Source: Acidaminococcus hominis (lineage in GTDB: Bacteria; Bacillota; Negativicutes; Acidaminococcales; Acidaminococcaceae). From it: 64,000 nt of DNA. The position numbers were made by a program, and so were the translations under genes. Where the stretch lies: NCBI RefSeq assembly GCF_900291475.1, contig NZ_OLMM01000002.1:121183-185182 (forward strand). Reading direction: 5' to 3'. Below, piece by piece: positions 1 through 64,000 of the stretch. Every line of letters starts with the position of its first letter. The first letter of the stretch is position 1. The notes under the pieces are model-generated. The model was given only the letters and a program-made list of their open reading frames with translations. It did no database searches and was not told the DNA's origin.

Positions 1-144
1 GTAGAGCGGTTCTCTGATGAGGATATCCTGAACATGGCAGATACGCTGAACCAGCGCCCACGTCGTGTTTTGGGCTACCATACGCCGTCAGAGCTATTTG
101 ATGCATTCCTCGATGAAGTTTATGCTATTGAGTGTGTTTCTTGA
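1..144 (+). CDS. IS30-family transposase, C-terminal fragment (partial at window start)
   Basis: An open frame runs from base 1 to a TGA at 142-144, giving 47 residues. It contains LNQRPRRVLGYHTPSELF, the characteristic C-terminal motif of IS30-family DDE transposases, where the last catalytic Glu region is followed by a 'LNxRPRKxLGxxTPxE' tail. Nothing suggests it is broken; the missing N-terminus lies before the window. It encodes the enzyme that cuts and joins the ends of the element. It is probably the same kind of element as the one at the other end of the window, but the two visible parts do not overlap, so identity cannot be tested here. Confidence 0.85.
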   Translation, partial: VERFSDEDILNMADTLNQRPRRVLGYHTPSELFDAFLDEVYAIECVS

Positions 145-149
145 TTATA

Positions 150-177
150 GTTGTTCAAATTCAACTTGCAATTTACC
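150..177. repeat. Right terminal inverted repeat of the left IS30-type element
   Basis: This 28-bp segment directly follows the transposase stop. Read on the opposite strand it begins GGTAAATTGC and contains TGAATTTGAACA. The left end of the second element reads GGTCAGTTGT and contains TGAACTTGAACA, so the two are an imperfect inverted-repeat pair of the size expected for IS30 ends (about 26 bp). Confidence 0.7.
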
Positions 178-202
178 ATTATAACAGAATTCCTGTATTT
201 TT

Positions 203-1432
203 TCAGTTAGGGGAGTCGGGAAAATCCGTGGGAAAGTCTTTATGCCGGTGGGCAATGGGAATCCAGGCCCGCTGGGGCTTAAACAGGGAATATACAGCCA
301 CCAGGCTGATCAAAAGGCAGTACAGCCCGCTGGTCAGAATCCCCGGCAGCATCTTGGTCAGGCTCAGCCCACCCTTTGCTGCAGAGTAGGTGCCAATGCC
401 CAGGCTCAGCAGGTAGAGAAAAATCCACCACAGTACGTCCTTGGGAGCAAACAGCGGCAGCCCCGAAACAGCGTTGTACAGCAGCCAAAACACATTGGAA
501 ATGAAATAGAAGCCGAACACCGTGCACATCAGCATGGGCACAAAGTTATCAATCAGCCGGGCATCCGGTTTGGCCCGAAAATGCCGGAACCAGACAGTAC
601 GATAGTGCTGGGCAATCTCAAAATTTCCCGTGCACCACCGGCGCAGCTGCTTGATCATGGTGCCAAAGCCTGTAGGCTGCTCGTCATAGAACCGGGCCTC
701 CTCCTGATAATCGGAAAAAACGCCCTTAAAGTTCTGCTGCATGGAAAATTCCATGTCCTCGGTAATGGTCACCGTATGCCACCCCTCCGGCTCCAACAGG
801 GACAGGTCAAAGCCAAACCCCGTACCGGAAATAATGGCGGATAGGTTCATGCTGTGGTGGGGCTTGCAAAGCAGGTTATCCACCGTCAGCCAGTACATGC
901 TGTACCATTCACTGATGATATTATCATAGGGATTGAGCGGGAGCCGGTTGCCCATAATCAGGCGGCCGCCCCGGTCAAAGCTCTGGTTCAAGGCGGACAA
1001 AAAGCCCGTATCCGCCACATTATCCGCATCAAAAATAACCATATGGGTAAAACGCCCGGGATTTTTCTCCAGGATCAGCGGAATGCCCCAGGTGAGTACG
1101 GCGCCCTTCCCCGTCCGGGGGCCGCTGCTCCGTTCATACACTGTCACCTGTTCAAAGGTCCGGCCCACCGCTGCGGTGCGGTCAGAACAATGATCCGCCA
1201 GCAAAAACACGTGGAATTTATCCCGGGGATAATCCTGCTCCGCCAAACTCTGGAGCAGTTTCCCCACCACTGCTTCCTCATTATGTGCGCAGACAACTAC
1301 TGCCATAGAGCAATAGGCTCCGCTTCCTGGTTTGTCTTTTTTGGGGTGCAGCAGGCCCATGAGGGTGGTGCCTGCAACCCAGAGAAAGGTAATCAGCAGC
1401 AGAAGCTGCACAAGTAAGGTGATCGTGTACAT
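203..1432 (-). CDS. Membrane glycosyltransferase, family 2
   Basis: A 409-residue processive-type GT2 enzyme likely to build or extend a cell-surface polysaccharide at the cytoplasmic membrane. One N-terminal membrane segment (about 3-28) precedes a GT-A domain with VVVCAHNEE near 47, FDAD at about 134-137 (metal/nucleotide-sugar site), TED at about 224-226 (catalytic base region) and QLRRW at about 262-266, the cellulose/hyaluronan-synthase-like signature. Two or three membrane segments follow after residue 295. The ATG at 1432 has AAAGG about 9 bases upstream; an ATG three codons earlier overlaps that site. It is the last gene of the operon, 13 bp behind a membrane protein gene, and an IS30-type element lies immediately downstream. 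The sugar donor cannot be told from sequence. Confidence 0.8.
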   Translation of the reverse strand: MYTITLLVQLLLLITFLWVAGTTLMGLLHPKKDKPGSGAYCSMAVVVCAHNEEAVVGKLLQSLAEQDYPRDKFHVFLLADHCSDRTAAVGRTFEQVTVYERSSGPRTGKGAVLTWGIPLILEKNPGRFTHMVIFDADNVADTGFLSALNQSFDRGGRLIMGNRLPLNPYDNIISEWYSMYWLTVDNLLCKPHHSMNLSAIISGTGFGFDLSLLEPEGWHTVTITEDMEFSMQQNFKGVFSDYQEEARFYDEQPTGFGTMIKQLRRWCTGNFEIAQHYRTVWFRHFRAKPDARLIDNFVPMLMCTVFGFYFISNVFWLLYNAVSGLPLFAPKDVLWWIFLYLLSLGIGTYSAAKGGLSLTKMLPGILTSGLYCLLISLVAVYSLFKPQRAWIPIAHRHKDFPTDFPDSPN

Positions 1433-1445
1433 GGTAACCATCCTT

Positions 1446-2171
1446 TTAGAAACCGGTCATGACCAATAGCAGGAGGGCAAAAACCCCCATGGTATATTCC
1501 ACCACCTTGGAATGGAATTCCGGCGGCACCATCAGTGCCAGGCCTGCTGCCAGAAACAACCCGGTAAGAGTAATCCGCAGCATAGCCACCGCCATATTCC
1601 GGGTAGTGGTTTTCTTATCTTCCAGGCGTCGCCACAGGGCTTCGCCCTTTCCTGCAAAGAAATAGGCCGAGGCCTTTCTGTACAGGAGGAAACCGCCTGC
1701 CAGGGTAAAAAGCAAGGTAGGCAGCAGAATTTTGAAAAAGGAGGCTGAAAAAGGAACCACTTGGTAGATTTCCGCACCCACCGCCGGATAAACCGCCATG
1801 GGAGCCACGGCCAAAAGGCCCAAAATCACAAACATGGTAACGGTCCGCTGGTCATACAGTGCCAGCCGGGGTTCCTGGGGACTTTTCATTCCCTGCCAGA
1901 CCCGGAAGGGCAGATAAGCAGAAATCAGGGCTGCCAGAAATTCCAAAGGAATCTGGTTTAGATTGGCTCCCACAAGAAAAAGCGCCAGGGCACTGCCAAA
2001 GGCTGCACTAATAGCGCCCAGCCGGCCAAAAATCAGGCCGTAGGGCAGCGACAGCATGGCTTCCAGCCGCAGCCCGGACACCTGGGGCACCACCCTTACC
2101 GCACTGGAGATCAGTGTAAATACTGCATAAAGAAGAACCAGGCAGCAGCCTGTTTTCAATCGTTTCTGCAT
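1446..2171 (-). CDS. Polytopic membrane protein of unknown function
   Basis: This 241-residue protein is mostly hydrophobic, with about six predicted membrane segments: near residues 5-22, 38-66, 76-90, 110-130, 145-165 and 195-240. The segment RLEAMLSLPYGLIFGRLGA followed by a Gly/Ala-rich helix recalls small-molecule transporter S-components and MASE1-type sensor domains, but I cannot assign a family. Its start overlaps the end of folK by 16 bp and it ends 13 bp before the GT2 gene. It is therefore translationally embedded in the operon and is a plausible partner, for example an export or scaffold subunit, of the glycosyltransferase. AGGGA lies 5 bases before the ATG. Confidence 0.65.
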   Translation of the reverse strand: MQKRLKTGCCLVLLYAVFTLISSAVRVVPQVSGLRLEAMLSLPYGLIFGRLGAISAAFGSALALFLVGANLNQIPLEFLAALISAYLPFRVWQGMKSPQEPRLALYDQRTVTMFVILGLLAVAPMAVYPAVGAEIYQVVPFSASFFKILLPTLLFTLAGGFLLYRKASAYFFAGKGEALWRRLEDKKTTTRNMAVAMLRITLTGLFLAAGLALMVPPEFHSKVVEYTMGVFALLLLVMTGF

Positions 2172-2677
2172 GAAAATCCCTGCTTTCCGTCTGATTCAGA
2201 ATTTGTCGTTTTTTGGGCCCTGGCCCGGAGTTCCTGTTTCAGGGCGCCAATGGTTTTGTGCAGCACCGGGTGCACCACGTCCCCGGCAATATCCGCTAAA
2301 GGATCCAGCACAAAAGCCCGGTTCTGCATATCCGGGTGGGGCAGCACCAGGTCATCCGAATGGACCACTTCCTGGTCAAAAAGCAGCAGATCCAGGTCAA
2401 TGTTCCTCTCCCCCCAGTGCCGCTTCCGCTCCCGGCCCATATCCAGCTCAATGGAGAGCAGGGTGTGAAGCAAGGCCTCACAATCCCCCTGCCACTCCAC
2501 CTTGGCGGCTCCGTTTAAGAATACCGGCTGGTCCGTTACCCCGTAGGGCTCCGTCTGGTAAAAAGGAGAAACGGCCAAGACCTTGATGCCCTGCTCTTCC
2601 ATCCGCCGGAGCGCTTCCCGCAGGTTTCCTTCCTTGTCCCCCAGGTTGCTGCCCAGGGCCACGTAGGCTATTGACAT
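2156..2677 (-). CDS. folK: 2-amino-4-hydroxy-6-hydroxymethyldihydropteridine diphosphokinase
   Basis: HPPK transfers pyrophosphate from ATP to 6-hydroxymethyl-dihydropterin, the step before dihydropteroate synthase. The 173-residue protein has the family's start (YVALGSNLGD), the pterin-site segment SPFYQTEPYG and the Mg-binding, catalytic block RHWGERNIDLDLLLF, followed by LPHPDMQNRAFVLDPL. The frame stays open upstream, but that part is out-of-frame folP sequence. The ATG at 2677 is preceded by GGAGG at 10 bases and overlaps the folP 3' end by 10 bp, so it is the right start. Length is normal for FolK. It lies directly after folP, as in many Firmicutes. Confidence 0.95.
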   Translation of the reverse strand: MSIAYVALGSNLGDKEGNLREALRRMEEQGIKVLAVSPFYQTEPYGVTDQPVFLNGAAKVEWQGDCEALLHTLLSIELDMGRERKRHWGERNIDLDLLLFDQEVVHSDDLVLPHPDMQNRAFVLDPLADIAGDVVHPVLHKTIGALKQELRARAQKTTNSESDGKQGFSCRND

Positions 2678-3864
2678 GCGCGAATCGCCTCCAGCATCCG
2701 GATCAGCCGGACATTTTCTTTCACATCGTGGACCCGCACCAGGTTGGTACCGGCGTACACGGCCGCAGCCGTTACCGCCAGGGTCCCTTCCAGCCGTTCT
2801 TCTGCCGGCAGGTCTCCCAGTGCCTTGCCGATAAAGCCCTTCCGGGAGGCGGCCACCAGCACCGGCAGGCCGTGACCCGTCAGTTCTTCCAGGGAATTGC
2901 ACACTTCCAGGGATTGGGGGGGATTCTTGGCAAAGCCCAGACCCGAGTCCAGAATGACTTTATCCCGGCCCAAACCGGCTTCGGCGCAGACCTTGGCCCG
3001 TTCCAGCAGGTACTGGGTCACATCGGAAGTGATATTTTCGTAGACTTTGTTGCTTTGGAGCACCATGGTCTTGGGGGTGCCCCGCATATGCATAAGAATC
3101 AGCGGGGCCTTGGCAGCCGCTGCCACCTCCACCATAGCAGGGTCTCCAGTGCCGGCGGTCACGTCGTTAATCATATCCGCACCAGCTTCCAGGGCCGCCT
3201 TGGCCGTGGGCGCATGGTAGGTATCCACGCTGAGAATGGCCCCGGGATAGGCTTTCCGCAGCTGGCCAAGGGCCGTGGTCACCCGGCGGATTTCCTCCTC
3301 CGGGGGCACGGTTTCCGCCCCAGGCCGGGTGGATTCCCCGCCGATATCCAAAATATCCGCTCCGTCCTCCAGCATTTTGCCGGCCGTGTGAAGCAGGGTT
3401 TCCTCCTGGATTACCCGGGACCCGGCATAAAAGGAGTCAGGGGTTACGTTGAGAATCCCCATCACCCGCATTTTTTCGTAGGTCAGCTGCCGGCCGTCCG
3501 CCAAGGTGGTCACAAGCGGCGTTTCGTCCAAATAGGCTTTCAGGTCAGCAATAACCTCTGCAAAGCCAAACCAGGCCCGCATGGTTTCCAGTTTTTCCAC
3601 CAGATGGCGGTACTGGTTCTTATTGCCCAGGAGCAGCACATCCCCCACGGGCACGCTGCAATTGATGGCCCCCTTTACGGTGACGCATTCGCAGCCCATG
3701 GACAGCATTTCCTGCTTGATAATATTGGCCGCCGGGGACTTTACCTGGAACAATTTCACTGGGCAAAGCTCCGCCTTGGGGGCCATAATCTGGATGCCCA
3801 CTGGGTGGACAGCCATTTTCTCCATTTCGTGGAGCACCAGCCGGGAAGGCACAGGAATAAACAT
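2668..3864 (-). CDS. folP: Dihydropteroate synthase with N-terminal extension
   Basis: DHPS joins 6-hydroxymethyl-dihydropterin pyrophosphate to p-aminobenzoate and is the sulfonamide target. The C-terminal TIM barrel carries MGILNVTPDSF near 136-145, the pABA loop DIGGESTRPG, SVDTYHA, the NDVTAGT segment, LMHMRGTP and the final ASRKGFIG and RVHDV motifs. About 130 residues without a DHPS motif precede it; such an extension occurs in some Clostridia/Negativicutes enzymes and its role is not known to me. Total length is 398, against about 270 for the bare enzyme. The start at 3864 is 1 bp from the folE2 stop, with GGAGG upstream. The frame runs further upstream but would lie within folE2. Confidence 0.93.
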   Translation of the reverse strand: MFIPVPSRLVLHEMEKMAVHPVGIQIMAPKAELCPVKLFQVKSPAANIIKQEMLSMGCECVTVKGAINCSVPVGDVLLLGNKNQYRHLVEKLETMRAWFGFAEVIADLKAYLDETPLVTTLADGRQLTYEKMRVMGILNVTPDSFYAGSRVIQEETLLHTAGKMLEDGADILDIGGESTRPGAETVPPEEEIRRVTTALGQLRKAYPGAILSVDTYHAPTAKAALEAGADMINDVTAGTGDPAMVEVAAAAKAPLILMHMRGTPKTMVLQSNKVYENITSDVTQYLLERAKVCAEAGLGRDKVILDSGLGFAKNPPQSLEVCNSLEELTGHGLPVLVAASRKGFIGKALGDLPAEERLEGTLAVTAAAVYAGTNLVRVHDVKENVRLIRMLEAIRACQ

Positions 3865-3865
3865 A

Positions 3866-4636
3866 TTATTCCTCCCCCTTCTCCACGGTGGCAAAGGCGT
3901 TGTGGTTGTGAATGCTTTCCTGGCTTTCCACGGTGACGCTGTACCAGTCAATCCGGCTGTCGGCGTTCAGCTGCAGGGCAATATCCCGCACTGCATCTTC
4001 CACAAAGCGGGGATTTTCGTAGGCTTCTTCCGTAACAAATTTTTCGTCCGGCCGCTTCAGCAGGGAGAACAACGGCGAAGAAGCGCCTTTTTCTGCCATT
4101 TCCACCAATTCTTCAATCCAGATGGGTTTTTGGCTCCGGACCGTCATTCTGGCCCAGGCCCGCTGGTTGTGGGCGCCGTATTTGCTGATTTCCTTGGAGC
4201 AGGGGCACAGGGTGTGCACGGGCACATCCACGCCCAGGTCCAGGACGAATTTTTCGCCTTTTTCCGCCCGGAAATGGCATTCCACGTCCAGGTAGCTTTC
4301 AATGCCGCTGACCGGGGCCTTTTTCGTTACAAAGTACGGGAAATCCAGCTTCACCATGGCGGAGCGGGCTCCCAATTTCTCTTTCAGGTTATCCAGGAAT
4401 TTCTCCAGGTCGCTGGGACGCACGCCCCCCAGCTCCTTCAGGCATTCCACAAACCGGCTCATATGGGTGCCCCGCTGTTCCTTAGGCAGATCTACGGACA
4501 GCTGCACCACGGCCACGGAGTGCTGCTCGCCCCGTTTGGGGTCCTTCAGCACCAGGGGCCACTTCAGGTCTTTGATTCCCACGTGTTTCAGGGGAATATG
4601 ACGCACATCCTGCTGTGCCTGTACATCTTTTAACAT
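3866..4636 (-). CDS. folE2: GTP cyclohydrolase IB (FolE2/MptA type)
   Basis: Converts GTP to 7,8-dihydroneopterin triphosphate, the common entry step for folate and queuosine. It belongs to the metal-promiscuous type IB family, unrelated in sequence to FolE. The 256-residue protein shows the family's N-terminal VGIKDLKWPL, the metal-site segment HTLCPCSKEIS with its conserved Cys, NQRAWARM and the C-terminal SQESIHNHNAFA. The ATG at 4636 overlaps the queD end by 7 bp and has GAGGTGG just upstream; the longer open frame overlaps queD and is rejected. Placement between queD and folP is consistent with one pterin pool serving two pathways. Confidence 0.95.
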   Translation of the reverse strand: MLKDVQAQQDVRHIPLKHVGIKDLKWPLVLKDPKRGEQHSVAVVQLSVDLPKEQRGTHMSRFVECLKELGGVRPSDLEKFLDNLKEKLGARSAMVKLDFPYFVTKKAPVSGIESYLDVECHFRAEKGEKFVLDLGVDVPVHTLCPCSKEISKYGAHNQRAWARMTVRSQKPIWIEELVEMAEKGASSPLFSLLKRPDEKFVTEEAYENPRFVEDAVRDIALQLNADSRIDWYSVTVESQESIHNHNAFATVEKGEE

Positions 4637-4992
4637 GTTCCACCTCTGTAGACTATACCGCTGGTTTTGGTTTCCCAAACTTCCACTTCTGCCAAATGGT
4701 AGTTGGGGCCCGTCAGAGGCTTCTCCAGCTGCTGCCAAACCCATACCGAAATATGTTCGGCGGAAGGCTGGGGCAGCAGGTCGTTCAGGCAGGTGTGGTC
4801 CAGTTTGTCCACCACCAGTTCCTTGACCGTTCTCTTAAACTGGACGAAATCCAGGACCATGCCTTCCTGATCCGGGGTGCCTTCTACTTTTACCACCAGC
4901 TTATACGTATGTCCGTGAAGATGCTCGCACTTACCATGATAATTGGGCAGATAATGGGCTGCGTCAAACTCAAATTCTTTTATGCAAATCAT
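4630..4992 (-). CDS. queD: 6-carboxytetrahydropterin synthase / PTPS-family protein
   Basis: A 120-residue member of the PTPS/QueD family (T-fold, Zn-dependent), which acts on dihydroneopterin triphosphate. His13, His26 and His28 are the zinc ligands; DHTCLND and PSAEHI are the other active-site segments. The catalytic motif reads C22-E23-H-L-H-G-H. Ordinary QueD has CxxxHGH and the folate-rescuing PTPS-III type has ExxxHGH; from memory, Cys followed by Glu (CExxHGH) marks the bifunctional PTPS-I/III group. With folE2, folP and folK beside it and no folB visible, it may supply the folate branch as well as queuosine. The start overlaps the trmL stop (ATGA). Confidence 0.9.
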   Translation of the reverse strand: MICIKEFEFDAAHYLPNYHGKCEHLHGHTYKLVVKVEGTPDQEGMVLDFVQFKRTVKELVVDKLDHTCLNDLLPQPSAEHISVWVWQQLEKPLTGPNYHLAEVEVWETKTSGIVYRGGTC

Positions 4993-5471
4993 ATGGTTCC
5001 CTCCTGAAGGTCAAAATCATTTTGGCGTAAGGCTTCATACAAAACGACGGCCACGGAGTTGGCCAGATTCAGGGAGCGGGCTTCACTCACCATAGGAATC
5101 CGGACGCACTCACTTGCATGGGCTTCACGGAAGCTTTTCGGCAGACCTGCGGACTCTTTTCCAAAAATCAGCAGGGAATCCGGAGCGTAATGGACCCTGG
5201 TATAGGACTGATGGGCATGGGTGGTCAGTAAAAAGCGGGGGCTGTCAGGATAGGCTGCCAACACCTCCTCCACGCTGTCGTAGTAGTGGATGTCCACCAG
5301 ATGCCAATAATCCAGTCCTGCCCGTTTCAAGTACTTATCGTCCACGGAGAACCCCAAAGGGCGCACCAGATGCAGGGAGGCCCCTGTAGCGGCGCACAGC
5401 CGGGCGATGTTGCCCGTATTGCCCGGGATTTCCGGTTCTACCAGAACAATATGCATAGGCAATTTGCTCAC
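4989..5471 (-). CDS. trmL: tRNA (cytidine/uridine-34 2'-O)-methyltransferase
   Basis: A SPOUT-class methyltransferase that 2'-O-methylates the wobble base of leucine tRNAs. The 160-residue protein has the family order: VLVEPEIPGNTGNIARLCAA at the N-terminus, KYLKRAGLDYW, LLIFGKESAGLP (motif 2 of the trefoil knot) and VRIPMVSEARSLNLANSVAV (motif 3). The chosen start is GTG, which overlaps the upstream gene's stop as GTGA and has AAGGA 6 bases upstream. An ATG five codons later (at 5456) fits the usual family N-terminus equally well but has a poorly spaced ribosome site. Confidence 0.92.
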   Translation of the reverse strand: MSKLPMHIVLVEPEIPGNTGNIARLCAATGASLHLVRPLGFSVDDKYLKRAGLDYWHLVDIHYYDSVEEVLAAYPDSPRFLLTTHAHQSYTRVHYAPDSLLIFGKESAGLPKSFREAHASECVRIPMVSEARSLNLANSVAVVLYEALRQNDFDLQEGTI

Positions 5472-6655
5472 CTCGTTTCCTTGGGCCAGTCAGCACCAGA
5501 GACGGTAATCAAGGATTTCATCTGTTCGTGGATGTTCATGATTTTCTCTGCATAATTGCTGCCTGTAGCCCATTTTCCATTTAGCTGGGACCAGCGATCG
5601 AAAAACCCGTTTCGTACCTTACCATCATAAACCAACTGATAGCGTGGGTCAACAATGGGCGTGGAAGGTTTCCGGCTGGTGCTGTAGGCCATCAAATGCT
5701 GGATGTGGGCCCGCACCCCCAGGTCCGGGGTAGCAAAATAGGCGCCCCGCACCTGGCTGCTGGTGGTTCCCAGGCCGCAGAAGTTATTCTGGGCCGGCAC
5801 CACCGTGCCTCCAAAGTGGAAGAAACCTGTTTCCAAAAGTGCTTGGCAGAAGGCCAAATCCCAACGGATGCCCTCTTTTCCTGCCTCATTGTAATACATT
5901 TCCACCAGTTGTTCCGGGGTAGCCTTAATGGGCAGCCGGTTATTGTACAGCTTCAGCAAAGCCACAGCCTGGTCCCGGGTGGCTTCTGCCTCCCCGGCAA
6001 TGGTCACCTGGTCATAGTCCTTGGGAATGTTCCACAGCTGGGATTTGGTCATCACCCGGTTGAGAATCAGCTGCAGGCTGGGGTCCTTTACCGCCCGGTC
6101 CTTAAAGGAACGCTGGCGGCTTTCTTCAAAATTGATGGGCTCGGTCAGAACCAGCTTTTTGCCCTCAATTTCCAGGGACGGCCGCAGGGTAAGTCCAGCC
6201 AGCTCGGAAGCGCTGAAATGGCCCGGATTCACCGGGGTGTTGTCCTCAGCCTGTGTTTCAGCCTCTGCCGCTTGGTTCCGCGGAGAAGTTTTGGCTTCCT
6301 TTTGGGGCTTTTCCGGTTTTTGCCGTTTGGCCTCTTTAGCCGATTTCGTTTCCTTTTGGGAAGCGTCCTCTTTAGGCGTTTCTTTTTTTACCGCTGTTTT
6401 ATTTTTTTCTTCCTCAGGCTGCTGTTTCTCCTCTGCCTGGGTTTGGGGCTTATCCCCCCGGCGCTTTGCCCGGATTTCCTCGCTTTTTAGGGCAAAATCC
6501 TCTTTCCGGGCGTTGGCAATCGCCTGCACCCGTTCCTTAAAAGACAGCTGCTTTGTTTCTTCTGCAGCCTGTACCGGCCGGCTTAGGGGCAAAACGCCCA
6601 GCACCATAGCCGCAAGACCGATTTGCACCGCTTGTTTCAGCTTATATTTGTTCAC
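5468..6655 (-). CDS. Exported GH73-type glucosaminidase (peptidoglycan hydrolase)
   Basis: A secreted cell-wall hydrolase expected to cleave the N-acetylglucosaminyl bond of peptidoglycan in the periplasm. Residues 1-30 form a signal peptide (basic start, hydrophobic core, VQA cleavage site). Residues about 35-140 are a charged, low-complexity Lys/Glu/Gln-rich linker. The C-terminal third (about 245-395) is a glucosaminidase domain with the catalytic-Glu segment ALLETGFFHFGG and NNFCGLG, TPDLGVRAHIQHL and GSNYAEKI. The start is GTG with AGGA about 8 bases upstream. It lies 28 bp after the symporter gene and is coupled to trmL by a GTGA overlap, although no functional link to tRNA modification is obvious. 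Confidence 0.82.
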   Translation of the reverse strand: MNKYKLKQAVQIGLAAMVLGVLPLSRPVQAAEETKQLSFKERVQAIANARKEDFALKSEEIRAKRRGDKPQTQAEEKQQPEEEKNKTAVKKETPKEDASQKETKSAKEAKRQKPEKPQKEAKTSPRNQAAEAETQAEDNTPVNPGHFSASELAGLTLRPSLEIEGKKLVLTEPINFEESRQRSFKDRAVKDPSLQLILNRVMTKSQLWNIPKDYDQVTIAGEAEATRDQAVALLKLYNNRLPIKATPEQLVEMYYNEAGKEGIRWDLAFCQALLETGFFHFGGTVVPAQNNFCGLGTTSSQVRGAYFATPDLGVRAHIQHLMAYSTSRKPSTPIVDPRYQLVYDGKVRNGFFDRWSQLNGKWATGSNYAEKIMNIHEQMKSLITVSGADWPKETR

Positions 6656-6683
6656 GCAGGATTTCCTTTCTCTAACAATGATA

Positions 6684-8105
6684 TTAGACCTTCTTCTTTT
6701 GGGGAAACAGCCACAGGCTCAGGAGCATTACCACCGCAGCCGTAAGAATTCCCAGGGAAGTGGCATTCAAGATACCAAAGCCCTTGCCCCCATGAAACAG
6801 CTGGAGTCCCAGTACCAGGGCCACCCCAAGGCCTGCGGACAGGAAAGCGCCCTTGGTGGAAGCCCGTTGGGTAAACAGGCCAAACAGGAAGGGGGCTGCC
6901 AGGCTTACAGTCATTAGGCTATAGAAAATAGCCAGAGCCGTAATGATGTTGGCCATAAAGAGAGCCACAAAAATTCCCACAATGCCGCAGAGCACGGAGA
7001 TTTTCCGGCTGACGCTAAGCAGTTGCTGGTCGGTAGCCTGGGGCCGGAAGAAGGTCTTGTACAGGTCCTTGCTTAAAGACGTGGCCAGCATATACAGCAC
7101 CGTGTCGCAGGTGCTGACTTCTGCGGCAAAAATAGCCGACAGGGCCAGGGCCGAAATGCCAAAGGGCAGCATTTCCTTCATAACCTTGGGCAAAGCCAGT
7201 TCCTGGTTGCCCAAATTGGGGAACGCCGCATAGGCGCACATCCCAATCAGCATGGGCAGGAAAGCAAAAAGCAGCTGGACAATGCCGTTCAGCAGCGTGC
7301 CCACCTTTACGGCGTGTTCGTCCCTAGCACTGTACACCTTGCCAATAAGGCCCGGAGAAATACAGAAGGCCGGGGTCAGCATCAAAAAGTATCCCAAAAT
7401 GGCCTGGTTCCCCATCCCGTTCCAGCTAAAGTAGGAGGCCGTTTTGGCCGCACTGCCGGTATTTTGGCTGACGGCCTGGACCAGGCCCTGCCAGCCCCCT
7501 ACGTAAGCCAGGGCATAGGGTACCGCAATGCAGAAGCCCAAAAGGATTACCGCCAGCTCAATGATATTCACGATGGCTGCGGATTTCAGGCCTCCGGCGG
7601 AGAAGTACAGGGTCACCACCACGGACGCGATGATAATACCCAGGGTCCGGTCCACGCCGGCTGCCACGTTGAGAATCCAGGCGATGCCCAGCAGCTGGCC
7701 GGAAAACAGGGCCAGGGTGCCAATGGCCATCAGGGTGGAGGTTACCCCCCGGAAAGCCGGAGAATACCGCAGGTCCAGGTAATCCCCCATGGTAAACAGA
7801 TTGTGCTTTTTGGCCTGCCGCCACACCGCAGGGCCCACCACGTAGGCCAGAATCAGGGACCCCAGGCCGCTGCAGCCAATCCACCACCAGCTGGAGGCGC
7901 CAAAATGGTAAGCCAGGCCCGTCACCCCTACGGTGGAACCGGCGCCAATATTGGCCGCAATCAGCGTAGTAAAAAGCAGCCCGGAGCCAAAGTTTCGGCC
8001 GCCTACAAAAAAGTCGGAAGCACCTTTTACGTGCTTGCCAATCCAATACCCCAACAAAATCAATAGTGCAGCATACCCAACGATTACTGCCAAATACCAA
8101 TTCAC
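6684..8105 (-). CDS. Sodium:solute symporter (SSS family)
   Basis: A Na+-coupled importer of the SSS family (pantothenate, proline, sialic-acid and carboxylate transporters) in the cytoplasmic membrane. At 473 residues it has the usual length and about 13 hydrophobic segments. Family features include DFFVGGRNFG after the first helix, the Gly/Ala-rich second helix IAANIGAGSTVGVTGLAY that forms part of the Na+ site, FTMGDYLDLRY and YFSAGGLKSA. The substrate cannot be predicted. The chosen GTG has GAGG 8 bases upstream; another GTG three codons earlier overlaps that site. A good promoter lies about 70-100 bp upstream, so this appears to be the first gene of the nine-gene operon reaching the GT2 gene. 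Confidence 0.85.
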   Translation of the reverse strand: MNWYLAVIVGYAALLILLGYWIGKHVKGASDFFVGGRNFGSGLLFTTLIAANIGAGSTVGVTGLAYHFGASSWWWIGCSGLGSLILAYVVGPAVWRQAKKHNLFTMGDYLDLRYSPAFRGVTSTLMAIGTLALFSGQLLGIAWILNVAAGVDRTLGIIIASVVVTLYFSAGGLKSAAIVNIIELAVILLGFCIAVPYALAYVGGWQGLVQAVSQNTGSAAKTASYFSWNGMGNQAILGYFLMLTPAFCISPGLIGKVYSARDEHAVKVGTLLNGIVQLLFAFLPMLIGMCAYAAFPNLGNQELALPKVMKEMLPFGISALALSAIFAAEVSTCDTVLYMLATSLSKDLYKTFFRPQATDQQLLSVSRKISVLCGIVGIFVALFMANIITALAIFYSLMTVSLAAPFLFGLFTQRASTKGAFLSAGLGVALVLGLQLFHGGKGFGILNATSLGILTAAVVMLLSLWLFPQKKKV

Positions 8106-8175
8106 TGTAGCCACCTCACCAAATTCTGGAATATTCCCAGTCCATCTTTCACAGCTTCAAAATTCAACAAACTTC

Positions 8176-8204
8176 ATTGTACTTTACTTGCCGGAAGTTG
8201 TAAA
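8176..8204 (-). promoter_or_regulatory. Sigma-70-type promoter for the symporter-to-glycosyltransferase operon
   Basis: On the minus strand TTTACA (8199-8204) and TACAAT (8176-8181) are separated by 17 bp. It is divergent from the promoter of the MBL hydrolase gene and is the only strong promoter seen before the overlapping folate/queuosine operon. Confidence 0.6.
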
Positions 8205-8288
8205 GAAAGGTTACCCAGCGAAAGCCAGTTTTCCCGGCAAAATTCGAATATTTTTCAGAAATTTTGATTTTTCCCCGCACGGGACTAG

Positions 8289-8317
8289 TTGTCAAAACGC
8301 ACACTTTGGTTGATAAT
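8289..8317 (+). promoter_or_regulatory. Sigma-70-type promoter for the MBL hydrolase gene
   Basis: TTGTCA (8289-8294) and GATAAT (8312-8317) are 17 bp apart. A strong ribosome site (AAAGGAGG) and the start codon of the hydrolase follow within 35 bp. Confidence 0.6.
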
Positions 8318-8351
8318 AAAGAAGACGAATACTTTAAAGGAGGCAAATTTT

Positions 8352-9026
8352 ATGCTGCAATTTCATTATATCCACCATTCCTGCTTTACCCTGTCCGATG
8401 GTACCACCACCCTGCTGTTCGACCCCTATCTGGAAGGCAACCCCGAAGGCCTGACCCCCAAGGACATCAAGGCTGACTACATTCTAGTAAGCCACGCCCA
8501 CGGGGACCATCTGGGCTCCGCCTACGAAATCGCCAAGAACAAAGATGCCCTGATTATCTCCACCGCTGAAATCGCCCACGCTGCGGCGGACCAGGGCTGC
8601 CGTTCCCACGGTATGCATATTGGCGGCACTCATGAATTTCCTTTTGGCCACGTACGGATTACCCCTGCTTTCCACGGCAGCGGCATTGCCGGCGGCCACG
8701 CTGCGGGCTTTATCGTCACCTTCGGCGGCAAGACCGTCTACTTTGCCGGAGATACCGGGGTCTTCTCCGATATGCAGCTGCTGGCCCGGCTGGAGCAAAT
8801 CGACTACGCCCTGCTGCCCATCGGTGACAATTTCACCATGGGACCCCGAGATGCCCGGGTAGCTGCCCAGTTCCTGGAAGTCCCCTATGTCATTCCCATC
8901 CACTATAACACCTGGCCCCTGATTGCCCAGGACCCTGAAAAGTTCAAGAAATCCGTAGAACTGAAGACCGAAGGCAAAACCCAGGTCATCATTGTTCCCT
9001 TTGGCACCACCCGGGAACTGGACTAA
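8352..9026 (+). CDS. Metal-dependent hydrolase, metallo-beta-lactamase fold (UPF0173-like)
   Basis: A 224-residue MBL-fold protein of the short UPF0173 type, whose substrate is unknown. Metal ligands are seen in SHAHGDHLG (the HxHxDH motif), the later His of ITPAFHGSG, the Asp of FAGDTGV and the final His of VIPIHYNTWP. The ATG at 8352 has AAAGGAGG 8 bases upstream and the protein begins like the family (LQFHYIHHSCF, where the His-His is typical). The frame continues 21 codons upstream, but that part contains the promoter. The gene is monocistronic, ending at a bidirectional terminator shared with addA. Confidence 0.88.
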   Translation: MLQFHYIHHSCFTLSDGTTTLLFDPYLEGNPEGLTPKDIKADYILVSHAHGDHLGSAYEIAKNKDALIISTAEIAHAAADQGCRSHGMHIGGTHEFPFGHVRITPAFHGSGIAGGHAAGFIVTFGGKTVYFAGDTGVFSDMQLLARLEQIDYALLPIGDNFTMGPRDARVAAQFLEVPYVIPIHYNTWPLIAQDPEKFKKSVELKTEGKTQVIIVPFGTTRELD

Positions 9027-9057
9027 GAAAACAGGAACCATACAAAGCTAAACATTC

Positions 9058-9102
9058 AAAAAAAACGACCTGCGAATCAACCTGATTCGCAAGTCGTTTT
9101 TT
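9058..9102. terminator. Bidirectional intrinsic terminator between the MBL hydrolase gene and addA
   Basis: A long dyad (arms ending ACGAC-TGCGAATCA / TGATTCGCA-GTCGT, 3-base loop) is flanked by an A-run on the left and a T-run on the right, so it can stop transcription from both convergent genes. Confidence 0.85.
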
Positions 9103-9111
9103 TATGGCACT

Positions 9112-12100
9112 TTAGGCTTTGGTGCAAAAATACTGATAGGGACAATAGGAGCAGGCCTCGGTCCGCACCGGGAACGCCGTCTCCTCATCCCATTCACTGA
9201 GGTTCTTCAGGAGAGCCCGAAGTTTTTCCGTCTCGGCTTCCCTATCCTTCAATTCCCAAATACTGTTGTTTTGGAGAAAATGGAGCTGGGCCCAGGCCAC
9301 GGTATAACCTTTGTACAGGGTTTCTGCCGCCAGGGCGTAGATGGCCAGCTGACGGGTATACCCCTGCCGTTCCTCCCCGTCCACTGGGGGATGGCCGGTC
9401 TTGTAGTCCACAATCCCCAGCTTTTGGTCCGGCAGGAATACCAGCTTGTCGATGCTTCCCTGGAACCAGATTTCTGTCTGCCCCAGCGTAAACAGGTTCA
9501 GGTCGAAATCCCGTTCTGCCTGAGCTTCATAACCTTCCAGATTGGTATACAGCGGACTGGCGCAGTAGCTGCCAAGCAGTGCTCCTCCGTCTTCCCGCAT
9601 ATACCGGCGCTTTTCTTCCGACCAGTTCTCGTTTTCTGCCAGAGCCAGTTCCAAAGCTTCTTCCTGGGGCAGGGTATTCATCAGCTGGAGCACCCGGTGG
9701 ACAAAGGTCCCCAGATCCATGGCGGACACCCGGTGCTTGCCGGTTCCCGTCATTTCCACTTCCACCGGGGGCATATGCCGCTGGTAGTGATAGTAATAGC
9801 TTCTGGGACAGGTATCATACTCCAAAAGGGCCGAAGCACTGAGCCGCAGGGCCTTGGGAAAGGCCACCGGGGCAGCCTGCTGGTAAACCTTGGCGGGCAC
9901 CTGAGGCGCAGAATGCGGCACCTGCCGCTTTGCCAAAATGCCTTCCTCCGTGAGGATACCCACGGACTCCACCGGGCATTCATCATAGGCGACCTTGCCG
10001 GCTGCAGGCCCCTGGGGGCCAAATACCCGGAGTAGGGCACTTCCCCATTTTTCCTGGGTGGCTTCCTTTACAGGCTTTTTCTTTATTTCTTCAATACTTA
10101 CCATATACAGGTATTTTTCTGCCCGGGTCATGGCCACATACAGCTGGCGTTTCTTTTCATTGAATTCCAGGGCTGATTTTTCCCTGCTCAGCAGGGTATA
10201 GATACCGGTATTCTCCAGCACTCCTTCTGCATTGGGTACCCGCACCCCAAAGGCCGCCTGGGGAATGAACTGGATTCCCAGCTTATCTGCCGGTGCATTC
10301 TGATCCAGGTCCGGCAGGATAACCGCCGGGAATTCCAGGCCTTTGGACTTGTGTATGGTCATAATCTTCACGGCCTCCGGATCCGCTTCCTGGTTGGCAT
10401 CACTTTCCCGTGCCCCCAGGGCCCGCATCAGCTGCAGCCGCTGGAGGAAATCCTGGACACTGCTGCCCTGGTTCATGGCTGCTTCCGTGCCCAGGGTCCG
10501 CAGCTTACGGTAGTTGGCCAGCTTTTCCCGGCCCCCCCGCTGGGAAAGCAGCAGGGGTTCCGCCTGAAACTCCTGATTCAGGCAGTCAAAGAATTCCGGC
10601 AGGGACTGGTACAGCGCCATTTGCCGCAGGGTGTGCAAGCTAGCGGCCAGTTTTACCTGCCGGGGTTCCAGGGCTTGCTGGAGAGCTTCCCACAGGGTTA
10701 ACTCCGGGTAATCCTTTACCAGTTCCCCGATTTCCGGGTCGGACAAGCCGCCCCAGGGGGAACGCAGGAATCCCGCCAGGGCCCAGTCCTTCCGAGGATT
10801 GAGCAGACAGGTCAGCAAATTGATGACGTCCACAATTTCCTGCCGGTCGTAGAAGCCCTTGCCGTCGCTGACCTGGCTTTTGATACCCAGAGCATCCAGC
10901 GCTTCTTCATACTGCCGGGACAAACGGATTGCCGGCAGCAAAATGGCCACGTCCCCATACTTTAATTCCGGGTGGGAAGCCACCAGCTCCTGGATGGCGG
11001 CTGCCACCCACTGGGCTTTGACCCGCTGGGCAGCCCCCTTGTCCGTTTCGGATTGCTTCTTCAGTACCATAAAGCGGGGCAGCTCTGTAGGAGCCTGGTG
11101 GGGCGTCAGGGACTGGGCCTGGACGTCCGCCGTCTCGTCGGTACCCAAAAGGTCCTCAAACAACACATTGCAGGCTTGGATAATCTCTGGAGCTGAACGG
11201 AAATTGTCGTCCATAATGATGTCTTTGCCGCCGGAAGCCACAATGGCATCCCGCACCTGCTTAAAGACGCTGACATCGGCACCCCGGAACCGGTAGATGG
11301 ACTGCTTGGCATCCCCTACCACAAACAGATTGTTTCCCCGCAGCACCTTGGCGTCCCCACCGGACACCAGGTAAACCAGACGCTTTTGTTCCTCGTTGGT
11401 ATCCTGGAACTCGTCCACCATCAGAAACTTGAATTTATTCCGGTAGGTGCGCAATAGTTCCGGATCTGTGCCCAGCAGCTTCACTGCCTTGGCGGAAATA
11501 TAGGAAAAGCTGTACATCTCCTGCTGCTCCGCTGCAGTAAACAGGTACTGGTCCAGCCGCTCCAGTACGGTCTGCCACTGGGCCGCTTGGGCAAGGCCCG
11601 CCCGGTTCAGGTCCAGGTCCAACAGGGTACTCACCGTCTCTTTCAGCTTTGCGGCAAAGTCTTTGATTGCGCCTGCCGCCCGAAGACCTCCCACAGCCTC
11701 TGCCAGCGTTTCGTAATCGCCTTTGGCAATGGCCTCATGAAGGGAGTCCCGCTGTTCTTCCAGCCGCAGGATAAGTTCCTTGCCCTTGGGGCCTGCTGTG
11801 TCCTTGACGGCAATAAGGTCGTCCAAGGCAGACTCCGCCTCAAGCTTCAGGTCTTCTTCCTTGTCCAATTCTTCCTGATAGGGCCGGGACAGGTCTCCCA
11901 GCGCCAGAATATCCGGCAGCGCGTCAATCAGCAGCACCAGCATTTCTTCCAGCCGCCGGGGACCATATATATCCAATAGGCCGAAAAAGTCTTCGTTTTC
12001 CCCTTTCAGCTCCTGATCCATAAAGGTATGGACGGCCTCTTGCCTAAAATCTGCAATTTCATATTCTTCCCGCACGGCAAAGCCAGGGTCCATTCCCGCT

Positions 12101-12450
12101 TCCACCGGATTTTCCCGGATAATCCGGGCACAGAAACTGTCGATGGTGGTAATGGACGCATGGTCCAGCTGATTCAGCTGCTCCTGCCAGTACTGCTGCC
12201 GCTGGGGGTCTGTGGCTTCCGCCAACCGGTCCAAAATTCCCTTCTGTACCCGCTCCCGCATTTCCCGGGCGGCCTTCCGGGTAAAGGTAATGGCCAAAAT
12301 TTCCTGGGCAGAGGCTTTCTCCTCCGCCAATATTTTCAAAAACCGTTCCACCAGCACCCGGGTCTTTCCGGAGCCGGCCCCGGCAGAAACGGATACGTTC
12401 CGGTCCAGGGTGGAAATGGCTTCCTGTTGTTGTCTGGTAAAATCTGCCAT
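9112..12450 (-). CDS. addA: ATP-dependent helicase/nuclease subunit A (AddA)
   Basis: The UvrD-like helicase plus nuclease subunit of AddAB, which resects double-strand breaks and loads RecA. Walker A (SAGAGSGKT) lies at about 22-30. Further helicase motifs are TIDSFCARIIRENP, FLMVDEFQDTNEEQK, VGDAKQSIYRFRGAD and IMTIHKSKGLEFPAV. The C-terminal RecB-type nuclease has GIVDYKTG. Unusually, a Cys in YDTCPRSYYYHY and a C-terminal CSYCPYQYFC cluster look like the iron-sulfur staple better known from AddB. The chosen ATG has AGGAG 8 bases upstream. A GTG three codons earlier overlaps the addB stop but has a weaker site. Length 1112 is slightly short of the usual 1200. Confidence 0.94.
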   Translation of the reverse strand: MADFTRQQQEAISTLDRNVSVSAGAGSGKTRVLVERFLKILAEEKASAQEILAITFTRKAAREMRERVQKGILDRLAEATDPQRQQYWQEQLNQLDHASITTIDSFCARIIRENPVEAGMDPGFAVREEYEIADFRQEAVHTFMDQELKGENEDFFGLLDIYGPRRLEEMLVLLIDALPDILALGDLSRPYQEELDKEEDLKLEAESALDDLIAVKDTAGPKGKELILRLEEQRDSLHEAIAKGDYETLAEAVGGLRAAGAIKDFAAKLKETVSTLLDLDLNRAGLAQAAQWQTVLERLDQYLFTAAEQQEMYSFSYISAKAVKLLGTDPELLRTYRNKFKFLMVDEFQDTNEEQKRLVYLVSGGDAKVLRGNNLFVVGDAKQSIYRFRGADVSVFKQVRDAIVASGGKDIIMDDNFRSAPEIIQACNVLFEDLLGTDETADVQAQSLTPHQAPTELPRFMVLKKQSETDKGAAQRVKAQWVAAAIQELVASHPELKYGDVAILLPAIRLSRQYEEALDALGIKSQVSDGKGFYDRQEIVDVINLLTCLLNPRKDWALAGFLRSPWGGLSDPEIGELVKDYPELTLWEALQQALEPRQVKLAASLHTLRQMALYQSLPEFFDCLNQEFQAEPLLLSQRGGREKLANYRKLRTLGTEAAMNQGSSVQDFLQRLQLMRALGARESDANQEADPEAVKIMTIHKSKGLEFPAVILPDLDQNAPADKLGIQFIPQAAFGVRVPNAEGVLENTGIYTLLSREKSALEFNEKKRQLYVAMTRAEKYLYMVSIEEIKKKPVKEATQEKWGSALLRVFGPQGPAAGKVAYDECPVESVGILTEEGILAKRQVPHSAPQVPAKVYQQAAPVAFPKALRLSASALLEYDTCPRSYYYHYQRHMPPVEVEMTGTGKHRVSAMDLGTFVHRVLQLMNTLPQEEALELALAENENWSEEKRRYMREDGGALLGSYCASPLYTNLEGYEAQAERDFDLNLFTLGQTEIWFQGSIDKLVFLPDQKLGIVDYKTGHPPVDGEERQGYTRQLAIYALAAETLYKGYTVAWAQLHFLQNNSIWELKDREAETEKLRALLKNLSEWDEETAFPVRTEACSYCPYQYFCTKA

Positions 12451-12455
12451 GGTTT

Positions 12456-15400
12456 TCACTCCTGTTCCTGTTCACTGCTTTTGGGATTTTCCGAAATCCG
12501 GCACACATCCTTGGCCGGACAATAGGGCGGACAGCTGCCGTAAGGGGCTGCCGGGAAAGCTCCCTGCCGCAGGGCCCGCACAGCCTTGTCGATTTCTGCA
12601 AAAGCCTTTTCCATACTTTCCTCCAGCTTGGGAGCCCGGGACCTGGCCAGATAGTCCAGGTACTTCTTGGCCTCTGGCGACCAGGTTCCCCCTTCCCGCT
12701 TGCCGGAACGCAGGGAGCAGTATCCCCCGCCCAAAATATTCTGCGGGTCAACAGGCCCCAGTTCCATCAGGGCTCTTGCATAGAGGGGCAGCTGAACGGC
12801 TTTCCCGTCCTTGATCTGGCTCCCGCTGGGGTGCTGCCCGGTTTTATAGTCCAAAATGGCGTAAGTTGTTCCGTTGGTATCAATCCGGTCAACCTGGCCG
12901 GAAAAGTATACGGGCTTGTCGTCCACATACCGGCACAGGGCACGCCAAGGGCTGTCCTTGCGGCCGAAACTCCATTCCAGCTTGGAAGGCAGCAGGCTGC
13001 TGGTTTGCTCGTATTCACATTCCTGCTTCAGCCAGTTGCTCAGCCAGCTGCCATAGACCTTGCGCAAATGGGGCAGTAGACTGGATTGGGAAATCTTGCC
13101 GCTTTGCACCAGCGCCTCAAATTGGTCCGCAAAAACCTGCTGCAGTTCGTCCCGCAGCTGGGGCAGGTCGCTGAAGCTCAGGGCCTTGCTCAGATGCCGA
13201 CTCAAGAACTCCGCCAGTACCGCATGGAGCAGGCTTCCCACCACATCAGGACCGGGGTAGCCCGTCTGTTCCTCCCAGGGTTCCATTTTCCACACATTGC
13301 CAAACAGATAGGCAAAGGGACACTGAAGATACACATCAAGCCCCGAAGCGCTGAGCCGCAGGGGCTCCTTCAAGATTCCCGGCACCGTGCCGTTCCAGGG
13401 ACTTTCCGGGTCCTCCCAGCGTTTTTTCCCGGTGGCCGCCCGCTGGGCATAATCGCTGCCCAGCCGCTTAGCCAAAAAGGCCTGTTCCTTGAGAGCCAAA
13501 GCTTCCTGCTGCATCAGCAGCTGTTCCAGCAGGGCCTCGCTGGCGCAATTGTCCAGACTGTCGTAAAAAGTCTGGGGCACCAGGGAGCCTTCGGCGTACA
13601 AATTCAGCAGTTCCTGGATATAGGGAGAGGGACCCCCTTCCTCGTCCCGGTACCAGCTCAGATACAGGTCCTGGGCAGCAATAGCAGCCGCTGAGGCAAA
13701 GAAGAACCGGTCCGCTTCCAGGCTGCGGCCGGACACCGCCAGTTCCACCCCCAGGCCGTTGAGTTCCGTGCGTTCCCCGTCGTTGTACAGCCAGCTTTCC
13801 CGCTTTACGGAAGGAAAGAGCCCGTCCCGCAGGCCCATAATGAACACATAGGGATAGGAAACCCCCTGAATATCCCCGGCTTCCATGACGCTAATGCCCT
13901 GAGGATTGCCTTCCTTGAGAATCAGGGTGGCTCCCTTTAGGGAATCCTGCCAGAATTCCAGAAGCTGGGCTGGGGTTACGGCGGCAGCCTTTTGACCGCA
14001 GTCTTCCCAGGTCCGCTCCAGCATTTCAAAGGTATGCTTCACCAGCTCCACGGCATTTCCCATCAGCTTTACCTGGGCCAGATCCACTTTGCCAGCCTGG
14101 TGCAGGCTTCCCCACCGGCCCATCAGGTTCCACCGGTCCAGCAGGTCCTGCATGCCCTCCTGCCATTCTTTGGCCGTATGGTCTGCCTGGAAAAAAGCCA
14201 GGTCCGTCCAAAACTCATCATTAATCCGCCGTTCCCGCTTTACATGGGAACGCAGTGCCCCAGCCCGTTCAAAATACAGCTGGGTATAGTCCTGCTCCAG
14301 GGCATCCCGCTGGCAGTCCCACAATAGAGGCAGCAGGGTGCAGCGAAACAGGTTCTGCCAGGCTCCCAGGTCCTGAGGTTGGCTGACAGCCTGGAGCAGC
14401 TTGGTAATCAGGTCCGGCAGGGGTTGGCTGGCCGCGCCAGTAACCGTAGGCATGGTGGTTTCCAGGCCGTACAGGGCAAAGGCCCGGGCAAGGCCGGGAT
14501 AATCACTGGTGCTCCGCATCAGGAGCAGGATATCCTGGGGCGCTGTGCCGGACTGAAGTTTTTTCTTGATTTGGGTCAGCACCAGGCGCATTTCCTGCTC
14601 TGGAGTCCCTGCCTCTGCCAAATGGATATGCTCTGCTTCCGGCCGGGAGTAGTCGCTGCCCCGCCAGTTCTGGGCAAAAAAGTCCAAATCCGCTGGCCGC
14701 TGAATTTGGGGGGCTTCCTTTAGGTCTGCAAAACCTGCTCCCACCAGCTGGGCATGGATATTTTCCGTTACGGCGCTGAGTTCGGGCCGGGAAGGGTCAT
14801 AAAAGAGCCCTATTTCCACGTCACACAAATCTCCCAACGCTTCAACCAGTTCCAATTGCACAGAGGAAAGCTGGTTGAATTCGCTGATATAGCATTTCTG
14901 CCAGGGCACCGTACCTCCCTGCTGCAAAGCTTCTACCGCCAATTGGTAACGGCCGGACAGGTCGGTAACCTGCTGCTCCCGGAGCTTGTTCACAAAAAGC
15001 AGGTAGATCAAAGCCATTTCCCGGTCCTTTTTGCCCAGTTTTCCAGGCCGTCCCCAGCTGACCAGAATCTGGTTAAACTGTTCCGGGGCCAGGCTGTTTT
15101 GGGCAAATTCGTTGAACAGATTCAAAAGACTGTCCAAAAAGCCTTTTTTCTTCACCAGCTGGGCAAAATAGGACACCTGTCCCCCTTCTACCGCCACTGC
15201 CAGGGCTTCTTCCAGAATTTTCTTCTGGGCCTGCCGGGAAATGCGGCGCAGAGGAGTTCCTTGGGTATTTTCTTTCAAGATTTCTCCGGCCAGGGCATCC
15301 AGGGACAGGGTTTTCACCACACCCCGGGCCTTTACCAGATGCTCCAAAATCCGGTTGGGCACTAAATACAGTACCTCCCCATAGGGATATTGGGCGGCGT

Positions 15401-15461
15401 CCGCCAAAAACTGTTCCCGCAGGGTTTCCCCCAGGGACAGCGAATACAAGCGTTTGGTCAT
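12456..15461 (-). CDS. addB: ATP-dependent helicase/nuclease subunit B (AddB)
   Basis: Partner of AddA: a non-translocating helicase-like scaffold that recognises Chi, with a second nuclease domain. The 1001-residue protein has the N-terminal YLVPNRILEHLV, ILLLMRSTSDYPGLARAF, the region ISVMEAGDIQGVSYPYVFIMGLRDGLFP, the LQCPFAYLF cysteine and the nuclease motif YAILDYKTGQ. It ends in CPPYCPAKDVC, the remaining iron-sulfur cysteines. No GxxGxGKT P-loop is seen in the N-terminal region. The ATG at 15461 has an AAAGGA site; an earlier in-frame ATG lacks one. addA follows 5 bp downstream. Confidence 0.92.
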   Translation of the reverse strand: MTKRLYSLSLGETLREQFLADAAQYPYGEVLYLVPNRILEHLVKARGVVKTLSLDALAGEILKENTQGTPLRRISRQAQKKILEEALAVAVEGGQVSYFAQLVKKKGFLDSLLNLFNEFAQNSLAPEQFNQILVSWGRPGKLGKKDREMALIYLLFVNKLREQQVTDLSGRYQLAVEALQQGGTVPWQKCYISEFNQLSSVQLELVEALGDLCDVEIGLFYDPSRPELSAVTENIHAQLVGAGFADLKEAPQIQRPADLDFFAQNWRGSDYSRPEAEHIHLAEAGTPEQEMRLVLTQIKKKLQSGTAPQDILLLMRSTSDYPGLARAFALYGLETTMPTVTGAASQPLPDLITKLLQAVSQPQDLGAWQNLFRCTLLPLLWDCQRDALEQDYTQLYFERAGALRSHVKRERRINDEFWTDLAFFQADHTAKEWQEGMQDLLDRWNLMGRWGSLHQAGKVDLAQVKLMGNAVELVKHTFEMLERTWEDCGQKAAAVTPAQLLEFWQDSLKGATLILKEGNPQGISVMEAGDIQGVSYPYVFIMGLRDGLFPSVKRESWLYNDGERTELNGLGVELAVSGRSLEADRFFFASAAAIAAQDLYLSWYRDEEGGPSPYIQELLNLYAEGSLVPQTFYDSLDNCASEALLEQLLMQQEALALKEQAFLAKRLGSDYAQRAATGKKRWEDPESPWNGTVPGILKEPLRLSASGLDVYLQCPFAYLFGNVWKMEPWEEQTGYPGPDVVGSLLHAVLAEFLSRHLSKALSFSDLPQLRDELQQVFADQFEALVQSGKISQSSLLPHLRKVYGSWLSNWLKQECEYEQTSSLLPSKLEWSFGRKDSPWRALCRYVDDKPVYFSGQVDRIDTNGTTYAILDYKTGQHPSGSQIKDGKAVQLPLYARALMELGPVDPQNILGGGYCSLRSGKREGGTWSPEAKKYLDYLARSRAPKLEESMEKAFAEIDKAVRALRQGAFPAAPYGSCPPYCPAKDVCRISENPKSSEQEQE

Positions 15462-15594
15462 AACATTTTCCTTTCTGCTTGAGTGCAAATAAATTCAGAT
15501 ACAGCAGGATCATCAGGTTTCCGTTCTATTGTACCCAAATTAGCCTAGGGGAACAAGTCCGGGGGCAGAATTGTACGTATTGTGTTAACCTCTA

Positions 15595-15624
15595 TTTACG
15601 AGGAGTTTACTATTTTGCTATAAT
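15595..15624 (+). promoter_or_regulatory. Probable promoter of the WG-repeat protein gene
   Basis: TTTACG and TATAAT (15619-15624) are separated by 18 bp in an AT-rich stretch between the divergent addB and WG-repeat genes, about 60 bp before the start codon. Confidence 0.5.
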
Positions 15625-15682
15625 CATTCTAAAATTCTCATCAATCAATCTATTTTTACCATGATTCTAAAGGAGGCTTTCT

Positions 15683-17203
15683 ATGCACCATCACCCCAAA
15701 CCCCATACCGTTTGCAGCGCCGCTGCCCTGCTGACCTGTCTTCTTCTGTCCCCACCGGCCTTTGCCGAGACAGGAGCCCACGTGTACTCCCATGAGCATC
15801 GGGAGGTTCGTACCACCACCCAAAGCTCCAGCCGCGAAGTTACCCGGGAGACCACCCGCAGCAGCGGCACCCATACCAGCACCACGGTCCGCAAGGACCG
15901 GCTGGGCCCAACTTTGGGCACGATATTGTTCCCCCGTTTGGGGTCTTCAGGAACCAAGGGCCGTTCCTCCGTTCTAGAAAAAATCACCGATACCATTCCT
16001 CTGGAGTCCCGGGAAAAGGGCATTTTGGCCGCTTTCCAGGGGGATAACGGCAAATGGGGGCTGTTAGACCTCAAGGGCCAGGAAGCCGTGCCGCCCCAGT
16101 ACAAAAGCATTGGTCTAGGCAATAACGGCACCTTTGCGGTCACCGGCAAAAAGGCTGTGACCGCCATTACGGCTGACGGCCAGCCCTTAGCGGCAGACAG
16201 TCCCGAGCTTCAGCAAACAAAACCTCCTGGACTCTATTCCTTCAAAAAAGACGGCAAATACGGGTTTCAGGATGAAACCGGAAAAACCGTTCTGGCACCG
16301 ATTTATAAGGACGTAATTGCTGGTTTTCAGGCAGGCATTGCCTTTGTCAAAATGCCCGACGGCAAAAAAGCGGCCATCAATTCCCAGGGCCAGCTATTGT
16401 ATCTCTTGCCCTACGACCGGGTATTCCCCTTCCAAAATGGACTGGCAGAATACCAGCGGGACGTCAGCGGGTTTAACTGGGCTTCCGTCCTTGGTATTGT
16501 CGGCGCCGTTCATTTTGGCCTGGGCTACGACCCCCAGACCAACGGTCCCCTGACCCGGGACGGGGTAAAGCGGGGCTATATCGACCGTTCCGGCCAGATT
16601 GTCATTGACAGCCACAACGATTTCGTTTACCCCATGACCCCCTTTGGCACTTTTGTGGAAGACAAGGGCCAAACCATTTTCGTAGACCGGACCGGAAAGC
16701 TGCTGTACGGCCCCGGCAAATTCCATATTGCCGAAGATACTGCCTGCCAGACCGAAGCCCTGGCAAATGGCCAATTGTCCCTGGTGGACGAAAAGAGCAA
16801 AAAGATGGGGGTGTTGGACCTACGCAGCGGACAGCTGATTATTCCTTACACCTTTGAGGAAGCTTACTTCCTAGGCAGTGACCGGTACCTGATCCGGGAT
16901 GGGCAAAGCACCCTACTGGTCAGTGGTACGGACGGCAAAGTCCTGGCCTCCTACCCAAAGAAAGCCAAGCTCCTGCCCTACGGCACCAGCCAGGTAACCT
17001 GGCTGATTCAGGACAAACAGTACTCCCTGGTGGATGCCAATGGTCAGGTGGTCTACACTGCCCCCAAGGACTCCATCACCACGGCCGGCACCTTTCTGAA
17101 GAGCTTTTCCCTTGCCAAAAGCGGCGGCCGGTACGGCATAATAGACACGGCTGGAAAATGGCTAGTCCCGCCCCAATACAAAAACCTCACCTGGGTTTGG
17201 TAA
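15683..17203 (+). CDS. Exported WG-repeat protein
   Basis: A 506-residue exported protein. Residues 1-28 form a signal peptide ending AFA. A Ser/Thr/Arg-rich linker follows (about 30-70). The rest consists of repeated WG-type units of about 25-45 residues, visible as NGKWGLLDLKGQEAVPPQY, DGKYGFQDETGKTVLAPIY, KRGYIDRSGQIVIDS and GGRYGIIDTAGKWLVPPQY. WG repeats form beta-rich superhelices thought to bind ligands or proteins outside the cytoplasm; this one has no enzymatic motif. AAAGGAGG precedes the ATG. It is a single gene with its own promoter and terminator. Confidence 0.85.
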   Translation: MHHHPKPHTVCSAAALLTCLLLSPPAFAETGAHVYSHEHREVRTTTQSSSREVTRETTRSSGTHTSTTVRKDRLGPTLGTILFPRLGSSGTKGRSSVLEKITDTIPLESREKGILAAFQGDNGKWGLLDLKGQEAVPPQYKSIGLGNNGTFAVTGKKAVTAITADGQPLAADSPELQQTKPPGLYSFKKDGKYGFQDETGKTVLAPIYKDVIAGFQAGIAFVKMPDGKKAAINSQGQLLYLLPYDRVFPFQNGLAEYQRDVSGFNWASVLGIVGAVHFGLGYDPQTNGPLTRDGVKRGYIDRSGQIVIDSHNDFVYPMTPFGTFVEDKGQTIFVDRTGKLLYGPGKFHIAEDTACQTEALANGQLSLVDEKSKKMGVLDLRSGQLIIPYTFEEAYFLGSDRYLIRDGQSTLLVSGTDGKVLASYPKKAKLLPYGTSQVTWLIQDKQYSLVDANGQVVYTAPKDSITTAGTFLKSFSLAKSGGRYGIIDTAGKWLVPPQYKNLTWVW

Positions 17204-17213
17204 ACCAGTAAAT

Positions 17214-17260
17214 AAAAAAAGGACTGTGAAAAATGAACTTCATCTTTCACAGTCCTTTTT
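17214..17260 (+). terminator. Intrinsic terminator of the WG-repeat gene
   Basis: The arms AAAGGACTGTGAAA and TTTCACAGTCCTTT enclose a 13-base loop and are followed by a T-run. The preceding A-run means it could also serve the converging small gene that ends at 17278. Confidence 0.85.
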
Positions 17261-17277
17261 GCAGTTTGTGTCATTCT

Positions 17278-17409
17278 CTACTGCCGATGGGCCAGCCGCA
17301 TCAGGGTGCAGCTCAGGGCAATCATACCGACGCCTAAAACCAGCTGCCGGTTCAAAAGGGCCAGGCAGCCAAAGCCCAGGGCCAGCTTGGCCAAATTTTC
17401 TACCTTCAT
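17278..17409 (-). CDS. Very small membrane protein (43 residues)
   Basis: Starting from the ATG at 17409, which has GGGAG 8 bases upstream, a 43-residue protein with one or two short hydrophobic helices is read (LAKLALGFGCLALL and LVLGVGMIALSCTLM), ending LAHRQ. The longer upstream frame lacks a comparable start. It lies 82 bp after another small membrane protein gene on the same strand, so the two may be expressed together. I do not recognise a family. It could be a regulatory or accessory membrane peptide; its reality rests on the ribosome site and composition only. Confidence 0.5.
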   Translation of the reverse strand: MKVENLAKLALGFGCLALLNRQLVLGVGMIALSCTLMRLAHRQ

Positions 17410-17491
17410 AGGACCATCTCCCTCACGGCAAAACCAGACCATATCTCTAAGGTTACTTTTCGCCGTCTGACAGGGGAAATCCTGCTGAAAA

Positions 17492-17686
17492 TCAGTACAC
17501 GCCCAGTTTTTCCAGGCCCATGCCAATGCCAAACACCACTACCAGGGCAATGATGCACACCTGGGTCAGCTTTTCTTCCCGGGGCGGCGGCAAAAAGAAT
17601 GCGAAAGTATCTGGACGCTTTTGGGCCAGCAGGTACCAAATGCAGATAATCAGTTCTATTACGCCAATAATTTGGGGTATGCTCAT
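17492..17686 (-). CDS. Small membrane protein (64 residues)
   Basis: The 64-residue product has two hydrophobic segments, IIGVIELIICIWYLLA near residues 6-21 and VCIIALVVVFGIGMGLEKLG near 43-62, joined by a polar loop containing FFLPPPREEKL. GGAGGAGGG precedes the ATG at good distance, which makes it a convincing gene. No family is recognised. It may be co-transcribed with the 43-residue protein downstream. The deformylase-like gene, also on the minus strand, lies downstream on the map but upstream in transcription, with about 74 bp between. Confidence 0.6.
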   Translation of the reverse strand: MSIPQIIGVIELIICIWYLLAQKRPDTFAFFLPPPREEKLTQVCIIALVVVFGIGMGLEKLGVY

Positions 17687-17760
17687 GAAAGTCCCTCCTC
17701 CAATTGTTCAGAAGTATACACTAAGCGTATTTCTTCCCGTTGTCAAGGCATTTCTTGGGG

Positions 17761-18174
17761 CTAGATCAGGATACCCTGGAGATGGTCCAGTTCATGCTGG
17801 ATAATTTCCGCCGTGAACCCCTGAAAGGTCTTTTTCTTCTTTTTGAACTGAGCATCCCGATAGGTCACTTCCAGGGTTTCGTACCGCTTGCAGGGCCGGA
17901 CCCCGGACAGGGAAAGGCAGCCCTCTTCTGTGTCGTAGGCCTTGGGGGAATGCTTCACAATTTCCGGATTGTACATGACCACCGTATGGTTCCCCTCCCG
18001 AAAAACAATAATGGCCTTATTTACGCCAATCATGTTGGCTGCGAGGCCTACACAGTGGTCCAGATGGGCTTCCAGGGTATCCTTCAGGTCCTGGGCTACA
18101 GCTGCGTCTTCCTTGACGGCCGGAACGGCCTTTTGCTGCAAAAAAATAATATCCCGGATAATTTCTCGTACCAT
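17761..18174 (-). CDS. def: Peptide deformylase-like protein, variant motif 1
   Basis: A 137-residue metalloprotein of the peptide deformylase family, which removes the formyl group from nascent proteins. Motif 2 (EGCLS, Cys86) and motif 3 (QHELDH, His127/Glu128/His131) are intact, so the metal site is complete. Motif 1, normally GxGLAAxQ, reads CVGLAANMIG, with Met48 at the place of the oxyanion-stabilising Gln. From memory, a Firmicutes group of short deformylases shares this AANMIG form. It is therefore a known variant whose activity is less certain than that of a classical Def. AAGGAG lies 7 bases before the ATG. It is a lone gene. Confidence 0.8.
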   Translation of the reverse strand: MVREIIRDIIFLQQKAVPAVKEDAAVAQDLKDTLEAHLDHCVGLAANMIGVNKAIIVFREGNHTVVMYNPEIVKHSPKAYDTEEGCLSLSGVRPCKRYETLEVTYRDAQFKKKKKTFQGFTAEIIQHELDHLQGILI

Positions 18175-18292
18175 AATTTACTCCTTACGCAGAAATGCGG
18201 TATTTTTGCCATTTATCATGATATAATAATACTATCAAGATAAACCTGGCAAGTTTCCTCTATTATAAGCTAAGAAAGAAGGTTTGCAAATC

Positions 18293-18847
18293 ATGGCACA
18301 TATTTTATGCATTGCAGGTCATCCCCATCCGGAACAATCCCTGGCCAATGCCGCCATTTTGGCAGAAGTAGAAAAGGCCGGTCTGGACCTTACCGTAGAA
18401 AATCTGGCAGAAACGGGCGGCCAGTGGGACATTGCCGCCGAACAGGAAAAGGTCAAGGCCGCAGACGTACTGGTCTTCCAGTTTCCCTTTTATTGGTACT
18501 CCTACCCTGCCCTTTTGAAAAAGTGGGTGGAGGAAGTATTGGCTCACGGGTTTGCCTACGGCAGCACGGGAACGGCCCTAAAGGGAAAGGATTTCTTCCT
18601 GTCCTTTACCACCGGCGGCGCCAAGGATACCTACCGCCCCGGAGGCGTCCAAAACCGGCCGGTAGAAGAATATCTGTATAATTTTGATCAGTTGGCGCTC
18701 TTTACCGGCATGAAGGCTCACGCTCCCTTTGTGACCTACGGCTGTATGTACGTTCCTGGGGTCAGTGCTGAAGCCGACAAGGAACGGATTCTCAAGGACT
18801 GCCAGGCCAGTGCCCAGAAGTTAATTGCCGCCCTGGAAAAATGCTGA
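18293..18847 (+). CDS. NAD(P)H-dependent flavodoxin-fold oxidoreductase (quinone reductase-like)
   Basis: A 184-residue FMN/FAD-binding protein of the KefF/MdaB/NQO group. It begins with the flavodoxin-like strand and loop ILCIAGHPHPEQSLANA. It has the family segment VLVFQFPFYWYSYPALLKKWVEEVLAHGFAYG, in which PxYWxSxPAxLKxWxDxV is the signature. A Gly-rich flavin loop, FTTGGAKDTY, follows. It probably reduces quinones or similar electrophiles. The ATG at 18293 has AAGAAGG about 10 bases upstream; a TTG three codons earlier is too close to that site. It is a single gene ending in a terminator. Confidence 0.85.
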   Translation: MAHILCIAGHPHPEQSLANAAILAEVEKAGLDLTVENLAETGGQWDIAAEQEKVKAADVLVFQFPFYWYSYPALLKKWVEEVLAHGFAYGSTGTALKGKDFFLSFTTGGAKDTYRPGGVQNRPVEEYLYNFDQLALFTGMKAHAPFVTYGCMYVPGVSAEADKERILKDCQASAQKLIAALEKC

Positions 18848-18862
18848 AGGAATTTTCTCTTT

Positions 18863-18889
18863 GACGCCCCTTTGCGGGCGTCTTTTTTT
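18863..18889 (+). terminator. Intrinsic terminator of the flavodoxin-fold oxidoreductase gene
   Basis: A 7-bp GC-rich hairpin (GACGCCC/GGGCGTC, 6-base loop) is followed by seven Ts, 16 bp after the stop codon. Confidence 0.9.
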
Positions 18890-18993
18890 CCAGTTTCTTA
18901 CCGGCTGCCAATACCCAAAATGTTCCAGCTCTAACGAATTGCCCACAATTTCGGACAAATGTTTGAAATTTCCGGGAAAAAGCAGATTCCTGC

Positions 18994-19022
18994 TTTACAC
19001 AGTGCTGGAATCATGTTACATT
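18994..19022 (+). promoter_or_regulatory. Promoter of the L-2-hydroxyacid dehydrogenase gene
   Basis: TTTACA (18994-18999) and TACATT (19017-19022) are separated by 17 bp, about 55 bp before the start codon. Confidence 0.5.
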
Positions 19023-19075
19023 TTAAATTATACGTTACATAAAACAGTATTCTTTTGCTTAAGGGAGGCAATACT

Positions 19076-20035
19076 ATGATAAAGAAACGTGTTGTAGGTG
19101 TAGTTGGGGTGGGCCATGTAGGTGCCCATGTAGCATTCTGTCTGGGCATGATGGGTGTAGCCGACGAAGTCCTGCTGTGTGATGTAGAAGAAAAGAAAGT
19201 AGGCGCTGAAGCCAACGACCTGATGGACGCCATGATGTTCATGCCCAACCACACTACCTACCGGGTAGTGGATTATGCCGGCCTGAAAGACTGCGACGTG
19301 ATTGTCAATGCCGTAGGCGATATTACCATCTGCCGTTCCTTCAACCGGGACGATGAACTCTCCAACAGTGTCCGTCAAGTGGCTGACTATGTACCCAAAG
19401 TCATGGCTGCCGGCTTTGATGGGATCTTTGTCAATATCACCAATCCCTGCGATGTAATCACCCGGCTGATTGCCCGGAAATCCGGCCTGCCCAAGGGCAG
19501 AGTCCTGGGCACCGGCACCATGCTGGATACCTCCCGCCTGGTTCATCAGCTGTCCGAAATCACCGGTTGGGACAGCAGAGGCTTCTTTGGCTTCATGATG
19601 GGCGAACACGGCAATGCCCAGTTCACGCCCTGGTCCCAGGTTACCTTCTTCGGCCAAAGCGTAGATCAAATTGCCGCCACCGAAAAGTTTGCCTTTGACC
19701 ATGAGAAAATCCAGCACGATGCCATTCAAGGCGGCTGGATTACCATGTCCGGCAAGTGGTGCACCGAATATGGCATCGCTTCTGCAGCGGCCACCCTGGT
19801 ACGCACCATTTTCCACGATGACAAGCGGATTCTCCCCTGCTCCGTAGAACTGGACGGGGAATACGGTGAACGGGATATCTTCACCGGTGTGCCCGCAGTA
19901 ATCGGAAAGAACGGCGTAGAAAAGGTGCTGGAATTCCAGCTGCCCGAAGCAGAAATGCAGACCTTCAAGAAATGCGTAGCTACCATCCGGCAAAATATTG
20001 CCAAAGGCAACGCCATTTTGGACGAACTGCACTAA
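19076..20035 (+). CDS. L-2-hydroxyacid dehydrogenase (L-2-hydroxyisocaproate/lactate type)
   Basis: An NAD-dependent enzyme interconverting 2-oxoacids and L-2-hydroxyacids. The 319-residue protein has the Rossmann motif GVVGVGHVGAHVA, ITNPCDVIT, GTGTMLDTSRLV (substrate Arg) and the catalytic loop GEHGNAQFTPWS. That last segment resembles the L-2-hydroxyisocaproate dehydrogenase form GEHGNSQF more than the GEHGDS of lactate dehydrogenase, so larger 2-oxoacids derived from amino acids are the likelier substrates. AGGGAGG precedes the ATG at 19076. It is monocistronic between its own promoter and terminator, in an organism expected to ferment amino acids. Confidence 0.82.
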   Translation: MIKKRVVGVVGVGHVGAHVAFCLGMMGVADEVLLCDVEEKKVGAEANDLMDAMMFMPNHTTYRVVDYAGLKDCDVIVNAVGDITICRSFNRDDELSNSVRQVADYVPKVMAAGFDGIFVNITNPCDVITRLIARKSGLPKGRVLGTGTMLDTSRLVHQLSEITGWDSRGFFGFMMGEHGNAQFTPWSQVTFFGQSVDQIAATEKFAFDHEKIQHDAIQGGWITMSGKWCTEYGIASAAATLVRTIFHDDKRILPCSVELDGEYGERDIFTGVPAVIGKNGVEKVLEFQLPEAEMQTFKKCVATIRQNIAKGNAILDELH

Positions 20036-20046
20036 ATACAGCAACA

Positions 20047-20085
20047 AACAAGCCCCTGGAGCCTAATGCCTCCAGGGGCTTGTTT
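20047..20085 (+). terminator. Intrinsic terminator of the L-2-hydroxyacid dehydrogenase gene
   Basis: The arms CAAGCCCCTGGAG and CTCCAGGGGCTTG form a 13-bp stem with a short loop, preceded by an A-rich and followed by a T-rich stretch. Confidence 0.85.
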
Positions 20086-20090
20086 GCGTT

Positions 20091-20124
20091 AAAAAGGACC
20101 GCACCAAACGGTACGGTCCTTTTG
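20091..20124 (-). terminator. Intrinsic terminator of the aminotransferase-FAH-SDR operon
   Basis: An imperfect stem, AAAGGACCG-ACC / GGT-CGGTCCTTT, with a 4-base loop. The A-run on the left becomes a T-run for minus-strand transcripts. It follows the SDR stop by 20 bp. Confidence 0.75.
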
Positions 20125-20142
20125 CAGTTTAGCGGTTGGCTC

Positions 20143-20937
20143 TTAATAAGCTTTGGTCATGGCGCCATCCAGCAGAATGGTCTGGCCGGATACGTAGCTG
20201 TTGGCTTCGCTGCACAGGAAGGCAGCCAGCCGGCCGTATTCGTCCAAATGGCCATAGCGGCCCAGAGGGAAGCTCTTCAGGTCGATTTTTTCGTAATCTT
20301 CCACGGATACCCCTGCCTTTTCGGCTCTCATTGCATTGAGTTTCAGAATCCGGTCGGTACCAATCCGGCCCGGTCCGATGACGTTGACCAGGATATTGTC
20401 GGGACCTACTTCCCGGGCCAGGGTCTTGCTCATGCCCACCACGCCCATACGCATGGTATTGGACAGAATCAGGTTATCCAGGCAGTCCTTGACGGAAGAA
20501 GAGGTGCTGTTGACAATGCGGCCGCCGCCCAGTTTTTTCATAGAAGGCAGTACCGCACGGATAGTGCGCACATATGACAGCAGGCACATGCCAAAAGCCT
20601 TTTCCCAGTCTTCGTCAGAGAAGTTCACGAAGGGGCCGGGTTTGGGGCCGGGGCACATATTCACCAAAGCCCAGATGTCACCCAGGGTGGCGATGGTGTG
20701 TGCTACCAGTTTGTCGATATCTTCAGCTTTATTTACATCGCACAGGTAGGCTTCCGGACGGTTGCCGGTTTCCTTTTCAATTTCATCCTGGGCAGCGTAC
20801 AGCTGTTCCTTAAAGGGTTCTGCGGTGCAGATCATCACCTTGGCGCCTTCCCGGGCCATTTCCGTAGCAATACCCTTGCCCAGGCCGGCAGCAGAAGCCA
20901 TACACAAAACAACTTTTCCTTTTAATCCTAAATCCAT
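20143..20937 (-). CDS. SDR-fold protein lacking the classical catalytic tetrad
   Basis: A 264-residue short-chain dehydrogenase/reductase-fold protein related to FabG. The nucleotide loop reads ASAAGLGKG, with Ala for the first Gly of GxxxGxG. The segment before GVVGMSKTLA, which normally holds YxxxK, reads SNTMR, so Ser and Arg stand at the Tyr and Lys positions. I recall an annotated SDR subgroup ('BKR-like') with exactly such departures, so this is probably not decay; the fold and C-terminal YVSGQTILLDGA are well kept. AGGAGG precedes the ATG. It is the last gene of a three-gene operon and may bind rather than reduce, or use a different mechanism. Confidence 0.8.
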   Translation of the reverse strand: MDLGLKGKVVLCMASAAGLGKGIATEMAREGAKVMICTAEPFKEQLYAAQDEIEKETGNRPEAYLCDVNKAEDIDKLVAHTIATLGDIWALVNMCPGPKPGPFVNFSDEDWEKAFGMCLLSYVRTIRAVLPSMKKLGGGRIVNSTSSSVKDCLDNLILSNTMRMGVVGMSKTLAREVGPDNILVNVIGPGRIGTDRILKLNAMRAEKAGVSVEDYEKIDLKSFPLGRYGHLDEYGRLAAFLCSEANSYVSGQTILLDGAMTKAY

Positions 20938-20980
20938 AGTTATCCTCCTATTAATTCAACAGTTCGTTTATTCGTTTCCG

Positions 20981-21907
20981 TTATTCTTTTTCCGGATGGA
21001 TTTTCAAGTCCACAACAGGGTTCACCAGGGCTCTCATTGCAAAGCCCTTGGGTCCGTAAATCCGGCATTCTGCCTGATCCCCATCCACAATGTGGAAAGC
21101 TCTGGGGGTACCGGTGGACAGCACGTCCCCAGCATACCAGCCCTGAATCTTGCTGTGCAGGGAAATCAGTTCATCCGGCTGATGCATCATATGGTCCACT
21201 GTGTTCTTGGCGTGGATTTCGCCATTATGGACGCTTTGGATTTCCAGCTTCAGCACATCGGGTACTTCGTCCGGCGTAACCAGTTCAGGCCCAAAGGAGA
21301 AGAACGTAGGGAAGTTTTTCACGATGGTCAGGTAACGGGGGTTGCCTGCCAGGAAATCATTGCCCTTCAAAATGGATTCTTCCGTCATGTCCAAAATGGT
21401 GGTGTAGCCCACAATAGCGTCCTGCCAATCGGCCTTTTCCACATCCCGGCAGTCCTTACCCAGGATAATGCCCAGTTCGGCTTCTGCCGTGGTCTTTTGG
21501 GCTTCCTTCAGTTTGGGAAGCTTAATCTCATCGGCAGGTCCCACCAGGGTATCTGCCTGTTTGAAGAAGCTGCCAGGGAAACCGGTAGGAGGCGCACTGC
21601 CAATATCACCAGCGTGATCCCGATAGTTCAGGCCAATGCCGAAAATCCGTTTGGGATTCCGGTACAGAGGGCCGTACACCACCTGGTCTTGGGGAATGAC
21701 CCCAGGAATGGTTTCCAGTTCGGCAGCACCGCCGGCATTATACCATTTGGTCAAGCCGGGAATCTGACCGGCCTGAATCAGACCCATCAGATCTTCCTTC
21801 CAGGCAGTCCCCTTGGCTGCATTCAATTTAGCAACGGGCAGAACGCCTGTCTTGGTTACAATCCCGGCCACTTCCTGGCCTTTTACTTTCACAGTTGCAA
21901 AACGCAT
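20981..21907 (-). CDS. Fumarylacetoacetate hydrolase (FAH) family protein
   Basis: A 308-residue FAH-superfamily enzyme; members hydrolyse, decarboxylate or hydrate 2-oxo-dioic compounds with a Mg ion. The C-terminal domain starts with PKRIFGIGLNYRDHAGD, has the metal-binding AEAELGIILGK (Glu pair), the Asp of TTILDMTEES and the late loop DVLSTGTPRA. An N-terminal domain of about 85 residues is present as in two-domain bacterial members. AGGAGG precedes the ATG. The gene lies 12 bp after the aminotransferase gene and 43 bp before the SDR gene, suggesting a pathway in which an amino acid is deaminated to a 2-oxo compound and then processed. Confidence 0.87.
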   Translation of the reverse strand: MRFATVKVKGQEVAGIVTKTGVLPVAKLNAAKGTAWKEDLMGLIQAGQIPGLTKWYNAGGAAELETIPGVIPQDQVVYGPLYRNPKRIFGIGLNYRDHAGDIGSAPPTGFPGSFFKQADTLVGPADEIKLPKLKEAQKTTAEAELGIILGKDCRDVEKADWQDAIVGYTTILDMTEESILKGNDFLAGNPRYLTIVKNFPTFFSFGPELVTPDEVPDVLKLEIQSVHNGEIHAKNTVDHMMHQPDELISLHSKIQGWYAGDVLSTGTPRAFHIVDGDQAECRIYGPKGFAMRALVNPVVDLKIHPEKE

Positions 21908-21919
21908 GGAAATTCCTCC

Positions 21920-23101
21920 TTAGTTTTTCTGCAGAGCAGCCACAGCTTCTTTGAGCTTCTGGCAGCCCTCCACAATGGAATCATAACTGGCGGCAAAGGA
22001 CAGCCGCAGGTACCCTTCCCCGCCGGGGCCGAACACGTCACCGGGAACCAGGGCGATCTTGGCATTTTCCAGCAGATAGGCAGAAAGCTCTGCGGATTTC
22101 ATGCCCAGAGACTTGCAGTTGATAAAGATGTAGAAAGCGCCTTTAGGGCATTGGCAGCTAATTCCGGGAATGGCATTGATGGCCTTCACCGCATAATCCC
22201 GGCGGCGCTTGTACTCTTTCACCATTTCTTCTACTTCGTCTCCTTCCTGATTCAGGGCGGCGGCGCCGGCCACCTGAACGAAGTTGGGGGCACAGGTTGT
22301 ATTATGTTGATGGAATTTGTTCATGGCAAGAATATATTCTTCCGGGGCGGCCACGTAGCCCAGCCGCCAGCCGTCCATGGCATAGGCCTTGGACATGCCG
22401 TTCAGGGTAAAGGTGTGTTCCTTCATGCCCGGCAGGGAAGCAATGCTCACATGTTCGGCGTCATCGTAGAGCAGCCGTTCGTACACTTCATCGGCTACTA
22501 CCATCAGATCATTTTGGATGGCAATGTCCGCCAGCTGCTGCAGCACATCCCGGGTCAGCACGCCGCCCGTAGGATTGTTGGGAGTAACAATGACAATGGC
22601 TTTGGTCTTTGCCGTCACTTTGGAATGGATTTCCTCAATGTCCAGCTGATAGCCATTTTCTTCCTTCAGACTATAGGTTACCGGTTTTGCGCCCAAAAGA
22701 TTGGGTACGTTGATGTAATTTAACCAAACCGGATCCGGCACCAAAATTTCATCTCCCGGATTCAGCAGGGTGGCCAGCACGGCCATTACGGCCTCGGACA
22801 GGCCTACCGTCACCAGCACTTCGGTGGGTTTATAGCTCACCTGGTTTTCCCGAAGCAGCTTGGCTGCAATGGCTTCCCGCAGTTCCATCAGTCCAAAGTT
22901 GGACGTATAGTGGACTTTGCCGGCTTCCAGGGCTTCCCAGGCAGCCTTTTTGATATATTCCGGCGTATCAAAATCCGGGCGGCCCAATTCAAAATGGAGC
23001 ACCCGTTCCCCAGCCCGTTCCATGGCCAGGGCTTTTTCATTTACCTTACGAATTCCGGAAGGAGCCATCCGGTTCATACGTTCTGCAATCTTCACAGTCA
23101 T
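21920..23101 (-). CDS. PLP-dependent aminotransferase, class I/II
   Basis: A 393-residue aspartate-aminotransferase-fold enzyme that moves an amino group between an amino acid and a 2-oxoacid. Seen are FELGRPDFDTP and VHYTSNFGLMELREAIA, the substrate-site TPNNPTGGVL and VVADEVYERL. The PLP lysine is in LNGMSKAYAMDGWRLGY and the carboxylate-binding Arg in YLRLSFAAS. The start at 23101 has GGAGG 7 bases upstream; the frame extends a few codons further without a site. It is the first gene of the operon, read from a promoter abutted by a possible LysR box. The amino-acid specificity is unknown. Confidence 0.9.
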   Translation of the reverse strand: MTVKIAERMNRMAPSGIRKVNEKALAMERAGERVLHFELGRPDFDTPEYIKKAAWEALEAGKVHYTSNFGLMELREAIAAKLLRENQVSYKPTEVLVTVGLSEAVMAVLATLLNPGDEILVPDPVWLNYINVPNLLGAKPVTYSLKEENGYQLDIEEIHSKVTAKTKAIVIVTPNNPTGGVLTRDVLQQLADIAIQNDLMVVADEVYERLLYDDAEHVSIASLPGMKEHTFTLNGMSKAYAMDGWRLGYVAAPEEYILAMNKFHQHNTTCAPNFVQVAGAAALNQEGDEVEEMVKEYKRRRDYAVKAINAIPGISCQCPKGAFYIFINCKSLGMKSAELSAYLLENAKIALVPGDVFGPGGEGYLRLSFAASYDSIVEGCQKLKEAVAALQKN

Positions 23102-23170
23102 CTTGATTCCTCCACTCAAACACCAGATTCGGACAGCTCACAATTGCGCCGGTTTTGGTTTGATGGTATG

Positions 23171-23200
23171 ATTATAAAATTGATGACAGGGTTTTGTGAA
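23171..23200 (-). promoter_or_regulatory. Promoter of the aminotransferase-FAH-SDR operon
   Basis: On the minus strand TTCACA (23195-23200) and TATAAT (23171-23176) are 18 bp apart. The -35 hexamer is immediately followed upstream by the candidate LysR site, the usual arrangement for activation. Confidence 0.6.
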
Positions 23201-23238
23201 ATACGTAAATGTATATCAGCCTATAGGTAAATTTGTAT
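23201..23238. promoter_or_regulatory. Two candidate LysR-type operator sites
   Basis: ATACGTAAATGTAT (23201-23214, ATAC-N6-GTAT) and the similar ATAGGTAAATTTGTAT (23223-23238) lie between the divergent aminotransferase operon and the LysR gene. The first abuts the operon's -35 element and the second touches the LysR leader, matching the activation-site/recognition-site pair of LysR systems. Binding is inferred. Confidence 0.45.
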
Positions 23239-23251
23239 AAGGGGGACAAAA

Positions 23252-24202
23252 ATGGCCGATTATAAAGAATATGTACACGCCGTGTACCAGGAAAAAAGTT
23301 TTTCCAATGCCGCCAAGAAACTATTTGTTTCCCAGCCCTGGCTTAGCGCCACCGTCAAAAAGGTGGAGCAGGAAATTGGCTTTCCCATCTTCAACCGGAG
23401 TACCAATCCCATTTCCCTGACGGAAGAAGGCCGGTATTATATCCGTCATATCGAACAAATTATGGCCCTTGAAAAAGAAATGGCCCAGCATTTCAAGGAG
23501 CTGCGGGAGGGGCAGAACCTGCGGCTGCACATTGGCAGCTCCATGTTTTTCTGTACCTATGTGCTCCCCAGCCTGCTGGCCGAATTTCAGGCCCAATATC
23601 CCCAGGCAGTGCTGTCCTTTACAGAAGGAACCACTGCCAACCTGGCCAAACGGCTGTTAGACGGGAAACTGGACTTTTTCCTGGAGGCAGAGGATCCGGC
23701 CGATCCCCAAATCACCACCCAATCCTGGGCCACGGAAGAAATCGTCCTGGCAGTCCCTGCCCAGAATCCCCTGAACCAGGAGCTGCGGCCTTACGCCTAT
23801 TCCTTTACGGACTTTCTCCAGCGGGAAAAGCCCCAGGTAAAAAGGCCTCCGGTCCCCCTCCGGGCTTTTCAGAACGAAAGCTTTCTGATGCTGAAATCCG
23901 GCCATGACATCCATACCCGCAGCGTGACCCTGTGCCGGAACGCCGGTTTTAACCCAAAGGTATCCATGTACCTGGCCCAGATGATGACTGCCTACTACCT
24001 GGTCTGCGAAGGCCAGGGCATTACCTTCCTCCGCTCCACCATCCCGGAATACGTAACACCCACGGACTCCGTGGTATTCTACCAGCTGGAGGACCCGGCT
24101 GCCCTTAGGACCATCTATCTGTCCTACCTGTCCCAAGGCACCAGTACCCTTGGCCGAAAACTTATCGATTACGTTTGGAGCCGGAACCTTCTGGGCAAAT
24201 AA
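23252..24202 (+). CDS. LysR-family transcriptional regulator (divergent to the aminotransferase operon)
   Basis: A 316-residue LysR-type regulator. Residues about 5-65 form the winged helix-turn-helix (YVHAVYQEKSFSNAAKKLFVSQPWLSATVKKVEQEIG, given here only as its landmark positions 7-43), followed by a linker helix and a two-lobe effector domain from about residue 90. It is transcribed away from the aminotransferase gene with 150 bp between starts, and two dyad sites lie in that gap. It is therefore very probably the regulator of that operon, responding to a pathway intermediate. AGGGGGA precedes the ATG. It ends at a strong terminator. Confidence 0.88.
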   Translation: MADYKEYVHAVYQEKSFSNAAKKLFVSQPWLSATVKKVEQEIGFPIFNRSTNPISLTEEGRYYIRHIEQIMALEKEMAQHFKELREGQNLRLHIGSSMFFCTYVLPSLLAEFQAQYPQAVLSFTEGTTANLAKRLLDGKLDFFLEAEDPADPQITTQSWATEEIVLAVPAQNPLNQELRPYAYSFTDFLQREKPQVKRPPVPLRAFQNESFLMLKSGHDIHTRSVTLCRNAGFNPKVSMYLAQMMTAYYLVCEGQGITFLRSTIPEYVTPTDSVVFYQLEDPAALRTIYLSYLSQGTSTLGRKLIDYVWSRNLLGK

Positions 24203-24220
24203 AACTGTCTGCAAAATGAG

Positions 24221-24262
24221 AAAAGACTTGCCGCCCCGCTTTGGGGGCCGGCAAGTCTTTTT
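24221..24262. terminator. Bidirectional terminator between the LysR gene and the deacylase gene
   Basis: The arms AAAAGACTTGCCG and CGGCAAGTCTTTT enclose a GC-rich loop, with A and T runs outside on each side. It serves the converging LysR and Nik-like operons. Confidence 0.85.
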
Positions 24263-24295
24263 GGTTTCTGAAGCACAAAATAGCTGCGGTTTGCG

Positions 24296-25225
24296 TTATT
24301 GGCCGTAGGCAAGCAGGGACTCTCCTTTGCGTACGCCTAAGGCAACAGTTTGGTACAAAATCACCCCGTCATACTGGGCCCGCACTTCCTGGAGGAGGCT
24401 GCCGGTCAGGGTTTCCAGCTTTCCCAACAGTTCTCCCTGGGAGATGGTTGCGCCCGGGCTTTTTACCGGCTGCCAAAAGCCTGGAGCCTCTGCTTCCACA
24501 TAGGAGGCCCTGCACAATTTTCGCTGAATCTGGGGCTGTACCCTGCCAGGTAAAATAGCCAGGTGCTGCAGCAGTGCCCGTACGTCCCGGCAGGCGTCCT
24601 GCACCTCCCCTTCCGACCAGGCTCCCCTGCCGCCCCGTTCCAAAAGCAGGGAAGGGATATTTTGCTGCACGGCCCAGCTGTACAGCCCATTCCGGGCCTG
24701 GGAGGGTACTTGGTACGGGACCGCCAACACCTGGGCGGCTTTTTCTGCCGCCTGATTTACAGCTGGCGTTCCTCCGGCCGGAACAAACACCAGGGGTTCC
24801 AGTGCTTCGTTCCAGTCTCCTCCGTGCAAATCCAAAAGGAAGTCGGCTGCCGGATACAAAGCGGCCTCCAGGGCCCAGGCCAGCCGGGCTGAAAGGGAGC
24901 CCTCCGGATTTCCCGGAAAGGCCCTGTTCAGGTTGAGGCCGTCCTCCGGCACCACCTGCTTGCTGCCTGCATAAAAGGCACTGGGATTCGCCAGCGGCAG
25001 CAAAACAACACTGCCGGACAGGGTTTCCGGGTCCAGCTCCTGGGCCAGCCTGCGCAGGGCCTGGATGCCCACATACTCGCAGCCGTGAACTCCGGCTGTT
25101 ACCACAAGGGTTTTTCCTGGCTTTTTCCCACAAAAGCAAAAAGCGGTTAACGGCGCAGCTCCCGGTACCGGAACCGCCGCTGGTTTCTGCTCTCCGGGCA
25201 AAAGTTGGGTTCCGCAAAAAATCAT
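24296..25225 (-). CDS. AstE/AspA-family deacylase (M14-type zinc hydrolase)
   Basis: A 309-residue member of the succinylglutamate desuccinylase/aspartoacylase family, zinc enzymes that remove acyl groups from N-acyl amino acids or related small molecules. Zinc ligands are visible in AGVHGCEYVG (His and Glu of HxxE) and in LLDLHGGD (His); GLNLNRAFPG contains the substrate Arg. A C-terminal domain of about 90 residues ends in a beta-barrel-like stretch. The ATG overlaps the stop of the NikE-like gene (ATGA), so it is translationally coupled to the importer. That suggests the imported compound is acylated or peptide-like and is opened in the cytoplasm. Confidence 0.82.
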   Translation of the reverse strand: MIFCGTQLLPGEQKPAAVPVPGAAPLTAFCFCGKKPGKTLVVTAGVHGCEYVGIQALRRLAQELDPETLSGSVVLLPLANPSAFYAGSKQVVPEDGLNLNRAFPGNPEGSLSARLAWALEAALYPAADFLLDLHGGDWNEALEPLVFVPAGGTPAVNQAAEKAAQVLAVPYQVPSQARNGLYSWAVQQNIPSLLLERGGRGAWSEGEVQDACRDVRALLQHLAILPGRVQPQIQRKLCRASYVEAEAPGFWQPVKSPGATISQGELLGKLETLTGSLLQEVRAQYDGVILYQTVALGVRKGESLLAYGQ

Positions 25226-26025
25226 ACGGCCTCCTCCGCAGCCCGGTCTTCCAACGGAATAATGGCTTCCAGCAACTTCCTGGCATAGGGGTCCCGGGTA
25301 CTGCCCAGTTGTTCCACCGACAGATATTCCGTTACCCGGCCCCGGTACAGAAAGAGGACCTCATCGCACAGATAGGTAACGGACGTCAAATCATGGGTAA
25401 TAAACACATAGGTCAGGCCCAGTTTCCGTTTCAATTTCTGCAGCAGGTCCATTATCTGCACCTGGGTATGGGCATCCAGGGAAGAAATGGCCTCATCAAA
25501 GAGAATCACTTCCGGCTGGCAGGCCACAGCCCGGGCAATGCACACTCGCTGCAGCTGTCCCCCAGAAAGCTCATGGGGGAACCGGTCCGCCAGGGCGGCG
25601 GGCAGCCCGGCCAGCTCCAGCAGCTTGGCCGTTTCCTCCTCCCGCGCGACCTTATGGCCTTCCCGGCGCTCCCGGACCCTCAAACCTTCCCCGATAATAT
25701 CTTTTACCCGAAAGCGCGGATTGGCCGAGGTGGTATAATCCTGGAACACTATGCTCAGCTTATTCTGCAAATTTTTCCTCCCTGCCCGGGATTCGTAGAC
25801 CGACAAATCGTCCCACAGTACTTTTCCCTGATCCGGCTGCAAAAGGCCGCAGAGCACCCGTCCCAGGGTGGATTTCCCGCTTCCGGATTCGCCCAAAATC
25901 CCCAGGCAGGTTCCTTTCTGCACCTTTAGGGACACATCAAACAACACCTGCTGCCGGCTATGCCCAAACAGCGTATTTTGCCGTTCCCGGCGAAAACTTA
26001 CGGATATATTTTTTAGCTCAAGCAT
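25222..26025 (-). CDS. nikE: Nik/Dpp-type ABC transporter ATP-binding protein (second ATPase)
   Basis: ATPase subunit of a peptide/nickel-type importer. In 267 residues: Walker A GESGSGKSTLGR near 42, Q-loop IVFQDY, signature LSGGQLQRVCIARAV, Walker B VILFDEAISSLD and switch His in VFITHDLTS. The C-terminus is short, with no long oligopeptide-binding extension. AGGAG is 7 bases from the ATG. Its start overlaps the preceding ATPase gene by 8 bp. It is the fifth transporter gene in the order A-B-C-D-E, followed by the deacylase gene. Confidence 0.88.
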   Translation of the reverse strand: MLELKNISVSFRRERQNTLFGHSRQQVLFDVSLKVQKGTCLGILGESGSGKSTLGRVLCGLLQPDQGKVLWDDLSVYESRAGRKNLQNKLSIVFQDYTTSANPRFRVKDIIGEGLRVRERREGHKVAREEETAKLLELAGLPAALADRFPHELSGGQLQRVCIARAVACQPEVILFDEAISSLDAHTQVQIMDLLQKLKRKLGLTYVFITHDLTSVTYLCDEVLFLYRGRVTEYLSVEQLGSTRDPYARKLLEAIIPLEDRAAEEAV

Positions 26026-26857
26026 ATCCCTGCTCCTTTCCTTTACCCTGCAGCACCCTTTGGTACCGTTCCATAACCTCTGCCCTTTTTCCCACCAAAA
26101 GCCGCGTGTAGGGATCTTTGGCGTGGTGAAGAATCTGATAGAAACTGCCCCGGTCCACCACCTGGCCCTGGCTGAGCACCACCAGCCGGTCTGCTACCCG
26201 GGAAATGGCGTTCAGGTCATGGGAAACAAAGACCAGGGCCGTTCCCTTCTCCTCCTTGATTTTCAGCAGCTCAGCCAAAATTTCCACCTGGGTTATGGCA
26301 TCAATGGCGGTAGTGGGCTCGTCGGCAATCAGAAGCGCCGGCTCCAGGGCCGCTGCAATGCCGATCATAATCCGCTGCAGCATTCCTCCGGACAGTTGGT
26401 GGAGATATTTTTCCAGCACTTCTTCCGGCTGGTGGATGCGCATTTTTTCCAATACTGTCAGGGAGCGCTCCCGAATCTCTCCCTTTCTCCAGTTTCCGTG
26501 GGCCGCAAAGGTTTCAGCCAGCTGGCTGCCAATCCTGTACAGCGGGTCAAAACAGGTCATGGGGTTTTGCAAAATAATCCCCACCTTGCCGCCCCGCAGA
26601 CGGCGCAGCTCTTCACTGGACTTGGTAAGCAGCTCTTGCCCCTGAAACTGGACGCTGCCCGTTACCTGAAAGCTGCTGTCCAAAAGGCCCATGGCCGCTT
26701 TCAGGGTCAGGGACTTGCCGCTGCCGGATTCCCCCAGAATGCCCAGGCATTCCCCAGGCGCCACAGAAAAGGAAACGTTTCTTACCAAGGGAACCAGCAG
26801 CCCCTTCCGGCCTTTTAGCTGCACCTCCAGGTTTTCCACCTGAAATAGGGGTTTCAT
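26018..26857 (-). CDS. nikD: Nik/Dpp-type ABC transporter ATP-binding protein (first ATPase)
   Basis: The first of the paired ATPases of the importer (279 residues). Walker A is GESGSGKSLTLK, Q-loop IILQNPMTCFDP, signature LSGGMLQRIMIGIA, Walker B LLIADEPTTAID and switch VFVSHDLNAI. The frame continues upstream, but the ATG at 26857 has GGAGG about 7 bases before it and overlaps the permease stop as ATGA. Together with the next gene it would form the heterodimeric motor on the inner face of the membrane. Confidence 0.88.
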   Translation of the reverse strand: MKPLFQVENLEVQLKGRKGLLVPLVRNVSFSVAPGECLGILGESGSGKSLTLKAAMGLLDSSFQVTGSVQFQGQELLTKSSEELRRLRGGKVGIILQNPMTCFDPLYRIGSQLAETFAAHGNWRKGEIRERSLTVLEKMRIHQPEEVLEKYLHQLSGGMLQRIMIGIAAALEPALLIADEPTTAIDAITQVEILAELLKIKEEKGTALVFVSHDLNAISRVADRLVVLSQGQVVDRGSFYQILHHAKDPYTRLLVGKRAEVMERYQRVLQGKGKEQGYA

Positions 26858-27678
26858 GATTCCACCTCCTTTGGATCCAGCACATCCCGCAGGGCATCTC
26901 CCATGAGATTGAAACAGCATACCAAGGAAACCAGGGCAACGCCCGGCGCCAGCATCTGGATGGGATTCCGAGTCAATACATCTTTGGCCTCATTGAGCAT
27001 GGCACCCCATTCAGGAACCGGTGCCTGCACTCCCAGCCCTAAAAAGGACAGGGTGGAAATATTGATAATCGCCCAGCCCACGTCCAAGGAAGCCAGCACC
27101 GCCAGGTCGGAAGTAATGGAGGGCAGCAGGTGGCGGAAAAGGATAAAACGCTCCGGCATACCCACACAGCGGGAAAACTGCACAAAATTCATATCCCGAT
27201 ACTGCATAACCCCAGTGCGGATCATCCGGGCATACCAGGCCCATTTGATGAAGATATTGGCAATAATCACATTCTGGACGTTAATACCCAAAAGCCCGAC
27301 CACTGCAAAAACCATAATCTGGCTGGGAAAGGACAGCATCACGTCCACCACCCGCATAATGACCTCTTCCACCACACCCCGGAAATAACCGGCCATAATG
27401 CCCAGCACAGCTCCCAAGCTGATGGTTCCCAGCATGGTCAAAAGGGCCAGGCCCAGGGTGGGCCGAATGCCGTAAATCAGCCGGGAGAGGACGCAGCGGC
27501 CCAAATGATCGGTACCCAGCGGATAGGTCAGGCTATAGGGCCGAAACTTTTGTAGGATATTGGTGACATAGGGGTCATGGGGCGCCAAAACCGGAGCCAA
27601 TAAGCCAATCAGGGCAATAAGCAGTACAAAAGCCACGGTCAGCACCGCTGCCCGATTGTTCCAAAACCGTTTTCCCAT
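26854..27678 (-). CDS. nikC: Nik/Dpp-type ABC transporter permease (NikC-like)
   Basis: A 274-residue inner-membrane permease of the DppC/NikC type: an N-terminal helix (about 10-33), a periplasmic loop with YPLGTDHLGRCVLSRLIYG, then five helices. The ATPase-docking EAA-type loop is seen in ARCVGMPERFILFRHLLP-like form (SRCVGMPERFILFRHL). GGGAGG precedes the ATG by 7 bases, 2 bp after the stop of the other permease gene. It pairs with the NikB-like subunit to make the translocation path. Confidence 0.86.
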   Translation of the reverse strand: MGKRFWNNRAAVLTVAFVLLIALIGLLAPVLAPHDPYVTNILQKFRPYSLTYPLGTDHLGRCVLSRLIYGIRPTLGLALLTMLGTISLGAVLGIMAGYFRGVVEEVIMRVVDVMLSFPSQIMVFAVVGLLGINVQNVIIANIFIKWAWYARMIRTGVMQYRDMNFVQFSRCVGMPERFILFRHLLPSITSDLAVLASLDVGWAIINISTLSFLGLGVQAPVPEWGAMLNEAKDVLTRNPIQMLAPGVALVSLVCCFNLMGDALRDVLDPKEVES

Positions 27679-27680
27679 GG

Positions 27681-28619
27681 TTAGACCTCCCTTCTGAGTC
27701 TGGGATCCGATACCGTTTGCAGCACGTCGAATACCAGATTAAAGACCACAAATAAAATTCCAATAAACAGCACATAGGTTTGAATTACCGGCAAATCCCG
27801 GTTAAAGATGGAGCTGATGCACAACGTACCCAGCCCCGGCCAGGAAAACACATTTTCCACCACAATGGTTCCGGCAATCATCTGGGGAATGCTCATTCCC
27901 ATGGCCACAATGCAGGTATGCATGGAATTTTTCAGGATATGCTTCACCAAAATGGCCCGCTGGGGCAATCCCCGAACCTGGGCATAGAGTACGTAGTCCC
28001 GCTTCATATTTTCCAGCATATTGTTGCGAATCAGCCGGATGTAGGTGGAAATATAGCTCAGGGCTACCGTAAAGGCCGGCAGAACCAAATGCTGCCAGGT
28101 ACCATTCCCATTAGTAGGCAGCAGCCGCAGCTTGACGCTGACGCCCCACATCAGCAGCAGCCCCACCCAATAGGCGGGCATGGCAGTGGAGATAAAGACC
28201 AGGGCCCGCATGCCCCGGTCGAACCAGCCATCCTTGTACACCGCACACAGGAACCCAATGGGAATGCTCAGCACCAGTACAATCACAAAAGACGCCGCCG
28301 CCAATTGGAGGGTGGCCGGCAGGCAGCGGGCCAGTTCCCCAGCCACCGTCCGGGCCGGGTTTACATAGCTGACGCCAAAGTCCCCTTGCAGGCAGCCCAG
28401 TACCCAGTCGGTATAACGCACCAAAAAGGGTTTGTTCAGGCCCAGTTCGGCTTCTGCCTTGGCAATGGCCTCAGGGGTAATGATGGGGGTCTGCTGGATG
28501 CGCAGCACCACCTCCGCCGGATTGGAGGGGATCAGGTTGATAAATACGAAACAGACAAAAGAAATGGCCAAAAGCAGCGGAATGGCCATCAGCAGCCTGT
28601 GGATTACGTAACGTTTCAT
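27681..28619 (-). CDS. nikB: Nik/Dpp-type ABC transporter permease (NikB-like)
   Basis: A 312-residue permease that resembles E. coli NikB more than DppB in the stretches I remember: RYVIHRLLM at the start, RCLPATLQLAAAS, GTWQHLVLPA, IGGT-like IAGTIVVENVFSWPGLG and SSIFNRDLPVIQ near the end. Six membrane segments are predicted. The ribosome site is poor: the clear AAGGAG lies about 20 bases before the ATG. A hairpin lies between the binding-protein gene and this gene, which may lower expression of the membrane components relative to the binding protein. Confidence 0.86.
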   Translation of the reverse strand: MKRYVIHRLLMAIPLLLAISFVCFVFINLIPSNPAEVVLRIQQTPIITPEAIAKAEAELGLNKPFLVRYTDWVLGCLQGDFGVSYVNPARTVAGELARCLPATLQLAAASFVIVLVLSIPIGFLCAVYKDGWFDRGMRALVFISTAMPAYWVGLLLMWGVSVKLRLLPTNGNGTWQHLVLPAFTVALSYISTYIRLIRNNMLENMKRDYVLYAQVRGLPQRAILVKHILKNSMHTCIVAMGMSIPQMIAGTIVVENVFSWPGLGTLCISSIFNRDLPVIQTYVLFIGILFVVFNLVFDVLQTVSDPRLRREV

Positions 28620-28656
28620 GGTATTTTCACTTCTCTTTCTCTCCTTACAGCAAGAA

Positions 28657-28678
28657 AGCCGCTCCTTGCGAAGCGGCC
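28657..28678 (-). terminator. Intercistronic hairpin between nikA-like and nikB-like genes
   Basis: GCCGCT/AAGCGGC arms form a compact hairpin followed on the minus strand by TTTCTT, a leaky-terminator or mRNA-stabilising layout often seen between a binding-protein gene and its permease genes. Confidence 0.5.
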
Positions 28679-28685
28679 CCCTGGA

Positions 28686-30260
28686 TTACTCAAAATACAT
28701 ACTGGCAAAATCTACGTCGTATTGGTCGATGCCAAAGTGGACACCCTTCAATTTGGACGTATAGAGCGCCTTGTTGGTTTCATAGGTCAGCGGCAGGTAG
28801 ACCGCGTCCTCGTGCAGCCGGGTCAGCACAAACTTGTACAATTCCTGCCGCTTGGCTTCATCGGTGGACGTGAGAATATCCGTAATGGCCTGGTCAATCT
28901 CTGCCTTATCTGCCAGCCCCTGCTGGGTTGCAAAGTCCCCGTACACCGGAGCCCGCATGGCCGCCAGAGAAGACTGGGGATCATAGGGCATGCCCCAGCA
29001 GATATTAAAGACCATATCGAAATTCCCGGCCTTCATATTATCCCGGTAGGACTGTTCTTCCTCCCCATGGATATTAAGAGCAATGCCCAGTTTCCGATAC
29101 TCACTTTGGAGATACTCGGCAATGGTTTTCTCCGTTACACTGTCACTGTTGTAGAGCAGATCCAGTTCCAGTTTCTGGCCGTCCTTGGCCCGCAGCCCAT
29201 CGCTGGCCATAACCCAGCCAGCCTGGTCCAGCAGCTGGCCCGCCGCTGCGGTATTATAGGCATAGGGCTCCAGCCCCACATTGCAGTAAGGAACGGTAGG
29301 GGAATACAAGGTATCCGCCGCCGGTTCCAGTCCGTAAAAAATACCCTCTGAAATGGCCTTCCGGTTGGTGGCGTGCTGAAGGGCTTTCCGAACCGCACTT
29401 TCCCCTAAGATTTCATGGGTGGTATTGAAGACAATGTGCCGGGTAGAGGTGGGATTGGACAGCTGGGTGGTAAATTTATCGCTTTTCACATACTGGCTGA
29501 TGGCATCTGCATCCAACATATTCTTGCCAAAAATCAGGTCAATTTCCCCATTTTCCAGCGCCATGATCCGGGTTTGGTTATCCGGAATGACCTTTACAGT
29601 AATTTTCTTCAGGGCCGGCTTCTTACCCCAGTATTTTTCGTTCCGTTCAAATACAGCGTATTCGTCAGTGACAAAGTCTTTCAGTACATAGGGCCCCGTC
29701 CCAATATAACTGGTTACCCCATCCTTGGTGCTGCCGTTTTTCATGCTTTTGGGGGAAATCATGGCAAAGGGCCGGATGCAGGCCAATTCCGTCAGCATGG
29801 GATAATAGGGCTCGCTCATTTCAATAACAAAGGTATCCTTGTCCGGAGCAGAAACACTGGTGAGCAAATTCATCATTTCCAGCCAGGTATGCCGTTCCCG
29901 GTTTTCCAAAATAGCATTAAAGTTGGCCAAAATGGCGTTGGCATCACAGGGCGTTCCATCGGAGAAGGTAACCCCCGGACGAATCTTAAAGGTGTAGGTC
30001 CGCCCGTCCGGACTGATGGTCCAGCTTTCCGCCAGACAGCCCACATACCCCTTTTCCGTATTGGTCACCAGGGTATCGTACAGCATGGACTGGGCGTACA
30101 TCTCCCCAGCGTACAAATGGGGATTCAGGTTCCGGATATCCCGGTAATTGACGTACACCAATTCATCTTTCTTTCCGCCTGCCGTTTTGCCTGCCCCGCC
30201 ATCGGCACCACAACCCGTAAATGCGGTCAGCAGCAGGACGCCGCCCAGCAGCGCCACCAA
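28686..30260 (-). CDS. nikA: NikA-like substrate-binding lipoprotein (start region interrupted by a stop codon)
   Basis: A 524-residue (from TTG) SBP family 5 protein that closely follows E. coli NikA: NLNPHLYAGEMYAQSM near 45, LSEPYYPMLTELA-like SEPYYPMLTEL, GTGPYVL, NEKYWG, TLYSPTVPYCNVGL, GEEEQSYRDNM and PYDPQSSLAAMRAP. At the place of NikA His416 (FHRTWG) it has Asn, about residue 419 (FNICWG), so plain nickel-histidine binding is doubtful. A signal with TGC lipobox follows the start. The only good ribosome site serves an ATG at 30275 whose frame is ATG AAA AAA TAA, then continues ATT TTG GTG into this gene. Translation would need reinitiation at TTG/ATT, or the stop is a mutation or sequencing error. 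Confidence 0.82.
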   Translation of the reverse strand: MVALLGGVLLLTAFTGCGADGGAGKTAGGKKDELVYVNYRDIRNLNPHLYAGEMYAQSMLYDTLVTNTEKGYVGCLAESWTISPDGRTYTFKIRPGVTFSDGTPCDANAILANFNAILENRERHTWLEMMNLLTSVSAPDKDTFVIEMSEPYYPMLTELACIRPFAMISPKSMKNGSTKDGVTSYIGTGPYVLKDFVTDEYAVFERNEKYWGKKPALKKITVKVIPDNQTRIMALENGEIDLIFGKNMLDADAISQYVKSDKFTTQLSNPTSTRHIVFNTTHEILGESAVRKALQHATNRKAISEGIFYGLEPAADTLYSPTVPYCNVGLEPYAYNTAAAGQLLDQAGWVMASDGLRAKDGQKLELDLLYNSDSVTEKTIAEYLQSEYRKLGIALNIHGEEEQSYRDNMKAGNFDMVFNICWGMPYDPQSSLAAMRAPVYGDFATQQGLADKAEIDQAITDILTSTDEAKRQELYKFVLTRLHEDAVYLPLTYETNKALYTSKLKGVHFGIDQYDVDFASMYFE

Positions 30261-30263
30261 AAT

Positions 30264-30266
30264 TTA
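30264..30266 (-). other. In-frame TAA at codon 4 of the nikA-like gene
   Basis: Downstream of GGAGG (30281-30285) and the ATG at 30273-30275 the codons read AAA AAA TAA ATT TTG GTG GCG. A single-base change from AAA to TAA would explain it and would restore a normal lipoprotein start (Met-Lys-Lys-Lys-Ile-Leu-Val). Confidence 0.85.
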
Positions 30267-30358
30267 TTTTTTCATAAGGACCTCCTGACAAATGTTGCGT
30301 ACATATCATACTTTGTCAGAATACACTGGTTAGTCGAAACTTACTAGGCCCGAATTTT

Positions 30359-30386
30359 TTATAGAAATCTATAACGAATCGTTATA
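30359..30386. promoter_or_regulatory. Overlapping palindromes, candidate LysR operator of the Nik-like operon
   Basis: TTATAGAAATCTATAA (30359-30374) is a perfect palindrome, and TATAACGAATCGTTATA (30370-30386) is a palindrome around one central base that contains the LysR consensus T-N11-A. Both lie just after the LysR stop and about 85-115 bp before the nikA-like start, in the only non-coding gap of the region. Confidence 0.55.
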
Positions 30387-30388
30387 CC

Positions 30389-31291
30389 CTATAAAATCTT
30401 TGCCAATTCCTGGATCAGCCACTGGGCTTGGGGAGACAAGGGCCGCTCAGGGTCCTGCACATACCCCAGCTGAAGAAAAGGCTCACAGTTCTCGATGGCA
30501 AGGGGCTTGATGGCATACTGCTCATAGGGCTCGTGCATAAAATTAAGCCCCAGACTGCAAACATCGGTGTGCAGCAGCATATCAATCAGCAAATGGTCAC
30601 TATTGGTATAAACCACGTTCTGCAGCAATTTAGGGTCAATGACCCCCATGCTCACATGCTCCAAATGGTGCTCCATGGAGAAAAAGTCCCGCACGCCCCG
30701 CATAAACTTCAGCTTGTGCAGGTCCGCAAAATCCACACTGTTTTCCTGGTACAAGGGATGCTTGGGCCCCACATAGACGCAGATGCTTTTTACGCTCAGC
30801 GGGATAAATTCCAGCTTCTTGTGGGACAAAATATGCTGGAAGGCCGCTGCCTGCTTTTGGGCCACATAGACAATCCCCACTTCGGAAATCCCCTGCTGTA
30901 CCTGCTCCGTAATTTCTTCCACCGTTCCTTCGTGGTGTTCAATATGAATGTCCGCCCCCCAGGTTTTGTAGAAATCCACCAAAAGCCGGGCCACCATATT
31001 GCTGGGATAGGTGGATACCCTGAGGCTTTCCTGCTCATCAGGAATGGCCAGGGAAGCAATGGTAGCCGTGGTTTTCAAAATCAGCCGGGCATATTCCAGC
31101 ACGGTCTTGCCATACACCGTAGGCTGCACCCCTTTGCCGCTGCGAATCAGCAGGTTTCTCCCCAGCTCATGCTCCAAAGTACGTATGGTCTTGCTTACAT
31201 TGGGCTGGGTCGTATACATACAGGCCGCAGCCTGGGATAAACTGCCTCGCTCACAGGCAGTGACAAAAATCTCCAGTTGTTTGATGTCCAT
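30389..31291 (-). CDS. LysR-family regulator upstream of the Nik-like operon
   Basis: A 300-residue LysR-type protein. The helix-turn-helix is in residues about 3-62 (IFVTACERGSLSQAAACMYT ... QPNVSKTIRTLEHELG), followed by an effector domain from about residue 90, with VGIVYVAQKQAAAF, VYVGPKHPLY and LLHTDVCSLGLNF. AAGGAG lies 8 bases before the ATG. It is transcribed in the same direction as the importer genes, 113 bp before them, with two palindromes in the gap, so it is likely their regulator. A further inverted repeat (CCTATA...TATAGG, 31352-31387) lies upstream of its own start and could be an autoregulatory site. Confidence 0.85.
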   Translation of the reverse strand: MDIKQLEIFVTACERGSLSQAAACMYTTQPNVSKTIRTLEHELGRNLLIRSGKGVQPTVYGKTVLEYARLILKTTATIASLAIPDEQESLRVSTYPSNMVARLLVDFYKTWGADIHIEHHEGTVEEITEQVQQGISEVGIVYVAQKQAAAFQHILSHKKLEFIPLSVKSICVYVGPKHPLYQENSVDFADLHKLKFMRGVRDFFSMEHHLEHVSMGVIDPKLLQNVVYTNSDHLLIDMLLHTDVCSLGLNFMHEPYEQYAIKPLAIENCEPFLQLGYVQDPERPLSPQAQWLIQELAKIL

Positions 31292-31739
31292 AGGTCACGC
31301 TCCTTGTATTCCGGGAGTTTGTTTGTGCTAATCCGTTTCACTATACCGTTTCCTATAGATAATTGCAAGTTGCCTAAACGTTATAGGAATGGCCGCAAGC
31401 AAAACAGCCCAAAAAAGCCTGACCGCAGGTTCTCCCCCGCAATCAGGCTTGATACTTTCGGCACCTAAAATGGGCTGCCTTATCCTTTCGGACAGGCAGC
31501 CCATAGGGTCCCTATTTCTAATTGGAATGTAAGCGCAGCCCAGCCTTTGTCTTTTGAGGTGCCGGTCCATTTCGACCTAATGGGGCCCGGCGTTATAAAT
31601 CGACTAGATGAAATAATAAAGGAGACTCAAAGCAACAGGGGCATGAACTGCAGGCTATAACACTTGCTGCGTGGGACTTGCAAACGGAATCCGGGGCTTC
31701 CTGCTGGAAGTTCCGTTTTCCGAAATTGCCAAGGTGTAG
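31292..31739. other. Gene-free region with several strong stem-loops; candidate structured RNA
   Basis: No convincing protein gene is seen in these 448 bp between the DUF4153 gene and the LysR gene. On the minus strand, order of transcription: hairpin AAACGGAA/TTCCGTTT (about 31691-31725); a possible promoter TTGCAA-17 bp-TTATAG; a long-range stem pairing CGGCACCT with AGGTGCCG, which encloses a hairpin TGGGCTGCCT/AGGCAGCCCA (31470-31503); and a terminator, AAGCCTGA/TCAGGCTT plus T-run (31409-31453). This is the build of a 200-250 nt non-coding RNA or a leader. I could not match it to tmRNA, RNase P, SRP, T-box or a riboswitch class. Confidence 0.5.
31409..31453 (-). terminator. Intrinsic terminator ending the candidate RNA / DUF4153 transcript
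   Basis: On the minus strand AAGCCTGA, a GC-rich loop of about 20 bases and TCAGGCTT are followed by six Ts. It separates the upstream transcript from the LysR gene. Confidence 0.75.
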
Positions 31740-33347
31740 CTATCTTTCTAAAACTAGACCTCGTACGGCGATTACTCCCGGCTTGGTGCCGGTAAAGGAT
31801 TTCTCCTGACCGCCCACAAAGGTAAAGTAAAACATATGATGTTCGTCAATCATCCAGGTCATATCCTTCAGCGGGATCTCTCCCCCATTGGGATACAGCT
31901 GGTAGAGTCTATCTACAAAAGCTGTCACGTCATAGGTTGCCAGCTGACCATTTTCCTGGGTATAGGTCAATTTCCCGTCTTGGATTTTGGCCGGATCCAG
32001 AATATATACCCGGCTGTAATCCTTTACCGGAAAGCTGCCTGCATTATAGGCATAACGCAGATGCGTTTGCTGCCGGTTATTGGGCAGGGAAGCCAACAGG
32101 CCGGAGGCTTCTACTTCTTTTACCAGCGGATACCGCCAGCTGCCGGGATTTCCTTTCAGATATTCCCAAGCGCTGTAAATCCGGTCGGCCCGCTGGACGG
32201 AAATAGCCGGATTGGCCTGGAGCTGGCCGTCCACCAGCATTTGGCCCTGCAGCAGGTTTTCCCGCAGCTGACTATACTGGAGCTGGGCCGGGAAATCAAT
32301 GGCATTCAGCGGGGTCACTGTAACCAGCAGGGCCAGCACAGCGCCCAGGCCAAAGAGTTTCCGGGGTTTCATTCCCACCAGCCCCGCTGCCAGGATGCAG
32401 ACCCCGTAGGCACTGCATACCAGGGACAAATACCGCAGGGACGTGGCCCCGTAGGCGCTCCAGCGCATCTGCACCCCGATGCCCTGCACCAGCAGTACAG
32501 GAATCAGCAGCAGCCCGCCCAAGAGGAATACCTTGCGAAACCAGCGCTGGGACAAATCTCCAAAGCTGAAGTACAGCAGGGCGTATACCGCCGTGGCAGC
32601 GGAAGCAAACCAGTTCATGGTGCCCACAGGCATGGCTCTTACCCAGGCAATCTTTCCCATATACAGATACAGGATCAGCAGCAAAAGTCCAAAAAAGGGG
32701 AGCAGGACCCGCCGCCACAGGGTGGTAAACCCCGGCACTTCCGGAATTTCTTCTTCCGGAAGGGGAATGTAGGAAAGAAAGGTGAGAAAGCCCACTACTC
32801 CAAAGGCAAAGACGAAGATACAGCCCAGCCATTGGATGCCTACGGGCATGACCAGAAACTGGAAGCCCAGGTAGCAGATGGACAGCAGGACCAGAATCAG
32901 CAGCCCTATGCCCAAGCTTTTCACCAGGGACAGGAACAGCCAGGGAAAAACCCGGTCCCTGCCCTCTGGGACATCACAGTAATACAGGGTGGCGGTAGCT
33001 GAAGCTGCCATAATGCCTCCCGCCGCCATAAAGCAGTACGGAGTCAGCGGCAGTCCTTCCAAAAGCCGCCAGCCAATAATAAAGATCAGGAAACCCAGGG
33101 CATCCCGCCGGGGACCTACTTTGTCCGCCCGTTCATTGTACAGCCGCCAGGGAATGGACAGGGCAGTCACACAAAGCATCACCAGGATGCCCCGCTGCCA
33201 AATGTCCCCCTCCCCGCCAGGAGGCAGGTTCAGCTTGGTTTCCACCAGGCTGGCGGCGAAAATATACAGGCTGCCAAACACGGCCAGTTTAAACCGTCTG
33301 CTGCGCTGGAAAAGCGCAGCAGCAAATTCTCGTATGCGCTGCAGCAT
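31740..33347 (-). CDS. DUF4153-type polytopic membrane protein
   Basis: A 535-residue protein with about 11-12 membrane segments in the first 370 residues and a soluble, presumably extracytoplasmic, C-terminal part. The stretch GVQMRWSAYGATSLRYLSLVCSAYGV resembles the 'R-x-x-x-YGxTxxRY' landmark of DUF4153 membrane proteins, whose function is not established. Three ATGs are clustered at the start; the third (33347) stands 9 bases after GGGAG and is preferred. It follows the PC4-like gene by about 60 bp on the same strand. Confidence 0.7.
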   Translation of the reverse strand: MLQRIREFAAALFQRSRRFKLAVFGSLYIFAASLVETKLNLPPGGEGDIWQRGILVMLCVTALSIPWRLYNERADKVGPRRDALGFLIFIIGWRLLEGLPLTPYCFMAAGGIMAASATATLYYCDVPEGRDRVFPWLFLSLVKSLGIGLLILVLLSICYLGFQFLVMPVGIQWLGCIFVFAFGVVGFLTFLSYIPLPEEEIPEVPGFTTLWRRVLLPFFGLLLLILYLYMGKIAWVRAMPVGTMNWFASAATAVYALLYFSFGDLSQRWFRKVFLLGGLLLIPVLLVQGIGVQMRWSAYGATSLRYLSLVCSAYGVCILAAGLVGMKPRKLFGLGAVLALLVTVTPLNAIDFPAQLQYSQLRENLLQGQMLVDGQLQANPAISVQRADRIYSAWEYLKGNPGSWRYPLVKEVEASGLLASLPNNRQQTHLRYAYNAGSFPVKDYSRVYILDPAKIQDGKLTYTQENGQLATYDVTAFVDRLYQLYPNGGEIPLKDMTWMIDEHHMFYFTFVGGQEKSFTGTKPGVIAVRGLVLER

Positions 33348-33408
33348 TTGCATCATCTCCCATGCTATGAACTTACCTGTTCATTATACCATGGAAGCGG
33401 AGAAGCGG

Positions 33409-33648
33409 TTATTTCCCTGGATGGTTTTTGAAGTAGTTGTACAGCAATCTGCCCAGTTCCCGGGCTTCTGCTTCGTTCAGGGTAATCCCCCTGTACATTT
33501 TTTCCCGTCTGGGGGCCCATTCCCGCAGATCAAACTTGGCGGGAGTATTGTTGTAAGAAATCCGGTTCAATTCCTTGGTATTACCAGTTTTGGTATTTTC
33601 CGACAAGATTCCTAGTTCTTCTTCTACTTCGTAACTGAATTCAGCCAT
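33409..33648 (-). CDS. PC4/YdbC-family single-stranded nucleic-acid-binding protein
   Basis: A 79-residue protein of the bacterial YdbC branch of the PC4 (transcriptional coactivator p15) fold: a short YEVEEELGILSE strand pair, KELNRISYNNTPAKFDLREW and KMYRGITLNEAEARELGRLL with the final helix. Members bind single-stranded DNA as dimers. AAGGAGG precedes the ATG. It lies beside a damage-inducible polymerase operon, which would suit a ssDNA-binding role, but it starts about 100 bp after yolD and may have separate expression. Confidence 0.85.
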   Translation of the reverse strand: MAEFSYEVEEELGILSENTKTGNTKELNRISYNNTPAKFDLREWAPRREKMYRGITLNEAEARELGRLLYNYFKNHPGK

Positions 33649-33747
33649 TGTAATCCTCCTTACAAGATGAGCCTTTGGCCATCCGCTTGATGATTTTATT
33701 ATAACGGATTTTATTTTTTTGCCTACCCCTTTTGGGCCATCGGGTAT

Positions 33748-34188
33748 TTAAAGCGTACCATCGGGTATTTTTTCGTTTAAAGCACCCAGTTTTAGTTCCA
33801 AAATCCGTTTTATGGGGACCCATTTCCCACTTTTCAGCAAAATTCTTTTCCGAAAAGTATCCAATTTCACCGCCTGCTCCTGAAGTACCAGCTCCCGCCC
33901 GCCTTCCTTATGGGCATCCGGCTGAAAGTACGTAAGCAGCAGCAGGGGCTGCCGGCCCTGCTGCAATTCCAAGCCCACCCATTGGAGCTGCCGGTCCAGC
34001 CGTTCCTTTTCAGTCTCGTCCAGCTCCCGCTGGGCCTGGGTAAGCCGGGCCTCCTCGGCCACCAGTTCTTCGTACCCGGTAAGGGCTGCAAAGGGCATAA
34101 ACTGGGCCGCCCGCTGGGAGCGGGACAGCTTGCGGCGTCTGGGGCTCTCCGGATGGGGCAGCGCAAGCATATCCTGATACCGTTTCAT
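33748..34188 (-). CDS. YolD-like protein
   Basis: A 146-residue YolD-like protein, the usual small partner gene of UvrX/UmuC-type polymerases in Firmicutes. The typical RAAQFMPFAALTGYEE follows a short basic N-terminus (PHPESPRRRKLSRSQ). A coiled-coil-like Glu/Arg-rich segment (about 50-75) follows, then GRQPLLLLTYFQPD. The start at 34188 overlaps the polymerase stop as ATGA; the upstream extension of the frame lies in polymerase sequence. The last codons before the stop lie in a 13-bp motif repeated 21 bp downstream. Function: a proposed regulator or accessory of the polymerase, by genomic association. Confidence 0.82.
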   Translation of the reverse strand: MKRYQDMLALPHPESPRRRKLSRSQRAAQFMPFAALTGYEELVAEEARLTQAQRELDETEKERLDRQLQWVGLELQQGRQPLLLLTYFQPDAHKEGGRELVLQEQAVKLDTFRKRILLKSGKWVPIKRILELKLGALNEKIPDGTL

Positions 34189-35647
34189 GCCCGATGCCCC
34201 CCTACCTGCTGGTTGCGTTCTATGGTCATGCCGCCGGCACACAGATTGCTGCCCTTTAAAATGGAGTTTTTGCCAAACCGCTCCTTTAAAGCCAGTACCG
34301 TTTCCTGGAGCCGGTATTCCTTAAAGGGATCCTGCCAGGCGGATTCCTCCTGGGCAAACAAATCCGCTTCCTGGGGCCGGCTGCGCTCCTGGGAAACTGG
34401 CAGCACCCGTTCTGCCGTAAGGCTCACCTTGCGGAGCAGCAGCTGGGGATCCACAATTTTCCGATACAGCGCCAGGGCTTCCTGGGTAAGCACCTGCCCG
34501 GAGGCCGTGTATTGGAGCAGGGCCTGGGTGCCCCGGGCCGGAAAGGGCACCAGCCGGCCATAATGGTCCTGGGCCACCCGCCCCCGGTAGGAGCGCAGCC
34601 TTTCCAAGTCCTCCAGGTTGGACCGGTCATAGCCCAAATGCAGCACCAGCCGGTCCGTTACAAGGCCCTTGCGTACCAGGTCCAGGGCCAACTGATCCGC
34701 CATTTCCCAAACAATCAGCCCCGCCTGCTCTGCTGTATAGGCATGCTGGAGCACCTGCCCTGACCCCAGGCTGGAGCTTTGGGGGTGTATTTTTTGATGT
34801 CCTCCAGGGTGCAGGGTTCCCAACCCCAGGCATGGTCAATGAGCAGCTCCCCATTGACCCCAAACAGCCGGTACAGCAGGTCCTCGTCCACAAGGGACAT
34901 CCTGGCCACATCCCCCAGGGTATACATCCCGTACTGGGCCAGCTTCCGGGCAATCCCCGGACCAATCCGCCAAAAATCGGTAAGCGGCCGATGCTCCCAC
35001 AGCTTTTCCCGGTAACTTTCCTCCGTCAGGGCCGCAATGCGCACCCCGTCCTTTCCTGCGGGCAGATGCTTGGCTACAATATCCATGGCCACCTTGCACA
35101 GGTACAGGTTGGTACCAATGCCGGCCGTAGCCGTAATCCCCGTTTCCTGAAGCACCGCCAGCTGATAGGGCGTCAGCCCATAGGTTTCCAAATAAGGGGT
35201 CAAGTCCAGCAGCACCTCATCCACCGAATACACGTGGATATCTTCCGGAGCCAAAAAGCGCAGATATACGCCGTAGACCCGGACACTGTACTCCATATAA
35301 AGCGCCATCCGGGGCATCGCCGTAATATAGGTCAATTTCTGGGAAGGATCCGCCTTCAGTACCCGGTCGGAAGCCGATTCTCCCTGGAAGTGCCGCCCCG
35401 GCGCCATGGCCCGCCGGTCCGCATTGATTTCCCCCACCTGCCGGATTACCTCGAACAAACGGGGCCGTCCAGGTACCCCACGGGCCTTGAGAGCCGGGGA
35501 AACCGCCAAGCAGATGGTTTTATCCGTCCGGGACTGATCCGCCACCACCAGGCACGCATCCAAGGGATTCAGCCCCCGTTCCACACATTCCACCGAAGCA
35601 TAAAAAGATTTTAAGTCAATGGCCGCATAGACCTTTCCTTTCGCCAT
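34185..35647 (-). pseudogene. Y-family DNA polymerase (UmuC/UvrX-like), interrupted by a frameshift
   Basis: A translesion polymerase read in two frames. Part one (from the ATG at 35647) has IDLKSFYASVEC, YSVDEVLLDLTPY (catalytic Asp-Glu), TATAGIGTNLYLCKVAMDI and PLTDFWRIGPG, and stops making sense after KKYTP. Part two continues SSSLGSGQVLQHAYT, the expected 'SxGxGQVL' little-finger start, on to RNQQVGGHRA at 34185. The switch falls at a run of five Gs at 34781-34785 (five Cs in the coding strand); one more C gives a continuous protein of about 487 residues. Either a real inactivating or phase-variable slip, or a sequencing error. yolD overlaps its end, and an SOS box lies before its start. 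Confidence 0.85.
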
Positions 35648-35673
35648 AGTACTCCCTCACTCTTTGTTCGTTT

Positions 35674-35679
35674 ATTATA
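35674..35679 (-). promoter_or_regulatory. -10 element of the SOS polymerase promoter
   Basis: TATAAT on the minus strand, about 27 bp before the polymerase start. No good -35 is seen at 17 bp; the SOS box covers that position. Confidence 0.5.
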
Positions 35680-35686
35680 ACTTATT

Positions 35687-35700
35687 CGAACATTTGTTCG
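35687..35700. promoter_or_regulatory. LexA (SOS/DinR) box upstream of the Y-family polymerase
   Basis: CGAACATTTGTTCG is a perfect match to the Gram-positive LexA consensus CGAAC-N4-GTTCG. It overlaps the -35 region of the polymerase-yolD promoter, so LexA would repress it until DNA damage. A half-site TTGTTCG (35664-35670) lies nearer the start codon. Confidence 0.85.
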
Positions 35701-35776
35701 TTTATACTATAGCATAAACCCCCAGGGTAAGACAAGCCCCCTTTGCAGCTGCTTTCCCGCAGCAGCCCAAAAGGGC

Positions 35777-35816
35777 ACAAAAAAAGAGCCGTGACCTAAG
35801 CCACGACCCTTTGTTT
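35777..35816 (-). terminator. Intrinsic terminator of rpsU-yqeY
   Basis: On the minus strand AAAGGGTCGTG pairs (with two G-U pairs) with CACGGCTCTTT across a short loop and is followed by a T-run, just after the yqeY stop. Confidence 0.75.
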
Positions 35817-35821
35817 TGCGC

Positions 35822-36271
35822 TTATTGCAGGAGAGCTTTGACAATGGCATTTACCCGCTGGCCAGAAGCCCGGCCTTGGGTCTGGGCCATTACCGTACCC
35901 ATTACCTTCCCCATATCCTTCATGGATTTGGCACCCGTCTTGGCAATGGCGGCTTGAACGATTTCTTTCAGTTCGTCGTCGCTTAATTGCTGGGGCAGAT
36001 ACTTTTTCAAAATGGCAATTTCCTGCTCATTTTTCTCTACCATTTCAGGACGATTGGCATCCTTGATTTCTTGGATGGTATCTTCTCTCTGCTTAATTTC
36101 TTTCATAATGACAGCCATGACAGCGTCATCTTTCAGCTCTGTCTTTTCGTCAATTTCCTTATTCCGAATGGCAGCCCATACCATACGCAGAACGGTCAAC
36201 TGCAATTTGCCGTTTTCCCGATCCTTCATGGCGTGCTTCATATCGGTTTGTAAGATTTCTCGTAAAGACAC
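35822..36271 (-). CDS. yqeY: GatB/YqeY domain protein
   Basis: A 149-residue free-standing YqeY-domain protein, helical, related to the tail domain of the amidotransferase GatB; it is thought to bind tRNA but has no proven reaction. Landmarks: LRMVWAAIRNKEI near 27, KQREDTIQEIKDANRPE and the C-terminal KDMGKVMGTVMAQTQGRASG. The start is GTG with a weak site, 26 bp after the rpsU stop. The rpsU-yqeY pair is conserved in Firmicutes. Confidence 0.92.
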   Translation of the reverse strand: MSLREILQTDMKHAMKDRENGKLQLTVLRMVWAAIRNKEIDEKTELKDDAVMAVIMKEIKQREDTIQEIKDANRPEMVEKNEQEIAILKKYLPQQLSDDELKEIVQAAIAKTGAKSMKDMGKVMGTVMAQTQGRASGQRVNAIVKALLQ

Positions 36272-36297
36272 CTTAAAGCCCCCAAATCATAAAATGA

Positions 36298-36474
36298 TTA
36301 TCTGGATTTGCGTTTTCTGGCAGCTTCAGACTTTTTCTTGCGTCTTACGCTGGGCTTTTCGTAGTGTTCGCGCTTTCTTACTTCGGACAGAACGCCAGCT
36401 TTCTGCGTAGCACGTTTGAAACGACGCAGTGCGCTGTCCAAAGATTCAGTTTTGCCAACTTTAATCTCAGTCAT
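36298..36474 (-). CDS. rpsU: 30S ribosomal protein S21
   Basis: The 58-residue basic protein starts [18 protein letters not shown], has the usual [10 protein letters not shown] segment and ends in a Lys/Arg-rich tail (KRKSR). S21 binds the 30S platform near the anti-Shine-Dalgarno. A strong GGAGGGAGGG site precedes the ATG, and a near-consensus promoter lies about 60-90 bp upstream. The length is exactly that of Firmicutes S21. Confidence 0.96.
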
Positions 36475-36531
36475 CTATATCCCTCCCTCCACGATCTCTT
36501 TCGGGAAGTGTTTTAACATTAACACCTAGCC

Positions 36532-36561
36532 ATTATACATTAAACCAGGCGTCTCTGTCAA
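36532..36561 (-). promoter_or_regulatory. Strong promoter of rpsU-yqeY
   Basis: On the minus strand consensus TTGACA (36556-36561) and consensus TATAAT (36532-36537) are 18 bp apart, located in the gap after the HIT gene. Confidence 0.75.
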
Positions 36562-36566
36562 CAACA

Positions 36567-36902
36567 TTAGCAGGGAGGCCAGCCTAATTCCTTTCCTCCC
36601 AAGACATGGAAATGCAGATGGGGAACCGTTTGTCCGCCTTCTGCGCCAGTGTTCACCACAACACGGAACCCTTTTTCCAAAATACCCAATTTCTTGGTAA
36701 TCTCAGGAAGAATCTTTTGAACATGAGTCAGCACCTCGGGGGATGCCGTCAAAATGTTTTCCGAATGTTCCTTGGGGATAATCAGGACATGAACGGGCGC
36801 ACCCGGGTTCAAGTCATTGATTACGATGACCTTGTCATCTTCATAGACCCGCTCGCTGGGAATTTCACCTGCAACAATCTTGCAAAAAATACAATCTGAC
36901 AT
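36567..36902 (-). CDS. HIT-family nucleotide-binding hydrolase
   Basis: A 111-residue HINT-type protein, likely hydrolysing purine nucleoside phosphoramidates or acyl-adenylates. It shows CIFCKIVAGEIPS at the start (two Cys of a possible zinc site), FNDLNP-like VINDLNPGAPVHVLIIPKEH and the histidine triad HLHFHVLGG at the end. GGGGGTG precedes the ATG. It stands between mtaB and rpsU, probably in the same transcription unit as mtaB (34 bp gap). Confidence 0.93.
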   Translation of the reverse strand: MSDCIFCKIVAGEIPSERVYEDDKVIVINDLNPGAPVHVLIIPKEHSENILTASPEVLTHVQKILPEITKKLGILEKGFRVVVNTGAEGGQTVPHLHFHVLGGKELGWPPC

Positions 36903-36936
36903 AATTTCACCCCCTGCCGACTAAAATTTGGTACTT

Positions 36937-38250
36937 TTATATTATAACACCGTTCATGCCGTCTTCAAATAGAGAATCCAGCCGAACTGGGGTTATTTTT
37001 CCTTCCAGATCCTGGTCACTGTGGGTATACACCCGAATATAGCCAGGGGTCAAGCCTTCCCAGTACCCTTCCTTGTTCACCTGCTCCCACAGGACAGAGG
37101 ATTCCGCCCCCAGCAGGGTTTTCCGGAAGGCTTCGTGACCTTCGGCGTCAATCACTTCCAGCCGGTGCACCCGTTCCTGTTTCTCCTTGTTGGAGAGCTG
37201 GCCGGGCATCACCGCTGCCGGCGTTCCCTTTCTTTGGGAATAGGGAAAAATGTGGATCTTGCTGAACTGGCAGCTGCGGATAAAGTCCAAGGAGGCCTGG
37301 AAATCTTCTTCCGTTTCTCCCGGGAAGCCTACAATGACGTCGGTGGTAATGGCTACCCCCGGCACCAGGCTGCGAATCCGCTCCAGGAGACCTGCAAAGT
37401 CTGCGGTGGTATAGGGACGATGCATCCGTTTTAACGTAGCGTCACAGCCCGCCTGCAAGGGCAGATGGAGATGGGCACACAGCCGGGAATCTTCCTGCAT
37501 CACCTGAAGCAATGCGTCTTCCACCTCCACGGATTCCAAAGAGCCCAGGCGTACCCGGCGCACCTCCGGTACGGAAAGGGCGGCCTTTACCGCATCGGAC
37601 AGCCGGTAGCCCTGGCCGTCTTCCTTGCCGTAGCAGCCCAGATGGATGCCCAGCAACACGATTTCCTTAAAGCCCTGATCCACCAGCCGCTGGGTTTCTT
37701 CACGGATGCTTTCCAGGGAACGGGAACGGAGATGACCTCTGGCGTAGGGAATGATGCAATAGGAGCAGTATTGGTCGCAGCCTTCCTGGATTTTCAGGAA
37801 CGCCCGGTCCCGGCTTTCGTCCACGGCCGCTTCCATAGCCTCAAAGCTCCGGCCAATGGGCAGCTCGTGAACAGCGTTTAAGGGTACAGCTTGCTCCGCT
37901 TCATCCTCCTGCAGCCGCTGCTGCACCAGCTCCACCACCTTGCTCCGGTCCTGGTTGCCAATGAGCAGGTCCACTCCGTCAATATGGGCTACCTCGTCAG
38001 GGGAAGTCTGGGGATAGCAGCCCGTTACCACGATAAGCGGCTTGGGGTCCCGTTTGGCTGCCCGGCGGATCATCTTCCGGGACTTGCTCTGACCCATATT
38101 GGTCACCACGCAGGTATTGATCAGATAGATGTCCGCAGGCTGCTCAAAATCCACAATCGTAAAGCCGGCTTCCCGGAACAATTTCTCCATGGATGCAGTA
38201 TCCGATTGGTTTACCTTGCAGCCCAAGGTATAAAAAGCTATTTTTTTCAT
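36937..38250 (-). CDS. mtaB: tRNA t6A37 C2-methylthiotransferase
   Basis: A radical-SAM enzyme converting t6A to ms2t6A at position 37 of ANN-decoding tRNAs. The N-terminal MTTase domain holds the three cysteines of its auxiliary cluster (LGCKVNQSD, INTCVVTN, VTGCYPQ). The radical-SAM core has CDQYCSYCIIPYARG. A C-terminal TRAM domain of about 65 residues is present. The order of genes (prmA, rsmE, mtaB) and length 437 are typical of Firmicutes MtaB rather than MiaB. GGAGG lies 9 bases before the ATG. Confidence 0.94.
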   Translation of the reverse strand: MKKIAFYTLGCKVNQSDTASMEKLFREAGFTIVDFEQPADIYLINTCVVTNMGQSKSRKMIRRAAKRDPKPLIVVTGCYPQTSPDEVAHIDGVDLLIGNQDRSKVVELVQQRLQEDEAEQAVPLNAVHELPIGRSFEAMEAAVDESRDRAFLKIQEGCDQYCSYCIIPYARGHLRSRSLESIREETQRLVDQGFKEIVLLGIHLGCYGKEDGQGYRLSDAVKAALSVPEVRRVRLGSLESVEVEDALLQVMQEDSRLCAHLHLPLQAGCDATLKRMHRPYTTADFAGLLERIRSLVPGVAITTDVIVGFPGETEEDFQASLDFIRSCQFSKIHIFPYSQRKGTPAAVMPGQLSNKEKQERVHRLEVIDAEGHEAFRKTLLGAESSVLWEQVNKEGYWEGLTPGYIRVYTHSDQDLEGKITPVRLDSLFEDGMNGVII

Positions 38251-38255
38251 CTATC

Positions 38256-38990
38256 TTATCCTCCCAAATTTCCTGTTTCGTACATGATGGCCGTAAGGGC
38301 CGCCAGGGCGGCGGTCTCCGTGCGCATAATCCGGGGCCCCAGGCTGACGGACGCCCAGCCCAGCTTCTGGCTCAGGGCGAACTCGTCCTTGCTGATGCCC
38401 CCCTCGGGGCCAATAATCAGGGCCGCCGTCTTGGCCTCCTGCTGTACCTGAAGAGCCTGGCGAATGCCCTGCCCGTCCTCTACTTCGTAAGCAATGATTT
38501 TCAGTTCTGCCGTACAGCCCTGGAGTACTTCTTTAAAAGCTCTCACCGGCAGCACCTGGGGAATGATATCCCGCTTGCTTTGTTTGGCCGCTGCCTCGGC
38601 AATTTTCTGCCACCGTTCCAGCTTCTTTTCGACCTTAACAGGGTCCAGCTTTACCACCGAATGGTCCATCACAGCCGGCTGGATGGCCGTCACCCCCAGC
38701 TCAATGGCCTTTTGGATAACCCATTCCAGCTTGTCCTGCTTGGGCAGGCCCTGGATCAGGGTTACCTGCACCGAGGGTTCGTGGCAGCGTTCAATTTTTT
38801 CTACCAGGGACAGCGCCACCTGATGCTCCGTAAAGCCGGTAATTTCCATCAGGGCCGTTACCTGGTCCAGGCTGACAATCTGCACCTGATCCCCAGCCTT
38901 CATCCGCAGCACGTGGGAAATGTGGTGGGCATCCTGCCCGTCAATAACCATTTCCGGTGCAAAATTCCGGGGTACAAAAAAACGATACAC
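38256..38990 (-). CDS. rsmE: 16S rRNA m3U1498 methyltransferase
   Basis: A SPOUT methyltransferase modifying U1498 in the 30S decoding region. The protein (244 residues) begins YRFFVPRNF, has an N-terminal PUA-like part (HHISHVLRMKAGD), then KIAEAAAKQSKRDIIPQV, LIIGPEGGIS and VSLGPRIMRTETAA, the trefoil-knot cofactor motifs. The GTG start at 38990 has GGGAGG 9 bases upstream and begins 4 bp after the prmA stop; the longer open frame would lie in prmA. It is followed by mtaB after 5 bp. Confidence 0.94.
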   Translation of the reverse strand: MYRFFVPRNFAPEMVIDGQDAHHISHVLRMKAGDQVQIVSLDQVTALMEITGFTEHQVALSLVEKIERCHEPSVQVTLIQGLPKQDKLEWVIQKAIELGVTAIQPAVMDHSVVKLDPVKVEKKLERWQKIAEAAAKQSKRDIIPQVLPVRAFKEVLQGCTAELKIIAYEVEDGQGIRQALQVQQEAKTAALIIGPEGGISKDEFALSQKLGWASVSLGPRIMRTETAALAALTAIMYETGNLGG

Positions 38991-38994
38991 AGCC

Positions 38995-39936
38995 TTATGC
39001 CTCCCTGCCCATGGTAATGGCGGTCCAGCCAGCTTTCCGGCTGACCTGAAGAATCTGGAAGCCCTGCTCCTTAGCAGCTGCTTCCACATCCGGGAACCGT
39101 TCTTCAATGACGCCACTGGCCAGGAACTTACCGCCAGGAGCCAGTTTGGCAGCTACCTCCGGCAGCACCAGAATGATGATGTCCGCAATAATGTTGGCGA
39201 TGATAATATCCGCCTGACCATTGGTATCGTCCAGCAGGTTCCCCTGCTTTACGTCAATTCTGTCGGAAAGGCCGTTTAGGGCAATATTTTCCTTGGCCAC
39301 TTCTACAGCCTTGGCGTCGATGTCCACCGCTTCCACAGTTTTGGCACCCAAAAGGGCGGCCGTCATGGCCAAAATCCCGCTGCCGGTACCTACGTCAAAT
39401 ACCGTGCAATCCGGGTTCACCAGCTCTTCCAGCCGCTGGATGCACATACTGGTGGTGGCGTGGGTGCCGGTACCGAAGGCCATCCCCGGATCCAGGGAGA
39501 TGACCAAATCCCCTTCCTGGGGTTCATAGGTTTCCCAGGTGGGTTTAATCACCGTTCTCTTCCCTACCCGTTTGGTGTGGAAGAATTGCTTCCACTGATT
39601 GGCCCAGTCCTTTTCGCTAATCTGCCGGAACAAGGTGGCCCCAAACCGGCACTTGCCCAGCCGAGCTTCAATTTCCTGCATACCGTTTTCAATGGCCTCC
39701 AGGCGCTGCTGAAGCTCCTGGTTTTCCGGATAGTAGGCCGTTACCGTCACCACTTCCGTATTTTCCTGGGCAGGAATATCGCACAGTTCCCAGGTGGCGT
39801 GTTCCCGCAGCTCATTGAGCAGCAGGGGGTCTTCAATTTCCACGCCATTTCTGGCGCCCACTTCCCGCAGCAGTTCGGCTACCGCTTCCACCGCTTCGTG
39901 AGTGACTTTCAAGCTGACTTGCAGCCAAGTTTCCAT
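38995..39936 (-). CDS. prmA: Ribosomal protein L11 methyltransferase
   Basis: A class I SAM methyltransferase that trimethylates L11. The N-terminal substrate-recognition domain is followed by FRQISEKDWANQWKQFF, the family's landmark, then DPGMAFGTGTHATT, the SAM loop DVGTGSGILAMTA and ANIIADII. The start at 39936 has GGAG 7 bases upstream; the ATG two codons before it overlaps the site. At 313 residues it is full length. First gene of the prmA-rsmE-mtaB set. Confidence 0.95.
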   Translation of the reverse strand: METWLQVSLKVTHEAVEAVAELLREVGARNGVEIEDPLLLNELREHATWELCDIPAQENTEVVTVTAYYPENQELQQRLEAIENGMQEIEARLGKCRFGATLFRQISEKDWANQWKQFFHTKRVGKRTVIKPTWETYEPQEGDLVISLDPGMAFGTGTHATTSMCIQRLEELVNPDCTVFDVGTGSGILAMTAALLGAKTVEAVDIDAKAVEVAKENIALNGLSDRIDVKQGNLLDDTNGQADIIIANIIADIIILVLPEVAAKLAPGGKFLASGVIEERFPDVEAAAKEQGFQILQVSRKAGWTAITMGREA

Positions 39937-40120
39937 TTGCATTCTCCTTTGTCTTCCAAACAAACTTCTCAGCAGCTTTCCAGACCTTTCTGGAGCTGCT
40001 GTCTATTTATGCGCAATTATTATATTATACCTTATTTTTCCCCGTCCGTCACGGACCCCGCCCCTAAGGGACACGAAAGCCCCCGCACCGCAGATTGCTC
40101 CGCAGCCCGAGGGCCTGATT

Positions 40121-40531
40121 TTACGCTGATTTTTCCTGCATAGCCTGTGCCAGTTTCTCTTCCTTTTTGGTCAGCTGCTTTAACCGCTTGAGGGCCAACA
40201 GGAACCAGGGCAGGTTCTTGTCATCCAGGACGTATTCGCTGAGAGAATGCTCCGTCACCTGAAGCCAGCGGGAGTAGATGCCGCTGCCCAGGAGAAGGGG
40301 ATCTTCTATCTGAAAAATCACCTGTTCCAGGGTTTCCCAATCCTGGTAAGCTCCTTTGGAATACGCCTTGCTAAAGCCCTTTCCCTGGTCCGCTTTGAAG
40401 CCCAGGGCAGTGCATTCCTCTCCAAAGACGCTTTCCTCCACCACATCAATGGGGGTCATGGGGTCCTTGTACAGGATCAGATATTTTTTGGCGAATTTAT
40501 GAATGTCTTTCCGGTTCTTTAAAGCCTTCAT
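40121..40531 (-). CDS. Conserved-looking protein of unknown function (136 residues)
   Basis: A soluble, charged protein without signal or membrane segments. GGAGGAG precedes the ATG at 40531, and a good promoter (TTGCAA-16 bp-TATACT, 40629-40656) lies about 100 bp upstream, so it is a genuine gene. It contains a predicted helix-rich C-terminus ending in a Lys/Glu/Gln segment (LKRLKQLTKKEEKLAQAM) that could form a coiled coil. I do not recognise a family and no neighbour points to a role. It lies between the Gls24 gene and prmA on the same strand. Confidence 0.75.
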   Translation of the reverse strand: MKALKNRKDIHKFAKKYLILYKDPMTPIDVVEESVFGEECTALGFKADQGKGFSKAYSKGAYQDWETLEQVIFQIEDPLLLGSGIYSRWLQVTEHSLSEYVLDDKNLPWFLLALKRLKQLTKKEEKLAQAMQEKSA

Positions 40532-40628
40532 GCTGTTCTCCTCCACTGCCGCACTTCCTGGAGAAAAGCAGCAGCGCTATACCTTTTATGCATAAACAAA
40601 TCCATTTTCCCAGCTTCTAACGTCTTCT

Positions 40629-40656
40629 AGTATAGCAGAGATTTAACATTTTGCAA
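40629..40656 (-). promoter_or_regulatory. Promoter of the 136-residue unknown protein
   Basis: On the minus strand TTGCAA (40651-40656) and TATACT (40629-40634) are 16 bp apart. Confidence 0.55.
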
Positions 40657-40836
40657 TGTTTTTCTTTTCACAGTCAATTCTTTACTAACCACAGGCTTTT
40701 TGCAAGAAAACATTCCCATTTCGTATCAATTTATACACAAAATAGGGATCCGTACCTGCCTTTGTCCCCCGCTTTGCCAATTGCAAACTTTTGGGCTTCC
40801 CTTTTAAAGCAGCGGACCGCATACCCCCAGGACGCC

Positions 40837-40865
40837 AAAAAGGATGCGCCTTGGCGCATCCTTTT
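40837..40865 (-). terminator. Intrinsic terminator of the Gls24-family gene
   Basis: A perfect 13-bp stem (AAAAGGATGCGCC/GGCGCATCCTTTT) with a very short loop, 8 bp after the stop. Confidence 0.9.
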
Positions 40866-40872
40866 CCCGCAC

Positions 40873-41358
40873 TTATTCTTCTGCAGTTTCCGCAGCCGGC
40901 TGTTCTTCCGCAGTTTCTTCCACAGTTTCAGCCGCCGCTTCTTCCCCTTCTGCCGGCACTTCCTCTGCTTCTACAGCTTCCGGTTCGGGTTGGGGCTGAA
41001 CTAGCCTCACCACCACTACATCCACGGCATCTACGGCGTAGTCGGTAATGGCAACCGTTTCCCGCACTACTGCTTCCCGCAGGGCTTCCACCACTTCAGG
41101 GATATTGGCCCCGTATTCCACGCTGACCTTCACCTCAAAGCTCACATGGCCTTTTTTCACCGTGCCGCTTTCTTCCACGGACGCATCCGTTTTCTTTACG
41201 GCAATCTGGGACGTAATCTTGTCCGTCATCCGTTTGGCCAGGGAAAAGAAAGAGCCGCCTTCATTTAAGGTCAAAGATACGTGCTCCACCTTACCTACAG
41301 CAATCCGCACAAGTTCCGTAAAGACTTCTTCACTGATGATGGTTTTGCCTTGAATCAT
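40873..41358 (-). CDS. Asp23/Gls24-family envelope stress protein
   Basis: A 161-residue protein with one Asp23/Gls24 (DUF322) domain in residues about 5-115: ISEEVFTELVRIAVGKV, VSFEVKVSVEYGANIPEVVEALREAV and ITDYAVDAVDVVV. An acidic Glu/Ala/Pro tail of about 40 residues follows. Family members coat the cytoplasmic face of the membrane and respond to cell-wall stress. AAGGAGGG precedes the ATG. The acidic tail is low-complexity and probably unstructured. Monocistronic by its terminator. Confidence 0.88.
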   Translation of the reverse strand: MIQGKTIISEEVFTELVRIAVGKVEHVSLTLNEGGSFFSLAKRMTDKITSQIAVKKTDASVEESGTVKKGHVSFEVKVSVEYGANIPEVVEALREAVVRETVAITDYAVDAVDVVVVRLVQPQPEPEAVEAEEVPAEGEEAAAETVEETAEEQPAAETAEE

Positions 41359-41436
41359 ACCAATCCCTCCTTACAATACAGAAAGGGAGAAGGACAATGG
41401 TTTGCGTCCTCCTCCCTTCTTACAGCGCCGCAGCGC

Positions 41437-42261
41437 TTAACGGAATTCCACTTTCAAATGCTGCCGATTGGGCAAACGATTGTATTTATACTTGGGATAC
41501 CCTACCAAAAGGGTGCCCACCACCACCTGTTTGGCCGGAACGTTCAACAGTTCCCGCAGCGGCTGGTAATCAGCCTGGGCACAGGTCTGAATGAAGCCCA
41601 TAATGGTGGTACCCAGACCCAGGGTGGGTGCATACAATTCAGCGTAGGCCCATGCCTGTTCGCAGTTGCTGATGCCGGTCATGTTCAGTCTCCGGGCCAG
41701 GGCGAAAATCAGCTGCTTGGCATTGCGGCCAATAATGTCGATTTTCCGCTCCCGGTATACTTCCAGCACCTTCAGATAGTACCGGCGCTGGGGAGCTTTT
41801 CTGTCGATTTCTTCCTGCATCCAATCAGCCACGCAGTCGGTAATCTTTTGGATCAATTCCCGGTCAGATACCACAATGTAGTACAAACCTTGGGAATTGG
41901 CAGCAGTAGGAGCGTACCGGGCAATATCCAGCAGCTCGGTAATCTTTTCTTCGCTGACCAGTTCATCCTTAAAATTCCGGATGCTTCTGCGCATACGCAT
42001 AAAATCATAGGCGGATTTTTTATCTAGTACTGACGTAGGAACCGGATCCGTTTCCTCGTAGGGGCAGCGGGAGTTGTCCAGGGCGCCCGTAGGGCAAACA
42101 GAAACACAATGGCCGCAGGACATACAGGACATATCATTGATGCAAACCGGGCCTTTTTTGCCTTCGCTTTGGTTCATTTCCAAAATGCAGCTGGGGCAAA
42201 CGTTGGAACATATCCCGCAATTAATGCACTTGTCTTGATCGACCGTTATTATACCAACCAA
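41437..42261 (-). CDS. Nitroreductase-family protein with N-terminal 2[4Fe-4S] ferredoxin domain
   Basis: A 274-residue fusion. Residues about 1-65 are a dicluster ferredoxin (CINCGICSNVCPSC and CMSCGHCVSVCP). The rest is an FMN nitroreductase fold beginning RMRRSIRNFKDE, with ARYAPTAANSQG near 120 and LGLGTTIMGF. The domain order suggests electrons pass from ferredoxin or pyruvate oxidation through the clusters to FMN; the substrate is unknown. The likely start is TTG at 42261 (GAGGTG about 6 bases upstream); a GTG three codons earlier overlaps that site. A tRNA gene precedes it on the same strand. Confidence 0.88.
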   Translation of the reverse strand: MVGIITVDQDKCINCGICSNVCPSCILEMNQSEGKKGPVCINDMSCMSCGHCVSVCPTGALDNSRCPYEETDPVPTSVLDKKSAYDFMRMRRSIRNFKDELVSEEKITELLDIARYAPTAANSQGLYYIVVSDRELIQKITDCVADWMQEEIDRKAPQRRYYLKVLEVYRERKIDIIGRNAKQLIFALARRLNMTGISNCEQAWAYAELYAPTLGLGTTIMGFIQTCAQADYQPLRELLNVPAKQVVVGTLLVGYPKYKYNRLPNRQHLKVEFR

Positions 42262-42353
42262 ATATAACACCTCAAATTCTTACTGTCAGCGCAGTACTCA
42301 TTTAACTATACTGCGAATTGTTTTAAAAATGATTTCAATTTGCTTATAAATCC

Positions 42354-42380
42354 AAAAAAAGCCGGACATCCGTCCGGCAT
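42354..42380 (-). terminator. Intrinsic terminator of the tRNA-Asn gene
   Basis: On the minus strand GCCGGAC-GGAT-GTCCGGC is followed by seven Ts, 10 bp after the encoded CCA end of the tRNA. Confidence 0.9.
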
Positions 42381-42389
42381 ATTTTTAAA

Positions 42390-42464
42390 TGGCTCCCCGA
42401 GTAAGACTCGAACTTACAACAACTCGATTAACAGTCGAGTGCTCTACCATTGAGCTATCGGGGA
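42390..42464 (-). tRNA. tRNA-Asn (anticodon GTT)
   Basis: The 75-nt minus-strand sequence folds as a cloverleaf: acceptor TCCCCGA/TCGGGGA, D-arm GCTC..GAGC, anticodon arm CTCGA-CTGTTAA-TCGAG with GTT, and T-arm with GTTCGAGTC. The discriminator G is followed by an encoded CCA. Confidence 0.97.
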
Positions 42465-42510
42465 ATCTCTCAACGAAGATTATTCTACACGAAAGTGCCT
42501 ATCCTGTCAA

Positions 42511-43173
42511 CTACTTTTTTAAAAAAGGATAAGAAAAAAGTTGGAACATACCCTGGTCATGAAGATAGCCGGTATCATTCAAGGCAAAGAGCGTTCTTTC
42601 CCCCCATTTATTGATGCCCAACACCGTTAAGGATGCCGGACGAATATCAAAGGAAATCTGTTTATCGGCCACCTCCTGGATATCCAGGCCCAGCCAATAA
42701 AAAATCATGTTCTGGATGGTTCCCTTATGGGATACAATAATCAGGTCCCCAGGCTCCTCCATAAGCTTCTTGAAGCCTTCCACCGTGCGCTGGTAAAACT
42801 GCCGGCGGGTTTCTCCACCCTCGTAATTGATATGGTCCAGCTCCCGGCCGGTTACCGGCGGGTGGTAAAAGGCCTTGGATTCCTTGAGAGAAAGGCCAGC
42901 TGCCCGGCCATTGTTCTTCTCCCGAAGGAAGGCATAGGACTCCACCCCTGAAGCACCCAGTCTTTCTGCAATCATTTCGCCGCCCATTCGGGCCCGCTTC
43001 AGGTCGCTGGTCACAATCCTGGGGGGCGTATGGCCGGCAAAGTCCCGGGCCAGGCAGTCCGCCAGTTTCTTGAACTGGCCGCAGCCTTTTTCAGTCAGGG
43101 CCGAGTCGGTCCAGCCCCCGGTCAATGCCTGCACATGATGATCTGCTTCCCCATGCCGAATCAGGATAATCAT
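42511..43173 (-). CDS. Histidine phosphatase (phosphoglycerate-mutase-like) family protein
   Basis: A 220-residue histidine-phosphatase-fold enzyme. It begins IILIRHGEAD (catalytic His of RHG), has TSDLKRARMGGEMIAERLG (Arg of the phosphate pocket), an acidic-base region in NYEGGETRRQFYQR and the second catalytic His in IIVSHKGTIQNM. Substrate cannot be told; the group includes cobalamin and sugar phosphatases as well as broad-range ones. GGGAGG precedes the ATG. It is the last gene after ylmH, 25 bp away. Confidence 0.88.
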   Translation of the reverse strand: MIILIRHGEADHHVQALTGGWTDSALTEKGCGQFKKLADCLARDFAGHTPPRIVTSDLKRARMGGEMIAERLGASGVESYAFLREKNNGRAAGLSLKESKAFYHPPVTGRELDHINYEGGETRRQFYQRTVEGFKKLMEEPGDLIIVSHKGTIQNMIFYWLGLDIQEVADKQISFDIRPASLTVLGINKWGERTLFALNDTGYLHDQGMFQLFSYPFLKK

Positions 43174-43198
43174 GGTGTTCCTCCCTCGCTGCTGACGG

Positions 43199-43984
43199 TT
43201 AGATATACCGTTTCAGGGTAATGGCAAAACGGCCCTTCTTGGTGGTGCCCCGTACTTCGGACAGTTCCACCCTGCCCCGGGACCGGAAGGAAATAATATC
43301 CCCTTCTTTGACGGTCTGGGACGGACTTTTGGCGTCCTGCCAATTCAGCCGCACATTCTGACCCTTGATTTCATCTGCCATCCGGGAACGGGAAACCCCA
43401 TAGCCCGCAGCAGCCACGGCGTCCAGCCGCAAAGCGGCTACCGTAGACGAAATCAATTTGATTTTTTGTTCCTTTTCCTGCAAGTCCGCAAAAGCAATTT
43501 CCCGGACTTCTACAGTGGCGGCACCGATTTTGGTCAGATTGGTCACCACGAAATTGCTCATGGCCGTATCCACCACTATCTGCCCGCCTTCTTCGTTAAA
43601 TACAATGTCACCCATGATTTCCCGCTTGCACCCCAGGCCCATAAAGGCGCCCAGCACGTCCCGGTGACCGATATCGTAATACCGCTTGTCCCAGGTGATT
43701 TGCAGGGGAGTAATGGCGAAATCCGGCTGGCCGTAGAACTCTTCACTGACAAAAGCAGCCCGCAGGCGTTCCGCATTCTGGAACCCGCCGTTTAATTCCA
43801 CCCGGATATTGGGAAAGTTGGCAGCAATAATTTCTGCCACATTCTGTTCATGGGGATCCAAAAAGCCGGTTACCTTATAACGGCGGCTTTTCCGGGCCCC
43901 CTCAGCCAAATCCAGCAGCTGGCTGGCCAATTCGGCGTCTCCGCCGGCCTTAAAGTAGCGTAAAATTTTCTCTCGATCTGCCAT
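43199..43984 (-). CDS. ylmH: YlmH-type S4-domain RNA-binding protein
   Basis: A 261-residue YlmH family protein: an N-terminal ferredoxin-like part (VTGFLDPHEQNVAEII), the middle YYDIGHRDVLGAFMGLGCKREIMGDI signature and a C-terminal S4 domain with LRLDAVAAAGYGVSRSRMADEIKGQNVRLN (given by its position, about 190-220). In Bacillus, YlmH associates with stalled 50S subunits in ribosome rescue. The ATG at 43984 lies 1 bp after the proC stop; the extended frame overlaps proC. Member of the division-site ylm cluster. Confidence 0.92.
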   Translation of the reverse strand: MADREKILRYFKAGGDAELASQLLDLAEGARKSRRYKVTGFLDPHEQNVAEIIAANFPNIRVELNGGFQNAERLRAAFVSEEFYGQPDFAITPLQITWDKRYYDIGHRDVLGAFMGLGCKREIMGDIVFNEEGGQIVVDTAMSNFVVTNLTKIGAATVEVREIAFADLQEKEQKIKLISSTVAALRLDAVAAAGYGVSRSRMADEIKGQNVRLNWQDAKSPSQTVKEGDIISFRSRGRVELSEVRGTTKKGRFAITLKRYI

Positions 43985-43985
43985 C

Positions 43986-44807
43986 TTATTTTTTGAGTGC
44001 AGCGCTGCGGTCAAGGACGGCCTGCACTGCATCGTAGAACGCTCCTCTCACTCCATGATTTTCCAGTGCCTTGATGCCGGCAATGGTAGTGCCGCCAGGG
44101 GACGTTACCTGATCCCGGAGCTGGGCCGGATGCACGCCGGTTTTCAGGGCCATCACCCCGCTGCCTGCCATGGTGGCAGCTGCCAGCTGAATGGACAAAG
44201 CCCGGGGCAGCCCTGCCATCACCCCGGCATCTGCCAGGGCATCCATGACCACAAAGAAATAGCCGGGGCCGCAGCCGCTGATGGCCGTAATGGCCTCCAT
44301 GGCTTTTTCGTCCACCCGGACCACCTGGCCGCAGGAGGCAAAAATAGCTTCCGTCAGCTCCAAGTCCTCTGCCGAAGCCTTGTCATCGCCGGTAATGGCA
44401 GTCATACCCATGCCCACCGCAAGGGGCGTATTGGGCATACAGCGGATTACCCGGTGGCCGGGCACCAGGTCGTGGAGCATGGCAATATCATAGCTGCCCA
44501 TAATGGACACCACCAGGGCCTCCGGGGCCATTGCCTTGCGCAGGTCGTCCGTTACAGCCGCTTTTGCCATTTGGGGCTTTACGGCCAGGATCACCAAATC
44601 CGCCCCCTGGACAGCTGCTGCATTATCCCCTACAGCCGTAATACCGTAGGTGTTTTGCAGATATTCCTGACGGGCTGCCGTAGGTACGCCAGCCGCCACT
44701 TGTCCCTTCTTTACCAAACCGCCCTGGAGCAGCCCCTTTAAAATAGCCTCACCCATGGCGCCGCAGCCAATAAAGGCAATTTTGGCGATAGTATTTATTG
44801 TTCCCAA
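43986..44807 (-). CDS. proC: Pyrroline-5-carboxylate reductase
   Basis: The last enzyme of proline synthesis, reducing P5C with NAD(P)H. The 273-residue protein has the nucleotide loop FIGCGAMGEAILKGLL, LAVKPQ, VIRCMPNTPLAVGMGM, SGCGPGYFF and the catalytic C-terminal segment LRDQVTSPGGTTIAGI. The start is TTG overlapping the sepF end by 13 bp, with AAGGG 8 bases upstream; no ATG is nearby. It occupies the place that ylmG (YggT) holds in many Firmicutes sepF clusters. Confidence 0.94.
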   Translation of the reverse strand: MGTINTIAKIAFIGCGAMGEAILKGLLQGGLVKKGQVAAGVPTAARQEYLQNTYGITAVGDNAAAVQGADLVILAVKPQMAKAAVTDDLRKAMAPEALVVSIMGSYDIAMLHDLVPGHRVIRCMPNTPLAVGMGMTAITGDDKASAEDLELTEAIFASCGQVVRVDEKAMEAITAISGCGPGYFFVVMDALADAGVMAGLPRALSIQLAAATMAGSGVMALKTGVHPAQLRDQVTSPGGTTIAGIKALENHGVRGAFYDAVQAVLDRSAALKK

Positions 44808-45313
44808 GGAGAATTCCCTTCTTCCTCTACGTAATTGGTATTTTCCGTATCGATGTCAATATTAGGAGGCGCGCAGACCAGGATATTCCGGCCAATTTTC
44901 TTGACGGTGCCGTCCAAGGCATAAATGGTGCCGCTGACAAAGTCCACAATGCGCTTGCGCACGTCGGGATCCGTATCTTCGAAATTGATGACCACCGGCT
45001 GGTTTTTGCACAGATAGTCCGCCATTTTTTGGGAATCATTGAAGTCAATGGGTTCAATTACCACCACACTGACCGGATTGCGGTTTACAGGCATGGACAT
45101 GACCTTGTCCGCATCGTTATTGCGATTTTCCACAGGGGGTACCTCCCGTCTGCTTTCTTCATAACTGGTTTCCGGCTGGCTGTGTCTGCCAAAAATGGGA
45201 ACCACCTTGCTGTCCTCATCCCGCAGTTCTTCCCCGCCGTCCATTTCCGGTTTGTCTTCTTCCTTATAAAAGCCAAGGGATTCCGTAATTTTTCTCATAA
45301 AGTCGAAATTCAT
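44795..45313 (-). CDS. sepF: Cell division protein SepF
   Basis: Membrane anchor and bundler of FtsZ. The 172-residue protein has a short amphipathic N-terminus (MRKITESLGFYK), a variable acidic linker (about 25-80) and the conserved C-terminal domain with VVVIEPIDFNDSQKMADYL, VINFEDTDPDVRKRIVDF, GTIYALDGTVKKIG and ILVCAPPNID. The ATG at 45313 is chosen with GGTGG 5 bases before it; a GTG three codons earlier is possible. SepF here co-occurs with an outer-membrane autotransporter, as expected for Negativicutes. Confidence 0.92.
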   Translation of the reverse strand: MNFDFMRKITESLGFYKEEDKPEMDGGEELRDEDSKVVPIFGRHSQPETSYEESRREVPPVENRNNDADKVMSMPVNRNPVSVVVIEPIDFNDSQKMADYLCKNQPVVINFEDTDPDVRKRIVDFVSGTIYALDGTVKKIGRNILVCAPPNIDIDTENTNYVEEEGNSPWEQ

Positions 45314-45331
45314 GCAGTCCACCGCTCCATC

Positions 45332-46036
45332 TTAAAATTTTAGTGAGTAATCCCGGGCGCCAAACAGTGCGGAACCTACCCGGATTTCATTGGCTCCTTC
45401 TTCGATTGCTACCCAGTAGTCGTGGGTCATGCCCATGGACAAGGTGTCACAGGCAGGGGATTGCAGCTGGTTTTTCAGGTACAGGAAATCCTGATAGCCT
45501 GCCGCAAAGACAGGACGGGTTTCTTCCACCTGGTCCGTTGCCTGGGCAATCACCATAACGCCCCGGACCCGGAGGTGGGGATAGTTCCCCAGCTTGGGAA
45601 TAACGGCCCGGAATTCCTCCGGTGCAAAGCCGCTCTTTTGTTCTTCCCCAGCTTCGTTGATCTGGAGCAGCACATCCTGAACCTTGCCCAGGGCGGCCGC
45701 TTCCTTATCCAGATGCTGCATAATCTTTTCGCTGTCCACCGATTCAATGATGGCAAAATGCTCCACCGCATGCTTGGCCTTGTTGGTCTGCAGGTGGCCG
45801 ATCAAATGCCAAACACCACCAGGAGGCAGTACCTCCTGCTTGTGCATGGCTTCCTGGACCCGGTTTTCCCCCACATCCGTCAGCCCTGCCGCCAGTGCTT
45901 CCGTTACAATCTCCGGAGGATGATTTTTGGTCACCGCCAAAATGGTCACCTTATCCCCCGTTGCTTTCTTTTCCTTGCGATTGGCAAGAGCCTCCTGAAC
46001 CTTGGCCTGTACCTTCGCCAAATTTTCCTGTAACAT
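45332..46036 (-). CDS. yggS: YggS/PROSC-type PLP homeostasis protein
   Basis: A single-domain TIM-barrel PLP-binding protein with no known enzymatic activity, involved in B6 and amino-acid homeostasis. In 234 residues: the PLP-lysine segment ILAVTKNHP, GENRVQEAM, WHLIGHLQTNKAK, and VRGVMVIA and LSMGMTHDYWVAIEEGA, where the last binds the phosphate. The gene is the second of the pgeF-yggS-sepF-proC-ylmH set, 17 bp after pgeF and 18 bp before sepF. Confidence 0.94.
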   Translation of the reverse strand: MLQENLAKVQAKVQEALANRKEKKATGDKVTILAVTKNHPPEIVTEALAAGLTDVGENRVQEAMHKQEVLPPGGVWHLIGHLQTNKAKHAVEHFAIIESVDSEKIMQHLDKEAAALGKVQDVLLQINEAGEEQKSGFAPEEFRAVIPKLGNYPHLRVRGVMVIAQATDQVEETRPVFAAGYQDFLYLKNQLQSPACDTLSMGMTHDYWVAIEEGANEIRVGSALFGARDYSLKF

Positions 46037-46053
46037 AGGCTCTCTCTCCCTTC

Positions 46054-46857
46054 CTATTTTCTAAACAAAATGCCCGCCAGTCTCCCGGTCTTGCCATGCT
46101 CGCCACGGTAGGAGAAAAAGTCTCCCTGATGGCAGCAGGTACAATAATCGGACCGGAAAATCATCTCCTGAGGCACGCCGGCCTCCAGCAGCTGCAGGGT
46201 ATTCATTTTCCACAGATCCAGCTGGTAGTGTCCTTCCCGACCCGGTGTAAAACAGGAGGCATAGGCTTCTGCCTGGGACCGTACGGCCTCGTCCACTTCG
46301 TAGCAGCAGGGACCGATGGAAGGCCCGATGCCCACAGCTAGATTATGGGGCTGGCAGCCAAAGGCTTCTGCCAGCTGTTCTACTGCTTTCTTAGCAATAC
46401 CTGCCACGCTGCCCCGCCACCCGGCATGAACTAGGCCGATGGCATTGCTGCAGGTATCCACCAGTAGAATAGGGACACAGTCGGCAAATACCAATAAAAG
46501 AGGCAGGTTCCGGCAGTCCGTAATGAGACCGTCCGTTTGGGGCAGGGTATCTTCATAGGTAAACGCCCCTTTGCCTGCATCCGCCTCTGTCACACGCACA
46601 ATGTGGGTGCTGTGCACCTGGTTGCAGGTGACCGTCCGGTTCAGGTCAAAGCCCAGTGCCTTGGCCACTTTCTGCCGGTTGCGGACCACCTTCTCCGGGT
46701 TATCCCCTGAGTGCAGGCCCATATTCAAAATGCCTTCCAAATTATCGCTTTCCCCGCCTGTACGGCAGGTAAAAGCATGGCCAACGCCCAGTTTTTCCCA
46801 GGCTGGGAAATAGCCAAAGCGCAAGCCGTCTTTTTCTCGTATTGCAAATGGAGCCAC
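46054..46857 (-). CDS. pgeF: YfiH/PgeF-family purine nucleoside phosphorylase / peptidoglycan editing factor
   Basis: A DUF152 protein of 267 residues; family members act as zinc-dependent purine nucleoside phosphorylases, and in E. coli keep wrong peptides out of peptidoglycan. The metal ligands lie in CNQVHSTHIV (His), FADCVPILL (Cys) and LVHAGWRGS (His); GPSIGPCCYEV is also typical. The start is GTG with GAGG 7 bases before it. It is the first gene of the cluster; a promoter and a hairpin lie 30-100 bp upstream. Confidence 0.92.
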   Translation of the reverse strand: MAPFAIREKDGLRFGYFPAWEKLGVGHAFTCRTGGESDNLEGILNMGLHSGDNPEKVVRNRQKVAKALGFDLNRTVTCNQVHSTHIVRVTEADAGKGAFTYEDTLPQTDGLITDCRNLPLLLVFADCVPILLVDTCSNAIGLVHAGWRGSVAGIAKKAVEQLAEAFGCQPHNLAVGIGPSIGPCCYEVDEAVRSQAEAYASCFTPGREGHYQLDLWKMNTLQLLEAGVPQEMIFRSDYCTCCHQGDFFSYRGEHGKTGRLAGILFRK

Positions 46858-46889
46858 GCTCCCACCTCGTTTCCCCTTGGAGTTATATA

Positions 46890-46928
46890 AAAATGGAAGT
46901 TACCGAAAACTTGCTTTCAGTAACTTCC
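46890..46928 (-). terminator. Hairpin with T-run, between the pap gene and pgeF
   Basis: GGAAGTTAC-GAAA and TTTC-GTAACTTCC pair across a 6-base loop, and on the minus strand a run of five Ts follows. It could terminate the polyphosphate phosphotransferase transcript, but it also lies right at the predicted start of the pgeF transcript. Confidence 0.75.
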
Positions 46929-46957
46929 ATTGTACTGTTTTTTTTGGCGTTTGTAAA
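46929..46957 (-). promoter_or_regulatory. Promoter of the pgeF-ylm cluster
   Basis: On the minus strand TTTACA (46952-46957) and TACAAT (46929-46934) are exactly 17 bp apart. Predicted initiation falls at the first bases of the adjacent hairpin. Confidence 0.6.
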
Positions 46958-47005
46958 ACGAAAAGCCAGAAAATCCCGTCCAAAACCACGGGGTTCCAAA
47001 GAAAT

Positions 47006-48496
47006 TTACGCCTTTTGTCCCGCCTTGGCCAGAGCCGCTTCCATCCGGGCAATCACCGTTTCCAACACCTTGATCCGGGCGTACAGTTTGTTGTTGGCTT
47101 CCACCACCGTCCAGGGTGCCTCAGGGGTATCCGTCCGGTAGATCATTTCGTTTACCGCATCCACGTAGGCATCCCATTTGGACCGGTTCCGCCAATCGTC
47201 CGGGGTAATCTTCCAGGTCTTGTTGGGATCATTCTCCCGGTCCTGGAACCGCTTTAACTGCTCATCCTGGTCAATGTGCATCCAAAATTTCTGCACAATA
47301 ATGCCCTGCTTCACCCATTGGGCTTCCATGTCCTGGATTTCCCCATAGGCCCGGCGCCATTCTGGATTGGTGGCAAAATGCTCAATTCTCTCCACCAGCA
47401 CCCGACCATACCAGGTACGGTCAAAGATGGCAATCTCGCCTGGGCGGGGAATCTTGGTCCAGAACCGCCACAGATAGTGGAACTGGTTCTCCCACTCGTT
47501 GGGAGCGCTTACAGGATTCACCTGGTAGCCCAGGGGATCAAAGGATTCCGACAAGCGCTTGATGGCGCCGCCCTTGCCGCCGGCATCCTGCCCTTCAAAG
47601 GCAATAATGGTGCTGATTTTCCGTTTGGCCAGCTCCACCTGCAATTCACCCAGACGCTTGTGGCATTTCTTCAGTTTCTTGTCATATTCGTCCGAATCCA
47701 TGGGCTGGTTGGGATCAAAAGTAGCCAAAATATCCGGCACCGAAGGATCCTTCACCGGGGCAATATCCCGCTGCACCTTCAGCTGGCTCTGCCGCAGGGC
47801 CTTTTCCATACAAGCAATCAGCACCTGGAATACAGCTTCCGTCCCGGTCTTTTTGTCTTCCATGGGAATAATGTGCCAAGGAGCCACGCTGGTATCCGTA
47901 GCCGCCAGCATCTTCTCGTATACCTCCCGGTAGGCATTGTAGTCGATGCCCTCAATGCCGGAAGGCGTCAGCTTTTCCCACAAGCTGCTATCGGAAGGTC
48001 CCTTTTCCAGGTTTTCCTTCTGCTGCTTTTTGGAGATATGGGTAAATATCTTGATGATGGTATAACCGCCATCGGTAAGTTCTTTTTCAAAGGTATTGAT
48101 TTCCTCGTAGGAAACATTGTACCAGGAAGCCGCTTCGTCCGGGTCCCCTACCAAATGCTCATTGCACAGAAAATACCAGGCCCTGTGATGAATGGCAATA
48201 TGCCCCTTGGCCGGCAGTTCATTCCAGAATTGGGTAAAGAAAGGACTTTCCTTTTGGGCGTCCGTGGTCTTAGAAGCAGAAAATACCCGAAAACCACGAG
48301 GGTCCAATGCAGAAATCACCTTGCTGATCAGCTCGCTGCGGAAGGTCCCCCGAAAGCCTTCGAACAGAATAATCACAGGTACCCCTGCATCCCGCAGAGA
48401 CCGCTGCAAAAACCCCAGCCGATTGGTTTCTTCCTCCATTTTATCCGTATACTCTTTTTTAGAAATCTTAGTGTCCAAATCAATCTTGTCCAGCAT
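47006..48496 (-). CDS. pap: Two-domain PPK2 protein, probable polyphosphate:AMP phosphotransferase
   Basis: A 496-residue protein of two tandem PPK2 domains (class II), expected to make ADP from AMP with polyphosphate as donor. The C-terminal domain is intact: IIAFEGQDAGGKGGAIKRL (Walker A), IFDRTWYGRVLVERIE (Walker B region) and a lid with EWRRAYGEI. In the N-terminal domain the loop reads FEGFRGTFRSELI and the second motif HHRAWYFLC, so it is probably structural, as known for class II enzymes. The ATG at 48496 has GGAGG 7 bases upstream; an ATG two codons earlier is too close. Confidence 0.9.
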   Translation of the reverse strand: MLDKIDLDTKISKKEYTDKMEEETNRLGFLQRSLRDAGVPVIILFEGFRGTFRSELISKVISALDPRGFRVFSASKTTDAQKESPFFTQFWNELPAKGHIAIHHRAWYFLCNEHLVGDPDEAASWYNVSYEEINTFEKELTDGGYTIIKIFTHISKKQQKENLEKGPSDSSLWEKLTPSGIEGIDYNAYREVYEKMLAATDTSVAPWHIIPMEDKKTGTEAVFQVLIACMEKALRQSQLKVQRDIAPVKDPSVPDILATFDPNQPMDSDEYDKKLKKCHKRLGELQVELAKRKISTIIAFEGQDAGGKGGAIKRLSESFDPLGYQVNPVSAPNEWENQFHYLWRFWTKIPRPGEIAIFDRTWYGRVLVERIEHFATNPEWRRAYGEIQDMEAQWVKQGIIVQKFWMHIDQDEQLKRFQDRENDPNKTWKITPDDWRNRSKWDAYVDAVNEMIYRTDTPEAPWTVVEANNKLYARIKVLETVIARMEAALAKAGQKA

Positions 48497-48687
48497 GAGC
48501 ATTCCTCCCTCCGGCAGGGAATCAGGCGGTGCGTGTAATTCCTATGCCATGTATCTTTATATTATACCATGCTTTTGGTTTTTCAGGACCAAACTTTATT
48601 ACAAATACTTCCATGTTTCTTCCTATTTACTCCGAAATTGTACGGTTTTCTATGGAAAGTGAGCAGGAATTTTTCTGGGTTCCATAA

Positions 48688-48733
48688 AAAAGGAGCCGTG
48701 AAAAATGATTGCTCATTTTTCGCAGCTCCTTTA
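48688..48733 (-). terminator. Intrinsic terminator of hgdH
   Basis: GGAGC-x-AAAAATGA and TCATTTTT-x-GCTCC pair with a short mismatch and 4-base loop; the T-run lies on the minus strand side, 13 bp after the hgdH stop. Confidence 0.85.
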
Positions 48734-48745
48734 AGCGAGGCAAAA

Positions 48746-49741
48746 TTATTTGATTTTGTTCTTGCAATCGCCAGTTTCCACGTAATCTTTCAGGTTCTGA
48801 TAGCTGGTTTCCACCATGTTCTTCACGGCTTCATCAGTGTAGGAACCCAGATGCGGGGAGATCAGGACTTTCGGGTACAGGCTTACCAGTTTGGCAAATT
48901 GCGCATTGGGGATTTCTTTGTCGCCAAAGTTCTTGCCGAACAGTTCAGCTTCGCCATCCAGGGTATCAGCAGCAAAGCCGCCCAGTTTACCGCTTTCAAT
49001 GGCTTCGATGACAGCATCGGTATCTACCAGCTGGCCGCGGGCTGCGTTAACCAGGATAGCGCCGTCTTTCATCTTGCTGATGAATTCTTTGGTAACAACC
49101 TTGCCGTTTTCCTTGATGTAAGGAGCATGCAGGGAAATGATATCGGATTTAGCCAACAGTTCGTCCATGGAAACCTGGGTAGCATAGTCATCGATGCCTT
49201 TGATTTGGAAGACATCTTCGCCGATTACGGTAGCACCCATGCCGTGGAAAATCTGAGCGCAGACACGGCCGATACGGCCCAGGCCTACGATACCAACGGT
49301 GCAGTTGCGGATTTCCTTGGAGAACATTTCGCTGTCAACAACGAAGTTCTTTTTGGCGGATTGGCTGGTAGTGTATGCCAGATGTCTCAGCAGCATCATA
49401 GCATGGGTAACGGCCAATTCAGCAATGGCGTTGGGGGAATAGCCAGGAACAAAGGCCATCTTGAAGCCCAGTTCTTTAGCATAGGGAATATCGATATGAT
49501 CGGTACCAACAGTTCTGGTCAGAAGATATTTAACACCCAGTTCTTTGTAGATGTCCAGGTTCTGTTTGTTGGCAAAGCAGTTGCCGCGCAGGATAACAGC
49601 TTCGTAGCCCTTAGCTTTTTCAGCAGATTCTTTCGTATTCAGATATTCAGGAATACAAGTGATTTCATAATTGAAATCTTTGTTGCAAGCCTCAAAAATC
49701 GGTAATTCTACGTCTCTAACTCCATAACATAAAACTTTCAT
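48746..49741 (-). CDS. hgdH: (R)-2-hydroxyglutarate dehydrogenase
   Basis: A D-isomer-specific 2-hydroxyacid dehydrogenase that reduces 2-oxoglutarate to (R)-2-hydroxyglutarate, the second step of glutamate fermentation by the hydroxyglutarate pathway. The 331-residue protein has [12 protein letters not shown], the Rossmann motif [22 protein letters not shown] (catalytic Arg), a Glu in [11 protein letters not shown] and the catalytic His of [12 protein letters not shown]. Its N-terminus ([20 protein letters not shown]) and C-terminus (SYQNLKD..ETGDC.NKIK) match the A. fermentans enzyme as I remember it. AGGAGG precedes the ATG; promoter and terminator show it is monocistronic. Confidence 0.88.
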
Positions 49742-49803
49742 ACCATTACCTCCTGTAGATGCACTTATTGCTGGACTGTTTTACCAGTCCGCCCCTCAGT
49801 ATC

Positions 49804-49831
49804 ATTTTATCATGGAAAAATTTATTTTCAA
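49804..49831 (-). promoter_or_regulatory. Promoter of hgdH
   Basis: On the minus strand TTGAAA (49826-49831) and TAAAAT (49804-49809) are 16 bp apart, about 65 bp before the start codon. Confidence 0.55.
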
Positions 49832-49848
49832 TATAATTTCCGTATTTT

Positions 49849-49895
49849 GTATACATTTATAGAAAAGTTAAATAATTACTTTTGATTATGTATAC
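49849..49895. promoter_or_regulatory. 47-bp interrupted inverted repeat upstream of the hgdH promoter
   Basis: The outer arms GTATACAT and ATGTATAC are perfect and the inner arms AAAAGT and ACTTTT match with unequal spacing. It lies 18 bp upstream of the -35 element in AT-rich DNA, a possible activator or repressor site. Confidence 0.4.
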
Positions 49896-49954
49896 TTTAT
49901 TAGCCAAAAAGGGTCTGTACCATAAACAGGTCAGCAGACTGCTGCTCTGCTGAA

Positions 49955-49998
49955 AAAAGAAGCTGTGCAAAATGGATTTCCTTTTTGCACAGCTTCTC
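49955..49998 (-). terminator. Intrinsic terminator of the desulfoferrodoxin gene
   Basis: GAAGCTGTGCAAAA and TTTTGCACAGCTTC pair across a 9-10 base loop; the A-run at the left gives the T-run on the minus strand. It lies 14 bp after the stop. Confidence 0.85.
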
Positions 49999-50011
49999 CA
50001 ATTACACGGTC

Positions 50012-50386
50012 TTAGGCTTTCCACAGACCATGCAGGTTGCAGTAAGCGTAAACGCCTTCGACTTCATCCCCTGCTACCAGAGCAAAAGCTGCTTTCGGAG
50101 CATCGCCCGGTTTCAGGTCTTTTCTTTGTACGCCATTCTTGGTGGCCAAAACGATGAATTCAATATAATGTTCTGCAGTCATAGGATGTTCCACAGAGCC
50201 AACGGTAACATTCACTACGCCGTCCTTCACTTCATAAACAGGTACGTGTTTTTCTTTGGCAGCGTCAACCGTATTGGGGACCAATTCACCCATTTTTTCG
50301 CCGCAGCAGATTACGGGAACACCGGTAGCTTTTACCAAAGTAATGATTTGACCACAATGGGCACATTTAAAGAATTTAGGTTCCAT
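50012..50386 (-). CDS. dfx: Desulfoferrodoxin (superoxide reductase, two iron centres)
   Basis: Reduces superoxide to peroxide in anaerobes. The 124-residue protein has an N-terminal desulforedoxin domain with the four Cys of centre I (CAHC and VICC). The C-terminal domain contributes the centre II ligands: His in EKHVPV and SVEHPMTAEHYIEFI, and Cys and His in AYCNLHGLWK. It is the full-length type. GAGGAGG precedes the ATG. It lies upstream of hgdH on the same strand, with independent terminators between. Confidence 0.95.
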   Translation of the reverse strand: MEPKFFKCAHCGQIITLVKATGVPVICCGEKMGELVPNTVDAAKEKHVPVYEVKDGVVNVTVGSVEHPMTAEHYIEFIVLATKNGVQRKDLKPGDAPKAAFALVAGDEVEGVYAYCNLHGLWKA

Positions 50387-50533
50387 AATAAAGCCTCCTC
50401 ATAGATAACCATAACCAATTGAATGTCTGTCTTCAACATCTATTGATGTTACCTATATAGTAACACAAAATGAAGGTTTTTACCACAGATTTCTATTTCT
50501 TAATAAATGTTCTTATTTATACACAACTATATA

Positions 50534-50998
50534 TTACCGGTTCCGATCCTTCATGGCCCGGTCAATATCCCGCTTGGCAGCCCGCTCCGCCATGTCCCGG
50601 CGCTTGTCATAGATTTTTTTACCGGTAGCCAGGGCCAGCTTGCATTTCACCAGGCCATGGGAAAAGTACAGCTGCAGGGGGACCAAGGTAAACCCTCTTT
50701 CCTTGGTCTTGCCAATGAGCTTTTGGATTTCCCGCTTGTGCATGAGCAGCTTCCGGTCCCGCAGGGGTTCATGGTTAAAGATGTTCCCGTGGTCATAGGG
50801 GCTAATATGCAGATTATACAAATAGACCTCGCAGGTTTTGGTAATGGCCGCGTAAGCGTCCTTCAGATTGGCTTTCCCCTGGCGCAGGGATTTCACCTCT
50901 GTGCCGGTCAGGACAATGCCTGTTTCATAGGTCTCGTGGATATTGTAATCATGCCTTGCTTTTCTGTTTTCGGCTATGACCTTCACCGTTTTTTCCAT
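50534..50998 (-). CDS. smpB: SsrA-binding protein SmpB
   Basis: Partner of tmRNA in trans-translation. The 154-residue protein has [30 protein letters not shown] at the start (OB-fold core, residues about 10-40), [20 protein letters not shown] and a basic C-terminal tail ([18 protein letters not shown]). GGAGG lies 7 bases before the ATG, inside the end of rnr, which it overlaps by 50 bp. No ssrA gene is seen next to it. Confidence 0.96.
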
Positions 50999-53399
50999 GT
51001 CGATTCCTCCGTCTTCTTCTGCCGCCGTTGGTGGATTTACCCTGCTCTAGCGGGGCCTTGGTACTGGTGGGGCTATTGGACGTATTTTGACCCTGGGCTG
51101 CATTGCCGCCCTTCTTCTTGCGTCTTCTCTTTCTCTTGTGCTTCTTGTCTCCGGCGGGAGCCTCTCCGGCAATCAGGTCCTTCTTATCCAGCGCACCGCC
51201 GGTCTGGCGTTTTTCCTTCTTCTTGCTCTGCCGGGTCAGGTCCTGACGCATCCGGGACAGCTGGTATTCCGGCATCCCGGCCAGTACAAAGTCGATTTTC
51301 CGTTCGGCCACGTTCACCTGGAGCACCTGAATCTTTACAGTATCCCCCAAACGGTACCGATGGCCCAAATGCTCACCAATCAGGGCATACTGCCCTTCCA
51401 GATATTCATAGTAATCATCGGTCAGACTGGAAATATGCACCAGTCCTTCCACCCCATTGGCCAATTCCACAAAGAAGCCAAAGGAGGAAACCCCGGAAAT
51501 GGTTCCTTCAAATTCCTGGTCCACAAACTGGAGCATATATTCCGCCATTTTAAGATCTACCGTCTGGCGTTCCGCTTCAATGGCCGCCCGCTCCCGGGTG
51601 GAGCAATGGGTGGAAATCAGCGCCAGCTTGGCCGTTCTTTCTTCCGCTTCTTCCCGGGACAGACGCTTGCCGGACAGCTGCTCCCGCAGCAGCCGGTGCA
51701 CCATCAAGTCCGGATAACGGCGGATGGGCGAAGTAAAGTGGGTATAGTAGGTAGCAGCCAGGCCAAAGTGCCCAATGTTTTCCGGCTGGTACACGGCCTG
51801 TTTCATGCTCCGGAGAGCTACCGTAGAAATCAGCCGTTCTTCCGGCTTGCCTGCCACCTTTTCCAAAGCCTTGGCCAAGGTCTTGGGTTTGATATCGTCT
51901 TCGTCAATTTTCAGGGTGACCCCAAAGACGCTCATCAGCTTGGCCAGGTCCGTAATCTTGTCCCGGTCCGGCACATCGTGCACCCGGTAGATAAAAGGCC
52001 GTTTCTTTTTGGCCATATGGGCAGCCACCGTTTCGTTGGCCGCCAGCATGAATTCCTCAATCATCATTTCCGCAATGGAGCGGATCCGCTGCTTGATTTC
52101 AATGGGGTGCTTCTTTTCGTCCAGGATCACCTTTTGTTCCGGCAGCTCAAAGTTGATGGAGCCCCGTTTTTCCCGGCGCTTCTTGAGTACTTTGCTGAGT
52201 TCTGCCATGGTTTCCAGCATGGGAACGATATCCTGGTACTTTTTCCGCAGTTCAGGATCCTGTTCCACCAGAATATCCCGGACATCATCGTAGTTCATCC
52301 GGTGCAGGGAATTGATGACCGCAGGGGCAATCTCATAGCTCAGAAGCTTACCGGTTTTCCCGTCCAGGAGCATTTCGCAGCTCATGGTCAGCCGGTCTTC
52401 CCCTTCGTTCAGGCTGCAAATGCCATTGGAAAGTTCCACCGGCAGCATGGGCAGTACCCGGTCCACCAGGTATACGCTGGTACCCCGCTCGTAGGCTTCG
52501 TTGTCCAGGGCCGTATGGGGATGAACGTAATAGCTGACGTCGGCAATGTAGACCCCCAGGAAGTAGTTGTCCCCCTGTTTTTCCACGTACACAGCGTCAT
52601 CCAGGTCCTTGGCATCTACCCCGTCAATGGTGATGATGCTCCAGTCTCGGCGGTCCTTCCGGTTTTCAATTTCCTTGGGTTTGATTTTCTTTTCCACCTG
52701 CTGGGCGGCTTCCTGGACCTTGGCTGGGAATTCCGTGGGCAGGTCGTTGTCCTTGATAATGGACAGGATTTCCAGCCCGATGTCCCCCTGCTTGCCCAGG
52801 ATTTCTACAATCTTACCCTCAGCATTCCGACGTTCATCCGGCCAGGTAGTAATTTCCACCACTACTTTTTCCTTATCCTTGGCACCGTTAAAATCTCTCC
52901 GGCGCACATAGATATCCCGGGAAATCCGTTTGTTGTCCGGAATTACAAAGGCAAATTCCTTGGACTTGGAGAAGGTTCCTACCAGCTTGTGGTGGGCCCG
53001 CTTCAAAATCCGGATAACCTTCCCTTCCAGGCGTCCGTCAAAGCTGCTTTTGGACACCCGGGCCATGACCGTATCGCCGTCCATGGCCCCGGACAGGGAA
53101 TTGGCCGGAACAAACAGGTCCGGGTCCCCATTTTTCACCAGGGGCACCACAAAGCCAAAGCCCTTGCTGGTAACCTGGCAGCGGCCCGTAACCAGGCCCA
53201 TAGCCTGAGGCAGCCCGAAGGTATCAAAACGGGTGCGTACAATTACCCCGTTTTCTTCCAGGTCCTTCATGACCTCCTCATACAGGTCCTGATCCTTGTC
53301 CGAAAGGGCAATGGCACCTTGCAGGTCGTCCGCCGACAGGGGGGCAGGGTTGGCGGTCATATACGCAGTAATTTGTTCTTCCAGTTCTTTTCTATTCAT
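50949..53399 (-). CDS. rnr: Ribonuclease R
   Basis: A processive 3'-5' exoribonuclease of the RNB family that also helps tmRNA-mediated decay. Order of domains in 816 residues: N-terminal winged helix (1-65), two cold-shock domains (about 75-230), catalytic RNB ([16 protein letters not shown] with the Asp cluster; [18 protein letters not shown]) and S1 domain (about 630-710, [25 protein letters not shown] region). A long Lys/Arg/Gly tail of about 90 residues includes poly-basic blocks. The ATG at 53399 has GGAG 6 bases upstream and overlaps the thioesterase stop by 8 bp. Confidence 0.95.
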
Positions 53400-53799
53400 G
53401 CTTCTCCTCATACATCAGCTTGGCATCAGCCTCGGCGGCAATGGTCCCGTCCTCCCGGACCACCTGCCCCGTCATTTCCAGCAGAATGCCCTTGCGCTTC
53501 TTGACTTTGGTGATGATGGAGATTTTTTCCCCAATCAGAACCGGCTGACGGAAGCGCACCTCCAGCCGTGCCGTATAGGCCACCCGATGTTCATATAAAT
53601 AAGGGTAATTCCCCATGGTTTCGTCCAGCAGCGTGGAAATAAGGCCTCCATGCATCCGGCCATCATAGCTTTGGTGCACCGGCTGGGGAACAAAGCTGGC
53701 ATAGCAGCCTTCCTCGTCCACCTTGAAATGCATATGCAGGCCAATGGGGTTGTCCTTGCCGCAGCCAAAACACAGGGTATCACGATCTGCGAGATTCAT
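53392..53799 (-). CDS. PaaI-type hotdog thioesterase
   Basis: A 135-residue hotdog-fold protein. CFGCGKDNPIGLHM at the start is typical of a Cys-containing group, followed by SYDGRMHGGLISTLLDETMGNYPYL (HGG...D/E catalytic helix) and the strand ARLEVRFRQPVLIGEKISII. It likely hydrolyses acyl-CoA or acyl-carrier thioesters; the substrate is unknown. GGAGG lies 8 bases upstream of the ATG. It overlaps both its neighbours in the secG-esterase-thioesterase-rnr-smpB set. Confidence 0.87.
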   Translation of the reverse strand: MNLADRDTLCFGCGKDNPIGLHMHFKVDEEGCYASFVPQPVHQSYDGRMHGGLISTLLDETMGNYPYLYEHRVAYTARLEVRFRQPVLIGEKISIITKVKKRKGILLEMTGQVVREDGTIAAEADAKLMYEEKHE

Positions 53800-54541
53800 A
53801 TTTTTTATCCTCCAAAAAATGCAAAATGCTTTGATAAATTTTTTCCCGGCCCTTGTAGAGGGTCATTACGTGCCGGGCCTTGGGCACCCACAGCAGCTTT
53901 TTCTTCCGGGAAGAAACGTGTGCATACAGGTAGCGGGCACTCTCCGGCCGCACCGTGTGGTCCGTGCGGGACTGGATAATGAGCAGCGGCACCTGGACCT
54001 TCCGGAGCCAGCGCCCCTTGCACAGGAGCAGCAGCCATTCCAGCTGGTGAATGCCAAAAAGGGGCATACAGGAATAGGCCACATTGTACCGTTCCGGGGC
54101 ATCAATTTCCCGAGGGTGCTTGGGCAACGCCCAGGCCTTCTGCCGGTCCGCCAGCCACAAAAAGTGGATGCGCCAGTCGTAGAGATAAATAGGGGTGGAA
54201 ATCAGCACCAGCCGGTCCACCTGGGGCAGGGTACCGGCGTACACAGCCAAAAGCCCGCCCATGGACAGTCCAATGACCGTTACCTCCCGGCATTGGTGCT
54301 TCAGCTTTTCTACTGCTTCCCGCACCTGGTCCAGCCACTCCGGATACGTTACTTTTGTCAGCTCCCGGGGATCCGTACCATGGCCGGCCAGCCGCAGGCC
54401 ATACACCGTATAGCCGTGCTGGTGCAGGGTCTCTCCCAGTTCCCGCAGCTCCGCAGGGGTTCCGGTAAACCCATGGACCAAAAGTACGGCCCGCTGGTTA
54501 TTTCCTTCCCAGTAGTAGCTTTCTGCTCCGGGCATCACCAT
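53780..54541 (-). CDS. Alpha/beta hydrolase (carboxylesterase Est30-like)
   Basis: A 253-residue serine hydrolase of the short-chain carboxylesterase/monoacylglycerol lipase group often found between secG and rnr. LLVHGFTGTPAELREL forms the oxyanion region, GLSMGGLLAV the nucleophile elbow (GxSxG), QSRTDHTVRPESARYLY holds the catalytic Asp and KARHVMTLYKGRE the His. The ATG at 54541 has GGAGG 9 bases upstream; the frame extends further but without a site. It overlaps the thioesterase start by 20 bp. Confidence 0.9.
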   Translation of the reverse strand: MVMPGAESYYWEGNNQRAVLLVHGFTGTPAELRELGETLHQHGYTVYGLRLAGHGTDPRELTKVTYPEWLDQVREAVEKLKHQCREVTVIGLSMGGLLAVYAGTLPQVDRLVLISTPIYLYDWRIHFLWLADRQKAWALPKHPREIDAPERYNVAYSCMPLFGIHQLEWLLLLCKGRWLRKVQVPLLIIQSRTDHTVRPESARYLYAHVSSRKKKLLWVPKARHVMTLYKGREKIYQSILHFLEDKKYESRRS

Positions 54542-54643
54542 GCCGCCACACCTCCCGTTCCCTATTTTGGTACGCAAAAAGGGCATTACCTGCAAAAGGC
54601 AATGCCACAGTGCGCTCTCATATACAAATTCAGTCGCCGTAAA

Positions 54644-54868
54644 TTACTGGATACGGGCAATGACCACATTGATAATGGCAAAAGCCAAACCCAGACCTAC
54701 TGTAAAACGGGACAGTGCTTCGTCCATGTCTGTCGGTTTGCCGCCAAACAGGGATTCGCCGCCGCCCAGGCCGCTGAAACCTGCACTTTTCCCAGACTGC
54801 AATAAAATAGAAATCATCATAAGAACGCTGACGATGACATCCAGTACCATCAAAATATTTAAAGCCAC
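54644..54868 (-). CDS. secG: Preprotein translocase subunit SecG
   Basis: A 74-residue two-helix subunit of the SecYEG channel: helix 1 ILMVLDVIVSVLMMISILLQ, the conserved GGGESLFGG-like loop and helix 2 FTVGLGLAFAIINVVIA. The likely start is GTG at 54868 with GGAGG 8 bases before it; a GTG five codons earlier overlaps the site. It begins the cluster that leads to rnr and smpB, as in many Firmicutes. Confidence 0.93.
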   Translation of the reverse strand: MALNILMVLDVIVSVLMMISILLQSGKSAGFSGLGGGESLFGGKPTDMDEALSRFTVGLGLAFAIINVVIARIQ

Positions 54869-54973
54869 AGGTATTCCCTCCACACTCTAGATTGTATTAT
54901 TGTAACATAAAGGAGCACCAGTGACAACCATTCCCGGCACATTTACCCAAGCTTTACCTAAAAAAGCTTCTCG

Positions 54974-56248
54974 TTAGGAGAATTGCACCGTGAAGGTAAT
55001 GACGCCCTTGTCAAAGGTCACCTTCAGTTGGCCGCCCAACAGATTCATCACTTCTTCTGCCATGGAAAGCCCAATGCCGTAGCCGGCCTTCTTGGAATTA
55101 TGGGACTCGTCTCCCCGGTAGAACCGCTCGAAGAAATGGTTGTAGTCCACCCCTTCTCCTTCCTTGTAACTGTTGGAAACAGCGGCCTTAAAGCCATGCT
55201 TGCCGTTTCGGGTCAGCACAGCCCAAATGGTCCCCTCATCATCACAGTACTTGGCCGCGTTGTCCATGAGAATGGTGAACACCTCATAGAGATATTTTTC
55301 CTCTGAGAGGGCCCGAATATCCGGGGGGATATCCAGCACCAGCTTTTTCTTTTCCCCTTCCACCAGGGGCGAAAAGGCCTTCACTGCATCTGTAAAAAGG
55401 GCGGACACGTCCACATCTTTCAGGGTCAAACTGGACTGGCTCTTTTCCCCCATTTTGGCCAGCATGATCAGCTCGTTGATCAGCCGGGTCAGCCGCTTGA
55501 CCTGCATCAGGATGTTGTCCGTCCACTGGCTTTTCCCGTTGAGCAGTTCCATGGCCTCTGCATTGGCAGAAATAATGGCAATGGGGGTTTTTAGCTCATG
55601 CCCGGCATTGGTGATAAACCGCTTTTGGTTCTCCATATTTTCCACAAAGGGCTGAATGGCAAAATTGCACAAAAAGCTCAGCACCAAGATGTACAGCAGC
55701 ACGCAGATAAGCCCAAAGCGCACCGAGTAGCGCATAAAGGCTTCCACCGCAGCCACATCCCGGGTGCAGTCCATCACTACTACCATATAGTCCCCGCCAG
55801 GCTGGGGGGAAACCAAAAAGGCATAGCTGGCCCGTTCTTTTTTAAACACGCCCTGCTTTTGTTGGTTCTCCAGCACCTTGTCAATGACTTCCAGGGCTTC
55901 CTGCTGGTCAAAGGCAGAAATGTTGGTCAGGTTCAGCTGGGTGACCTTGCCGTTGGTTTCATCCACAAAGGCGCTGAAATATCGGGTCTGGTGGGCAAAT
56001 TCCGGGGTATTGTTGTACCATTCCGGGTCATTGAGCCAGCTGCTCCAGCTTTCCGAAGGCAGCGGAATCTGGTGGGCCGGCATCATACCGCCGTTTTGGG
56101 CAATGACGTTCAGGAGGGTGGTCACTTCTGATTCCATCTTCATATAGCTGATGACGTTGATGAGGCCCAGAGCTCCTGTCAGGATAATCACCACGGCAAT
56201 CAGCGCCATGAGAATGAATTTCCGCCGCAGCCGGTGCACCATATTCAT
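54974..56248 (-). CDS. Two-component sensor histidine kinase
   Basis: A 424-residue membrane kinase: helix 1 (about 9-33), a 145-residue extracytoplasmic sensor domain, helix 2 (about 180-200), then directly the DHp domain with the phosphoacceptor His in NAGHELKTPIAII, with no clear HAMP domain. The HATPase domain has FTILMDNAAKYC (N box), SYKEGEGVDYNHFFERFYR (F box) and KKAGYGIGLSMAEEV (G box). The gene lies 12 bp after the response regulator gene; GGAGG precedes its ATG. The signal is not known. Confidence 0.92.
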   Translation of the reverse strand: MNMVHRLRRKFILMALIAVVIILTGALGLINVISYMKMESEVTTLLNVIAQNGGMMPAHQIPLPSESWSSWLNDPEWYNNTPEFAHQTRYFSAFVDETNGKVTQLNLTNISAFDQQEALEVIDKVLENQQKQGVFKKERASYAFLVSPQPGGDYMVVVMDCTRDVAAVEAFMRYSVRFGLICVLLYILVLSFLCNFAIQPFVENMENQKRFITNAGHELKTPIAIISANAEAMELLNGKSQWTDNILMQVKRLTRLINELIMLAKMGEKSQSSLTLKDVDVSALFTDAVKAFSPLVEGEKKKLVLDIPPDIRALSEEKYLYEVFTILMDNAAKYCDDEGTIWAVLTRNGKHGFKAAVSNSYKEGEGVDYNHFFERFYRGDESHNSKKAGYGIGLSMAEEVMNLLGGQLKVTFDKGVITFTVQFS

Positions 56249-56260
56249 TGCAGCACCTCC

Positions 56261-56944
56261 TTAGCTGGCCTGGGACACGGGTTTCAGGGTAAAGGAGCCG
56301 CCCTGACTTCCGTCAATTTCCAAATTGCCCCCAATGGCCTTCAGTTTTTCCCGCAGATAGGAAATGTAGATCCACACAATCCCCGGATCTTCCTGCTTTT
56401 CTTCTTGCCACACGTGCTCCAGCAGCTGCTGGGTGGGACAGGGCTTTCCCGCATGGACCATCAGGTACCGCATCAGCTGGGTTTCCTTGGGTGACAGCCG
56501 GACCGCACTGCGGCTGGACAGTTCCCCTTCCCCGCAGTTTAGGGTCACGGACCCAGCAGTTAGTTTTTCCGGATTGAATTCACTCTGGCGGCGGGTCAAA
56601 GAACGGATCCGGGCCAGCAGTTCGCCCATAGCAAAGGGTTTCGTCAGATAATCATCTGCCCCGGCATCCAGGCCCAGAATCTTGTCGTCCACTTCCGCCT
56701 TGGCCGTCAGCATAATTACCGGGGTGGTATCCCCCGTGGCCCGGATTTCCTCCAGGGCCGTAATGCCATCTTTTACCGGCATCATAATATCAAAAACCAT
56801 GCAATCGTATAAATTTTTGCTGGCCTTGTCCACTGCTTCCTGTCCGTTGGCCGCCAAATCCACCTCATGACCCTGATGGGTCAAAATGGCCTGGACCGCC
56901 ATGGACATGGCCTTCTCGTCTTCTGCCAATAAGATTTTGCTCAC
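56261..56944 (-). CDS. OmpR-family response regulator
   Basis: A 227-residue regulator with a receiver domain (LAEDEK acidic pair, phospho-Asp in MVFDIMMPVKDG, LTAKAEVDDK, TKPF Lys) and a winged-helix output domain ending in IVWIYISYLREKLKA. Its GTG start overlaps the stop of the alarmone synthetase gene (GTGA), and it is followed by the kinase gene, so all three should be made from one transcript. Targets are unknown. Confidence 0.93.
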   Translation of the reverse strand: MSKILLAEDEKAMSMAVQAILTHQGHEVDLAANGQEAVDKASKNLYDCMVFDIMMPVKDGITALEEIRATGDTTPVIMLTAKAEVDDKILGLDAGADDYLTKPFAMGELLARIRSLTRRQSEFNPEKLTAGSVTLNCGEGELSSRSAVRLSPKETQLMRYLMVHAGKPCPTQQLLEHVWQEEKQEDPGIVWIYISYLREKLKAIGGNLEIDGSQGGSFTLKPVSQAS

Positions 56945-57588
56945 TGGTTTTCTTCCTCTCCTTCCGGTTCTTCCTGAAGCAGGTTCCGGATGGTCTGCAT
57001 GGCCAGGTCGCAGGCCGCCAGTTCATCCGCGCAGCGCTTCAGTTCTTGTCCAATCAGGGCTGCATTTTTAATGTGATGCTTGTATTTCATCTGGTGTTCC
57101 AGGCTGGCCCAGGAATCCATGGCAATGGTGCGCAGCTGGATTTCCGCATAAAACTTCCCAGGCTGGTTGCCGTCCACATCCCGGAACGGCTCCTCCAATT
57201 CCAGAATCATATGGTAGGACCGGTATCCATTGGGTTTTACATTGTGGATATAATCCTTTTCCTGGATCACCTTGCAGCCAGGAATCTGCTTGATGTAGTC
57301 AATATTTAACTTGATATCGTGCAAAAAGCGGCACACAATCCGGAGCCCAATGGCATCCCGAAGCTCCACCAGGGCAGAATGCGCATTCACCGGCAGCCCT
57401 TTCCGCCGGCATTTTTCTTCCATACTGTCCACGCTTTTGATCCGGTAGATCAGGTGCTCATAGGCCATCTCTCCGCTGCGCTGCTTTTCCACTTGGTTAT
57501 ACTTTTCAATCTGGTGGACCAAGTCCGTCTGGACCGTTTCCAGGACAGGAAGCCAGTCCCCGTAGGCATCTCCACTTGCTGTGATCAC
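56941..57588 (-). CDS. Small alarmone synthetase (RelQ/YjbM-type GTP pyrophosphokinase)
   Basis: A 215-residue single-domain RelA/SpoT synthetase making (p)ppGpp from ATP and GDP/GTP, without hydrolase or regulatory domains. Motifs: RIKSVDSMEEKCRRKG near 49, RDAIGLRIVCRF (Mg-binding Asp), KPNGYRSYHMILE and the catalytic YAEIQLRTIAMDSWASLEHQMKYK region (about 145-168). The C-terminus is a helix as in RelQ oligomers. The start is GTG with AAGGAGG about 9 bases upstream. It is the first gene of a unit with a response regulator and histidine kinase, an unusual partner set. Confidence 0.92.
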   Translation of the reverse strand: MITASGDAYGDWLPVLETVQTDLVHQIEKYNQVEKQRSGEMAYEHLIYRIKSVDSMEEKCRRKGLPVNAHSALVELRDAIGLRIVCRFLHDIKLNIDYIKQIPGCKVIQEKDYIHNVKPNGYRSYHMILELEEPFRDVDGNQPGKFYAEIQLRTIAMDSWASLEHQMKYKHHIKNAALIGQELKRCADELAACDLAMQTIRNLLQEEPEGEEENQ

Positions 57589-57763
57589 CTTTCGTTTCCT
57601 CCTTCAGGGGTACAAACCGTAACCTATTCTTTTACTATTGTAACATATTTGCCATGAAGGAAAAATGAAAAATCCGTGTGTGGGAAGAGGAAGCGTCAAG
57701 GGGCGTTTGGTTTCTTCAACACTAACGTTCAGGTCCCCACCCATTCCCCAGATTTCACACAAA

Positions 57764-57809
57764 AAAGCATTTCTCCAGAACCTGTCTGATCTGGAGAAAT
57801 GCTTTTTTC
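57764..57809. terminator. Bidirectional-looking intrinsic terminator after the autotransporter gene
   Basis: AAAAGCATTTCTCCAGA and TCTGGAGAAATGCTTTT form a 17-bp perfect stem with a 10-12 base loop and A/T runs outside. It follows the autotransporter stop by about 15 bp. Confidence 0.9.
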
Positions 57810-57823
57810 ACCTTAGTTCACAT

Positions 57824-60800
57824 TTACATACGTCTTGTAATCGTTACTCCATATGTGAAGCCCTGCTTTACCCCGTGCCAGCCCGTAACGCGTACGTCGG
57901 CGCCCCAGGGATTCTCTTTGGTCACTTTGCTCTGCCAGCCGAGCTCCAGGAATTCGCTGGAGCCTTTCATGCTGGCGTCGGGGGTGGTGTAGTCTCTGTA
58001 CCGTGCCGTGGCTTTGCCGTCAAATTCGTAATCCCAGCCAAGGCCTGCATAGAAGGTGGTGGTAGCTTCGTCCAGGTGTTTGGTCCATCTAAAGCCCAAA
58101 CGGGTCCAGATGGAATCCACCCCATCCAAATCGTAGTCAGCGCTGCCCAAACTGCTGTGCAGAGTCACGCTGTCACCGCCCAAATGGGAATAGAAGAATT
58201 TGCCGTAGACATTATAGTCGTTGGTAGCCTGACGGTAAATCCGCCCCAGACCGGCGTGGGCAGCAATATAACCAGCCCCAGAGTTATAGGTGGTACGGTA
58301 GCCGGCAATGCGTCCAGCATAGTCACCGTTTAGGCGGCCGGCCCGTACCAGGCCTTCGTAGTGGACGCCGTTGACCTGGTCTCTGCGGAGCAGGATACCA
58401 GCGCCTACATACCGCTGACTGCCGTCGCCCCGGGTGCCGTTCTTATAGCTGGTATAGTTTCCGGTACCGTATTCGATGAAAGGCATAATGGTGTCGGCGT
58501 AGTCTTTCTTAAAAACCCGCTTTACGAAGCCCAATTCACCATTGAACCCATTGGTATCCACCGTGGAACTGCTGTTATAGCGGAGGTTGTGGCCGCCCAG
58601 CATGACATAGGGGGTAAACTTGGCCTCCACTTCCCGTTCTTTCCTTTGGGCAATTTCTTCTGCACTAAGGGTCACATTCGCGTTCTTGGCATCTGCGGCG
58701 TCAAGAGGAGAAGCAGCTGCCATAACGGGTCCCTGTCTCAGGCTCATGCCGGCAGGGGAAGAAATATAGGGAGTGCCCAGCATATCCATAACGTTATGGT
58801 CATCATCCCGGAGCCGGGCCGCCTCATGGCTTTCGGCCCAGGCGGTTAGAGCTGCCTGGAGGCCATCGGTGACGGCTGCGTCGGAGCCGTTGGCTACCGT
58901 GCTGGCAGCATTGGCTTGGCCGTCGGCGATAACCTCCGTATCCGGGTGCAGGATGGGTTGGCTGTCGATGGGCACGTAGAGAACGATGGTATTGGCGTCC
59001 TGGGGCTTAATGTAGACCTTGCGCTGGAGGAAGGCTGCGTCGGTGACGATATCCTTACCGTCCATCATGGCGTAGCTGGTACCTGTGGTGTTGATTTCGT
59101 TGTTGGCGTCGTGGATCAGGTTGATCACTTCACCCGGATTCAGCTGGGTGGTATCCTCCACCCCGGCGTTAATGGCTGCCCCATGGACATCCGCAGTATC
59201 CGTCACTTCCAGCATGGTATCCCCGGCCTTGGCATCCGCCGGCACGTAGAAATTCAGGTTCTGGAAATAACCCAGGTTCTTAACTGTATTGCCCTTGGTG
59301 GAAAGATTCAGGGTGTTGCCGGTGCTCTCGGTGGTGCTATAGCCGCCGTAGAGGCTCATCATGGAGCCCAGTAGGCCGCCGGTAATGTTCACCGTGTTGT
59401 CTGTAGCCGGGCCCTCCTCGTTCACCCCGGCAGCAATCAGGTTCCCGCTCATAAGGGGGTTCTCTTCTTCGTCCGCAGCAATCGTGGTACCAATAGTACC
59501 GCCCTTGATATTCAGGATGTTGCCAGAAGCAATTCCTCCTGTGGTTTGACCGCCCACCAGATTCTTCTGGATTGTGCCGCCCTCAACGGTCACCGTATTG
59601 CGTTGTGCGTAACTGCGCAGCGGGCTATAGGCGCCATAGACGTTTCCTGCAGTCACCCCGCTGCCAAGCGTTACCTGGTTGTCATACATCGGACAAGAGG
59701 AATCCTTCAGCAGGTCGTCTGACGTGGCAATGGTGGTCAAATACCCGCCATAAATGGCGTCTGCCGTGACGTTGCCGCCGCTGATGGCCACTTGGTTGGC
59801 ATAAGCGCCGGGATTGCTTAGAAGTTTTAACTGATAAAACGTATCGTACGTCCGATAATAGGTTGTACCGTTGGATTTCCCGCCTGCGATAACCGAAGCC
59901 CCGGAAATCGTGGCATCCTGAAGCTTCAGGATATTCTCTAGAGCTTGGTTGGCACCAGCCCCTGCATAGATTTCCTGGGCTCCGTTTACCTTGACATTCG
60001 TAAGTGCAAGGCTGTTTTTATAGGCTGAAGCACCTGCATAGGCTGCTGCCAGCGTAGGTTTGCTTGGATAACCACCATCAGAGTCCAGGACCCCATCGGT
60101 GAAGCTAAGGGAACCACCTGTAATAGCTGCAGTATTACCGACTGCTTTCCCACTTACCGTATCCTCGCCCATAGCCTGCACGCCAATCAGGCAGCTTAAC
60201 CCACTTACTTCCGCATTCGTCAACTGCAGCTGGTTCTCGGAAGCATTCTGCTCAGCTTTTACCCCTTCCAATACGCTCAGGTTATACACCTTGCTATTTT
60301 CCACCGTAAGGCTGTTGCCCTGGGCAAGTCCCGTTGCGTCGGCCCCTATTAGACTGGTGCCGCTTACTGGGAGAAAAGTGATTTCACTATTTCCGGTAAT
60401 CTTCAGCTGGTTCTCACGGGTAAGAGTTGTATAAACTGCATCATCGTCTCCCTCATAAACCGTACCATAAACTCCACGCACTTCGGCCAGATTATCTATT
60501 TTGGTGTCTTCAATAGACATTGTATTTTTATACGGAGCTACGCCATATGCACCAACGATATACGAGGCATTGCCAGAAATGGTAGAAGCAGTAAAAGTTA
60601 CCTTATTCTCAGAAACACGGCCATAGGGAGAATAACCACCCCATAAATAACGAAGACCTGAAACCGTACTCTGATTTAGTTTCACAGCATTAGCTGCAAC
60701 CGTTCCCTTTTCACTTAACCCACCACAAATCATATAAGCACCGTCAGCAGCTGCCTGATTCAATTCTAGAGAATTGTTTGAAGCACTGACTAACCCTAAT

Positions 60801-62989
60801 CCGCCAAAAATCGTAGTTCCGTCCTCATTCGAATCCTGTGTCGTATAGCTTACTTTGGCACCCGTAATGGAAACCTGGTTCTGGTCTGCACAGCCCGCAT
60901 CGTTTGAATCATCGCCCGAGGCCCAAGCAAGTCCACCGCCAATTGCCGCTGCATTTTGCAGCTCCGTCTTCTGGCCGCTGATACTCACCTGGTTTCCAGA
61001 GGCCGGTCCTTCATTTGCTACCCCGCCAAGGATCCAGCCCCCTGATCCAGTTTCAGCCTCTCCAAACATGCTGGAATTTCCCAGGGTCACTGCCGTATTG
61101 TCCAGAGTTACCTTGTTGTCCTTGGCACTGGTAGTACCCAAACCGCCATAGATATCCGTAATCCCGTTCTTGATGGTGCTTTGGTAAATCTGCACTTCAT
61201 TGGAATCTGCAGCGCTTGCCAAACCAGATTCCGACACATGGCGATGATTATAGCCCCCAGCCAATACACCTACAGGAAGGTCATATACATTTAGGCCCAG
61301 TAAATCAACATATGTATCCTGACTTGCCTCGTTTCCCAAGGTCGCGCCATAAGCGGTCACCTTATTTCCCACGGCACTGCCATATTCAGAAAAGCCTCCC
61401 AGTAGGGAATTGCCCAGGACAGGCTGGGTGGAATAATCTTCCTTTCCCAGGGTAACCGTATTATCGTTTGCGTCATAATAAGCGTAACCACCGCCCACCT
61501 TAGCTGCATACCCGCTGAGGAACTGCACTTCGTTCTGGCTGGCATATTTGTGGGCTGCGCCTCCGTAAACCCCTCCGCTGATAGTGGTAGCACCGGATGA
61601 GGTTTCTCTAATATACACCTTGTTGCCAATGGCACTGGCTGGAAGGAAACTGTGTTGGAAGTCAAAAATATGGAAGGAGCTGGTACGTGAATAATCCAGC
61701 AGTCCATCCTCCATATCGCCAGCAATGCCGCCTGCTGCCGTGGCAAGTCTGCTGTCAGTGATATAGACCGTATTATAGGAAGCATCCCCCTCTTCCTGGG
61801 TGGAAAGCGTTCCTCCTGTCAAACCCCCTGCCACATCAACATGTCTGTCACTTTCTATTTCGTTGACCCGGGTCAAGGTCAACGTATTATAGCAAGCTCC
61901 ATTATGCAGGCTGAAACCGCCCACCAGATCCAGTTCGTCATCATAGTAGTCTGCAGTCTTGGCACTCACCGTAATATCGGACAGCGTCACCTGGTTTTCA
62001 TTGGCATCCAATTTTGCCGTGTAGCCGCCGGCAGCCAGCAGGGTAAGCGTGCTGTTCCGGACCACCACCTGGTTGTTCGAGGTAGTGCCTTTGCCGGAGT
62101 AGCCCCCTATCACCGCGGTGTAGGTTCCCTGATTTTCGGAGTCTGGCTGCGTACCGCTGGCCTCTGCCTCTGCACTGGTGCCAATGTATACGCGGTTATT
62201 GCTGGCATCAGCTGTGGCCGTCACATCTAGAGGAGACAGATATGACCAGTCGGTATAATTGCCTGCCTCATCACGATAAACGCCATAATAATCACTATAT
62301 CCCTTTACATTGGCAGCTCCGCCATACACAGCAACAGGAGTTCCGTCATGCACAGTGACCTTTTCCAGCGTCACTGTATTGCCGGACACGTCAAACTGCT
62401 CAGTGGATACTAAATGGTTCTCATTCTCTTCCTCCGAGCCCAAATACTCTTTTGTATAGTCATATAAATAGCCGCCAAAAATGGATACCCCATCGTACTC
62501 TGTGGCACCAGAACCCAGGGTGGTGCTGCCAAGGGTCACCGTGTTGCCATTTACCTGATCTTCTGTGGAGGTTGTAGTATTGTCCTCATGAATGATCACG
62601 CCCCCAAAAATATTGGAACCGGGATTTTCTGACGTTACCGTCCCTCCTGTAACCTGCAAGGTGTTACCGGAAGCGGTTCCGGTATCCTTGTTGCCAATGG
62701 CTCCATTTGATAAATTGATAGATTCTTCCGTGTTCAAGCCGCTCCCATACTCGTTCCCTTCCTCAGCCTTCACATCTTCCCCGCTAATGGTGATTGGTTC
62801 CGCCTGAGCCCTGGGGACATACGCCCCCAGTCCCAAAATGCTGGTGAGCACCAATACTGTCAATAATTGCTTCTGTTGTCCATTCCTGGTTTCCTTCTGA
62901 TGCTTGTGTTTCCCCATAACTTGTGCCAGCGCCTCCCGCAGCCGCCAGCTTCCCCCTTTCGTCAAACAGGCAAAGGCCTTTAAGTACAT
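57824..62989 (-). CDS. Large autotransporter (type V secretion) with repetitive passenger
   Basis: A 1721-residue outer-membrane autotransporter. An extended signal region (1-63) has a basic amphipathic start and a hydrophobic core, and ends AQA. The passenger (about 64-1390) is built of about 60 degenerate units of the form 'GN-x-V/L-x-L/I...G..I-x-GG', typical of a beta-helix. The last 270 residues form the barrel (FTPYVMLGGHNLRYN, GFVKRVF, YVGAGILLRRDQVNG, TTFYAGLGWDYEF). The C-terminus is VTITRRM, not the usual aromatic residue. No ribosome site precedes the ATG at 62989; a Met at residue 25 also lacks a well-spaced one. A promoter is present upstream. Probably an adhesin; ligand unknown. 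Confidence 0.9.
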   Translation of the reverse strand: MYLKAFACLTKGGSWRLREALAQVMGKHKHQKETRNGQQKQLLTVLVLTSILGLGAYVPRAQAEPITISGEDVKAEEGNEYGSGLNTEESINLSNGAIGNKDTGTASGNTLQVTGGTVTSENPGSNIFGGVIIHEDNTTTSTEDQVNGNTVTLGSTTLGSGATEYDGVSIFGGYLYDYTKEYLGSEEENENHLVSTEQFDVSGNTVTLEKVTVHDGTPVAVYGGAANVKGYSDYYGVYRDEAGNYTDWSYLSPLDVTATADASNNRVYIGTSAEAEASGTQPDSENQGTYTAVIGGYSGKGTTSNNQVVVRNSTLTLLAAGGYTAKLDANENQVTLSDITVSAKTADYYDDELDLVGGFSLHNGACYNTLTLTRVNEIESDRHVDVAGGLTGGTLSTQEEGDASYNTVYITDSRLATAAGGIAGDMEDGLLDYSRTSSFHIFDFQHSFLPASAIGNKVYIRETSSGATTISGGVYGGAAHKYASQNEVQFLSGYAAKVGGGYAYYDANDNTVTLGKEDYSTQPVLGNSLLGGFSEYGSAVGNKVTAYGATLGNEASQDTYVDLLGLNVYDLPVGVLAGGYNHRHVSESGLASAADSNEVQIYQSTIKNGITDIYGGLGTTSAKDNKVTLDNTAVTLGNSSMFGEAETGSGGWILGGVANEGPASGNQVSISGQKTELQNAAAIGGGLAWASGDDSNDAGCADQNQVSITGAKVSYTTQDSNEDGTTIFGGLGLVSASNNSLELNQAAADGAYMICGGLSEKGTVAANAVKLNQSTVSGLRYLWGGYSPYGRVSENKVTFTASTISGNASYIVGAYGVAPYKNTMSIEDTKIDNLAEVRGVYGTVYEGDDDAVYTTLTRENQLKITGNSEITFLPVSGTSLIGADATGLAQGNSLTVENSKVYNLSVLEGVKAEQNASENQLQLTNAEVSGLSCLIGVQAMGEDTVSGKAVGNTAAITGGSLSFTDGVLDSDGGYPSKPTLAAAYAGASAYKNSLALTNVKVNGAQEIYAGAGANQALENILKLQDATISGASVIAGGKSNGTTYYRTYDTFYQLKLLSNPGAYANQVAISGGNVTADAIYGGYLTTIATSDDLLKDSSCPMYDNQVTLGSGVTAGNVYGAYSPLRSYAQRNTVTVEGGTIQKNLVGGQTTGGIASGNILNIKGGTIGTTIAADEEENPLMSGNLIAAGVNEEGPATDNTVNITGGLLGSMMSLYGGYSTTESTGNTLNLSTKGNTVKNLGYFQNLNFYVPADAKAGDTMLEVTDTADVHGAAINAGVEDTTQLNPGEVINLIHDANNEINTTGTSYAMMDGKDIVTDAAFLQRKVYIKPQDANTIVLYVPIDSQPILHPDTEVIADGQANAASTVANGSDAAVTDGLQAALTAWAESHEAARLRDDDHNVMDMLGTPYISSPAGMSLRQGPVMAAASPLDAADAKNANVTLSAEEIAQRKEREVEAKFTPYVMLGGHNLRYNSSSTVDTNGFNGELGFVKRVFKKDYADTIMPFIEYGTGNYTSYKNGTRGDGSQRYVGAGILLRRDQVNGVHYEGLVRAGRLNGDYAGRIAGYRTTYNSGAGYIAAHAGLGRIYRQATNDYNVYGKFFYSHLGGDSVTLHSSLGSADYDLDGVDSIWTRLGFRWTKHLDEATTTFYAGLGWDYEFDGKATARYRDYTTPDASMKGSSEFLELGWQSKVTKENPWGADVRVTGWHGVKQGFTYGVTITRRM

Positions 62990-63030
62990 TAAGTTTTATG
63001 TTATTATTATTCAAACATCTCTACGAATAT

Positions 63031-63060
63031 ATTATAGCGTTGTTTGTTTATAAAGTCTAA
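63031..63060 (-). promoter_or_regulatory. Promoter of the autotransporter gene
   Basis: On the minus strand TTAGAC (63055-63060) and consensus TATAAT (63031-63036) are 18 bp apart, about 40 bp before the start codon. Confidence 0.6.
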
Positions 63061-63156
63061 GAAATCGTTTATAAAAATAGTTTCACAACTATTAGCCGCA
63101 GCCAACTGTATAAATGGATACAAACGTTATTTCAGAAGAAAACAAGTTTATTTGAA

Positions 63157-63185
63157 GGTCAGTTGTAAAATGAACTTGAACAGTT
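63157..63185. repeat. Left terminal inverted repeat of the right IS30-type element
   Basis: This segment starts GGTCAGTTGT and contains TGAACTTGAACA. It pairs imperfectly with the repeat at 150-177 and lies 80 bp before the transposase start, as in IS30 elements. Confidence 0.65.
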
Positions 63186-63264
63186 AATCAAAAAATAAAA
63201 ATCCATAGTGAAGCCTCATGCTAAAATGGTTTTGCGAGAAATCATCAACAAAGGAGCAATCACG

Positions 63265-64000
63265 ATGGATCACATCCATTCTAACACAATGGAGGACGTA
63301 CGTATCCCCGGCCGCCATCTTTCTTTGGAAGAACGTGGTATGATTCAAGCTCTGCATCGTCAAGGGCTTTCCCTTCGCAACATTGCTGCTGCAGTAGGAT
63401 GTGCTCATACGACTGTTTTCTATGAGCTTCGGCGTGGAACGCCGGAACGAAAAAGCAAGCACGGTCGTGCCCCACAGTATATGGCAAAGCGCGGTCAGAA
63501 GGCATACGCAAAGAATCGCAAGAACTCCAGGAAGACTTGCAAAATCGATCATGACGACTGCGAATCGTTCATCCAATGGATGGTAGAACAAGTCCGCCAG
63601 GAACGTTGGTCACTGGATGCCTGCGTTGGCTATGCTAGGCGGAACAAGCTATTTACGCCGGAACAGATTCCCTGTACCAAGACGCTTTACAACATGCTTT
63701 GGGCTAATAAGCTTCCGCTGTCGCTCTTCGAAGTCCCGCGAGCCTTAAAGCATAAACACCGTCGGAAATGGGTACGTAAGAACAAGCGTATGAAGGGTCG
63801 CTCCATTGAGGAACGTCCTGCCGTCGTCAATGAAGGTACCGAAATTGGCCACTGGGAAGTGGACACGGTCGTTGGTCAGCGTGCAGGCCGTGAGGCAGTA
63901 GTCTTCACTGCTGTTGAAAAGGTTACGCGCAACTACATCGCCATCCGCATTCCTGGACGTACCTGTGCCGGCGTTGAATCCGCTCTTGCACAGTTGCAGG
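63265..64000 (+). CDS. IS30-family transposase, N-terminal part (partial at window end)
   Basis: From the ATG at 63265 (AAGGAG 8 bases upstream) the frame stays open to the window end, 245 codons. The N-terminal helix-turn-helix is typical of IS30 (RHLSLEERGMIQALHRQG, LRNIAAAVGCAHTTVFYELRRG). A zinc-like or basic linker follows (QYMAKRGQKAYAKNR), then RWSLDACVGYARR, PCTKTLYNMLW and the first catalytic Asp in GHWEVDTVVG. The remaining DDE residues are expected beyond the window. The reading frame is intact as far as it goes, so the element may be active. Confidence 0.92.
   Translation, partial: MDHIHSNTMEDVRIPGRHLSLEERGMIQALHRQGLSLRNIAAAVGCAHTTVFYELRRGTPERKSKHGRAPQYMAKRGQKAYAKNRKNSRKTCKIDHDDCESFIQWMVEQVRQERWSLDACVGYARRNKLFTPEQIPCTKTLYNMLWANKLPLSLFEVPRALKHKHRRKWVRKNKRMKGRSIEERPAVVNEGTEIGHWEVDTVVGQRAGREAVVFTAVEKVTRNYIAIRIPGRTCAGVESALAQLQ

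Follow-up and report, generated by a model that had tools for sequence, protein, structure and literature searches.

The nikA-like gene in the window analysed here (64,000 nt of Acidaminococcus hominis contig NZ_OLMM01000002.1) has a stop as its fourth codon, directly behind a well-placed start, and the rest of its reading frame is intact. We put the probability that a private nonsense mutation has recently arisen here, in an accessory nikA, at roughly 0.63. Most likely, the codon-4 stop makes an ordinary broken allele and not a new kind of gene control.

Inspection of the sequence revealed that positions 30286-30255 of the minus strand read AGGAGG-TCCTT-ATG-AAA-AAA-TAA-ATT-TTG-GTG. The start region and the gene behind it comprise the following elements:

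30281-30286, minus strand: Shine-Dalgarno (SD) sequence AGGAGG, followed by a 5-nt spacer and then ATG
30264-30275, minus strand: ATG AAA AAA TAA, the original start and the in-frame stop at codon 4, as read in the sequence
30255-30263, minus strand: ATT TTG GTG, the sole possible restart codons nearby, 17-23 nt from the SD
28686-30260, minus strand: rest of the nikA-like gene, intact, with 524 aa counted from TTG (TIGR02294, 599 bits; PF00496; dN/dS)

The individual codons are located at 30275-30273 (ATG), 30266-30264 (TAA), 30263-30261 (ATT), 30260-30258 (TTG) and 30257-30255 (GTG). When the sequence was re-inspected, the coordinates and the description of ATG AAA AAA TAA and ATT TTG GTG given in an earlier note on this DNA proved correct, as did its claim that ATG is the sole well-placed start: the AGGAGG at 30286-30281 lies 5 nt from ATG, versus 17, 20 and 23 nt from ATT, TTG and GTG, none of which has an SD of its own. 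The ATG frame stays open past the TAA, with 524 codons counted from TTG, until the stop ending at 28686. The intact signal peptide read from a well-placed start that is usual for NikA is therefore broken here by the TAA at codon 4. The product read from TTG begins MVALLGGVLLLTAFTGC and carries no positive charge ahead of its hydrophobic stretch.

This open frame is not a chance one, since a profile search matched its product to the nickel_nikA model TIGR02294 at 599 bits (cut-off 393, residues 30-521) and since solved NikA structures match it over nearly the whole length (best 4oer, E 1.7e-138). In Pfam it is assigned to SBP_bac_5 (PF00496). The gene is part of a seven-gene cassette on one strand (24296-31291, minus) with the order LysR-NikA-NikB-NikC-ATPase-ATPase-AstE/AspA-type deacylase. 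Its other elements are:

30389-31291, minus strand: LysR-family regulator (profile and Pfam matches, locus comparison)
30276-30388, minus strand: upstream region with a LysR-type palindrome and a GTAAG...CTAAC motif, common to relatives
27681-28619, minus strand: NikB-type permease, intact (NF045469 above cut-off)
26854-27678, minus strand: NikC-type permease, intact (NF045473 above cut-off)
26018-26920, minus strand: NikD/CntD-type ATPase, intact (profile and Pfam matches, locus comparison)
25222-26025, minus strand: NikE-type ATPase, intact (profile and Pfam matches, locus comparison)
24296-25225, minus strand: AstE/AspA-type deacylase, the last gene of the cassette (PF24827)

Like NikA, the product thus has a full-length match above the curated cut-off and is encoded within a NikBCDE-type operon, both permeases of which pass nickel/cobalt models (NF045469 and NF045473). 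It differs in that the frame opened by the well-placed start here runs into a stop at codon 4, and its nickel cargo is putative. The two ATPases match the NikD/E and CntD/F models with scores below the cut-off. About 30 loci, the majority of them in Clostridia, share most of this gene order, and relatives of the cassette also occur in Negativicutes, Fusobacterium and Sutterella. The constant presence of the deacylase is a hint that the transporter may carry an acylated compound or a metallophore and not free nickel.

About 60 close nikA homologues with identity levels of 62-85%, a few of them ending at contig edges, were compared with the gene of the window, and a stop at the matching position was absent from all of them. 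Codon 4 encodes Lys or Arg in most of these relatives; the TAA therefore occupies a position where homologues have a sense codon, as stops in nonsense pseudogenes do. All 24 homologues that were aligned possess an ATG or GTG preceded by an SD and an uninterrupted signal peptide, nearly always with at least two Lys/Arg residues after the start, and a conserved leader peptide of the MKK-stop type was absent from every one of the aligned relatives. The upstream ATAAC-N7-GTTAT and GTAAG...CTAAC motifs have been retained both in relatives and at the window locus.

Within the genus, the gene was present in one of nine genomes; the other matches were paralogues with about 30% identity. Its nearest homologues (80-85% identity) belong to other clostridial families. 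Given this distribution, the nikA cassette is an accessory one and was probably acquired horizontally.

Selection on the frame behind the stop has been strong. Pairwise dN/dS between the nikA of the window and its relatives was 0.06-0.09, not far from the 0.035-0.075 obtained between the relatives, all these values being rough because synonymous sites are near saturation. The protein departs from two otherwise invariant columns, and other taxa from zero to seven. Neither relaxed selection nor further decay of the kind found in pseudogenes was revealed (dN/dS and the two column breaks being as above), and the operator motifs, the SD and all seven genes of the cassette are intact. From the lack of decay it follows that the stop is very recent, or does not inactivate the gene, or is not real; with operator, cassette and protein so well preserved, any disruption must be very young, and an absence of decay is what a very recent stop would be expected to give. 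Among the three options listed in the earlier note (inactivation, reinitiation and a sequencing error in the run of As), a recent inactivating mutation is thus the best supported: no relative has the stop, the locus is otherwise intact, and until recently the gene was under strong selection.

We infer the following course of events. A recent point mutation would have turned codon 4 of nikA into TAA, so that ribosomes loading at the strong SD would make the tripeptide MKK and terminate. Low amounts of NikA could still arise from rare readthrough, with the signal peptide kept, and from inefficient restart at TTG or GTG, with the charged n-region lost. NikA output is expected to be strongly reduced and the protein poorly exported, which would leave the transporter nearly without its binding protein. 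The allele resembles young bacterial nonsense pseudogenes in having one stop in an otherwise conserved frame together with an intact upstream region and operon. It differs from them in the position of the stop, at codon 4, and in that automatic annotation may call a 524-aa gene from TTG; here the loss of function is putative.

The organism could well tolerate losing this importer, since NiFe hydrogenase, urease alpha and CbiM were not detected in the genome and a single LarA-type match was found; on these gene contents, nickel demand looks small. There is a slim chance that the stop is instead a tolerated down-tuning allele, in which futile MKK cycles would throttle NikA and the trickle from readthrough or restart would suffice for a low nickel demand.

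Reinitiation after the stop was the second option of the earlier note. It supposes that, after MKK, translation resumes at one of the next three codons (ATT, TTG or GTG) and yields a reduced but useful amount of NikA. Possible restart codons do lie 3-9 nt past the stop, purifying selection on the frame has been strong to the present, and after termination a bacterial ribosome can travel more than 40 nt in either direction (PMC5972666). However, the start codon used for restart is the first with an SD-like sequence ahead of it (PMC5972666), and here that codon is the original ATG; the AGGAGG is 20 nt from TTG and is spaced for ATG. Since the ATG is the sole SD-preceded start within reach, futile recycling would be expected, with leaky restart only at TTG or GTG. 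In addition, the arrangement is not kept in any relative, and the restart product lacks the positively charged n-region typical of lipoprotein signals (PMC9360617). The locus shares with known termination-reinitiation (translational coupling, PMC5972666) a stop a few nucleotides ahead of possible start codons, but differs from it in that no separate SD serves the restart codons, the one ATG that has an SD is the very start that the stop interrupts, and relatives do not conserve the arrangement. We found in the literature no directly matching case of restart after a very early nonsense codon in bacteria. Overall, a functional reinitiation appears rather improbable.

Recoding, or programmed readthrough of UAA, would restore full-length NikA with its whole signal peptide, and the continuous frame would allow it. 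Nevertheless, ARAGORN detected no tRNA with a UAA-reading or other stop-reading anticodon in any of the genome stretches, so that a suppressor tRNA was rejected; the start motif is unique in the genome and the genus and is absent from relatives; and folding of the nikA leader RNA is unremarkable (z -0.64). Such recoding can hardly be the explanation. Slippage on the A6 run was also rejected, the downstream frame being already in phase with ATG.

The pattern GGAGG-N4-10-ATG-AAR-AAR-TAA occurs once in the genome and is absent from eight congeners. A wider screen of the genome stretches looked for SD-preceded ATGs whose frame meets a stop within 12 codons and then stays open for 120 codons or more, and revealed 14 such sites. 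Nine of the 13 sites other than nikA were scanned with Pfam: six had no family match, and in the remaining three the domain starts well inside the ORF (at residues 25, 48 and 121) and not directly after the stop. The exact nikA start region had no match in the viral_contigs scan.

The third option, a sequencing error in the stretch of As, fails in the form of an indel: gain or loss of a base in the A-run gives no readable frame through TAA into nikA, and the frame is unbroken across the site. What could still explain the TAA is an erroneous substitution in the assembled sequence, or a variant carried by a minority of the culture, the nikA of the organism being normal. False pseudogenes are known to arise from assembly errors (PMC11017572), and the lack of decay in the nikA ORF, its operator and the operon fits an artefact as well. 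Moreover, a single-base gap near 34770, adjoining an A6 run and a C5 run, splits a gene for a Y-family DNA polymerase (PF00817, PF11799; 34185-35647, minus strand) that lies 4.5 kb away; in all eight congeners this gene is a single open frame of 478-606 aa. The two lesions may be a coincidence or may reflect a locally poor consensus. Against an artefact, the assembly is a draft of few large contigs with 99.8% completeness, and of 32 gene places for which homologues were available, none but nikA had a true internal stop. A reference-free frameshift screen gave 695 candidates and is too noisy for a rate; Pfam analysis of the approximately 20 strongest revealed no clear split gene, many of them having no family match whatever. 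It should be mentioned that 32 places and about 20 candidates are too few to yield an error rate. On balance, a consensus artefact is unlikely, with an appreciable chance of being correct nonetheless.

The biological novelty of the stop is small and its value is that of a practical warning for annotation. By shifting the annotated start to TTG, a gene caller can hide a stop that lies only a few codons behind the true one, and the transporter would then be listed as working though it is possibly largely off. Should the allele be expressed after all, it would offer a natural test of the choice made by a post-termination ribosome between a return to its own SD and a downstream restart without one.

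Several minor features of the locus were also observed. The ATAAC-N7-GTTAT palindrome (30370-30392, minus strand) lies upstream of nikA, overlaps the 3' end of lysR and is kept in most relatives; it is likely the binding site of the adjoining LysR regulator. Directly upstream of the SD, and touching it, is an inverted repeat, CTGACAAA...TTTGTCAG (30283-30320, minus strand), which has no obvious conservation among relatives and forms the main hairpin in the predicted fold of the nikA leader. Finally, in one homologue (L076, position ~5929, Clostridia bacterium UC5.1-2E3) the ATG behind the SD is in a different frame from the remainder of the gene; this reflects either an independent frameshift or an error of the assembly, at almost the position that the stop has in the window.
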